In this document: piece after piece, positions 1 through 36,745 of the stretch
Position numbering within the stretch: the stretch's first letter is position 1
Layout: each line of letters starts with the position of its first letter
NCBI GenBank assembly: GCA_016650295.1
Contig: JAENWA010000001.1
Location: 1 to 36,745, forward strand
Reading direction: 5' to 3'
DNA: 36,745 nucleotides
From: Desulfuromonadales bacterium
GTDB lineage: Bacteria; Desulfobacterota; Desulfuromonadia; Geobacterales; Pseudopelobacteraceae
Notes under the pieces: model-generated
The model's database searches: none
Seen by the model: only the letters and a program-made list of their open reading frames with translations
Told to the model about the DNA's origin: nothing
Translations under genes and position numbers: made by a program

Positions 1-153
1 ATGCGGGTCGCGATAGATGTGGTTGATGCGGCCGGTATTGAAAGACGAAGAACGGCGGATCATGCCGTGAACCTCGTATCCTTTTGACAGCAGCAGTTCC
101 GCCAGGTAGGAACCGTCCTGCCCGGTGATGCCGGTAATAAGTGCCTTTTTCAT
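1..153 (-). CDS. gmd: GDP-mannose 4,6-dehydratase, N-terminal fragment (cut by window edge)
   Basis: This enzyme converts GDP-mannose to GDP-4-keto-6-deoxymannose, the precursor of GDP-fucose, GDP-rhamnose and related sugars, in the cytoplasm. The 51 codons present begin [20 protein letters not shown]. They contain the GxxGxxG Rossmann nucleotide-binding turn in the form GITGQDG (residues 8-14), followed by the RRSSSFNT stretch that is highly characteristic of Gmd. The ATG at 151-153 is preceded by a good GAGGAG ribosome-binding site. The gene lies 84 bp downstream of the epimerase gene on the same strand and is probably co-transcribed with it. The rest of the protein (about 300 more residues in the family) lies outside the window. 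The family call is strong; whether the full gene is intact cannot be judged. Confidence 0.9.
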
Positions 154-237
154 GCAGATGCTCCTCTTCGATTGTTCAGTTGTCTGTAAAATTAAACAAG
201 AAATCATATAACGCCTGAGGAAGAAAATCCTCAACAA

Positions 238-1245
238 TCAGTCCTTGTAGTATCCCCGATACCATTCAACGAAGCGCCGCAGGCCATCCTGTATCGATGT
301 GGCCGGCCTGAATCCGACCTCCCGCATCAGGTCATCAACATCGGCGCAGGTGATCAGTACCTCGCCGGCCTGGATCGGGAGCATGTTTTTGAGAACCTTT
401 CTACCCAGACACTCCTCCAGCACCTCAATAAAATGGCCCAACTCGACCGGCTGGTTGTTGCCGATGTTGTACAGACGATAAGGAGCGCTGCCGGAAGCCG
501 GGTCGGGGTGATCTGCATCCCAGGCTGGATCGGGCCGGGGAATATGCCCCATGATCCTGACCACCCCTTCGACGATATCATCGATATAGGTGAAGTCGCG
601 TTGCATGCGGCCATGATTGAAGACATCGATCGGCCTGCCGTCCATTATTGCCTTGGTAAACGAGAAGTAGGCCATGTCCGGCCGGCCCCAGGGACCATAC
701 ACGGTAAAAAAACGGAGTCCGGTAACCGGCAGACCGAAGAGGTGGGCATAGGTATGGGCCATCAGTTCATTGGATTTTTTTGTGGCGGCATACAGTGAAA
801 CAGGGTGGTCGGCAGCATCATGCACCGAGAAGGGCACCGTGGTATTGGCGCCGTAGACCGAACTGGAAGAGGCGTATATCAGGTGTTTGACTGCGTTGTG
901 GCGGCAGCCCTCCAGCACATTCAGAAAGCCGACGATGTTGCTGTCGATATACGCGTGGGGGTTCTGCAATGAATAACGCACTCCGGCCTGGGCGGCCAGG
1001 TTGACAACCATGTCGAAACGTTCGGCGGAAAACAGGCTCTCCATGGCTGGCCGGTCTTCCAGTGCAGCCCGCACAAAACGGAACCCCGCCTGCGCCTCCA
1101 GCAGCTTCAGGCGGGCCTGTTTGAGGCTGACGTCATAGTAAGCATTCAGGTTGTCCAGGCCCGTCACATGGTTGCCCTGCGCCAGCAGGCGTTGCGACAG
1201 ATGAAAACCGATAAAACCGGCGGCGCCTGTTACAAGAATTTTCAT
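238..1245 (-). CDS. NAD-dependent epimerase, probable UDP-glucuronate 4-epimerase
   Basis: This is a 335-residue extended short-chain dehydrogenase/reductase. GAAGFIG at residues 7-13 is the NAD-binding turn. The Ser triad region SSSSVYG is at 127-132, and the catalytic YxxxK is Tyr152/Lys156 (YAATK). The N-terminal DNLNAYYDVSLKQARL pattern and the ASSSSVYG and FFTVYGPWGRPDMA motifs are typical of bacterial UDP-glucuronate 4-epimerases (CapI/LpsL group), which supply UDP-galacturonate for capsule or LPS. The full-length protein matches the usual 330-350 residues. It is followed on the same strand by gmd, so the pair makes nucleotide sugars for surface polysaccharide, in line with the large polysaccharide operon 10 kb away. 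Exact substrate is inferred; UDP-glucose 4-epimerase is less likely. Confidence 0.88.
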   Translation of the reverse strand: MKILVTGAAGFIGFHLSQRLLAQGNHVTGLDNLNAYYDVSLKQARLKLLEAQAGFRFVRAALEDRPAMESLFSAERFDMVVNLAAQAGVRYSLQNPHAYIDSNIVGFLNVLEGCRHNAVKHLIYASSSSVYGANTTVPFSVHDAADHPVSLYAATKKSNELMAHTYAHLFGLPVTGLRFFTVYGPWGRPDMAYFSFTKAIMDGRPIDVFNHGRMQRDFTYIDDIVEGVVRIMGHIPRPDPAWDADHPDPASGSAPYRLYNIGNNQPVELGHFIEVLEECLGRKVLKNMLPIQAGEVLITCADVDDLMREVGFRPATSIQDGLRRFVEWYRGYYKD

Positions 1246-1409
1246 GCGGTTTTCCTGCCCAAAGGTATCTTCAGACGCAACCTCAAAAAACCAAGGGATA
1301 ATGAGAATTGAAGTTGGAAAACATAGCAGAAAATTACGAAAAACGCAAAAACTCTCTCAGGGTGATTGTCCCCGGATCACAGAGAAATAAAACCTGCATT
1401 GATCCGGAA

Positions 1410-1449
1410 GTGTCCGGTCAGCCAATTGCATCAAAGCGAAACCGGACAC
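1410..1449 (-). terminator. Inverted repeat downstream of mlaA, possible terminator
   Basis: A perfect 9-bp inverted repeat (GTGTCCGGT / ACCGGACAC) with a 22-base loop begins 17 bases beyond the mlaA stop codon. It has no U-tract, so it may be a Rho-dependent or processing structure instead of an intrinsic terminator. I see nothing else recognisable in the 220-bp gap between mlaA and the epimerase gene. Confidence 0.3.
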
Positions 1450-1465
1450 CGCTGATTCAGCTTTG

Positions 1466-2272
1466 CTATTGTGCCGGTTCAGGCAAACCCGCTGGAAGAG
1501 GCTTTTGGGACTCTATTTCTCGCTGCTCGTGGTAGATGAAGCGGACCATGTAGTACTCAAAGGGATAACCGCTTTCAAAGTAACGGAAACTCTTCTGATG
1601 CCGCGAATCGATGGCCCCCAGGGAGCTTACCCCCGCACCGTAGAGGAAGGCGTTGTCGGTGCTTCCAAATGGATCGATGGCGGAATAGATTCCGTACGTG
1701 ATGCCGGTATCCACAACAAGCCCTCCCGTGTCACGCAGGGACGAGGGGCCGAAGATCGGCAGCACAAGGTAGGGCCCGGAATCTGCCCCCCAGTAGCCCA
1801 TGGTCTTGCCGAAATCCTGTTGGTGCCGTTCCAGGCCGAATGTGGTGGCCGGATCAAACATGCCGGCCAGGCCCACGGTGCTGTTGGTTACGAATCGGGC
1901 AAGCGTTGTCAGGGACTCTTTCCCTTTGAGCTGGAACATGCTGTTGGTGAGGTTCCTGACCTCCCCGATGTTGTTGTAGAAACCGGAGACCCTGTCCTGG
2001 ACGAAGGTTGGGGCAACGAATTCGTAGCCGCTCACCACGGGGAGGAAGAGGTATTTGTCAAAGTAGTAGTTGAACCGGTACATGCTGTGGTTGAAACCTT
2101 CCCAGGGGTCCGACACATCGGCGAATCGCTGATCCTTGAACTCGGCTATGGTGTGCATGGCCGGCACTTCGGGCTCGCTGTTGACCATGGTCGTGGCGCA
2201 CCCGCTAAGTAACAACGACAGCATCAGGGCGAGGATTGCAGTGCAGGTTCGGTATCGGTTAACGGTGATCAT
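1466..2272 (-). CDS. mlaA: MlaA (VacJ) family outer-membrane lipoprotein
   Basis: MlaA sits in the outer membrane and removes mislocalised phospholipids from the outer leaflet, handing them to the periplasmic MlaC carrier. The 268-residue protein begins with a signal peptide and a lipobox LSGC with the lipidated Cys at residue 25. The family signature DPWEGFNHSMYRFN is at about residues 54-67, and conserved VRNLTNSMFQLKG, FGKTMGYWG and GPYLVLPIFGPSSLRD blocks follow. The start has an AAGGAGT ribosome-binding site. The preceding hydrolase gene ends only 10 bp upstream, so the two are almost certainly one transcript. No mlaBCDEF genes are in the window. Family assignment is firm. Confidence 0.93.
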   Translation of the reverse strand: MITVNRYRTCTAILALMLSLLLSGCATTMVNSEPEVPAMHTIAEFKDQRFADVSDPWEGFNHSMYRFNYYFDKYLFLPVVSGYEFVAPTFVQDRVSGFYNNIGEVRNLTNSMFQLKGKESLTTLARFVTNSTVGLAGMFDPATTFGLERHQQDFGKTMGYWGADSGPYLVLPIFGPSSLRDTGGLVVDTGITYGIYSAIDPFGSTDNAFLYGAGVSSLGAIDSRHQKSFRYFESGYPFEYYMVRFIYHEQREIESQKPLPAGLPEPAQ

Positions 2273-2282
2273 GGTGCACTCC

Positions 2283-3557
2283 TTATTTTTTGAAGAACTC
2301 TACCATGTAGGCCAGGTTGTCCTTGTACTCCAGGTTGCCCAGATGGCCGCCGCGCGGATAGATCTTGACCCGTTCGCCGAAGAGCTGCCTCAGGTAGTCA
2401 AGCTCCGCCTTGGTCAGGAGGAAGTCATTTTCGTTGGTCATCACGCCGAACTTGGCCGACGACTTCAGATACCCCTCGATGCTCCTGATGCTCTCCGAGT
2501 CGATCAGTTCCTTCTTGGTGAGCCCCGGTCGCAGCTTCAGGAAGTGGGGATAGAAGTATTCGTTGATATAGTCATAGAAGCTCAGGTGGGTGGAGACCAG
2601 GAAATAGTCAAAGAGAGAATCGGTGTGACTCAGCACCCTGTTCTTCGGCACGACGTAGCCGCTGTTGGTCATCACGTCTGAGGTAAAGATCATGCCGGCC
2701 AGACCGATGCGATAGGTGAGACCGATCAGACCGGCGGTTTCCGGTTTGGTGAAAAGTTTCTCTGTGTAGATCGAGTAGAGAAAATCCTCGTTGATGGCGA
2801 CGAAATTGCCATAGCGGTAGAATTGGCCGAACTTGGACAGCATCCTGTTGAAGAAGATGCCTTGCTTCTTGGCCCCTCCGGGGATCTGCTTCAGCAGCTC
2901 CTCGATACTGGTGGCCGAACTGTAGAGGTCTACCGGGGGGTTGATCATGAGCACCTTGCGGAAGTTGAAGACTTTCCGCTCCTCGTCCAGCTTGGCAATG
3001 AAGGCGGACTGGACTGCTCCCAGGCTGTAGCCGCCCAGAAGGAACTCAGACACCTCGATGTCATCTTTTACCTGATTCCAGGCGGTCTCCATTGCCCGGT
3101 ACAGGTCAGCCGCGTCCTCGGTCAGATCGCCGGGGACGCGGCTTTGAGAGGCGGAGATGATGAAATTGGCATGGGTCGGCGACGGCAGGGTGATGACGTG
3201 GAAGCCGGCCTGGTAAAAGGTTTTCATCATGGTCATGAGTTTATCAGCCTGGTCGCTTGCTCCCGCACCGCCGATCAGAAAAACCAGCGGCGCCTTGTGT
3301 TTCTGGTAGGCGAAGGTGCATTGCAGCCCCTCATCATAGAAGAAGATTGGCGGCTTTTCCCGCTCCGGGAAGACATTGAGTACAAGATGGCGGGTACGAA
3401 TGTGTGCGGGCAGTTTGGGCATGAGGGCTGCCGGGGTCCCCATGATGGTCGCTTCGTACGATCCCGGGATCGGGTAGCCGTAGCCGTCATCCGCAGCCAT
3501 GCCGTGTACGGGCAGCAGGACGAGGCAGGCGATGATCATTAGTCTCAGATACTTCAT
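2283..3557 (-). CDS. Secreted alpha/beta hydrolase in operon with mlaA
   Basis: The 424-residue protein has an N-terminal signal peptide (about residues 1-22, ending HGMAA) and an alpha/beta-hydrolase core. LVFLIGGAGASD (91-102) resembles the oxyanion-hole strand-loop. GGYSLGA contains a GxSxG nucleophile elbow with Ser178. An acidic residue in NENDFLL and His405 in RGGHLGNLEY are plausible partners of a Ser-Asp-His triad. It is predicted to act in the periplasm or at the envelope. Substrate is unknown. Its tight linkage to mlaA (10 bp) and the nearby acyltransferase genes suggest a lipid ester, but that is inference. The start has AGGAG about 8 bases upstream of the ATG. The 290 bp upstream of it contain no gene I can support. 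Confidence 0.75.
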   Translation of the reverse strand: MKYLRLMIIACLVLLPVHGMAADDGYGYPIPGSYEATIMGTPAALMPKLPAHIRTRHLVLNVFPEREKPPIFFYDEGLQCTFAYQKHKAPLVFLIGGAGASDQADKLMTMMKTFYQAGFHVITLPSPTHANFIISASQSRVPGDLTEDAADLYRAMETAWNQVKDDIEVSEFLLGGYSLGAVQSAFIAKLDEERKVFNFRKVLMINPPVDLYSSATSIEELLKQIPGGAKKQGIFFNRMLSKFGQFYRYGNFVAINEDFLYSIYTEKLFTKPETAGLIGLTYRIGLAGMIFTSDVMTNSGYVVPKNRVLSHTDSLFDYFLVSTHLSFYDYINEYFYPHFLKLRPGLTKKELIDSESIRSIEGYLKSSAKFGVMTNENDFLLTKAELDYLRQLFGERVKIYPRGGHLGNLEYKDNLAYMVEFFKK

Positions 3558-3848
3558 GCGGATGTCTCCTTTAGGTTATGCCTGTCGTATCACACGTTGA
3601 CGTTGGGAGAGATGGCCAGTTTCATGAAATTAGAAAGCAAGTAATCAGCCAACAACCTGTAAAACTACGGAATTTTGATTCGTTTTTAATTTCAGAGTAT
3701 TAGGGTGATTGCAGGGGACTTCAGGCACGTATGAAAGCATTGCACAACCTCAATATTTGACAGAACCACCACATGTTGAGGGATGCGTTGAACAGCTGCC
3801 AGAATCCTCGCGCGCATGTTGCCTTGGTTATTTGTTAAGTTCTGTCTA

Positions 3849-4127
3849 TCAGTGCTGCGTTTCTATTTTGCGGTTGTCCTCAGGTGATACCGGCTTTGTT
3901 GTCCCTTCGGGTTGTACCGACTGCTCCGTCTGGAAGGGAAGGCGCTCCCGTTCGTTGGTCAGTTTCGGTGCTTCCTCGATTACCTGCCAGTTTTTACCGA
4001 CCGGCAGGGTCAGAGGCTTGGGTGACTGCATCACCGGAGCCGTAGCCGATTGCTTAGGGTAGAAAACAGTACACGAGCAGAGAAAGAAAAGGCCAATGGA
4101 GACAATCAGCAGCTGAATAATTTTCAT
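3849..4127 (-). CDS. Small hypothetical lipoprotein
   Basis: A 92-residue protein with a hydrophobic N-terminus and a lipobox-like LCSC, predicting lipidation at Cys19. The mature part is Pro/Thr/Glu-rich and has no domain I recognise (it contains TLPVGKNWQVIEEAPKL). An AAGGAT ribosome-binding site precedes the ATG. It lies in the same orientation between the MFS transporter and the hydrolase gene, with about 130 bp and 290 bp gaps, so it may or may not be in one transcript with them. It could be an accessory lipoprotein of the lipid block. The coding call rests on the signal sequence, the ribosome-binding site and strand consistency. Confidence 0.6.
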   Translation of the reverse strand: MKIIQLLIVSIGLFFLCSCTVFYPKQSATAPVMQSPKPLTLPVGKNWQVIEEAPKLTNERERLPFQTEQSVQPEGTTKPVSPEDNRKIETQH

Positions 4128-4173
4128 GGTGTGATCCTTGTTTATGTGAAATTTTGTAACTTATCAGGTAGTC

Positions 4174-4270
4174 AGGCTGAAGACTTCAATTAACTTGTTG
4201 AGAGTTGAGGGTTGAAGGTTGAAGGTTGAGAACTTCCCTCATCCCTCATCCCTCAACTCTCAACTCTCAA
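4174..4270. repeat. Heptamer inverted-repeat cluster A
   Basis: Tandem 7-bp units of the type GTTGAGG/GTTGAAG (about 4195-4232) are followed at once by complementary units CCTCATC/CTCTCAA (about 4233-4270), giving a long imperfect hairpin. The stop codon of the MFS gene (4260-4262) is the TGA inside a repeat unit. Confidence 0.85.
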
Positions 4271-5501
4271 CCAGAGCCATATCCCGCACCACGAACCTGC
4301 CGCAGAAGAAACAGAGCAAACCGGCCATCACCATGGCAAGCGGGGTGATCAGAAGGGCGCTGCGCAGACCCCACTGGTCGGACAGCCAGCCGAGGATGGA
4401 CGGAGAAACTGCGTCGCCCAGGGCGTGGATGAAGAAGATGTTGACCGCAAAGGCCATGGCGCGTACAGCCGGGTCGGTGACATTGATGATAACGGTATTG
4501 AGCGGCCCGGTGTTGAGAAAAAGAAAAAATTCAGCAATAAAAATCGCCGACATGCACGCGGTCAAACCCGGTGCGAGAATGGCCCAGGCTGCGAAGGGGG
4601 TGCCGATCAGGAACCCCCACCCGGAGATCAGCAGATAGCCCTTGCCGCTCCGTTTCTGCCAGCGGTCGCCGAGCCAGCCGCCGGCCAGGGTGCCCAGTAT
4701 CCCCGCCAGCACCGTGGTCGCGCCGAACATCGTATTCCCTTTGGCCACATCAAGAGAATGGACGCGGTACAGGAACGAGGGTATCCACTGGGCCAGCCCT
4801 CCAATGGCAAAGGTCATGGCCGCCATGGCGAGCGTATTGCAGACAAACGAGCGGTTTCTGAACAAGGCTGAATATCCGGCCGTTGTTTTTCCTTTTGAGG
4901 GCTGCGCTGATGCATCATCGCCGCCGCGAGGCGGGGTGCGCAACAGTGCGATCGGAATGGCCAAGAGCAGACCCGGCACGCCGACCAGCAGAAATGCGGC
5001 ATGCCAGCCGTACCTCTGCCCCAGCACACCACCAAGGAGATAACCCAGGGCACTGCCGACCGGAATGGCGACATAGAACCAGGACAGAATCTGACCACGG
5101 CGCTCTTTCGGGAAGAAGTCGGCGATGAGTCCGGGCGATACTGTTCCGAAACTCGCTTCACCCACTCCGACGGTGGCACGGGCGGCCAGCAGGGTCCTGT
5201 ATCCAGGTGCATAACCGGCCAAGGCAGTGGCCAGACTCCAGACAACCAGGCCTCCGGACGCAAGTCTGGTCCGGCTCCAGTGGTCGCCGAGCCAGCCGAA
5301 GAGCGGGGCGAAGAGCAGGTAGCTGAGCATGAAGGCGCTCCCGAGGAACCCCAGTGCCGTATCGGAGAGGCTCAGATCGATCTTGATCAGGGGAAATACC
5401 GCGAAGAGCACCTGCCGGTCGATGTAGTTAAGCAGGTTCACCGCCAGAAGCAGTCCCAAGGCGTAGCGGCGGTAGGAAAGCGATATCGTTCCGGCGTTCA
5501 T
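4260..5501 (-). CDS. Spinster (Spns)-type MFS transporter
   Basis: The 413-residue protein has about 12 predicted membrane segments. Diagnostic motifs are NYIDRQ (25-30), the MFS motif A in the form GWLGDHWSRTRL (69-80), and VGVGEASFGTVSPGLIADFF (111-130) followed by FYVAIPVGSALGYLLGG (142-158). From memory these last blocks match closely the Spinster family, whose animal members SPNS1/SPNS2 move lysophospholipids or sphingosine-1-phosphate. The gene lies 121 bp downstream of an acyl-activating/ACP/acyltransferase fusion on the same strand, the pairing expected for lysophospholipid uptake and re-acylation (compare LplT-Aas). MFS subfamily assignment is strong; the lysophospholipid substrate is inferred. 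The C-terminal codons run into a heptamer repeat that supplies the stop. Confidence 0.88.
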   Translation of the reverse strand: MNAGTISLSYRRYALGLLLAVNLLNYIDRQVLFAVFPLIKIDLSLSDTALGFLGSAFMLSYLLFAPLFGWLGDHWSRTRLASGGLVVWSLATALAGYAPGYRTLLAARATVGVGEASFGTVSPGLIADFFPKERRGQILSWFYVAIPVGSALGYLLGGVLGQRYGWHAAFLLVGVPGLLLAIPIALLRTPPRGGDDASAQPSKGKTTAGYSALFRNRSFVCNTLAMAAMTFAIGGLAQWIPSFLYRVHSLDVAKGNTMFGATTVLAGILGTLAGGWLGDRWQKRSGKGYLLISGWGFLIGTPFAAWAILAPGLTACMSAIFIAEFFLFLNTGPLNTVIINVTDPAVRAMAFAVNIFFIHALGDAVSPSILGWLSDQWGLRSALLITPLAMVMAGLLCFFCGRFVVRDMALVES

Positions 5502-5519
5502 GCGGTGTAACCTCCATAA

Positions 5520-5616
5520 TTAGGCTGAAGGTTGAAGGCTGAAGGTTGTTAGGAAAACCTGTTTTACTTCAGCCTTCTACCTTCAGCCTTCTACCTTCAG
5601 CCTTCAGCCTTCAGCC
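5520..5616. repeat. Heptamer inverted-repeat cluster B
   Basis: Units GGCTGAA/GGTTGAA (5522-5550) face a longer complementary array of about seven CCTTCAG/CCTTCTA units (5567-5616). The cluster fills most of the spacer between the MFS gene and the upstream acyltransferase fusion gene, immediately after the latter's stop codon. Confidence 0.85.
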
Positions 5617-5622
5617 CGTTTT

Positions 5623-8097
5623 TCAAAGTTTCTCCACCGCCTGACGCGTCTTTTCCACGATCTCAGCCGGCTCCTCGTAGCGAAAGCGAAGCGGATCTCC
5701 AAAGGTTACCGTCACCTTGCCTCGTTTTGGAAACGTGGCATCGTGCGGAAGTACCTGTTCCGTACCGCTGATTTTTATCGGAACCACCGGAATCCCCAAC
5801 TCCTTGACCATGATACCCAGTCCCAACTGGAAGGGCTGCAATTTAAAGTCCCTTGAATGCCCACCCTCAGGGAAAATCAGGATGTTAAAGCCGGCATCGG
5901 CAAGCCTGCCCATGTATTTCAGCGAGCCGCTGAACCCCTGTGACTGGGGAAGAGGAAAGAGATTGAACAGCACGGTACCATACTCGTAGGTCAAGCGCCT
6001 CAAAATCTTGCTGATACCATGATACTCTCCGAAGAAAAACTCTTCCCAGGCGGCGGTAGCGCTTTTATAGCGAATCTTCGGCGGAAGGGCACACATGACG
6101 GCAGGATGATCCAGGTAACTTACATGGTTGGCCACGAAAAAAACCGGCCCATCCAGCTTTTCCAGCTTGTCAATCCCCCTCACATCGAGCGAGACGAAGC
6201 TTCGGAACAGGGGGTAATGGAAAACGGTGTCCCAGACCATCCGCACCCCCCTGAAGAAGCGGGCATTGGTCCAGAACCGAAAATGGTCGTGCCGGGTCAG
6301 CTTTTCCCGTTTCGCGATGATCTGGCGCAGGTCCGAGACCCGTGTCTGCGGACCGATCTGGGAGTCCTCGATATCGAGACGGTATTCCTGCTCCAGGAAA
6401 TTGACCAGCTCCAGCCGGTCGATGGAGGTAAGGCCCAGGTCGGCCACCAGCAGGGATTCCTCGCGGATCTGCGCGGCGCTGGTACCGGTCACCCTGGCGA
6501 GCAGGTTGAGGAGGCTGTCCCGGCTGACGGCTGCATCGCCTTCCTCCGATCCCTTTTTTATCTCCTCCTTAACTGCAAACTTCTTGATCTTGAGAGTCGT
6601 GGTTTTGGGAAATTCCGGCTCGTTCCAGAGGGTGTAGCCGGTAATCTGGTGCAGGCTATCCAGGTTCTTGTTTGCCTGAGCGATGATCTCTTCAGGAGAA
6701 ATCCCGCTTCCATCCGGGAGCAGCACGGCATGCACCTCTTCACTCGCGCCCCTCTCGACGCCGATGACGCAGGACTCCTTTACCCCGGCAGTCTTGTTCA
6801 GCACCGCTTCCAGTTCGTCGGGATAGACATTGACCCCCGAACCGGTAACGATCAGATCCTTCTCCCTCCCCTTGATGGTCAGCCAGCCGTCCGCGTCAAT
6901 CTCCCCCAGGTCGCCGGTCCGAAACCAGCCGTCACCCGAGAAGGCGTCGCGACTGGCCTGCTCGTTCTCGTAGTAGCCGGGAAAGACGTTGTCCCCGCGC
7001 GCCAGGACCTCCTTCTCCGCGATCTTCACCTGAACCCCCGGCAGAGGCGGCCCGACCGAACCCGCCACTTGACGCTCCATGGTGTTGACACAGAGCACGG
7101 GCGAGGTTTCGGTAAGTCCATACCCCTCCAGAACAGTGAATCCCATGCTGCTCCAGAATGTGAAAACCTCCGGATCAAGGGGGGCGCCGCCAGAGACGAA
7201 GACCGTGAAGTTTCGGCCGAACTTTTTCTGTACCGGGTAAAAAATGAGCCGCCGCACCCCGTGTGGAAGCTTGATCGCGAGTTGCGTCAACCTCAGGAAC
7301 AGACCGGAGAGGTGTTTGTCCTCAAGCTCCCGCTCGATGGTCGTTTTCAGCAATTGCATGAGGCGGGGGACGGACATGATAACATGGATGTCCTCCTCGC
7401 TCAGCGCCTCCATGATTGCAGAGGGCTTGAGGGTGCGCAGATAGACGATAGCAGCGCCGCGGTAGAGCGGGGTGAAAAAGCCGCCCATCTGCTCGAACAT
7501 GTGGGATAACGGGAGCAGCGAGAGGAAGCTGAACTCGGGGGTGATGATCGGTACCTGCTGGTTTATCTGGGTCATGTTGGCGACCAGGTTTTTGTGGGTC
7601 AGGATGACCCCTTTCGGATTGCCGGTAGTACCGGAAGTATAGATGAGCTGCGCCGTATCCTCGGCTGCAGGGATTGCAATCTCGCAGATAGGCTGGATGC
7701 CTTCCAGCAGGTATTGCAGGTCTTCCAGCAATATCGAGGTGTCTGTGGCCATCCGCTCGGGTTTGAAGCGGCTCTGCAGGACGACTTTGGCTTTGGTGAG
7801 GCTACGGATGGAATCCGCGCGCCCTAGATCGGACATGAAATCCACCGGAACTGCGATTGCGCCGCGGATGATGATGCCCCAATAGGCGATTGCCCACCAG
7901 GAAGAGTTGGGCCCCCAGATGAGCACCTTATCTCCGGCTGCTACCCCGTTTTGCTCCAGGAGGTTTGCCATTCTTAGTGCCAGATCGTAAAAATCCCCGT
8001 AGGAAACCACCTGCCTTCGTATTCCGGTGCGGTTCACAAAGGCGGTTTTTTCACCCAGCGATTCAAACGTTTTGAATAGATCGATCAATGTCTGCAT
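5623..8097 (-). CDS. Acyl-CoA/acyl-ACP synthetase - acyl carrier - PlsC-type acyltransferase fusion
   Basis: This protein combines three activities. Residue numbers count from an upstream in-frame ATG at 8113-8115. An AMP-forming adenylation domain (about 10-520) has YTSGTTGNPKGV at 159-170, GYGLTETSP at 331-339 and TGD at 400-402. An acyl-carrier domain (about 530-600) has the phosphopantetheine site DLGLTSIDRLE with Ser564. A PlsC/LPLAT domain (about 640-820) has HX4D (His664-Asp669) and FPEGG (748-752). It should activate a fatty acid, load it on its own carrier and transfer it to a lysophospholipid or glycerol phosphate at the inner membrane. I chose the second ATG (8095-8097) because it has GAGGGG at ideal spacing, whereas the first has no ribosome-binding site; the longer form would add 6 residues. 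Aas of E. coli has related activities in a different order. Domain calls are strong, the substrate is inferred. Confidence 0.92.
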   Translation of the reverse strand: MQTLIDLFKTFESLGEKTAFVNRTGIRRQVVSYGDFYDLALRMANLLEQNGVAAGDKVLIWGPNSSWWAIAYWGIIIRGAIAVPVDFMSDLGRADSIRSLTKAKVVLQSRFKPERMATDTSILLEDLQYLLEGIQPICEIAIPAAEDTAQLIYTSGTTGNPKGVILTHKNLVANMTQINQQVPIITPEFSFLSLLPLSHMFEQMGGFFTPLYRGAAIVYLRTLKPSAIMEALSEEDIHVIMSVPRLMQLLKTTIERELEDKHLSGLFLRLTQLAIKLPHGVRRLIFYPVQKKFGRNFTVFVSGGAPLDPEVFTFWSSMGFTVLEGYGLTETSPVLCVNTMERQVAGSVGPPLPGVQVKIAEKEVLARGDNVFPGYYENEQASRDAFSGDGWFRTGDLGEIDADGWLTIKGREKDLIVTGSGVNVYPDELEAVLNKTAGVKESCVIGVERGASEEVHAVLLPDGSGISPEEIIAQANKNLDSLHQITGYTLWNEPEFPKTTTLKIKKFAVKEEIKKGSEEGDAAVSRDSLLNLLARVTGTSAAQIREESLLVADLGLTSIDRLELVNFLEQEYRLDIEDSQIGPQTRVSDLRQIIAKREKLTRHDHFRFWTNARFFRGVRMVWDTVFHYPLFRSFVSLDVRGIDKLEKLDGPVFFVANHVSYLDHPAVMCALPPKIRYKSATAAWEEFFFGEYHGISKILRRLTYEYGTVLFNLFPLPQSQGFSGSLKYMGRLADAGFNILIFPEGGHSRDFKLQPFQLGLGIMVKELGIPVVPIKISGTEQVLPHDATFPKRGKVTVTFGDPLRFRYEEPAEIVEKTRQAVEKL

Positions 8098-8255
8098 GGA
8101 TAGCCCCTCGATCATGCTTCGGTCAGCAGGGATCCGAAGTGGAAGTTACGTATCAAGACTGTCCGCTTTGCTTTTGAAATCAGCTCCTCCTCCCCTTTAA
8201 GCCCAGAGGGTACACTAAGGGGGAGGGGGTTATCTAACCAACCGTCGCATCCCGG

Positions 8256-9320
8256 TTATCTTTCGTGTCCACGGCCTCGTTCATCATCTTTGTTCTGCCC
8301 CTGGCCGCGCTCCCGATTAGGCTCCTGCTGCTGATGCTGTTCAGCTGCTGGCTGCTGATGCTGGGTAGCCGGTGGCTGTTGTTTCTGTTGCGCAGCTGGC
8401 GGCTGCTGCTGATGCTGGGCAGCTGGCGGCTGCTGTTGCTGCTTCTGGTGTTGCTGTTGCTGTCTCTGATCATTCTGTTGCTTCTGTTGCTGTGGTCTCT
8501 GATCATTCTGCTGTTTCAGCTGTTGCTGCCTCTGGTCATTCTGCTGCTTCTGTTGCTGCAGCCTCTGATCACTCTGCTGTTTCAGCTGTTGCTGCCTCTG
8601 GTCATTCTGCTGCTTCTGTTGCTGCAGCCTCTGATCACTTTGCTGCCTCTGCTCGTTCTGGCCTGGACTTCTCACCGGTGCCGCTTCCTGCCTTCCCCGC
8701 TGTGCAGGGGCGGGAGCTTTTTGTTCCACCTGCTTAAAGTGCTGCTGGATTACCTTGTCTCGCGGCTGGTAACGGTATTGCTGGCTGCGCAGCGTGTGCT
8801 GCTGTTCCACGCGAGGATACCTGTCTCCCATATACTGCCGCTGGTAGACGGGCAGCGGTGCGGGTGCCGGAGCAGAGCCGCGATTCCAACGGTTCCATCC
8901 ACTTCGACGCTGTTCCCAATCACGCCCCCAGTGCTGGCCCCAGCGCGGCGGCGCATTCGACTGCCATTCGCGAAAGTACATTGGCGGCTGCCGGTAATAG
9001 CTTACGGGGACACGAAGGATGAACAGCGGAACATCATACGGCTGCACAATTCCCCATGGGCCGTTGTACCAGGAACTGGCATACCAGTTATCGCCTTCGT
9101 AAACCCAGTACATGCCATCGTAAAAGAAATAGTTGGCATCCATCCGGGGAGCGTAGTAGACTGGGTAGCCCGGTACCAGGACGAGTTCCGGGTACACCGG
9201 CAGGCTGATGCCGATGCTCACGGTGGGTAACCCGATGCCGATGCTGATCCCGGCAGTGGCAGACGTCACCGATAGCAACAGCATGAACATCGCAATCAAT
9301 CCGTAACGTATTTTTCGCAT
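8256..9320 (-). CDS. Secreted Gln-rich low-complexity protein of unknown function
   Basis: The 354-residue protein starts with a clear signal peptide (MRKIRYGLIAMFMLLLSVTS, cleavage near ATA-GI). Residues about 25-140 form a Tyr/Trp/Pro-rich segment with a YFFYDGMYWVYEGDNWYASS-type block, as in small exported proteins of Geobacter relatives. From about residue 195 onward the sequence is mostly Gln with Asp-Gln-Arg and Lys-Gln-Gln repeats, ending in a charged Arg/Gly/His tail. A good GGAAGGAG ribosome-binding site precedes the ATG. Part of the Gln tract is encoded by an exact 66-bp tandem duplication. The Q-rich part may be a flexible surface or matrix segment. I do not recognise a catalytic domain; function unknown. 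Confidence 0.75.
   Translation of the reverse strand: MRKIRYGLIAMFMLLLSVTSATAGISIGIGLPTVSIGISLPVYPELVLVPGYPVYYAPRMDANYFFYDGMYWVYEGDNWYASSWYNGPWGIVQPYDVPLFILRVPVSYYRQPPMYFREWQSNAPPRWGQHWGRDWEQRRSGWNRWNRGSAPAPAPLPVYQRQYMGDRYPRVEQQHTLRSQQYRYQPRDKVIQQHFKQVEQKAPAPAQRGRQEAAPVRSPGQNEQRQQSDQRLQQQKQQNDQRQQQLKQQSDQRLQQQKQQNDQRQQQLKQQNDQRPQQQKQQNDQRQQQQHQKQQQQPPAAQHQQQPPAAQQKQQPPATQHQQPAAEQHQQQEPNRERGQGQNKDDERGRGHER
8508..8639. repeat. Two exact 66-bp tandem repeats inside the Gln-rich gene
   Basis: The units 8508-8573 and 8574-8639 are identical over 66 bp (22 codons), so the duplication keeps the reading frame. Degenerate copies continue to about 8460. Such an exact repeat is prone to copy-number change. 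Confidence 0.9.
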
Positions 9321-9422
9321 TTTATACTCCTTCCGTGAAATGTAAGAGTTCAGGCAGTGCCCAATCCCTTACTGGTAATATGAGGAAAGCAGCACTCAAC
9401 TCAGAGTGCCGCAATCCAGATC

Positions 9423-9740
9423 TCAGTGCTTGTCGTGTCCATGACCACGACCGTTGTCCTCATGATGTTTTTTGTATTTCTTATATTTTTTATAGTGCTT
9501 GGCGGGCCTTTCTCTCTCTATATAGACTCGGCGGTCTCTTTCCACATAATATGGACGGCCTGAGTCAATCATGACGTTTACCCCTGGCGGCGCCGGCAGG
9601 TAGCCATTAACGTGGACATTTACATTGGGAGGTGCGGGAAGACCCGGCGGTCCTGGCAATCCGGCATTGGCCTGATTGAGTCCGAAGGTGACGGTGACGG
9701 CTGACAAGATCAGTAATGCAATAATAATTTTCTTACGCAT
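9423..9740 (-). CDS. Small secreted Pro/Gly- and Lys/His-rich protein
   Basis: A 105-residue protein with a signal peptide (MRKKIIIALLILSAVTVTFG, cleavage near ANA-GL). The mature part starts with GLPGPPGLPAPPNVNV repeats, has a PYYVERDRRVYIERERP segment and ends in a KKYKKYKKHH...HGHDKH tail that could bind anions or metal. No enzymatic domain is recognised. The start at 9738-9740 has an AGGAG ribosome-binding site; an upstream in-frame start at 9779 lacks one and would put 13 residues before the signal peptide. A sequence matching the sigma-54 -24/-12 consensus lies about 65-80 bp upstream of the start, with an activator-like site beyond it, so expression is probably conditional. Confidence 0.7.
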   Translation of the reverse strand: MRKKIIIALLILSAVTVTFGLNQANAGLPGPPGLPAPPNVNVHVNGYLPAPPGVNVMIDSGRPYYVERDRRVYIERERPAKHYKKYKKYKKHHEDNGRGHGHDKH

Positions 9741-9805
9741 AACGGCTCCTTTTTTTGGCACTTCTCTGAAAGTGCACACCTGTAGGCTTGCACTAAACTA
9801 CCAGC

Positions 9806-9819
9806 GCAACTATCATGCC
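9806..9819 (-). promoter_or_regulatory. Sigma-54 (-24/-12) promoter P1
   Basis: On the minus strand the sequence is GG-CATGATAGTT-GC, the required GG-N10-GC spacing of RpoN promoters with the typical TTGC -12 element. Transcription would start near 9794 and give a leader of about 54 bases before the small secreted protein gene at 9740. Confidence 0.65.
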
Positions 9820-9922
9820 GGGAGAAAACCGGGATATTTCAGGTGATAACAGACTGATTGTGTTGAATAAAACGAAAGCCATTCTTGCAGGGGTACAAGG
9901 AATGCCGTCTCACAAAACCGCC

Positions 9923-9945
9923 GTATTTAACAAAGCCGTCACATG
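9923..9945 (-). promoter_or_regulatory. Putative enhancer-binding-protein site UAS1
   Basis: A 23-bp sequence GTATTTAACAAAGCCGTCACATG (plus strand) centred about 128 bp upstream of the P1 -12 element. A copy with one mismatch lies at 10244-10266 at nearly the same distance from P2. The core shows partial dyad symmetry (TAAC-N6-GTCA). Confidence 0.5.
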
Positions 9946-10053
9946 TTGCAGCTAATAAAGGAATGGTACCGGCAGAATTTCGGGGAAAAAAATCCTTCAT
10001 TCAAGGATCATGAGTGAGAAACCCCGCTGCCGGAACAGACAGCGTTTCAGAAT

Positions 10054-10083
10054 AAAAAAAAGCCGGACGGTGAACCGCCCGGC
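10054..10083 (-). terminator. Intrinsic terminator, minus strand
   Basis: A 10-bp stem GCCGGGCGGT/ACCGTCCGGC (10062-10083, one A-C mismatch) is followed on the minus strand by eight Us (10061-10054). It lies about 64 bases after the expected start of P2 and about 280 bases beyond the DUF3108 gene, so it could end either transcript. Confidence 0.8.
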
Positions 10084-10128
10084 ATTGCATGAAGGAGGCA
10101 CTTGTTAGAGTACCCTGTTATAGTATTT

Positions 10129-10142
10129 ACAACTATCATGCC
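10129..10142 (-). promoter_or_regulatory. Sigma-54-like promoter P2
   Basis: The minus strand reads TT-GG-CATGATAGTT-GT, identical to P1 from -25 to -13 but with GT instead of GC at the -12 position. Only about 64 bases separate the expected start from the terminator at 10054-10083, so no protein-coding gene is served in an obvious way. Confidence 0.45.
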
Positions 10143-10243
10143 AAGGAGATTCACGAATCATGTGCCAGGTAATATAGTGATTATAATGGCTAAAATTGAA
10201 CGTGCATTGCCGGAGCACGGAAAAACAGTAAAAACAGGCCGCA

Positions 10244-10266
10244 GTATTTAACAAAGCCGTTACATG
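10244..10266 (-). promoter_or_regulatory. Putative enhancer-binding-protein site UAS2
   Basis: GTATTTAACAAAGCCGTTACATG on the plus strand differs from UAS1 at one base. It contains a clean dyad TAAC-N6-GTTA (10249-10262) and is centred about 126 bp upstream of the P2 -12 element. Confidence 0.5.
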
Positions 10267-10359
10267 CGACGGGTCAAAAAAAATACCCTGCTTCTTAACG
10301 ATGCAGTTACGTTAGTTTTCATCAGAGACTTTCTCGATGAGTAGCTACCGGTTTCTCAG

Positions 10360-11568
10360 TTAGAGAGGATGGTTTATTCGTTCTGGCCCGGAACTGGCTG
10401 GATTTACTGATTTCTGCGTTTCAGCCGATACCAGCTCGATGGTCACATTCCCCAACGGGGTGGACGTTTCCACCTTCACCGGCACCCTGTTTTCATCGTT
10501 GGTGAGCCAGATCATCATATCGCCTGTTCTCCTGAAAATCCCGCCATCCTGCTTGACATGACGTAACAGCAGGCAATCCACCTTCTTTAGATTGCGAAGG
10601 CGGACCTCCTCCTGACGCAAAATTTCAACCGGCACAGGCGCATAGGTATCACCGTCGTAGATATGCAGCAGTTCTGTTTTGCCAACCTGTAACGGCCGGT
10701 TCCTGAGGTAATAGAATGAGGACAGGGTATCGAGCACTTCGCTGTTTGGTATGGTCTCATTCGAGTATCGATTCCGAGTGCGATCGATCCAGAATACGCG
10801 CTTATCCCTCAGGAAGATAGTAAAGCCGATGTCTCTGCTGAAAGTACCTTCCTGCTGTCTGATTTTGGTAATGATGAAGTTGCCGCCGATGTGTCTGGTC
10901 TCCATGATATCATCGACAGGGTATACGCTCGACAGGGCAGCATTTGACCTGGTTCTCAGGGTTATCCATACCTCGCCATTTTTGTTTTTTGCTTCCAGTT
11001 CCACGCTTCCCACCGGGACGCCCAGCAGGGTGATCAGATAGGAGAGTTTTTCACTTTTTGATAACATAAACTCGCCGGCGGTTCTCAACGGGGGGAGGAG
11101 TGCAGTTGCTGACGCAACGTGCCGTGAGGCGGTCGCTTGCGGGGCTGTTGCCGGTTCGCTGATCCGGATAATACTGTCACTCTTTTCCTTGCTGAATACA
11201 GCAGGCTCAACTGTTTTCGCTTCGACCGGGCCTTTTTCCGGTACTGCCGGAGGCATGCCAGCCTCCTCGCCCTGTACCTGGGTTAGATCCCTGTCATCGG
11301 TTACATCTTCCGCAACGTTGTCTGCAAGGCTGGTCTTCCGGCTGTTAGAATCCGTGACCGGTGCGGCGTCAGCACCTGGCTTTGTCAAGTCTACCATTAC
11401 GGCCCGCAGAGGGTTGACCGGCGGGGTAAAATTGTAGTTCCCGAACCTTCCCAGCGACATCAGTACAAGCAGGTGCACCACAACGGATAACCCGATAGAG
11501 ACTGTCAGTGTTCGGATTTTATCAGATTGTATGCTCATTGGTCCCGAGCTCTCGACTTTAATAGACAT
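10360..11568 (-). CDS. DUF3108 domain-containing protein with N-terminal membrane anchor
   Basis: From the chosen start the protein is 402 residues. A single hydrophobic helix near residues 21-40 (TVSIGLSVVVHLLVLMSLGR) resembles the TonB-type anchor, followed by a long Ala/Pro/Glu-rich linker. The C-terminal half (about 175-385) carries the DUF3108 fold signature: YLITLLGVPVGSVELEAK, SSVYPVDDIMETRHI, RNRYSNETIPNSEVLDTLSS, FYYLRNRPLQVG, and the closing GDMMIWLTNDENRVPVKVE. These proteins are periplasmic and of unknown molecular function, often near polysaccharide genes. The start at 11566-11568 has AGGGGA 7 bases upstream; in-frame starts at 11631 and 11538 are weaker. The gene is divergent from the polysaccharide operon. 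Confidence 0.8.
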   Translation of the reverse strand: MSIKVESSGPMSIQSDKIRTLTVSIGLSVVVHLLVLMSLGRFGNYNFTPPVNPLRAVMVDLTKPGADAAPVTDSNSRKTSLADNVAEDVTDDRDLTQVQGEEAGMPPAVPEKGPVEAKTVEPAVFSKEKSDSIIRISEPATAPQATASRHVASATALLPPLRTAGEFMLSKSEKLSYLITLLGVPVGSVELEAKNKNGEVWITLRTRSNAALSSVYPVDDIMETRHIGGNFIITKIRQQEGTFSRDIGFTIFLRDKRVFWIDRTRNRYSNETIPNSEVLDTLSSFYYLRNRPLQVGKTELLHIYDGDTYAPVPVEILRQEEVRLRNLKKVDCLLLRHVKQDGGIFRRTGDMMIWLTNDENRVPVKVETSTPLGNVTIELVSAETQKSVNPASSGPERINHPL

Positions 11569-11686
11569 AAGATTTCCCCTGAATTTTAACAGACAAACCT
11601 TTTCCGGGCCACAAAAAACCCCGTCAGTCATCTTTAGTTGCTGTAAAATGAATGCCGGTTTAAATTGATCAATAATTGAAAAACGA

Positions 11687-11710
11687 ATGATAAAAAAACT
11701 TTTTTATCAT
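11687..11710. promoter_or_regulatory. AT-rich 24-bp palindrome in divergent promoter region
   Basis: ATGATAAAAAA-AC-TTTTTTATCAT is an 11-bp perfect inverted repeat located between the divergent DUF3108 and glycosyltransferase genes. It could be an operator for both, or a hairpin in the leader of either transcript. No promoter hexamers could be called confidently here. Confidence 0.4.
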
Positions 11711-11815
11711 ATAGTTAGCAGATCATACGTTATGCAATTATCTTGAAGGATATCAATCGAGCGAAAAGAACCAGCCTTGGACCCGATACGTGCCGGCTAT
11801 TATCAAGGAATGCAT

Positions 11816-12793
11816 ATGAAACTGATTATCCAGATACCATGTTTCAATGAGGCAGAGTCGCTGCCCGTTACCCTGAAAGATCTTCCTCGTGATGTGCCGG
11901 GGTTCGACAGTGTGGAATGGCTGGTCATCAATGACGGCAGCACAGATGGAACTGCCGAGGTGGCCCTGAAAAACGGTGTGAACCACGTCGTCAGCTTCAC
12001 CAAAAATCAGGGTCTGGCACGGGCCTTTCTGGCCGGACTGGACAGCTGCATCAAACTGGGCGCAGACGTCATTATCAACACTGATGCCGACAACCAATAC
12101 ATGGCTGCCGATATTCCGGCGCTGGTCGCTCCTATCCTGGCAGGCAGGGCCGATGTAGTTATCGGTGCCCGCCCCATCAATGAAATCGAGTCATTTTCGC
12201 TGGTAAAGAAGGCCTTGCAAAAAGCCGGCAGTTACGCAGTGCGCTTTGTCAGCAAGACCAACATTCCCGACGCACCAAGCGGATTCCGGGCCATGACCCG
12301 CGAAGCGGCCATGAGCTTCAATGTGTTCAACGACTACACCTATACACTGGAAACCATCATCCAGGCGGGTCAGAAGAACATTGCCATTACCTCGGTTCCG
12401 GTCCGGGTCAATCGTGCGTTGCGCCCATCGCGGCTGGTAAGAAGCAATACCTCCTACATCAGAAAGTCTCTGATCACGATCGTCAGAATTTTTGTGGTTT
12501 ACAAGGCCTTCAGATTCTTTATGTCGGTGGGGTTGACGGCTTTATTGCTGGGGTCGGTCGGAGCAGTCAGATTCCTGTACTATTATGTTACCGAAGATGG
12601 CGCCGGGCATGTGCAGTCGTTGATTTTATCATCGATACTCCTGGGCGTCGGTTTCCAGACCATACTGACCGCATTCCTTGCGGATCTCCTGGCCGTAAAC
12701 CGTCGCCTGATGGAAGATGTTCAATATCGAGTGAAAAAGCTGGAATACCCCGGAACAACCGACCATTCTCCCGGCATCCGGAAGGACCGGTAG
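11816..12793 (+). CDS. Family 2 glycosyltransferase with C-terminal membrane segments
   Basis: The 325-residue protein has a GT-A catalytic domain: IPCFNEAESLP (7-17), VINDGSTDGT (37-46) and the metal-binding DAD within NTDADNQ (88-94). Two hydrophobic segments follow (about 235-260 and 275-300), the dolichol-phosphate-mannose-synthase/GtrB-like layout, so it probably transfers a sugar to polyprenyl phosphate or a lipid-linked acceptor at the inner membrane. I start it at 11816 because AAGGA lies 6 bases upstream; in-frame ATGs at 11777 and 11810 lack proper spacing. It is the first gene of the plus-strand polysaccharide operon. Confidence 0.88.
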   Translation: MKLIIQIPCFNEAESLPVTLKDLPRDVPGFDSVEWLVINDGSTDGTAEVALKNGVNHVVSFTKNQGLARAFLAGLDSCIKLGADVIINTDADNQYMAADIPALVAPILAGRADVVIGARPINEIESFSLVKKALQKAGSYAVRFVSKTNIPDAPSGFRAMTREAAMSFNVFNDYTYTLETIIQAGQKNIAITSVPVRVNRALRPSRLVRSNTSYIRKSLITIVRIFVVYKAFRFFMSVGLTALLLGSVGAVRFLYYYVTEDGAGHVQSLILSSILLGVGFQTILTAFLADLLAVNRRLMEDVQYRVKKLEYPGTTDHSPGIRKDR

Positions 12794-12858
12794 CAAGAAG
12801 TTCACGTGATTATTGGTGAAACAACAGCAGCCGATTACGATTCCCTCAGAGGTGAGTT

Positions 12859-13911
12859 ATTAGAACAGGGGTCATTACCTATGATTTTTTTCCGCTGATC
12901 GGCGGCATCGGCAGCCTGACGTATACCATGTATCGTGAGTTGAAAGGCTCCGATATTTTATTTTTTTCTCCTGCTGATAATGCATTGCCGGGTCACATAC
13001 GTATCAAGAGCTGGATGATTCATCTTTTCAAACAGGTAGGTGTATCAATCTGGCTGTTTTTAAAGGGAAATCAGATTATCTCTGAATACCGCCTGGACAA
13101 GCTGAATATCCATGCCGGCCCGGGCGGGGTCCTTCTCATCCGGAAACTTCCCATACCGGTGCTTGTCACCTGTCATCACACTTACTGGCAGCAATATACC
13201 CACATCAAAGCGCAGTTCTGGAAACGCATATTCCTGCCGTTTGAACGAAGAACATACCGCCTCGCCGATAAGATCATTTGTGACTGTGAAGATACAAAAC
13301 GGGTGCTGATCGAACGTTATGATATCCCTATGGAGAAAATTACCGTCATTCATTGCGCAGTGGATAGCGGAAAATTCCATTTCGAAAACCTGCCGAAACA
13401 GTCAAAAAGTATCCTCTATATAGGTCGCATTGCCAAACGGAAGGGCATCGATTTTCTTATCCGCAGCATGCCCCTGGTTGTGCGGACGTTTCCGGATGTT
13501 CAACTCCTTGTCGGGGGGAAAGGGAGCCACCTGGAAAAGATGAAGTCTCTTGTCAGGCAGCTGGGTCTGGAGCGGAATGTCACGTTCCTCGGCTTCGTTC
13601 CGGATGATCAGCTGAATACGCTGTACAATCAGGCCCACTGTGTTGTTGTCCCCTCGATCTTCGAGGGATTCGGCATCACCGTCATTGAAGCCCTGGCGGC
13701 CGGAACCCGGGTGGTCGGGACCGATGTGGACGGAATCCGGGAGATTCTGAACAGCGGGGAATACGGCAGGCTTGTCCCCTACGGAAATCGTCAAGCCCTG
13801 GCGGACGCCATCATCGCCGAACTGAATGAGCCGAAAAGGGCCGGAGCATTACGAGCGGAATACCTGGTCGAGCAGTTCAGGAATAGATATCTGCAGGTGC
13901 TGGAAGGATGA
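12859..13911 (+). CDS. Family 4 glycosyltransferase, probable ATT start
   Basis: This GT-B enzyme should transfer a sugar to the growing polysaccharide on the cytoplasmic face. The C-terminal nucleotide-sugar site is clear: LYIGRIAKRKGIDFLI, then VVPSIFEGFGITVIEALAAG with the EX7E pair. The first ATG is at 12928, but the same frame upstream encodes RTGVITYDFFPLIGGIGSLT, the expected first beta-strand and Gly-rich acceptor loop of GT4 enzymes. A stop at 12853-12855 closes the frame. No ATG, GTG or TTG exists between, but an ATT at 12859 sits about 5 bases after AGAGGTG. I therefore place the start at ATT (350 residues); initiation at 12928 would remove the N-terminal strand. ATT initiation is inferred from the frame and needs proof. 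Confidence 0.75.
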   Translation: MRTGVITYDFFPLIGGIGSLTYTMYRELKGSDILFFSPADNALPGHIRIKSWMIHLFKQVGVSIWLFLKGNQIISEYRLDKLNIHAGPGGVLLIRKLPIPVLVTCHHTYWQQYTHIKAQFWKRIFLPFERRTYRLADKIICDCEDTKRVLIERYDIPMEKITVIHCAVDSGKFHFENLPKQSKSILYIGRIAKRKGIDFLIRSMPLVVRTFPDVQLLVGGKGSHLEKMKSLVRQLGLERNVTFLGFVPDDQLNTLYNQAHCVVVPSIFEGFGITVIEALAAGTRVVGTDVDGIREILNSGEYGRLVPYGNRQALADAIIAELNEPKRAGALRAEYLVEQFRNRYLQVLEG

Positions 13912-13921
13912 CCACGCTCCG

Positions 13922-15256
13922 ATGAATGCAATCTGGACCAGATACCTGCCCGGCATCATCCGGGAATGGCTGGAAGGAAGCCCCCATCTCCAAAGGGCGG
14001 TCGGCAACACCGGCTGGCTGTTGTTCGACCGGATCCTCCGGATGCTGATCGGGGTGACCGTCGGCGCCTGGGTCGCCCGCTATCTCGGCCCGGCCCGCTT
14101 TGGGGAGCTTGCCTACATCATCGCCTTCATCGCCTTTTTTCAGGTCATCGCCGGTCTCGAAGCAGACGGCTTCATCATTCGGGACATTGCCCGAAATCAG
14201 GGAGAGACTGCCGTTATTCTCGGCACGTCACTCAGGCTCCGGATTGTCAGCGGCGTCATCTGCTGGCTGGCCGCCATAACCCTGATGTATCTGCTCCATC
14301 CGGACGACCGACAACTCTGCCTGCTGGCCGCCATAGTCGGCGCCATGCTGGTCTTCCAGGCCTCCGACACGGTTGACCTCTGGTTTGAGAGCCAGAGCCA
14401 GAGCAAACGGACGGTTCTGGCGAAGCTCGTCTCTTATCTCTTCTCCAACGGCATACGAATTTATTTGCTGCTCATCAAGGCCCCGCTGATCGCCTTTGCC
14501 GGAGTGATCTGCCTGGAATCGGCCGCCCTGGCGGTTGCCTTGATCGTGGGCTACCGTCGCTTTCCGACCGATGATCGTTGGCAAGCCGACATGGTTCAGG
14601 CAAAAAAGCTCCTGCACCTCTGCTGGCCGTTTATGGCCAGTGGAGTCATGATAACCGCCTACATGAGAATCGACCAGATCATGCTCAAAGAAATGCTCGG
14701 AGAACAGGAGCTCGGCATTTATGCGGCGGCTCTGACCCTGGTGCAGATATGGAACGTCATCCCGGCCACCCTGGTCGCCAGCCTGGCGCCGTTCGTTGCC
14801 CGGAAAAAAAACCGCAGTGAAGCGGAGTATCAGGATGCACTGGTGATAATATTCCGTTTCTTTGCTATAGTGGCATTCATCGGGGCCGGACTGACCGCAG
14901 TGGCATCTCCCTGGATCGTGGGGCTCCTGTACGGTGCCGAATTCCGGTCATCGGCAGCCGTACTGAGCGCCCTCGTCTTTGTGATTGTCTTCATCTTCCA
15001 GGGGATGGCCCAGACCTTATGGGTGGTCAACGATAACGTTCGTATCGCCAATCTGATCGGCACCTTCCTGGCGGCGCTGATCAGCATAATTGCCAACCTG
15101 GTCCTGATCAGGAAATTCGGGATCATGGGCGCTGTTTTTTCATACCTGCTCGCCCAGGGAGCATCCGTTGTCTTCTTTCCCTGTCTGTTTCGACGGGACC
15201 TGTTCAACTTGTACAAAAGGGCCTTTCTGGGTCTGGCCAGGCCGGGTGCCCGATGA
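13922..15256 (+). CDS. Wzx-type polysaccharide flippase (oligosaccharide transporter)
   Basis: The 444-residue protein has about 12 hydrophobic segments and typical Wzx/MVF-superfamily features: TGWLLFDRILRMLIGVTVGAWVARYLGP near the N-terminus, then YLGPARFGELAYI and the MRIDQIMLKEMLGEQELGIY segment. It should move undecaprenyl-linked repeat units across the inner membrane. I start it at the ATG 13922-13924, 10 bases after the stop of the preceding glycosyltransferase, since residues encoded from the earlier in-frame start (13826) would overlap that gene and do not look like a protein N-terminus. A GGAAGGA lies about 13 bases upstream, a little far. Family call is firm; the exact glycan is unknown. 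Confidence 0.88.
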   Translation: MNAIWTRYLPGIIREWLEGSPHLQRAVGNTGWLLFDRILRMLIGVTVGAWVARYLGPARFGELAYIIAFIAFFQVIAGLEADGFIIRDIARNQGETAVILGTSLRLRIVSGVICWLAAITLMYLLHPDDRQLCLLAAIVGAMLVFQASDTVDLWFESQSQSKRTVLAKLVSYLFSNGIRIYLLLIKAPLIAFAGVICLESAALAVALIVGYRRFPTDDRWQADMVQAKKLLHLCWPFMASGVMITAYMRIDQIMLKEMLGEQELGIYAAALTLVQIWNVIPATLVASLAPFVARKKNRSEAEYQDALVIIFRFFAIVAFIGAGLTAVASPWIVGLLYGAEFRSSAAVLSALVFVIVFIFQGMAQTLWVVNDNVRIANLIGTFLAALISIIANLVLIRKFGIMGAVFSYLLAQGASVVFFPCLFRRDLFNLYKRAFLGLARPGAR

Positions 15257-15311
15257 TACGCAGCTTGATCCAATTAACCCGTTAACTGGGGATGCAGGGA
15301 CCAAGGAAACC

Positions 15312-16292
15312 GTGAGCTTTTTCAATGATTGCATAAAACGGGAACTTCTTCGCATCAATCGTCTTCTCGATACGCTGCAGAATCTGCATCTCGTGACCAT
15401 CACCAAAGAGGACCTGATCAAATTTCGCGGAGGAGGATACCTCCGTGTTATCCGTTTCGGGCAGGAAGGTCATGACCGCATTGTGGAACTGATCTCCAGG
15501 AATGAGCCGTTACTGGTAGCCCGGCTCGGCTCGGTGGAATTATCCTGCCTGCGCTTCTATCTGGAAAAAAGGAACAATAAAAAAAGGGGCTACAGCGGGA
15601 AGATCAAATCTGCCATGTCCAACCCCGCCGGTTTCTTTCCGGTCGATGACGCATCCCTTGACGCCTTCGCGGAATTGTACCTGGAGCACCTGCCGCAGGT
15701 CGATGCCATGGGGATCTGGTTCAATCCATATGAAGATGTGATCTGCAATACCTGGTGTCGGGATGCCGAACTGGTTGACCTGGACTGTCTTGAACCGTTC
15801 CGCTTCACCAATCCCTGGAGCAGCAGACTGGCCGGTCGGAAAGTGCTGGTCGTTCACCCCTTCGTCGAGTCAATAAAAAAGCAGTATGCGGAAAAGCGGC
15901 ACCTGCTCTTTCCTTCTCCTGATGTGCTGCCTGATTTCGAATTGAAAACTCTCAAGACCGTACAATCCATTGCCGGCTCACCGGTGGATTTTTCAACCTG
16001 GTTCGATGCCTATCGCCACATGTGCGATGAGATGGTAAAAGTTGATTTCGACATCTGCATCATCGGTGCGGGCGCCTATGGCCTCCCCCTGGCGGCGTTT
16101 GCCAAGCAATTGGGTAAGCAGGCGATCCATTTGGGGGGCGTAACCCAGATACTCTTTGGCATAAAGGGGAGAAGATGGGAGCGTGAGTATGCCGACAGCA
16201 CGGCAAAGCTTTTCAATGAACATTGGGTTCGGCCTCTGCCAACGGAAACCCCCGCTCATAAAGACAAGATCGAAAGAAGCTGTTATTGGTAG
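15312..16292 (+). CDS. Putative GT-D-fold glycosyltransferase-like protein
   Basis: The 326-residue protein starts at GTG 15312, preceded by AAGGA with 5-base spacing; the open frame extends 5' into the flippase gene but has no better start. LLVARLGSVELSCLRFYL resembles the RxGxxE motif of GT-D (DUF1792-like) glycosyltransferases, where an acidic DxE binds the nucleotide sugar, although the first Asp is missing here. Later blocks are MGIWFNPYED, GRKVLVVHPFVESI, FDICIIGAGAYGLPLAAFAK and AIHLGGVTQILFGIKGRRW, which recur in polysaccharide-locus proteins of this type. It probably acts in the cytoplasm on the lipid-linked glycan. The GT-D assignment is from memory of motifs and is tentative; the gene itself is well supported. 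Confidence 0.68.
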   Translation: MSFFNDCIKRELLRINRLLDTLQNLHLVTITKEDLIKFRGGGYLRVIRFGQEGHDRIVELISRNEPLLVARLGSVELSCLRFYLEKRNNKKRGYSGKIKSAMSNPAGFFPVDDASLDAFAELYLEHLPQVDAMGIWFNPYEDVICNTWCRDAELVDLDCLEPFRFTNPWSSRLAGRKVLVVHPFVESIKKQYAEKRHLLFPSPDVLPDFELKTLKTVQSIAGSPVDFSTWFDAYRHMCDEMVKVDFDICIIGAGAYGLPLAAFAKQLGKQAIHLGGVTQILFGIKGRRWEREYADSTAKLFNEHWVRPLPTETPAHKDKIERSCYW

Positions 16293-16315
16293 ACTGGGAT
16301 AAACGGGATCACGCG

Positions 16316-17485
16316 ATGCGCATCACACTGGTGAAAGACACAGAGGAATTCCTGAAAATAAAGGAAGCCTGGCAAGCCCTCTGTGATGATCTGGAAGACA
16401 GCATTACTGCCTTTGCCAGTTTCGAGTGGTATGAAACCTGGTGGCGGCACTACTCCGGGGGGGCGACACTCCACATGATCACCATGTGGGACGCCGACAG
16501 GCTGGTGGGGATCGCCCCGCTCGTGCTGAGGCGGGTAACCATCCACGGGTTGCCGCTTACAGCACTCTGCTTCATGGAAAACAATCAGTCTCTCAACAAC
16601 GATTTCATCGTGGCGCCTGCTGCCAGAGAACTGTTTTTCCAGGAACTGCTGCGACATCTGTTTTCACAGACAGCCCTCTGGGATGTTATCGTATTCAGGA
16701 ATATTCCCGACATCTCGATCAACATCGGCGCACTGGCAAAGACCCTTGGGGAGACCGGTAAAAAATGGTTGAAGAGTCCAACCTGGTTTGATTCACCATA
16801 CCTCGTCCCGTCCGGCGCCTGGGCGGACTATCTGGCCAGCCGCACGGCACGGACGCGCAAGAGTCTGCGCAAAATCCGAAACGGGATCCTGAAATCAGGC
16901 GACGTGTTGGTCACCAATTTCCGTACTCCGGAAGAATTCCTTTCTGTAAAAGATGAAGTTTTCAACGTGGCACGGCAGAGCTGGTCAGAGGATCGCGGCG
17001 ACTCAATGGCCTCTCCGGCAAACGAGGCATTCTTCAGCGACCTGGGGTGCGCCTTTGCCCAAAAGGGATGGCTCTTTCTCTGGACCTTGCGCCTGAACGG
17101 CACGATGGTTGCCATTGAATTACACGTGAAGGCCTTCGCTAAGGAGCATGCCATGCGCAGCCACTATCTTCCCAAGTTTGCAACATTGTCGCCCGGGACA
17201 TACCTGGAGATGCAGATCATCAAACATGCCTTTGAGGAAACGGAAAAGGTGCGCGTCTATGATTTCTGCGGGAGCTTCGAACAGTATAAAAGGAAATGGA
17301 CCGATACCTTTGTTGCCCACCACAACATACTGATCTTCAATGAGCGCCTGTATTCACGGCTGATCCGGTTCCACGAAGCCATAGCCGTACCGCTGCTGCG
17401 ACGGGTCTTCCCCCGGAATTTCTGGAACAGCAGAATTTTCAGGATCTGCGGCATCAAAACTGACCGGATGTCGAGCAATGAGTAA
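16316..17485 (+). CDS. GNAT-superfamily acyltransferase, CelD/BioF2-like
   Basis: The 389-residue protein has the double-GNAT layout of the Acetyltransf_6 (CelD/FemAB-like) family: an N-terminal half with ASFEWYETWWRHY and TMWDADRLVGIAPLVL, and a C-terminal half with RTRKSLRKIRNG, WLFLWTLRLNGTMVAIELHV, and YDFCGSFEQYKRKWTD. Members are common in exopolysaccharide and cellulose loci, where they are thought to acylate sugars or nucleotide-sugar intermediates. I use the ATG at 16316; a TTG at 16286 overlapping the previous gene would add 10 residues. The end overlaps the next start by 8 bases (translational coupling). Family good, acyl donor and acceptor unknown. Confidence 0.8.
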   Translation: MRITLVKDTEEFLKIKEAWQALCDDLEDSITAFASFEWYETWWRHYSGGATLHMITMWDADRLVGIAPLVLRRVTIHGLPLTALCFMENNQSLNNDFIVAPAARELFFQELLRHLFSQTALWDVIVFRNIPDISINIGALAKTLGETGKKWLKSPTWFDSPYLVPSGAWADYLASRTARTRKSLRKIRNGILKSGDVLVTNFRTPEEFLSVKDEVFNVARQSWSEDRGDSMASPANEAFFSDLGCAFAQKGWLFLWTLRLNGTMVAIELHVKAFAKEHAMRSHYLPKFATLSPGTYLEMQIIKHAFEETEKVRVYDFCGSFEQYKRKWTDTFVAHHNILIFNERLYSRLIRFHEAIAVPLLRRVFPRNFWNSRIFRICGIKTDRMSSNE

Positions 17486-17990
17486 CATCCAGGGTAATCC
17501 ATGTCTGGCATGCATCACCGGCCAACACTGCTGCTCACGCTTGAGCGGCCTGGTGCTCAGCGCGGACGAATTCAGACTTTTTTTCGAGGGTCACCGGAAA
17601 GAGCTTTCGATAAAACAGTCCAATAAAGCTATCATTGTCTCTTCAATAAATGGGAACGCTTGTCCGCACTGGGGAGAAAGCGGGTGCCGAATTTACCTGC
17701 ACCGGCCGATTGATTGTCGGGTTTTCCCCTATGTAACGGCCCGCATCATCGAGAAACGCTCTACGGTAAAGATCGTATTTCATTCCCGATCCGACTGTCC
17801 GCTGAAGAACCAGTTGTATCGAACCATGCCTGAGGCTGATATAAGGAACCTGCTGACAGAGTTGGGGAAAAGCGTGTATGGATCAGCAAAGTCCATCGTC
17901 GTGCAGCACGAGCGGGGATACATTTCACGGCTTCAAAACAGGATTGAAGCGGCGATAAGCCGACGGCTGTATCAGACTGGACATAAATAG
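17478..17990 (+). CDS. YkgJ-like cysteine-cluster protein
   Basis: The 170-residue protein shows the YkgJ/UPF0153 pattern: CLACITGQHCC (residues 9-19) and, later, CPHWGESGCRIYLHRPIDCR with further VFPYV, plus a Cys in the SDCPL turn. Together these eight or so cysteines probably bind zinc or an iron-sulfur cluster. The molecular role of the family is not established. Its position inside a polysaccharide operon, starting 8 bases before the stop of the acyltransferase gene, suggests co-regulation, perhaps in modifying the glycan. The ribosome-binding site is weak, consistent with coupling. Confidence 0.78.
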   Translation: MSNIQGNPCLACITGQHCCSRLSGLVLSADEFRLFFEGHRKELSIKQSNKAIIVSSINGNACPHWGESGCRIYLHRPIDCRVFPYVTARIIEKRSTVKIVFHSRSDCPLKNQLYRTMPEADIRNLLTELGKSVYGSAKSIVVQHERGYISRLQNRIEAAISRRLYQTGHK

Positions 17991-18046
17991 TTCATCATAC
18001 TGACTTCCTGGCCTCCCTTCTGTCGTGCCGTGAATCGGAGCATCAC

Positions 18047-18679
18047 ATGTCGCTTGCCGAATATGCAAAAAACGCCCTGACCCTTCTCTCCCGGGGCGAG
18101 TGGCGTGAATTCTTCTTCCGTATTCGGGTCCATCTTCAAAATATAGACCTGAGGAACACCAATCTCGATGAGCTGAACCTCCCGGAAGAGCGTTGCCATT
18201 ACTACTCCAATTCCGGCGGCACGCACCTCGATAAGGTGCTCAGGGCCTTGAAGATAACAGAGCAGGACAGTGTTGTGGATTTCGGATCGGGCAAGGGAGG
18301 GGCGCTGATCACTCTCTCCCGCTATCCCTTTGCCAGGATCGCGGGGGTGGAGATATCGCCTGAACTGGTTGACATCGCACAGAGGAACCTCGACAAGCTC
18401 CACATCAAAAATGTCAGCATGTACGTCTGTGACGCTGCATATTTCATCGATCTGGATGCGTACAACTACTTCTATTTTTTCAGTCCCTTTCCATCGCCTG
18501 TCATGGGGGCTGTGATAAGGAACATCAGTACTTCATTGACACATCACCCCAGAAAGGTGTCGATTATTTATTTTAATCCGGAATGTCACGATGCTGTGGT
18601 AACAGACTCACCTTTTGTCAAAACCAATGAATTCAACCATCACGAGCTCAGGTATTTTATCTATACCAACAGACCATGA
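18047..18679 (+). CDS. Class I SAM-dependent methyltransferase
   Basis: The 210-residue protein has a Rossmann SAM-binding motif VVDFGSGKGG (76-85), an acidic ribose-binding residue in AGVEISPE (Glu102) and CDAAYF (128-133) at motif II. The FFSPFPSP stretch follows at motif IV. A GGAG lies 7 bases before the ATG. It probably methylates a sugar or lipid intermediate of the polysaccharide, but the acceptor cannot be read from sequence. The stop overlaps the next ATG as ATGA (18676-18679). Confidence 0.85.
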   Translation: MSLAEYAKNALTLLSRGEWREFFFRIRVHLQNIDLRNTNLDELNLPEERCHYYSNSGGTHLDKVLRALKITEQDSVVDFGSGKGGALITLSRYPFARIAGVEISPELVDIAQRNLDKLHIKNVSMYVCDAAYFIDLDAYNYFYFFSPFPSPVMGAVIRNISTSLTHHPRKVSIIYFNPECHDAVVTDSPFVKTNEFNHHELRYFIYTNRP

Positions 18680-19662
18680 CAGAACTTGCCGGGAACATAC
18701 GTGGATCAACACGCCAACTGGTGTGTTCGCCAGTTAAGCGCCTGATTAACCGCATCGATCCGCCGGTAATCGTTCTGCTGTACCATCGCGTCACGACACT
18801 CCCGTCCGACCCGGAACTGCTTGCCGTTAGCCCCGCTAATTTCCGTGAACAGATGCAGTACCTGAAGGACACGTTTCCGATCGTCAGGTTCGAAGAGGAC
18901 TGGTCGGGGATAGCGAACCCGGCGGTATGTGTTACCTTTGACGACGGGTATGCCGACAACGCCCTGGAGGCCCTGCCGATCCTCGAGGAGGTCGGGGTGC
19001 CGGCCACCTTCTTCGTCAGCACCGGGAGAATCGGCAGCAGGTCGGAGTTCTGGTGGCACGAACTGGAACGGATCATCCTGGAGACAGAGAGTCTTCCCCC
19101 GAGCTTCACCCTGGCCGACGACCGATTCGGGAGGAGCTGGCCGACCGGCCTCCCCGGTGAACGGCGGGCATTTTACCAGGGGATCGTGCGGCTCATGAAC
19201 GATGTCGATGCCGGGCAGCGCACGGACTGGTTGGCACAACTCCGCCGCTGGGCACAAACCGGCGAAGGAGTCACCGACAGGCACCGTGCCATGACCGTAG
19301 ACGAATTACATCTGCTTGCCGCAAGCAGTCGAGTCACCATCGGTGCCCACACGGTGACGCATACACGCCTCTCCAGCCTCTCTCAGGCGGTGCAGCGGGA
19401 GGAAATTTCGGCTTCAAAGAGAGAACTCGAAGGATGGCTCGGACGGGAAATATCGACCTTCTCCTATCCGTTCGGTCGACGCTCCGACTATACACAAGAG
19501 AGCATAGCACTGTGCCGTCAGGCTGGATTCAGCAAGTCCGCCGCCAACTTTCCCGGCCAGGCTCACCGCTGGACCGATCCCTATCAAATCCCCCGTAACC
19601 TGGTCCGCAACTGGCCATTGGAGATTTTTACCGGGAAGTTGCGGGGGTTCTGGACACGATGA
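18676..19662 (+). CDS. NodB-family polysaccharide deacetylase
   Basis: The 328-residue enzyme removes N- or O-acetyl groups from a polysaccharide. It has VLLYHRV (33-39), the catalytic TFDDGYADN block (87-95, Asp89/Asp90), the metal-binding GAHTVTH (223-229, His225 and His229) and FSYPFG (262-267), so all NodB active-site motifs are present. There is no clear signal peptide, though a hydrophobic PPVIVLLY near residue 30 may anchor it weakly. It starts inside the methyltransferase stop and ends as ATGA with the next gene (19659-19662), so all three are translationally coupled. Confidence 0.9.
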   Translation: MTELAGNIRGSTRQLVCSPVKRLINRIDPPVIVLLYHRVTTLPSDPELLAVSPANFREQMQYLKDTFPIVRFEEDWSGIANPAVCVTFDDGYADNALEALPILEEVGVPATFFVSTGRIGSRSEFWWHELERIILETESLPPSFTLADDRFGRSWPTGLPGERRAFYQGIVRLMNDVDAGQRTDWLAQLRRWAQTGEGVTDRHRAMTVDELHLLAASSRVTIGAHTVTHTRLSSLSQAVQREEISASKRELEGWLGREISTFSYPFGRRSDYTQESIALCRQAGFSKSAANFPGQAHRWTDPYQIPRNLVRNWPLEIFTGKLRGFWTR

Positions 19663-20912
19663 AGGTTCTCTATTTCAATGGTTCCGATATCGAGGGGGGC
19701 GCTTCACGCGCTGCAACCCGCCTTCTGCAAGGTGTTCATGCGCAGGGGACCGACGCACGGCTGTACGTTCAGAGAAAATACGGTGACGACCCGCTGATCG
19801 ACGGACCCGGCTCTATGCTCGGCAAGGCTTTCGGCTTTGTACGGCCGACTATCGAACAGCTCATGTTCGGCATCACACCCGGAAACGTGAACGGGCCGTT
19901 CTGTGCCGCCTTTCTGCCGGACGGGCTGGCGGCGCAGGTGGCCGGGACGGCGCCCGACATCGTCCATCTCCACTGGGTGGCCCGCATGATGCGTCTGGAA
20001 ACGCTGCGAAGCCTCAAGGTGCCGATTGTATGGACCATGCATGATTCCTGGGCCTTTACCGGCGGCTGTTATCTGCCCGGTGATTGCACCCGCTACCGGG
20101 AGTCGTGCGGGAATTGCCCGATTCTCGGCTCTGCCGGGAGGGAAAATGATCAGTCGAACCGGATCTGGCACAGGAAACAGAAATCCTGGCAAGGTCTGAA
20201 TATGACGATTGTTGCCCCGAGCCGTTGGATGGCCGACTGCGCCCGGGCAAGTTCGCTCTTTCGAAACACTCGGATAGAAGTCATACCAAACGGGCTTGAA
20301 GTGAACCGTTTCAAGCCGGTTGCCCGGAGTGCTGCACGCAATATCTTATCCCTTCCCCAGGACAGAAAGTTGATCCTGTTCGGAGCAAAGTCCGCCACGA
20401 AGGACCGCAACAAGGGATTCCATCTGCTGGTGCAGGCGATGCAGGAGTTGAACAGCGACAGCGTGCGCAATGACTCGATTGAACTGCTCGTCTTCGGCTC
20501 GTCGGAACCGGACCCGCCGCCGGTATCGGGCTTCAAGACACATTACCTGGGGTGGCAGCACGACGATAGCACTCTTGCGTTACTCTATGCAGCAGCCGAT
20601 GTCTTCGTCCTGCCGTCCCTCCAGGAAAGCCTCGGATATACCGCCATGGAAGCGATGGCGTGCGGCACCCCCTGTGTTGCTTTCAACCAGGGGGGGGTAC
20701 CTGATCTGATCGACCATCAACTAAACGGCTACTTGGCGCAACCGTATGAACCGGTCGATCTGGCCCGGGGCATCGGGTGGGTGCTGGAAGATGAAGAGCG
20801 CCGAAAGAGACTGTCCCTGCAAGCGCGGCACAAGGTGGAACAGGAATTTTCCGTGGAAAAGGTATCTGAACGACATATAACGCTTTACCGGGAGATTTTG
20901 GGATATGAATAA
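19659..20912 (+). CDS. Family 4 glycosyltransferase, WcaC-like
   Basis: The 417-residue GT-B enzyme begins MKVLYFNGSDIEGGASRAA with the Gly-rich acceptor loop. PDIVHLHWV and WTMHDSWAFTGGCYLPGDC-type blocks are typical of the colanic-acid WcaC group. The Cys-rich CTRYRESCGNCP is also characteristic of that group. The donor site is PSLQESLGYTAMEAMACGTP with EX7E. It adds one sugar to the lipid-linked repeat unit. The start overlaps the deacetylase by 4 bases and the end overlaps the following GT2 gene by 8. Confidence 0.9.
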   Translation: MKVLYFNGSDIEGGASRAATRLLQGVHAQGTDARLYVQRKYGDDPLIDGPGSMLGKAFGFVRPTIEQLMFGITPGNVNGPFCAAFLPDGLAAQVAGTAPDIVHLHWVARMMRLETLRSLKVPIVWTMHDSWAFTGGCYLPGDCTRYRESCGNCPILGSAGRENDQSNRIWHRKQKSWQGLNMTIVAPSRWMADCARASSLFRNTRIEVIPNGLEVNRFKPVARSAARNILSLPQDRKLILFGAKSATKDRNKGFHLLVQAMQELNSDSVRNDSIELLVFGSSEPDPPPVSGFKTHYLGWQHDDSTLALLYAAADVFVLPSLQESLGYTAMEAMACGTPCVAFNQGGVPDLIDHQLNGYLAQPYEPVDLARGIGWVLEDEERRKRLSLQARHKVEQEFSVEKVSERHITLYREILGYE

Positions 20913-21903
20913 TTCCGTCCCTGAATTTCCCGTCATCTCCATCGTTACCCCCTCCTTCAACCAGGGCGCATTCCTGGCCGAAACCATCGAGAGCGTCATC
21001 GGTCAGGAGGGCGACTTTTCAATTGACTACATTATTGTAGATGGCGGATCGGGCGACGACTCCGTGGCTATTATCAGGAATTATGAGGCCCGCCTGCACA
21101 ATGGAGAATGGCCGGTCACGTGCCGGGGGATTACCTATCGGTGGGTGAGTGAACAGGACAAAGGACAAACCGATGCCCTTATGAAGGGCTTTCGCATGTC
21201 ACAGGGTGACGTACTGGCCTGGCTCAATTCTGACGACACCTATCTGCCGGGGGCCTTACAGACAGCAGCCGATTTTTTCAGAGGCCATCCGGACACAGGG
21301 CTTATGTATGGAGACTCCCATTACTGCGATGCAACCGGAGCAGTGATCGGCTGCTATAAAACCGAAGAGTTTGACCTCGAAAAATTGGCCTCCGCCAACA
21401 TCATCTGCCAGCCTGCGGCCTTTTTCCGGAGAGACTCTTTCGAGGCGGTCGGCGGCCTGGATAAGACGCTCAACTTTGTGATGGACCTCGATCTCTGGAT
21501 CAGGATCGGCAAACGTTTTCTATGTCGGCATGTCCCTCACCTGCTGGCAACCTACCGGCTACACGAGACATCCAAGACCATCAGCAGCGATACGCTTTTC
21601 AGGAACAGCGAGGAGTCTCTGTCTGTCACAATCCGGCATTTCGACTGGGCACCGCTGACCAGGGTCTATACCTCGTGCCGTGTCCTATGCCCGACCCGCC
21701 TGCCCGGCCTGCTCGCCAGGAACAGATTTTCGGCGGCAGTTGCAGCGATGCTCTGTTCGCTCTTTCGCTCCCTGTATCTGAATCACGGATTTCATCGCAA
21801 CGATCTGAAGCTGCTGACCGGTACAAACTTTCGTAAACTATTTAAGAGCCGACTGGAAATCATGACCGGCCACACCAACAACACTCTTTCGAGAAAGCCA
21901 TGA
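20905..21903 (+). CDS. Family 2 glycosyltransferase
   Basis: The 332-residue GT-A enzyme has ISIVTPSFNQG (11-21), IIVDGGSGDDS (43-53) and LAWLNSDDTYLPGAL (104-118), where NSDD stands for the DxD metal site. The SEQDKGQTDALMKGF segment matches the WcaA/RfbC-like polysaccharide subgroup. It is soluble, with no membrane helices, and acts on the growing repeat unit. The gene begins 8 bases before the previous stop and ends in an ATGA overlap with the next gene (21900-21903). Confidence 0.9.
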   Translation: MNNSVPEFPVISIVTPSFNQGAFLAETIESVIGQEGDFSIDYIIVDGGSGDDSVAIIRNYEARLHNGEWPVTCRGITYRWVSEQDKGQTDALMKGFRMSQGDVLAWLNSDDTYLPGALQTAADFFRGHPDTGLMYGDSHYCDATGAVIGCYKTEEFDLEKLASANIICQPAAFFRRDSFEAVGGLDKTLNFVMDLDLWIRIGKRFLCRHVPHLLATYRLHETSKTISSDTLFRNSEESLSVTIRHFDWAPLTRVYTSCRVLCPTRLPGLLARNRFSAAVAAMLCSLFRSLYLNHGFHRNDLKLLTGTNFRKLFKSRLEIMTGHTNNTLSRKP

Positions 21904-23009
21904 AGATCTGCCTGATAGCCCCTGTTCCCCCTTTTCGAGGGGGAATAGCCAAATACTGCTACACACTGTCACAGGAGCTAGAGAAGCGGCATGATCTGCT
22001 GCTCTTGAGCTACACACGGCAATATCCGGAGCTGCTGTACGGGAAAAAAAGCCAGATTGACCCGAATATTTGCAGGGAAGATATAGCAATAGAATTCAAA
22101 CATCTGTCCTACGAGATTGACTCCGCAAGCATATGGTCTTGGCATACAACCTCTGAGAAAATAGCCGCATTTGATCCTGATCTGGTAATCCTGCCCTGGT
22201 GGGTAACCTACTGGGCTCCCATGTATGCCTATCTCCTCACGTCGTTGAAGAAGAAGGGGATCAAGGTAGTTTTTATCTGCATCAATGTTTTTGAACACGA
22301 AGATAATTCCTTGAAAAAACTACTGACGAAATTTATCATCAGGAGAGTTGACTCCATTATCGTCCATTCTGAGCGGGAAAAGCGCTCACTTCTGGAAATC
22401 AACCCAAAGGCCACAGTTATAAAACACCTCTTGCCCATTTTTGAGTATGCTTCCAGTCCGGCGTACCGTCCCGACAAGAGATTGCATCTGCTTTTCTTTG
22501 GTTTCGTCCGCCCTTACAAGGGACTTGATGTTCTCCTCAAAGCCATCAGCCTCCTGAAAGAACACGATATATCGCTCATAATAGCAGGTGAGTTCTGGCA
22601 CGATAAAGAAGAGTATCTCAAGCTCATCAATGACCTCGCTATTTCCGGGAACGTAGAGATTATTGATCGCTACGTTACTGATCATGAAATGAGTCAGTAC
22701 TTCACGTGGGCTGATCTGGTCGTCCTTCCCTACAGGAAATCAATAACCTCAGGGGTAATAGCCACCGCCTACGGTTTTAAAAAGCCGGTTCTCGCAACAA
22801 ATGTGGGGGGGTTCTACGAAGTAATTCAGGAAGGGTATACAGGAAAAATAGTTGCGGCCGATGACCCGCAGGCCTTTGCCGATGGGATACTCTGGTTTTT
22901 AGCCAATCAACAGATCGACTTCGCGGAAAACGTAGCAGCGTTCACGTCGCAGAATATGTCATGGAGTTCTCTGGTAGATGCGATAGAGGAATTTCAAAAA
23001 ACAGGCTGA
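21900..23009 (+). CDS. Family 4 glycosyltransferase, last gene of the operon
   Basis: The 369-residue GT-B enzyme begins MKICLIAPVPPFRGGIAKY with the acceptor Gly loop and has LLFFGFVRPYKGLDVLL (197-213) of the donor domain. Where most GT4 enzymes show EX7E, it reads LPYRKSITSGVIATAYG: the first glutamate is replaced by Lys280 or Ser281, although the GVIATAYGFKKPVLATNVGG tail is intact. It may still be active, since this pair is not absolute. The stop codon (TGA, 23007-23009) lies in the first unit of a heptamer repeat, and the operon ends there. Confidence 0.87.
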   Translation: MKICLIAPVPPFRGGIAKYCYTLSQELEKRHDLLLLSYTRQYPELLYGKKSQIDPNICREDIAIEFKHLSYEIDSASIWSWHTTSEKIAAFDPDLVILPWWVTYWAPMYAYLLTSLKKKGIKVVFICINVFEHEDNSLKKLLTKFIIRRVDSIIVHSEREKRSLLEINPKATVIKHLLPIFEYASSPAYRPDKRLHLLFFGFVRPYKGLDVLLKAISLLKEHDISLIIAGEFWHDKEEYLKLINDLAISGNVEIIDRYVTDHEMSQYFTWADLVVLPYRKSITSGVIATAYGFKKPVLATNVGGFYEVIQEGYTGKIVAADDPQAFADGILWFLANQQIDFAENVAAFTSQNMSWSSLVDAIEEFQKTG

Positions 23010-23053
23010 AGGCTGAAGGTTTCAACCCTCAACCTTCAGTCTTCAGACTTCAA
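23003..23053. repeat. Heptamer inverted-repeat cluster C
   Basis: Units AGGCTGA-AGGCTGA face CAACCTTC/AGTCTTC-type units across the gap between two convergent genes. Both stop codons (23007-23009 plus strand, 23050-23052 minus strand) are TGAs of the repeat. Confidence 0.85.
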
Positions 23054-23532
23054 ATATTTCCCAGATTATATTTCGTTACAAGTTCATATTCCCTGAAATA
23101 CATAGGTGATTGATATGGAATGTCTTGCCATGACTTATCGAGTTCAGTTCCCATATCTTTATCTGTGCAGAGTAATACCCCGGTTTTGTTATAGTTCCTC
23201 ATGGCAACAGTTCTGAAATTCCCTTTTTGAATCTCAAAATCTATCTGATGGTGTGTAACATCTCCTTTGCTTGCGATGCTCTTCTCACAGGCAGGGTACT
23301 TGGAAAGATGCTTTGTATAATATTTGGATCCAAAGTCCGTTAAAACTGTTTTCTCGGTCCAGTGCAAAATGTTCTTACGTACCTTAACGCTTTTAGAATC
23401 ATAATAATTAGCTTCCATATTCTTGTTGGGAATGTCGGTGTTATTTTTAATCCAATCAGCAGCATGACAAACAAGTGTCCCGCCCAACAAAACTGCGCTC
23501 AAAACAACTGTGAAATATATATATTTTTTCAT
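23050..23532 (-). CDS. Small secreted protein, surface-adhesin-E-like
   Basis: From the chosen start the protein has 160 residues and a signal peptide (MKKYIYFTVVLSAVLLGG, cleavage near CHAA-DW). The mature sequence DWIKNNTDIPNKNMEANYYD, followed by SKSVKVRKNILHWTEKTVL, resembles the surface-adhesin E family, in which a Trp-rich start and YYD-K-S are repeated features; the match is modest. The start at 23530-23532 has AGGAG; the longer frame to 23583 adds 17 residues before the signal peptide. The gene converges on the polysaccharide operon. Base composition is lower in GC than its neighbours, which may reflect later acquisition. Function unknown. Confidence 0.65.
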   Translation of the reverse strand: MKKYIYFTVVLSAVLLGGTLVCHAADWIKNNTDIPNKNMEANYYDSKSVKVRKNILHWTEKTVLTDFGSKYYTKHLSKYPACEKSIASKGDVTHHQIDFEIQKGNFRTVAMRNYNKTGVLLCTDKDMGTELDKSWQDIPYQSPMYFREYELVTKYNLGNI

Positions 23533-23730
23533 TTCTGACTCCTTTCTATGTGGTCTTGATGTGATTTTTACTGCCCGGAACATAGCATAAATTTACGTAT
23601 AAACAAAGCGTATACCTGCAATACCGTGCGGTTGCAGCAAGTTGTCGCACCGTGCACAAAATTGACTATTCTGCACTAAGATGCTATTTTGCAACACGAA
23701 TTAAATGTAAAAGATCATCAAAAGGTAGCC

Positions 23731-25266
23731 ATGCTCTCCTCAGAATCACTGCCGGTACAGAACCGAAAGGTATTCGGTACTGTACCTACAGCAATACCGG
23801 ACAAAGAGGACGAAGGTTTTATTTCAGCAACGTTCCTGAAATGGGCAACAGCGGCTCTTCTGGCATATTTCGGTGCTCGACTTGTATTTTTCGCCTTGAA
23901 CATCTCATCGTTCGTGCCACCGGACGAAGTGACCCACGCCGGACTTTGCAAAATCTTTTCGAATGTCTTCCTGCTCCCTGAAAACTCTCCCGCAACCTAC
24001 GAGTTCGGCTTGGTCACCAACACCGCCTGGTTCTATTACTGGGTCATGGGCAAGCTTCTTCATCTCAATATCTTTGGGGTGTCCGACCTGGTATTTCTCA
24101 GGCTCCTCAACATTCCCCTCGCTTTTGCTACGGTCTGGTACGCCCTCAGGCTGCTCCGCCTCCTGACGGACAACCGCCTTACGAAACTGCTACTGGTCGT
24201 GATCATTACCAATACACCCATGTTTTCCCTGCTGTCGGCTTCCGTTTCGTACGACAATCTGGCCAATCTCCTGGCAGCCATGGCAATCTATTACGAGTTC
24301 GCCTACTTCAAGAACCGATCCGGCGGCCTGCTGGTCGCCTCATTGCTCTGTCAGATGTCTGGCAGCCTGACTAAGATTACGTTCCTGCCCCTGATCCTGG
24401 TACTGAATGTGCTGCTGGTGCTGAACGAAGTAATCACACTGAAAACACAGCCGAAAGAATTCAGACAATTGTTCAGGAAATGCTCTCGTTGGACCCTGCT
24501 GACACTGCTTTTGCTCATTATCGCAGTCGGGCTGAATCTCCGCTTATATGCCGGGAACTATCTTCGCTATGGCGCGCCGAATCCGGGGATGTCACAAGTG
24601 ATCTCCCCGGAGAGCGCGATGCAGTCCCGCCTCGATGCCCGCGGGATGATTTTCAATCAGTACAAGGAAGGAAAGATCTCCTACATGGAGGCACTGATCC
24701 TGACCGGAGAGATCAAGCACCCCGGAGACAAGGCCGACACGTTCTATCTGCTGATGAACTATGAAAAACTGAAAAGAAATCCACAACTCTGGCTGAGCCC
24801 GCTGAACTATGCAAACTTCTGGTTCCAGACCATGGCGGCCTCCATATTCGGGATACGAGCGCATCTGGGAATGTTCAAGCCGCCTCTTTATCTGCTGCCT
24901 GTGTACGTGGTCATGGCACTTGCATTCCTGGGATTTGTCATCCGCTGGCGCCCCGGGGAGGCGGGCTGGAGTCCGTTGAGTCTGGCGGTTGTGGCCGTCT
25001 CCTATGCAGGATTCCTTGTATACGAGGTAAACTATGATGCCTATCACAATTACGGTGAACCAAGCCTGACAGTATATGGTCGCTATCTTTTCATCGTGAT
25101 GGCCCCCGTATATGTTCTGCTGTGTCATTACCTGCTGCGTCTCTTCAGGTCTGAATTCATCCGTACTGCTCTGGCGCTGGCAACGACCCTGCTGTTCGTC
25201 TTGTACGACTTCCCCTGGTTTCTCATGCACGCCACTGCCGAATGGTACACATGGATGCCGCAATAG
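23731..25266 (+). CDS. DUF2142-like multi-spanning membrane protein (GT-C type)
   Basis: The 511-residue protein has about 11-12 membrane segments. A VPPDEVTH motif (62-69) lies just after the first helix, which is the signature of DUF2142 membrane proteins, and matches the loop of GT-C glycosyltransferases with an acidic catalytic residue. It would use a polyprenyl-phosphate sugar donor at the periplasmic side. I chose the ATG 23731, preceded by AAAAGGT; a TTG at 23689 would add 14 residues without support. It sits at the edge of the polysaccharide locus and may be its polymerase or a side-branch transferase, which the sequence alone does not decide. Confidence 0.72.
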   Translation: MLSSESLPVQNRKVFGTVPTAIPDKEDEGFISATFLKWATAALLAYFGARLVFFALNISSFVPPDEVTHAGLCKIFSNVFLLPENSPATYEFGLVTNTAWFYYWVMGKLLHLNIFGVSDLVFLRLLNIPLAFATVWYALRLLRLLTDNRLTKLLLVVIITNTPMFSLLSASVSYDNLANLLAAMAIYYEFAYFKNRSGGLLVASLLCQMSGSLTKITFLPLILVLNVLLVLNEVITLKTQPKEFRQLFRKCSRWTLLTLLLLIIAVGLNLRLYAGNYLRYGAPNPGMSQVISPESAMQSRLDARGMIFNQYKEGKISYMEALILTGEIKHPGDKADTFYLLMNYEKLKRNPQLWLSPLNYANFWFQTMAASIFGIRAHLGMFKPPLYLLPVYVVMALAFLGFVIRWRPGEAGWSPLSLAVVAVSYAGFLVYEVNYDAYHNYGEPSLTVYGRYLFIVMAPVYVLLCHYLLRLFRSEFIRTALALATTLLFVLYDFPWFLMHATAEWYTWMPQ

Positions 25267-25370
25267 AGGATGAAGGATAATCTGATGAGGGATGAGAGAT
25301 GAGAGATAAAAATAGACATAATAAAGATTCTGGGAGTTTTTCTCGTCCTTCATCTCTCATCTCTCATCAG
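25266..25370. repeat. Heptamer inverted-repeat cluster D
   Basis: Units GGATGAG/GAGATGA (25266-25308) face CCTTCAT/CTCTCAT units (25346-25370). Unlike the other clusters, its inner and right parts lie inside an annotated reading frame: the ATG at 25299 is part of a repeat unit. Confidence 0.85.
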
Positions 25371-26975
25371 TTTTTTGCGAAGAGGCTCTTGCCGCTGGCC
25401 TTGTTGCTGATTGCGACGTTGACTGTCGCAGTCTACTGGCCGGCACTGCATAACGACTTCATTGATTTCGATGATGATGTGTATGTTACGGTAAACATGA
25501 TGGTTCGGCAGGGACTGACTCTCAAGGGGTTCATCTGGGCCTTCACAACGTTTCATGCTGCAAACTGGCATCCGCTCACCTGGCTTTCCCACATGCTTGA
25601 CGTGGAACTTTTCGGCCTGCGCCCGATCGGACACCATGCCACCAGTCTGTTGCTCCATGTCGTAAATTCGCTTCTGCTCTGCACGTTGCTGTATCGTCTG
25701 ACCGGCTTCCTTGGCAGAAGCATGTTTGTAGCGATTCTGTTCGCGCTCCACCCCTTGCACGTGGAGTCGGTAGTCTGGGTCGCCGAACGAAAGGATGTCC
25801 TCTCCACTCTTTTCTGGTTCCTGACCATGTGGGCATATATTAGCTATACCGACAAACCGTCTCTGAAGCGCTATCTCCCCGTTGCCGTATTTTTTGCCCT
25901 GGGGCTGATGGCGAAGCAGATGCTGGTGACTCTACCCGTTATCCTCCTGCTGATGGACTACTGGCCGCTCAACCGCCTCGCTTCCCGCCAAGTTGAACGC
26001 AGGGCAGACCAGGTCAGCATACAGGTTTTTCTGTTTGAAAAGATCCCTCTGGTTGCCTTGTCCGCAGCCGCTTCTCTCATGATCATCCGGGCACACGCTT
26101 CTGTCGGAGCGCTTTTCAGCGTTGCCCAGGATTCCATTCTATTGCATAGCGGCAATGCCTTTCTCTCCTATGTGAGATATATCCGCACCATGTTCTGGCC
26201 GGCTGACCTTGCCCTGTTCTATCCCTTCGAATCTTCTGCCGTTACCACCTTCAAGGTTTCAGGGTCGATTATACTGCTGGCAGTGATTACCGGCATGGTG
26301 GCGGCACAGCAAAAGAGTCGCCCCTACCTGCTGTTCGGGTGGCTGTGGTATCTGATCACCCTGCTGCCGGTGATCGGCTTCATACGAGTGGGGGGGCAGG
26401 CATTGGCGGATCGCTACACCTACATTCCGTTGATCGGGCTTTTTCTGATGATTGCGTGGGGTGGGGCGGAGGTAGCGGGCAAATGGCGCAAAGGGATCCC
26501 GGCAGTGGCGGGCGCAGCAGTGATCGTGACTGCCATCCTCTCGGCACTGACCGTCAGGCAGATCAGCTACTGGAAGAGCAGTTACGATCTGTATGCCCAT
26601 GCCCTGGCCGTGGTCGAGCGAAACTGGCTGGCACATAACAACATGGGCATACTGCTTTCCCAGCATAACCGTAACGATGAAGCCATTGGGCACTTTCATG
26701 AATCGGTGCGCCTCAATCCGAAGGGGATCGAGGGATTCAGAAACCTCGGGAACGCGTACCAGTCCGTCGGGAGAAACAGCGAGGCGATCGAGGCCTTCCG
26801 CCAGGCGGTCTGGCTCAACCCTTACGATCCGGAAAGTCATTATCGCCTGGGGCTCGCCTATCTGATTGGTGGAAACAGCGACTTCGCTTACCAGGAATAT
26901 CGCCAGTTACTGCGCCTGAACAAGTCATCCGCAGGGCTGCTGCTCGATACCATCAGGATACTCGGCAAACATTGA
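25299..26975 (+). CDS. TMTC-like membrane protein with C-terminal TPR repeats
   Basis: The 558-residue protein has about 10-11 hydrophobic segments, then three or so TPR repeats (445-545; NNMGILLSQHNRNDEAIGHF, FRNLGNAYQSVGRNSEAIEA, YRLGLAYLIGGNSDFAYQEY). FDDDVYV (57-63), WHPLTWLSHMLD (90-101) and HPLHVESVVWVAERKDVLS (151-169) are typical of TMTC/DUF1736 GT-C enzymes, which are O-mannosyl-type transferases in animals. The start codon at 25299 is formed by a heptamer repeat and the first 29 residues are repeat-derived. A TTG at 25389 just before the first helix is an alternative start. It probably glycosylates an extracytoplasmic substrate. Family call is good, the start is uncertain. Confidence 0.78.
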   Translation: MRDKNRHNKDSGSFSRPSSLISHQFFAKRLLPLALLLIATLTVAVYWPALHNDFIDFDDDVYVTVNMMVRQGLTLKGFIWAFTTFHAANWHPLTWLSHMLDVELFGLRPIGHHATSLLLHVVNSLLLCTLLYRLTGFLGRSMFVAILFALHPLHVESVVWVAERKDVLSTLFWFLTMWAYISYTDKPSLKRYLPVAVFFALGLMAKQMLVTLPVILLLMDYWPLNRLASRQVERRADQVSIQVFLFEKIPLVALSAAASLMIIRAHASVGALFSVAQDSILLHSGNAFLSYVRYIRTMFWPADLALFYPFESSAVTTFKVSGSIILLAVITGMVAAQQKSRPYLLFGWLWYLITLLPVIGFIRVGGQALADRYTYIPLIGLFLMIAWGGAEVAGKWRKGIPAVAGAAVIVTAILSALTVRQISYWKSSYDLYAHALAVVERNWLAHNNMGILLSQHNRNDEAIGHFHESVRLNPKGIEGFRNLGNAYQSVGRNSEAIEAFRQAVWLNPYDPESHYRLGLAYLIGGNSDFAYQEYRQLLRLNKSSAGLLLDTIRILGKH

Positions 26976-26980
26976 AACGC

Positions 26981-27015
26981 AAGACTGAAGGCTGAAGGGA
27001 AACCCTTCAACCTTA
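26981..27015. repeat. Heptamer inverted-repeat cluster E
   Basis: A short example: AGACTGA-AGGCTGA (26982-26995) then CCTTCAACCTT (27004-27014) between two convergent genes. It is the smallest cluster and may form a hairpin with loop GGGAAA. Confidence 0.7.
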
Positions 27016-28098
27016 TTTTACCTTCTGCGCCGAGGCTGGTGTGAAATGAGTGTAGTAATGAGTATACTGGTCAATGGCACGCTGATCCCAATCAAAGCGG
27101 GCCTCGATTACCATCTTGCCGGTCTTGTCGATGTAACCGCACTTCTCACCAACCCTGACCGGCGCAAGACCGTTGACAAAAATCGAGCCGGAATCAAATT
27201 GTGGCTTGATTACCATCTTGCCCTGCTTGTCCATGTACCCTACTTTGCCCTTGACCATCATCGGCGCCAGCCCTTCGGTAAAGATGGTCGGAGAAGTAAA
27301 ATCCTGATCAATGATCGGTTTTCCGGTACGATCAATCAGTTGCCAGATATCCTTCTTTTTCACAGCAGCGACTCCATCATTAAAGTTTGTTCCTTCGCTG
27401 TATTGTGCCGGAATTACCATCGTACCGGTATGGTCAATAAATCCTACCAAGCCGAACTTTCCGTTAATCTTGACCATGGCAAGTCCATCGCGAAACATGG
27501 CCGCTTCGTAAAACTGCTCCGGAATCACTAATTTGCCGGTCTTATCGATATAGCCACGCTTGGAACCGATTTTTACGGCGGCAAGTCCTTCAGAAAACTG
27601 GGAGGCGTCATCAAAGCGGGGCTTGATGACATATGAGCCCTTGTCATCGATATAACCCGCCTTGGCGCTCTTCCCCTCAGCTACGACCACTGCTGCCAAC
27701 CCTTCCGTAAAGGCGAATGCGGACAGGTAGTCAAAACCAGTGACCTGCTTGCCAGCCTGATTGATAAAGCCCCACTTGTCACCCTTGCGTACCGCTGCCC
27801 TGCCATTAAGGAAAATTGATGCCGTGTCAAAGCCGGGGGGGATGACCATGCTCCCGGTCGTATCGATAAAGCCGTCCTTGCCGTTAACATGGACCGGCGC
27901 GAGCCCCTCGGAAAAAATGGATGCTGAGCCGAACTGAGGGGGAATGATCGTTATCCCGCCTGGATCACAGTAACCGTATTTGCCGTTAAGCTTCACCAGA
28001 AGACGCACTGATTTGTCCAGCACGATCTGTTTTTCTTCCCGCTGGCAGGCAGCGCACAGTACCAGTGTCGCCAGTATAAGGATCATCAAAGGTTTCAT
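27013..28098 (-). CDS. WG-repeat lipoprotein
   Basis: The 361-residue protein has a short signal sequence with LCAAC at residues 14-18, a plausible though imperfect lipobox with Cys18 lipidated. It then has about seven repeats of roughly 40 residues with the WG-repeat pattern: KYGYCDPGGITIIPPQFGSA, KWGFINQAGKQVTGFDYLSA, KRGYIDKTGKLVIPEQFYEA and so on, each ending in FSEGLAPV-type segments. WG (KWG) repeat proteins are predicted beta-propeller or solenoid envelope proteins with no defined biochemistry. The ATG has a GGAGAG ribosome-binding site. It follows ccsA on the same strand (the 128-bp gap contains heptamer cluster F) and may be a structural or scaffold protein. Confidence 0.85.
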   Translation of the reverse strand: MKPLMILILATLVLCAACQREEKQIVLDKSVRLLVKLNGKYGYCDPGGITIIPPQFGSASIFSEGLAPVHVNGKDGFIDTTGSMVIPPGFDTASIFLNGRAAVRKGDKWGFINQAGKQVTGFDYLSAFAFTEGLAAVVVAEGKSAKAGYIDDKGSYVIKPRFDDASQFSEGLAAVKIGSKRGYIDKTGKLVIPEQFYEAAMFRDGLAMVKINGKFGLVGFIDHTGTMVIPAQYSEGTNFNDGVAAVKKKDIWQLIDRTGKPIIDQDFTSPTIFTEGLAPMMVKGKVGYMDKQGKMVIKPQFDSGSIFVNGLAPVRVGEKCGYIDKTGKMVIEARFDWDQRAIDQYTHYYTHFTPASAQKVK

Positions 28099-28117
28099 GT
28101 AGTCTCTCCGTTACTCA

Positions 28118-28209
28118 CATAAGGTTGAGGGATGAGAGTTGAGAGATGAATCTCTCAACTCTCATCGGTCCATCTCAACCCTCATCGTTTTTTTGCCCAT
28201 CTCTCAACA
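28118..28209. repeat. Heptamer inverted-repeat cluster F
   Basis: GGTTGAG/GATGAGA-type units (28122-28149) directly abut CTCAACT/CTCATCG units, then a second complementary group (28172-28209). It lies between ccsA and the WG-repeat gene, 17 bases after the ccsA stop codon. Confidence 0.8.
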
Positions 28210-28226
28210 GTTCTTATAATCGGCCT

Positions 28227-29063
28227 TTAACGCACCTGGAAGACATGCAGACTGGTATTGACTACCAGGTTGACGCCAAAGAAACAGATGAGAACGCTGC
28301 CCAGAGCAGCTATAGCCAGCCAGGCCAACTTCTTTTCCCGCCAGCCAAAGGTAACCCGCAAATGAATTGTGATGCCGTAGATAAGCCAGGATATAAGCGA
28401 CCAGGTTTCGACGGGATCCCAGGCCCAGTAGCTCCCCCACAGGTCTTTTGCCCAGATTGCGCCAGCCGAGATCATGATGGAATCGGTGATAAACCCAAAA
28501 ACCACATAGCGAAAAATCAACTCGTCCAGGCGGCCCAGACTGGGGAATCGGGTATAGGAAGGATTCGGCATTTCCTGTGCTTCACTCTTCTGTTTCAGCA
28601 GGAAAACCACACCGGCCGCCATGGCCAGAGAGTAGGAGCCGAAGGAAAGCCAGGCAAAATAGACATGAATGTAGAGCCAGATGGTTTTGAGGCTTGCCGC
28701 CATGGGTGTCAGCGCCGGATTCAGCATATAGCCGTAGCCCATCATGATGACGACCAGGGGAGCGGTGGCGACAGCCAGCCCCTGCAACAGTTTGTTCTGC
28801 CACCCGACAAAGAGGGTCGCGGCAATAATGAACCAGCCCCCCATCAGGACGTATTCGTAATGGCCGGACCAGGGGAGATGTCCCGTTGCTTCAAATCGAG
28901 CCAGGATTGCTGCCGTATGGGCAAGGAAACCGCTGAAGACCAGGAGCGTCAATTTCGACATGGTACGGGGATTTTTGAAGACAAAGGAGTAGATGAATCC
29001 GCCGGTAGCCAACGAGTAAGCCACCAACGCCAGCCAGTAAAATATTGTTTCCCAGTAGGCCAT
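28227..29063 (-). CDS. ccsA: Cytochrome c biogenesis protein CcsA (ResC), heme handling
   Basis: With ResB this 278-residue protein forms the system II synthetase that moves heme across the inner membrane and attaches it to CXXCH motifs of periplasmic apocytochromes. It has about 8 membrane segments. The tryptophan-rich WWD heme-binding domain is WGSYWAWDPVETWSLISW (209-226), and conserved histidines occur in TGHLPWSGHYEY (60-71), IHVYF (His133) and SLHVF (His273). The ATG has AAGGAAC upstream. It lies 83 bp downstream of resB on the same strand, so the pair is a transcriptional unit. Confidence 0.93.
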   Translation of the reverse strand: MAYWETIFYWLALVAYSLATGGFIYSFVFKNPRTMSKLTLLVFSGFLAHTAAILARFEATGHLPWSGHYEYVLMGGWFIIAATLFVGWQNKLLQGLAVATAPLVVIMMGYGYMLNPALTPMAASLKTIWLYIHVYFAWLSFGSYSLAMAAGVVFLLKQKSEAQEMPNPSYTRFPSLGRLDELIFRYVVFGFITDSIMISAGAIWAKDLWGSYWAWDPVETWSLISWLIYGITIHLRVTFGWREKKLAWLAIAALGSVLICFFGVNLVVNTSLHVFQVR

Positions 29064-29073
29064 TATTAGTTCC

Positions 29074-29165
29074 TTGTTGAGAGTTGAGGATTAAAGGAGC
29101 GATAAACACTCCCGGCCACAACTCTCATTCCTCATCTTTTTACTACTCAACTCTCAGCTCCCAAC
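29074..29165. repeat. Heptamer inverted-repeat cluster G
   Basis: GTTGAGA/GTTGAGG units (29075-29090) face CTCATTC/CTCAACT units (29121-29155) in the resB-ccsA spacer. The resB stop (29147-29149) is a TGA of a repeat unit. Confidence 0.8.
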
Positions 29166-30325
29166 AGCTTCATCGTATCTTTCCCGACGATCCTCACGCT
29201 GCTGCCTTCGTCAACCTCTTCCAGCCAGACCCGCTGCGGACGGATTGCAATCCTCAGCAAAAGGCCGATGATCGCAATAACACCACCAATAACCAACAGC
29301 CCCTTGTGTCTTCTGTGGACAACGTGAATCTCCGACCACTGTCCCATTTTTTCACAGGAGATTATAAAATCACCCTGTGTAACCTGCTGATTAACCTGAA
29401 ACACCATGTCAGAAACAACCTTCTTGTCGCCGCTGGTTACGACAATCATAAGGTTACTGTTTTCGGGCTGATAATAGACCCCGCCGGCAAGGCTGTATCC
29501 CTGGAACAGACCATAAAAACTGTACACGCCGCGTTTTTGCACGAGCGGATTGAGCGTGACGATTGAGTCGAACAGAGGCTGATTAATGTCGCTACGTTTG
29601 ATCACGATTTTGGGCTCGAAAACAAGCTTCGCCATATACATATCATAGGCGCCAACACTGACCGGTTCTCTTGGTTTGAGAATTAACTGTCGGGTTTTCC
29701 CATCCTCGGAAATAAGGGATAGATCCGTTGCCCCCATAGGATAGGTCCCGTCAGGAAGGTATTGACTGTTAATCTGCATGCGCGGCAGGGAGTCCGGATC
29801 AGCGGCAAATGGCCCGCGGGTGATACTGCGGTAAGACTCGATCCTGTTCAGGTTGGTGGCCGGGCCCATACCGTCCAGCAGCACTCCGGAGAACTGCCGC
29901 AGGTTGTCCCAGCTGCCGACAGAAAGGAGGATAAACAGTCCGGCGTACATAACCGTGGTGCCGAGGTAGCCGAAGTCCCGCTGCTCGCAGTAGCGACCGT
30001 CGGCGTCACATGAGTACCCCGCCTTACCCAGCAGTGCACGCACTTCCGCAACCGGCGTGGGGAGCGTAACAGTCCGGCGCGGTCTGCAACAAGCGGCTCC
30101 ATACCTGATGGGCTTTCTAAATCTGACAAAATAGCGAAACAGGCGACAGGCAACAATAAAGGCAAAGCAGACATTGTTTACAAGAAGCGGCGTGGTAGAT
30201 CCCACCAGAGGAAAGCGAACGTGAAGTGTGACGCTCAGAATCACCAGCAGCGGGATGACGAGAAAGATCAGTAACGTCCAAGGGGAAACCAGGACCAGTC
30301 GGGAGAATTTGGATTCAGCTTTCAT
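29147..30325 (-). CDS. resB: Cytochrome c biogenesis protein ResB (Ccs1)
   Basis: This is the second subunit of the system II heme lyase: it holds the apocytochrome for CcsA. The 392-residue protein has three N-terminal membrane helices (about 16-36, 48-66, 122-140), a large periplasmic domain (150-335) and a final helix (343-362), the standard ResB layout. ALLGKAGYSC (97-106) and CEQRDFGYLGTTVMYAGLFI (113-132) are family-typical. Only the GGAAG upstream of the ATG serves as ribosome-binding site. The last codons and stop fall in heptamer cluster G. It is immediately upstream of ccsA and a few kilobases from the multiheme genes it presumably serves. Confidence 0.9.
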   Translation of the reverse strand: MKAESKFSRLVLVSPWTLLIFLVIPLLVILSVTLHVRFPLVGSTTPLLVNNVCFAFIVACRLFRYFVRFRKPIRYGAACCRPRRTVTLPTPVAEVRALLGKAGYSCDADGRYCEQRDFGYLGTTVMYAGLFILLSVGSWDNLRQFSGVLLDGMGPATNLNRIESYRSITRGPFAADPDSLPRMQINSQYLPDGTYPMGATDLSLISEDGKTRQLILKPREPVSVGAYDMYMAKLVFEPKIVIKRSDINQPLFDSIVTLNPLVQKRGVYSFYGLFQGYSLAGGVYYQPENSNLMIVVTSGDKKVVSDMVFQVNQQVTQGDFIISCEKMGQWSEIHVVHRRHKGLLVIGGVIAIIGLLLRIAIRPQRVWLEEVDEGSSVRIVGKDTMKLLGAES

Positions 30326-30389
30326 AACGCGATCTGCTTCCTTCTGAATCTGAAGTCATTTCGGGCGGAAATACGCCACACTTGCGGCT

Positions 30390-30509
30390 CTTGCTAAAAG
30401 ATTGTCATCCCCGAATGGTTCTATCGGGGATCCCGGTTTTTCAGCCACTTAGAATCTGGATTCCCGATCAGAAACGCTTCGGGAATGACAGTTTTAAGAC
30501 TTTTGCAAG
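30390..30509. repeat. REP/MITE-like inverted repeat
   Basis: The two ends are related inverted repeats: CTTGCTAAAAG...TGTCATCCCCGAA on the left and (reverse-complemented) CTTGCAAAAG...TGTCATTCCCGAA on the right, about 120 bp apart. Internal repeats ATCGGGGATCC/GGATTCCCGAT give a folded structure. The TGTCATTCCCGA motif resembles widespread proteobacterial REP/MITE sequences. It fills most of the gap between resB and the small lipoprotein gene. Confidence 0.7.
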
Positions 30510-30591
30510 AAGCTCACTTGTATAACAATTTAGAGGATAAATAGTAATCGAAAAGTGCTTCATCCCTCAGCTCGGCAAGCTGCGCAGTCGG

Positions 30592-31107
30592 CTATTTTTT
30601 TAACTCATCATGCTGATTCAATCCGGCCAGCTCCATTTTTCCACTCTGTGAGCGGGTAAATGTCAGGCGTAAATCGGTCTTGTAGCGCTCATTTTCTAGG
30701 CGGTATGTGAATACGTAGCCATTGCCGGGAAGCGTTCCAAAGCTGATTTGCTGGGGATTCTTGAGTACCCCCACACTCTTCCGGGTTTGTTGAAACTTTG
30801 CGACAAATTGACTCTCACTGCCAATTTGTTTGAATCCGGCTGCGGATTCCTTGTAGATGGCAGGGAAGTCGCCGGTTTCCATTAAAGCAAGCACGCGAAC
30901 GGCAGCAGTTTGTGCGTCTGCCTTGTCCTGAGGCGGAACAACGGTTGCCCCGGATTTACCTTGAGGGGCAACGGAGGCGGGTGCAGCGGATTTCTCCTGT
31001 GGTGCGCTCGCGCCTGTGACCGGCTTGTCCTGCTTGGACTTGCAGCCAATAAACGTGGTCAGGATAACGAGCAGAAAAGCGATTTTGATGCTGCGAAGGT
31101 AATTCAT
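30592..31107 (-). CDS. Small lipoprotein of unknown function, DUF4019-like
   Basis: From the chosen start the protein has 171 residues: a signal peptide with FIGC lipobox (Cys22), a Ala/Pro/Lys-rich linker (about 25-65), then a compact domain with AAVRVLALMETGDFPAIYKE, FKQIGSESQFVAKFQQTRKS, VGVLKNPQQISFG and YRLENERYKTDLRLTFTRS. The last part resembles DUF4019, in which an Ala-rich helix and a beta meander follow. The start at 31105-31107 has GGAG 6 bases upstream; in-frame starts at 31119 and TTG 31140 are weaker. It follows a strong terminator, so it needs its own promoter. Function unknown. Confidence 0.65.
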   Translation of the reverse strand: MNYLRSIKIAFLLVILTTFIGCKSKQDKPVTGASAPQEKSAAPASVAPQGKSGATVVPPQDKADAQTAAVRVLALMETGDFPAIYKESAAGFKQIGSESQFVAKFQQTRKSVGVLKNPQQISFGTLPGNGYVFTYRLENERYKTDLRLTFTRSQSGKMELAGLNQHDELKK

Positions 31108-31279
31108 CTCTAACTCCATAAAATAAGATCGACGTAACAATCATACAAGGTCGAGATATAACTCAAAATAGTACAGATAAGCCAGTGGAAACGTATCGGA
31201 TAGTACCAGCACAATTTTGCGGACGTCAACGATAATGATCGGCAAAAACAGCGAAAGGCTGCGGCAGGATTTTTTAAAA

Positions 31280-31341
31280 AAAGGCCGGCACCTGGGTGCC
31301 GGCCTTTCAGGGGGTGGTGAGGGGGCAGTCCCCCTCACCAC
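31280..31341 (-). terminator. Double-hairpin terminator after the cytochrome operon
   Basis: Two stems in series: 31314-31341 (12-bp, GTGGTGAGGGGG, 4-base loop) and 31280-31307 (AAAGGCCGGCACC/GGTGCCGGCCTTT, 13 bp), the latter followed on the minus strand by a U-rich run. It starts 14 bases beyond the decaheme gene stop and is the best intrinsic terminator in the window. Confidence 0.85.
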
Positions 31342-31354
31342 GTCATAACTACAA

Positions 31355-33796
31355 TTAGTACGTTACAGGACGGACAATCTTTTTGATGAAGCCGTGGGTA
31401 GTATCGCCTTGACGGTGATTGTGGTCATCGCAGCCGCCCCAGGTGTCGAACAGTACTGTTGCAGGACCACCTGCGCCAGTAACAGAAGGACCACGCAGAG
31501 CAGCTGTAGCGGCATCTAAGTTAGCTCCGAGGGTGTAGCAGCCTGCACCAGCAGCTACTACGCCGGTAACAGCACCCGTAGTGTTGTTAATAACGGTGGC
31601 TGCGGTCTGCTGAAAGTGTTTCTGCTCCCAGTTGGTGTCATTGGAAATGCCACCGGTGGTGTAGGGGTAGGGAACTGCAGTGGTCGAATTAACCGTGACG
31701 CCGCCGATGAAGCCGCCCAGGGTTCCAGGGACGTGCATGGCGTTGCCGAGACCGGGCATGAAGCGCTCGATCTTGGTGGTGTTGCCCATGCCGTCGATGT
31801 AGGCGCCGCCGGTTACAGCAGGATTAACCGTCTGGGTTACAGTGTTCTGGTTTTTAGCGGAGCCATGGATACCACCGTAGGCATTGCCGGTGCCGGAGTT
31901 ATGGCAGTTGGCGCACTGGATGCCGAAGATGTCGCCGAAGTCAGGATTCTGCTCGCCAACAGGCGGGGTGCCGTTGAGCGGGAAGCCCGGAGCAAATGCC
32001 GGGATAGCTGCGTACCGGGAAATCGGTCCGTTGAAGCGGCTGACGAACTGAGTGCCGTTAGTGGCTGTACCAGTGGTATAGCCGTTGAACGGCAGAGTGT
32101 TGCCGATGCCGTTGCAGCGACCGGCCTGACCCGGTGGGTTAACAGGGTTCAAATTGCCATCGTATTCGCCAGCGTGGCCGCCGACGACGCCGCTTGCCAG
32201 GAAGATGCTGCCGTACTTGTTGTAGTTGTGGCAGTTGTAGCAGACCAGGAAGGCGCCGTTCGGGTTGGTGTACACAACCACACCATTAGGAATCGCGACC
32301 CCGGTGAAGGGGTTTATGACGGTTCCAGTTGCGTTGCCGACCAGGAACGCATTTTGGGTGTGGCGTTGGTCGGTACCGATGCTGTTACGCAGCAGGTACT
32401 CGTTGTTGGAACCGTGGGCCCCGATAGCGACAGGAGTATCGGAGCCGTTAGCAGTGGTGGAGGTACCAACAGTGGTGGAGGAAGCGACATTCCACTGGCC
32501 GACAGTGTGGCAGTCGCCGCAATGGAGGGTAGAATCGTCGCCGAGTGTTGCTGCGCCGGTACGCGGAGCAGTTTCGCCGCCTGCGTTCTCAAGCGGGGTG
32601 TAGAGCTGGTTGAGATTGCCTGCGTCAAACATGGTGCTGCGTACGCCTTGCAGCAGTTGAGATGAGTTGTTGGCGAAAGTCGCAGGTGAAGCGATCTGGC
32701 GTGGGCCGGCTGCACGTGTACGGCCGGAGTAACGCGGACCTTTGACAGCGTGGTGCGAGTTATTGCCGACATTGGGGGCTGTGGTATTGAATTGGCTGCT
32801 TGCATCAACAACTGCCGGACGCTGCATCTTGTCGTAGCGGTTGGAGATGGTGTCGCCGAACGGATTGCTTGCGGATGCGGTTTTGCCGGTAGCAGTAAGA
32901 CCATTACTGTTGATGAACAACTGAATCTGGACGCTCATTGGTGAAACTGCCCCGTTAGCGTCATGGCAGCTCATGCAGAAATTGTCCATACCGCTGTGGT
33001 TAGGAGCGGCCGGATCCCATGCAAAGTCAGCATCTGTGTTGAGGGTGGTGTCACGCAGATGGGTTTTGTTGTCAACCATATGCTTGGTTTTGTCGATATG
33101 AATCAGGCCATCAGCACCAGCGATACCTTCCAGATGGCAGGCTGCGCAATGGGCGGAGTTAAGAGTTACGCCGGTTACGTGATGTGACCATTTGGCAAAT
33201 TCACCAGTGATTGCACGTACACCATTGTTGTCGTTGACCAGGTTCGTTCCATGCTGCGGCGCGGCTACGGCATGGCAAAGAACGCAATCTTCAGTGGTTG
33301 TCACCAGGGCACCGTGGACACTGCCGATGCGGCTGGCGGTGTGACAATAGGCGCAGCCGTTGACGACCCAGCCGGCCTTGGCCACTTCAAAAAGCGGTGC
33401 AAGGTCGGCACTGGTCGAAGCAAGTCCGCCTGCGGTATGGCAAATGATGCACCTGTTAGCGGTTAACGGGTTTGGAAATGGAATCGGACCAACGCCATTG
33501 TGTTGGGCTCCGCCGCCATGACAGCCCTGGCAGCCGACTCTGGAATCGGTGAAATGTACCGATGCTATAGGGGGAGAATTTAGACTCCCTGTCCCTAGAA
33601 AATCTGCAACAATGCCTGTCCCCGATACGGGATCAATTGTAGCTGCGTGGCAGGTCCTGCAGGTGGCCTCGTCGGCAACTCTCGCTACCCCCCCCAGATT
33701 ATTACTCCCCTCTTTACTGGACGAACCGCAGCCGCTTAACATTGCGGCCAATGACATCGCGCTCAACAGCATCATACTAAACTTCTTGATACTCAT
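31355..33796 (-). CDS. Decaheme outer-membrane lipoprotein c-type cytochrome (OmcB-like role)
   Basis: The 813-residue protein has a lipoprotein signal with LSGC (Cys23) and ten CXXCH heme sites: residues 46, 89, 116, 148, 171, 217, 274, 426, 519 and 628 (first Cys of each). Hemes 1-7 are clustered and 8-10 are widely spaced by Asn/Thr/Gly-rich linkers. About 180 C-terminal residues hold no heme but keep Cys in GAGCYTLG and WGGCDDHNH. As third gene after porin and octaheme cytochrome, it fits the surface-exposed OmcB partner of a porin-cytochrome electron conduit. OmcB itself has 12 hemes, so the count differs. GGAGGAA precedes the ATG. Position and heme content are seen; role as terminal reductase is inferred. 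Confidence 0.9.
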   Translation of the reverse strand: MSIKKFSMMLLSAMSLAAMLSGCGSSSKEGSNNLGGVARVADEATCRTCHAATIDPVSGTGIVADFLGTGSLNSPPIASVHFTDSRVGCQGCHGGGAQHNGVGPIPFPNPLTANRCIICHTAGGLASTSADLAPLFEVAKAGWVVNGCAYCHTASRIGSVHGALVTTTEDCVLCHAVAAPQHGTNLVNDNNGVRAITGEFAKWSHHVTGVTLNSAHCAACHLEGIAGADGLIHIDKTKHMVDNKTHLRDTTLNTDADFAWDPAAPNHSGMDNFCMSCHDANGAVSPMSVQIQLFINSNGLTATGKTASASNPFGDTISNRYDKMQRPAVVDASSQFNTTAPNVGNNSHHAVKGPRYSGRTRAAGPRQIASPATFANNSSQLLQGVRSTMFDAGNLNQLYTPLENAGGETAPRTGAATLGDDSTLHCGDCHTVGQWNVASSTTVGTSTTANGSDTPVAIGAHGSNNEYLLRNSIGTDQRHTQNAFLVGNATGTVINPFTGVAIPNGVVVYTNPNGAFLVCYNCHNYNKYGSIFLASGVVGGHAGEYDGNLNPVNPPGQAGRCNGIGNTLPFNGYTTGTATNGTQFVSRFNGPISRYAAIPAFAPGFPLNGTPPVGEQNPDFGDIFGIQCANCHNSGTGNAYGGIHGSAKNQNTVTQTVNPAVTGGAYIDGMGNTTKIERFMPGLGNAMHVPGTLGGFIGGVTVNSTTAVPYPYTTGGISNDTNWEQKHFQQTAATVINNTTGAVTGVVAAGAGCYTLGANLDAATAALRGPSVTGAGGPATVLFDTWGGCDDHNHRQGDTTHGFIKKIVRPVTY

Positions 33797-33826
33797 AGCT
33801 TTCCTCCTTTTTTAGGTAATTACTTT

Positions 33827-34516
33827 TTAAAATCTTCCCGACAAGTGGCACTGTAAACAGACTTTACCGCTGCTTCTGTCTCTGAAATTACCAGCCTTGA
33901 ATCCTCGTGGATGAGGACTCACCCCGCCTGAACTATGGCACTTTTTGCACGTATCACCATCTGAATGGCACGTCTGGCATGATTGCAGACTCCTGCGTGC
34001 TTCAGTGGCATGTTCAAATCCCCAACCAGCACCCAGCTGATTGTCGTGCGACTTGAATCCAAGTGACTTTAGAGTGTTTTGGGGAAGACGGCTGTGGCAT
34101 GCGGTGCAGAAGGCTTTTGCCTCATGGCAGCGATAGCACTGCTGAGGATTATCCTGTGACTTGATCGGGTGGATACTGATCCAGTCGCTGCGGTGGCTTT
34201 TGGGCTTGTAATCACGCCCGAAGGTATTCTGCGAAAGATTATCACCCGTGCCGCCCCCTTGATGACAATCCAGGCACCATTTCTGCTCATGGCACTGGTA
34301 GCAGTTGTTGCCGGCCTTGCTGGCAAGTACCCGGTGGCCGCGTACGAAGTCGGCGTCGTGGTTGAGTGCAATGCCTTCGCCCTTGTGGCAGTCGTTGCAA
34401 TCCTTGATCGCCATTGTTGCATACTCTTTATGCGCTATCTTTTCTGCGTAGGTCTGCTGCTGGAGATACACCAGGGCGCATCCCAGAAACGCAACTATGA
34501 AAAAGAACTTTTTCAC
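33827..34516 (-). CDS. Periplasmic octaheme c-type cytochrome (OmaB-like)
   Basis: The 229-residue protein has a signal peptide (MKKFFFIVAFLGCALVYLQQ, cleavage near TYA-EK) and eight CXXCH sites at residues 40, 72, 81, 127, 137, 180, 190 and 220. Eight hemes in about 200 residues gives very dense packing, as in OmaB, which docks on the periplasmic side of the porin. The start codon is GTG (34514-34516) with GGGGGA at good spacing. It lies 14 bp after the porin gene and 30 bp before the decaheme gene, all on one strand. Heme content is certain; the role is inferred from gene order. Confidence 0.9.
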   Translation of the reverse strand: MKKFFFIVAFLGCALVYLQQQTYAEKIAHKEYATMAIKDCNDCHKGEGIALNHDADFVRGHRVLASKAGNNCYQCHEQKWCLDCHQGGGTGDNLSQNTFGRDYKPKSHRSDWISIHPIKSQDNPQQCYRCHEAKAFCTACHSRLPQNTLKSLGFKSHDNQLGAGWGFEHATEARRSLQSCQTCHSDGDTCKKCHSSGGVSPHPRGFKAGNFRDRSSGKVCLQCHLSGRF

Positions 34517-34530
34517 TGATGTCCCCCTTT

Positions 34531-35739
34531 CTAAAAGTTATAATTAAAGACTGCCCGTCCTACCCAGTCGCTCTTGAAACGGGCATTGACGTTGTCTTCA
34601 ACCCGCACTGAGGCGGACATGTTCTGTGCCAGTTTGTACTTGGCCCCGGCCCAGTACTTGCGGGCAGTTTCCTCGCCGGTTACACGGTCTCGTTCATACA
34701 CGTCGAAGTGAATGCCCGCGGCCAGTTCCAGCGGCTTGATCGGCTCGAAGGTGATCTCGGCAATGCCGCCGTTGAGATTGCCGCCATAGCCTTTGCGGCG
34801 GTCATAGTTCAGACTCAGCAGAATCTGCTCGATCGGACGGATACGGCAGCCAACCTCGTATACGTCGGCATCGGCGCCTTCGTAATCCTGCATGTTGTAA
34901 CCGGCATTGGCGGAAAACATGTCGTTGAAGGTATAGTCAACGCGGAAGACACCTTCCTGATAACGGCTGACTGCAAAAACCGAGAAAATCGAGGTTGAGT
35001 CGAAGGTCGGATAACTCTGGTACCACTCACCGGTCAGAACAAGATTAGAAGTGGGGAAATATTTGACACCCGCCAGTAATTCACTGAAGGATTCACTCGG
35101 GATGTCAAAGCGGGTGTTGGCATACAGTTTGACTGAGTTGAAAAGATATTGCTTGAAGGAGGCGCCCAATTGGTCGCGAGCGAGACCGTCATTGTCAAAC
35201 TTCATGAAATAGCTGAGTTCCGCGTCAGTCTTCTTGAATCCTGTAAGGTACGCAGCGGCCCCGAATACGAAATCGCGGGGATGGGTTGCTTCGCCATTCA
35301 GGTCGAAATACACATTGCGGCCACCCATAATGGAAAAAGCCACCGGCCCTACCTTTTTCAGCTCTATCTGACCGCCGTCAACCAGTGCGCTTCCGGCGGC
35401 ATAGTTGATAAACTGCCGTCCAAAACGAAGATTGATCTTGTCGAACAGGTCGCGATAGTCTGCATACAGATAATAGAGCCGGCCATTCAACCCCCCGCCG
35501 TTACGAACATCCTGGGTCAGGCGACCATACCCCTGAATGGAGAATTTCTCAGCCTTATCGATCTTGGTGATTGACAGGTTGAGGTATTCGCCGAATTCAG
35601 CCACCTTTTTATCGGTGAAGACGTCGTTGTACCATTGGAACTGGGTGGAGCTTCTGCCATGTATTTCCGCCGACCAAGCTGACGTAGCAGTCAGGAGCGG
35701 AATGCAGGCGAGTGTGCGAAGAATCCATTTAATGCCCAT
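34531..35739 (-). CDS. Outer-membrane beta-barrel porin of the porin-cytochrome conduit
   Basis: The 402-residue protein has a signal peptide (MGIKWILRTLACIPLLTATS, cleavage near WSA-EI). The rest is made of alternating amphipathic strands with short charged turns, such as GRLYYLYADYRDLFDKINLRF, AELSYFMKFDNDG and YNMQDYEGADADVYEVGCRI, and it ends in FNYNF with the terminal Phe required by the BAM signal. These properties predict an outer-membrane barrel of about 20 strands. As first gene of the operon before octaheme and decaheme cytochromes it is the OmbB/MtrB-type sheath through which electrons cross the outer membrane. AAGGAGGT, 8 bases upstream of the ATG, is an ideal ribosome-binding site. 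Confidence 0.85.
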   Translation of the reverse strand: MGIKWILRTLACIPLLTATSAWSAEIHGRSSTQFQWYNDVFTDKKVAEFGEYLNLSITKIDKAEKFSIQGYGRLTQDVRNGGGLNGRLYYLYADYRDLFDKINLRFGRQFINYAAGSALVDGGQIELKKVGPVAFSIMGGRNVYFDLNGEATHPRDFVFGAAAYLTGFKKTDAELSYFMKFDNDGLARDQLGASFKQYLFNSVKLYANTRFDIPSESFSELLAGVKYFPTSNLVLTGEWYQSYPTFDSTSIFSVFAVSRYQEGVFRVDYTFNDMFSANAGYNMQDYEGADADVYEVGCRIRPIEQILLSLNYDRRKGYGGNLNGGIAEITFEPIKPLELAAGIHFDVYERDRVTGEETARKYWAGAKYKLAQNMSASVRVEDNVNARFKSDWVGRAVFNYNF

Positions 35740-35878
35740 CTAATTAACCTCCTTTCCATGTGATTCAATCCAACGAAGTTTTCAATCAGTGGTATGAAAA
35801 CTGTTGTTCACCTCCCCCATTTCCAGAAATTTTGCTAAAGAAAAGTGTTGTTTAAACAAGGTTCTTGCTTGAAAAATA

Positions 35879-35906
35879 ATTATTCATGGTAATTCACATA
35901 AGTCAA
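35879..35906 (-). promoter_or_regulatory. Sigma-70-like promoter for the porin-cytochrome operon
   Basis: On the minus strand TTGACT (35906-35901) and AATAAT (35884-35879) are separated by 16 bases. The start of transcription would be near 35872, giving a leader of about 130 bases before the porin ATG. Confidence 0.5.
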
Positions 35907-36030
35907 GCAACAATTTGCGAATTTACTCAAATTAATTGTAACCTTAGCTGGTAGAAAAAGAGAAACTTTGCATGGCGGAACATGAAGAAATAATCTTAGC
36001 GCAAGAGTACGGTAAAGCTAAATAATGTAT

Positions 36031-36044
36031 ACAACTAACATGCC
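36031..36044 (-). promoter_or_regulatory. Sigma-54-like element P3
   Basis: The minus strand reads T-GG-CATGTTAGTT-GT, one base different from P2 across the element and also lacking the C of the -12 GC. It points toward the porin operon, leaving a leader of about 280 bases. I found no UAS1/UAS2-like site upstream. Confidence 0.35.
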
Positions 36045-36316
36045 AGTGGAAACCGGCGGAGTTTTCAAATGTAACCATCTGAATATGTAGAATAATATAA
36101 CGTAATATACCGAGTGAGTTGCAGGGTACTGATATAACCATCACCAGAATCTGTCATATTTAGCAGAGCAGTCAAATGTGGAGGCAATGAGCGCGGATAA
36201 CACTGCACACTTCATCGCTCTTATCAAATTGTAGCCTTGATTTAAAATGGGACAAGGCGTGCCGCTATAAAAACAGAATAGCTTTGGCTTGTCATGGCTG
36301 TTCAACGTTCGTAGCG

Positions 36317-36356
36317 CATCAACGCCCTTCCGGAATGTTCCGGAAGGGCGTTGATG
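36317..36356. repeat. Perfect hairpin with 19-bp arms
   Basis: CATCAACGCCCTTCCGGAA and its exact reverse complement flank a TG dinucleotide. There is no T-tract on either side, so it is not a standard terminator; it could serve as a bidirectional transcription end or as a protein-binding palindrome. Confidence 0.75.
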
Positions 36357-36371
36357 TTACTGCCTGCACTA

Positions 36372-36533
36372 GGAGCCTGTCGGACTTAGGAGAAATCTAC
36401 TGCAAATCCGTCTGACTGGTCCATATTTCACCGTTTTTTTGGTCAATAGAACAACTATTGACCTGCGAAATCGGCAAAATCTGTCCTCGCTCAGCCGAAT
36501 TTTCGCAACGATTTCCTAAGTCCGACAGACTCC
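36372..36533. mobile_element. MITE-like element with 20-bp terminal inverted repeats
   Basis: The ends GGAGCCTGTCGGACTTAGGA (36372-36391) and, inverted, the same sequence with one mismatch (36514-36533) bound 162 bp. Inside lie GGTCAATAG/CTATTGACC (36440-36462), a second stem from TGCGAAA...CGGC, and no coding capacity. No target-site duplication is evident. Confidence 0.65.
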
Positions 36534-36549
36534 CATCTGCGACGTAAAA

Positions 36550-36745
36550 CTAGTCGCAGGTGAAGTTTGCCACAATACGGCGGTTTTGTGCTCTGCCGGC
36601 CTTAGTCTTGTTGCTGGCGACCGGCTTGGTCTCGCCATAGCCTTTGGTGTTTATGCGGCCGGGATCGACGTTGAATGTTTTGCTGATGTATTTTTCGACG
36701 CTTTCGGCACGGCGCTCGGACAGTTTCTGGTTATGTTCGTTACTG
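36550..36745 (-). CDS. OmpA-family protein, C-terminal fragment (cut by window edge)
   Basis: The last 65 codons of a minus-strand gene end at TAG (36550-36552). NEHNQKLSERRAESVEKYI is the peptidoglycan-binding OmpA-like motif (NxxLSxxRAxxV), followed by VDPGRINTKGYGETKPVAS and a C-terminal NRRIVANFTCD. Such domains hold an outer-membrane protein or lipoprotein to the cell wall. The start lies outside the window, so the N-terminal domain is unknown. Confidence 0.9.
   Translation of the reverse strand, partial: SNEHNQKLSERRAESVEKYISKTFNVDPGRINTKGYGETKPVASNKTKAGRAQNRRIVANFTCD

Follow-up and report, generated by a model that had tools for sequence, protein, structure and literature searches.

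An MlaYZ-type phospholipase pair beside a Spns-family carrier and an acyl-loading fusion in Geobacterales: a possible lysophospholipid recycling cluster

The window, the whole stretch of 36,745 nucleotides that was analysed, comes from a Desulfuromonadales bacterium assigned to the Geobacterales (contig JAENWA010000001.1). The initial annotation had described a cluster of five genes on the same strand, and an ORF check of the window confirmed all five, on the minus strand. They are given here from high to low coordinates, preceded by a possible accessory gene.

8256..9320, minus strand: possible accessory protein, rich in Gln and hydrophobic at its N-terminus; homologues at some related loci
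5623..8115 (start probably 8097), minus strand: AMP-binding / acyl-carrier / PlsC-type acyltransferase fusion (Pfam)
4260..5501, minus strand: Spns-family MFS carrier, predicted lysophospholipid importer or flippase (MFS_1, 181 bits)
3849..4127, minus strand: lipoprotein candidate of 92 aa, with a lipobox-like LCSC by sequence reading
2283..3557, minus strand: MlaY-type, putatively secreted alpha/beta-hydrolase, predicted periplasmic phospholipase (GxSxG as GYSLG; triad Ser178, Asp378, His405)
1466..2272, minus strand: MlaZ-type MlaA-family outer-membrane lipoprotein (PF04333, 208 bits; lipobox read as LLLSGC)

Read from the fusion towards the MlaA-family gene, the intergenic gaps are 121, 132, 291 and 10 bp, and no terminator-like site was found on the coding strand in these four gaps. 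The fusion probably starts at Met7 (base 8097), since its homologues begin there, in agreement with the start proposed in the initial annotation; the carrier serine is residue 564 when counted from base 8115 and 558 when counted from 8097. Across 80 loci, a homologue of the 92-aa lipoprotein candidate was present at 18, where its neighbours were the MFS or the hydrolase, and a homologue of the Gln-rich protein at 14, the fusion being also in the stretch at 11 of these. A Pfam and NCBIfam search with the Gln-rich protein gave no match.

As judged from their sequences, the hydrolase and the MlaA-family protein are orthologues of the Pseudomonas aeruginosa phospholipase MlaY and of MlaZ. The MlaYZ system of P. 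aeruginosa was reportedly described by Guest et al. 2023 (PNAS). It is also treated in the available portions of PMC12569750, PMC11131202, PMC11977310, PMC10925693 and PMC10474453, the first two of which identify PA3239 as MlaZ and PA3238 as MlaY and the third of which gives the MlaY catalytic residues and reports SDS/EDTA resistance as an assay for MlaYZ. The hydrolase is 37% identical to MlaY, and S178, D378 and H405 align pairwise with S187, D388 and H415 of the Pseudomonas enzyme; these three residues were invariant in 32 aligned rows. Its AlphaFold2 model (pLDDT 92) has an alpha/beta-hydrolase fold, and fold searches with this model returned the same general fold; their top matches included esterases, lipases and thioesterases, and a phospholipase was named nowhere among the best 50 matches listed in either search. 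Pfam and NCBIfam placed the hydrolase in no family, PDB sequences gave only a chance-level match (E 0.045), and Abhydrolase_6 matched weakly, under the curated cut-off, two relatives in which MlaY and MlaZ are fused. The N-terminus is hydrophobic and helical in the model (2-20), and a cysteine at position 11 makes a lipoprotein possible. The genome has a single PF04333 match, the MlaA-family protein, which shares 48% identity with P. aeruginosa MlaZ across 203 aa (phmmer, 210 bits) and 31% with E. coli MlaA across 181 aa (72 bits), the reference MlaA in this comparison being that of E. coli. The hydrolase is predicted to be a periplasmic phospholipase and, with MlaZ, may serve to restore outer-membrane asymmetry. 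The initial annotation suggested that it may generate or release the lysolipid in the periplasm; a periplasmic phospholipase step is not new, since MlaYZ has been published. The idea that the hydrolase is an undescribed enzyme was rejected on the sequence orthology to MlaYZ, a system cited in a review of MlaA.

That the hydrolase and MlaA belong together, as had been proposed, was borne out in 107 genomes of the host's order. An MlaA-family gene directly followed the hydrolase at 79 of 79 hydrolase matches, and the hydrolase preceded 80 of the 83 MlaA-family genes; the Fisher value of 1e-27 for these counts is not a true probability because the genomes are related. The two genes were adjacent at 77 of the 80 loci, the remaining three stopping at a contig edge, and in three lineages (L095, L110 and L111) they form one-protein fusions. 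In the model of a natural fusion (pTM 0.75) confidence is low in two stretches that lie between the halves, 438-481 and 503-563, and no MlaY-MlaZ interface could be read from it. MlaY and MlaZ are a widespread, sometimes fused unit well beyond Pseudomonas.

The window MFS is, on the basis of its sequence, a relative of the Spns proteins, in line with the Spinster type assigned to it in the initial annotation. In phmmer comparisons with PDB chains SPNS1 was the best match (6e-55; SPNS2, 4e-53), with scores of 193 bits for SPNS1 and 185 bits for SPNS2 against 45 bits for the best among eight other E. coli MFS proteins; E. coli LplT gave no phmmer match. Seven signature residues (D28, R29, D47, R108, E115, R246 and D363) were identical in 9 of 9 rows, including SPNS1 and SPNS2. 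The proton-switch and gate residues, of which the kinds are named in the accessible part of PMC13192786, were matched by alignment to SPNS1 and SPNS2, not on structure. The MFS tree agreed with the Spinster assignment in part: without LplT, EntS and NepI the window protein and SPNS joined at 87/97, but LplT, if kept, fell inside the Spns group (86/88) on a long branch. Since E. coli LplT, EntS and others sit on very long branches, the assignment rests on the bit scores and residues and not on the place of LplT.

A further clue came from Spns genes with neither the fusion nor the hydrolase within 12 kb. At 10 of 53 such places, in 4 genera and 3 families, an acyltransferase gene follows on the same strand after 6-57 bp; none lies beside the other 43, one of which is in a stretch that stops 30 bases on. 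Five of these acyltransferases were scored and gave 73-84 bits to the acyltransferase domain of the host genome's LplT-Aas protein, 47-56 to E. coli Aas and 15-22 to E. coli PlsC, and each of the remaining five shares 51-59% identity with one of those scored. They appear to be Aas-type, which provides an independent hint about the Spns substrate.

The fusion, a protein of 830 aa, has the domain order ligase, carrier, acyltransferase, with Pfam scores of 240 bits for AMP-binding, 23.6 bits for PP-binding (cut-off 20.8) and 56.5 bits for Acyltransferase. TSGTTG at 160, the carrier Ser564, N663 H664 with D669, and FPEG at 748 did not vary in any of 21 aligned rows (window fusion plus 20 homologues). 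In a phylum-wide set of 247 genomes, 4 had the fusion at E 1e-150, all of them in the host's order. It is predicted to load a fatty acid onto its own carrier and to acylate a lysophospholipid. The initial annotation had the Spns carrier replacing LplT and the fusion replacing Aas; we rejected this, as the same genome holds a conventional LplT-Aas-type protein of 1141 aa with MFS, acyltransferase and AMP-binding domains and an LplT-like MFS part. PldA (PF02253) had no match in this genome and was found in 5 of 58 in the host's order.

The grouping recurs in related genomes, as its conserved neighbourhood in the 107 genomes of the order revealed. Presence was set at E <= 1e-200 for the fusion, E <= 1e-100 for the MFS and E <= 1e-60 for the hydrolase, so that presence depends on these thresholds. 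The genomes are related, and the genome counts are weakened by possible spread of the cassette, in part, by transfer. Of the 70 genomes holding both the fusion and Spns, 41 have them no more than 12 kb apart, always with the fusion first and on the same strand, and 31 of these 41 had a gap of up to 500 bp. The fusion and the hydrolase occur together in 60 genomes; they lie no more than 12 kb apart in 22 of these and not in the other 38, some of which have short contigs. Among cultured relatives, Oryzomonas japonica (L036) and Geomesophilobacter sediminis (L059) carry the cluster. The fusion-Spns pair and the MlaYZ pair were joined in both orders, in 12 and 10 of the 60 genomes, and the second order has at least three origins on the hydrolase tree; many forks of this tree are weak, its well-supported branches force three origins among the six second-order rows and the best tree has six. 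From the 45 Geobacter-group loci, L034, L047, L052 and L056, ended by contig ends, were omitted, and the outgroup was drawn from the 35 other loci, of which 4 were used. At L016 no more than 25 bp separate the Spns stop from the start of the hydrolase, and the two overlap when the longest ORF is taken.

Each pair also occurs by itself. None of the 35 non-Geobacter-group loci, several of them on short contigs, had Spns and the fusion beside MlaYZ (L099 has only a 22% MFS match), and MlaYZ therefore does not depend on them. In genus g181 the fusion-Spns pair was intact in 19 of 19 genomes, only one of which had the hydrolase within 12 kb. Some loci classed as having Spns only begin inside or near the Spns gene, and the fusion may be farther upstream. 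The five-gene cluster is more than a set of chance neighbours: it combines two modules that also occur singly and that have come to lie together on several occasions, in either of two gene orders. The alternative given in the initial annotation, two sub-operons side by side, was right in its two modules, but mere abutment of the fusion and hydrolase-MlaA is made less likely by the occurrence of both gene orders and by the hydrolase tree.

Orthology, linkage, the predicted fold and the catalytic residues lead us to favour, with some reserve, a cluster made of the MlaYZ phospholipid-destruction pair and a dedicated recycling arm for its products. As its P. aeruginosa orthologues suggest, MlaYZ would cleave stray outer-membrane phospholipid, and the resulting lysophospholipid would get to the inner membrane, to be shifted to the inner leaflet by Spns, probably with protons. 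The fusion would activate a fatty acid with ATP and load it onto the phosphopantetheine carrier that it contains; transfer of the acyl chain to the lysolipid would fall to the PlsC-type domain. Since the fusion would use a fatty acid and acylate a lysolipid, both MlaYZ products could be rebuilt into phospholipid, in parallel to, not in place of, the LplT-Aas protein of this genome. The wider proposal that Geobacterales possess a complete, largely self-contained cycle, with MlaYZ cutting, Spns flipping inwards and the own-carrier fusion re-acylating, is more tentative, and we consider it nearly as likely to hold as to fail.

Three other readings were weighed. The cluster could consist of two separate envelope-lipid modules with no common substrate, kept close by shared regulation or repeated transfer of lipid islands, the fusion-Spns pair serving another acyl lipid. 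The g181 genomes (1 of 19 linked) and the lone MlaYZ at 35 of 35 non-Geobacter-group loci fit this reading, which we regard as unlikely but the most serious of the three, given that the pairs share one strand and occur joined in either order, that the second order arose repeatedly, and that Spns and the hydrolase nearly touch or overlap at L016. It is more doubtful that the fusion acylates lysophosphatidate in the manner of PlsC, or makes some other acyl lipid, using exogenous fatty acids: the scores of its PlsC domain, 22 bits for E. coli PlsC and 26 bits for E. coli Aas, do not tell the two apart, but its best score is with the LplT-Aas acyltransferase domain of its own genome (35.5 bits, against 22-27 for others) and its steady partner is a Spns carrier.

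Least probable of all, in our estimate, is that Spns exports a fusion-made lipid, a drug or a fatty acid to the periplasm, with MlaYZ cleaning up after it. Export is known in the family, as SPNS2 is a sphingosine-1-phosphate exporter and a mycobacterial Spns is, in the part of PMC13192786 available, a versatile drug transporter. However, the accessible text of PMC12404768 describes SPNS1, with which the carrier has its best PDB match, as bringing lysophospholipid into the cytosol, and the Aas-type partners beside Spns repeat the LplT-Aas pattern, in which the carrier works inwards and Aas uses free ACP (PMC11416262, available portion).

In the recycling-arm reading, the MlaYZ half is already known and the putative arm of Spns and fusion is the new part. 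The literature surveyed, which left out most subscription papers and is weak evidence, contained no link of Spns or an AMP-ACP-PlsC fusion with MlaYZ and no lysoglycerophospholipid role for a bacterial Spns. The MlaYZ phospholipase was found recently, and the reading proposes a fate for its products and a concrete, testable substrate for a bacterial Spns protein. If it is true, a bacterial Spns would have a role in handling lysoglycerophospholipid, and one bacterial order would repair its outer membrane by lipid cutting and rebuilding, with most steps encoded together. It would also be a prokaryotic parallel of the lysosomal salvage route through PLA1/PLA2G15, SPNS1 and LPLAT7 (PMC13277423, available portion), with the same three-step logic of a hydrolase outside, a Spns carrier and an acyltransferase inside; this likeness is an analogy only, and the bacterial route would start at the outer membrane with MlaZ.

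Compared with the P. aeruginosa system, the window has an orthologous phospholipase with an identical triad and an MlaA-family partner directly after it, and adds Spns, the small lipoprotein and the acyl-loading fusion. No Spns-like carrier or acyltransferase was annotated within 8 kb of P. aeruginosa MlaYZ in the one, plasmid-labelled, record used. The lipobox cysteine of the window MlaZ, the sole MlaA-family match of its genome, has no counterpart in the first 40 residues of P. aeruginosa MlaZ. E. coli LplT-Aas shares the overall logic of an MFS carrier and an enzyme with AMP-ligase and acyltransferase, but the carrier is LplT there and Spns here, and Aas has the acyltransferase first, then the ligase, and no carrier domain, whereas the window fusion has its carrier built in. 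With the canonical MlaA-MlaC-MlaFEDB pathway the cluster shares the MlaA family, but the window protein is MlaZ-like and sits beside a phospholipase; genes for MlaE, an ABC ATPase, MlaD and MlaC are grouped elsewhere in this genome.

The window carries five genes on the minus strand (1466-8115). Their products are a lipoprotein of the MlaA family, a probably secreted hydrolase, a small candidate lipoprotein, an MFS carrier and a fusion of AMP-binding, carrier and PlsC-type domains. ORFs and Pfam domains confirmed this same-strand cluster, as described in the initial annotation: Pfam matched MlaA, MFS and all three fusion domains, while no Pfam or NCBIfam model fits the hydrolase. From the fusion to MlaA the gaps measure 121, 132, 291 and 10 bp, and no terminator-like site was found on the coding strand within these four. 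Upstream of the fusion (8256-9779) are genes for a Gln-rich and a 118-aa protein, which recur with the fusion in part of the loci and at L058 and L059 occupy the strand opposite to it.

Relatives of the hydrolase were taken from a scan of named genomes (the best 80 of 114), Geobacter relatives, Nitrosomonas, Nitrospira, Desulfobacterales, and Alpha- and Gammaproteobacteria among them. An MlaA-family gene directly follows the hydrolase in 77 of these best 80 loci, the contig end coming first in the other 3. Within 107 genomes of the window's order, such a gene follows all 79 hydrolase matches, and 80 of 83 MlaA-family genes come after a hydrolase; both are present in 64 genomes, the MlaA-family gene alone in 2 and neither in 41. 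In P. aeruginosa, a record labelled as a plasmid has this pair under the annotations 'alpha/beta fold hydrolase' and 'VacJ family lipoprotein'. With the first of these the window hydrolase shares 37% identity, and its S178, D378 and H405 align with S187, D388 and H415, the MlaY residues reported in PMC11977310. The MlaA-family protein shares 48% identity with P. aeruginosa MlaZ and 31% with MlaA of E. coli, and the AlphaFold2 model of the hydrolase (pLDDT 92) is an alpha/beta-hydrolase. Judged by sequence, the pairing, the identity to MlaY and MlaZ, the aligned S/D/H residues and the model identify hydrolase and MlaA as a new member of the published MlaYZ system, in which MlaZ is proposed to supply the phospholipase MlaY with mislocalised phospholipid that is then destroyed (PMC12569750, PMC11131202). 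At three loci the two proteins share a single reading frame, and in the structure model of the L095 fusion confidence is low for the stretch joining the halves.

Loci of the MlaY-MlaZ fusions (three lineages)
L095:5553-7844, Nitrospirales
L110:2201-4306, one genus of the order
L111:2299-4560, another genus of the order

A tandem pair of MlaA-family genes follows a single MlaY hydrolase at L019:5575-7505 (genome G246), and 2.3 kb upstream of MlaYZ at L096:1742-4426 lies a gene for a protein of 894 aa containing seven MlaD (MCE) stretches. DUF748 proteins, which we take to be AsmA-like, and a TamB-domain protein in Skermanella also lie nearby (L110:4303-5937, L111:4568-6193, L053:6546-8192, L166:7113-11275); from these neighbours, a link between lipid bridges and MlaYZ is possible. 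An MlaY relative with 35% identity is encoded at 1754435-1755628 of NZ_CP084075.1, a Fusobacterium vincentii record of 2.1 Mb that is listed as a plasmid.

The PDB search with the window MFS gave SPNS1 and SPNS2 as best matches. In a separate comparison it scores 193 and 185 bits against the human segments, compared with 45 bits for DgoT, the top of nine E. coli MFS controls; E. coli LplT gave no match. A recent Spns study describes kinds of residue that act as proton switches or gates (PMC13192786), and seven residues of these kinds are identical between the human and bacterial rows. These matches class the carrier as Spns-type. At L059:14751-15990 the Spns gene is split over two frames, by decay or sequencing errors.

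Across the 107 genomes the MFS occurs in 85, the fusion in 78 and both in 70. In 41 of these 70 they lie at most 12 kb apart, always on the same strand with the fusion first, and in 31 of the 41 the gap is at most 500 bp. All 19 genomes of one genus (g181) have the intact pair, only one of them with the hydrolase within 12 kb. Fusion and Spns are thus a second pair that also exists without MlaYZ. The ligase, carrier (Ser564) and acyltransferase motifs of the fusion are kept in 21/21 rows, the window and 20 homologues; homologues in G303, G268 and G260 have one in-frame stop each, from decay or sequencing errors.

The new element is that MlaYZ has repeatedly been joined to a Spns carrier and to an acyl ligase-acyltransferase that bears a carrier domain. 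Fusion and hydrolase lie within 12 kb in 22 of the 60 genomes holding both, with the hydrolase downstream in 12 and upstream in 10. Since the upstream order is scattered over the hydrolase tree (the best tree needs six changes, and well-supported branches require at least three), a single inherited neighbourhood does not account for these meetings; some of the pattern may be due to lipid-gene islands being transferred. The Geobacter group, with hydrolase identity of 59% or more, makes up 45 of the 80 loci; the fetched stretch includes Spns in 29 of them and the fusion in 21.

In the proposed cycle, MlaYZ would release lysolipid and fatty acid, Spns would bring the lysolipid to the inner leaflet, and the fusion would activate the fatty acid and rebuild the phospholipid. 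Published parallels are E. coli LplT-Aas, with lysophospholipid uptake and re-acylation (PMC11416262), and the mammalian lysosome, with hydrolysis, export by SPNS1 and re-acylation by LPLAT7 (PMC13277423). PldA, the lysolipid maker at the E. coli outer membrane (PMC5874903), was not found in this genome, so MlaYZ is the likely source. Against the link counts that neither Spns nor the fusion was seen in the fetched stretches, several of them short, of the 35 MlaYZ loci outside the Geobacter group; against the Spns role, that a mycobacterial Spns moves drugs (PMC13192786). Sequence comparison does not decide which acceptor the fusion uses.

The recycling interpretation stands in outline, its hydrolase-MlaA half being already published as MlaYZ. 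The suggestion that Spns replaces LplT and the fusion Aas does not hold: the same genome encodes a protein of 1141 aa that combines MFS, acyltransferase and AMP-binding domains, its first part LplT-like, so nothing has been replaced. LplT matches of this kind occur in 27/58 genomes of the order. Since MlaE, MlaD, MlaC and an ABC ATPase are also present, the single MlaZ may act in the ordinary Mla pathway too.

A clue to the Spns substrate comes from where the gene lies. The 107 genomes hold 99 Spns places, of which 46 have the fusion or hydrolase no more than 12 kb away and 53 do not. All 53 were examined; an acyltransferase gene lies 6-57 bp downstream of Spns in ten, and none does at the other 43.

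Spns with a downstream acyltransferase, four genera in three families
L124, L125, L145, L146, L153, L183, L184, L185, L187, L189

Five of the ten acyltransferases were tested. All five have the Pfam Acyltransferase domain and score 73-84 bits against the acyltransferase domain of the window genome's LplT-Aas protein, 47-56 bits against E. coli Aas and 15-22 bits against E. coli PlsC; each of the other five shares 51-59% identity with one of these. With Spns adjoining an Aas-type enzyme, the LplT-Aas pattern recurs here.
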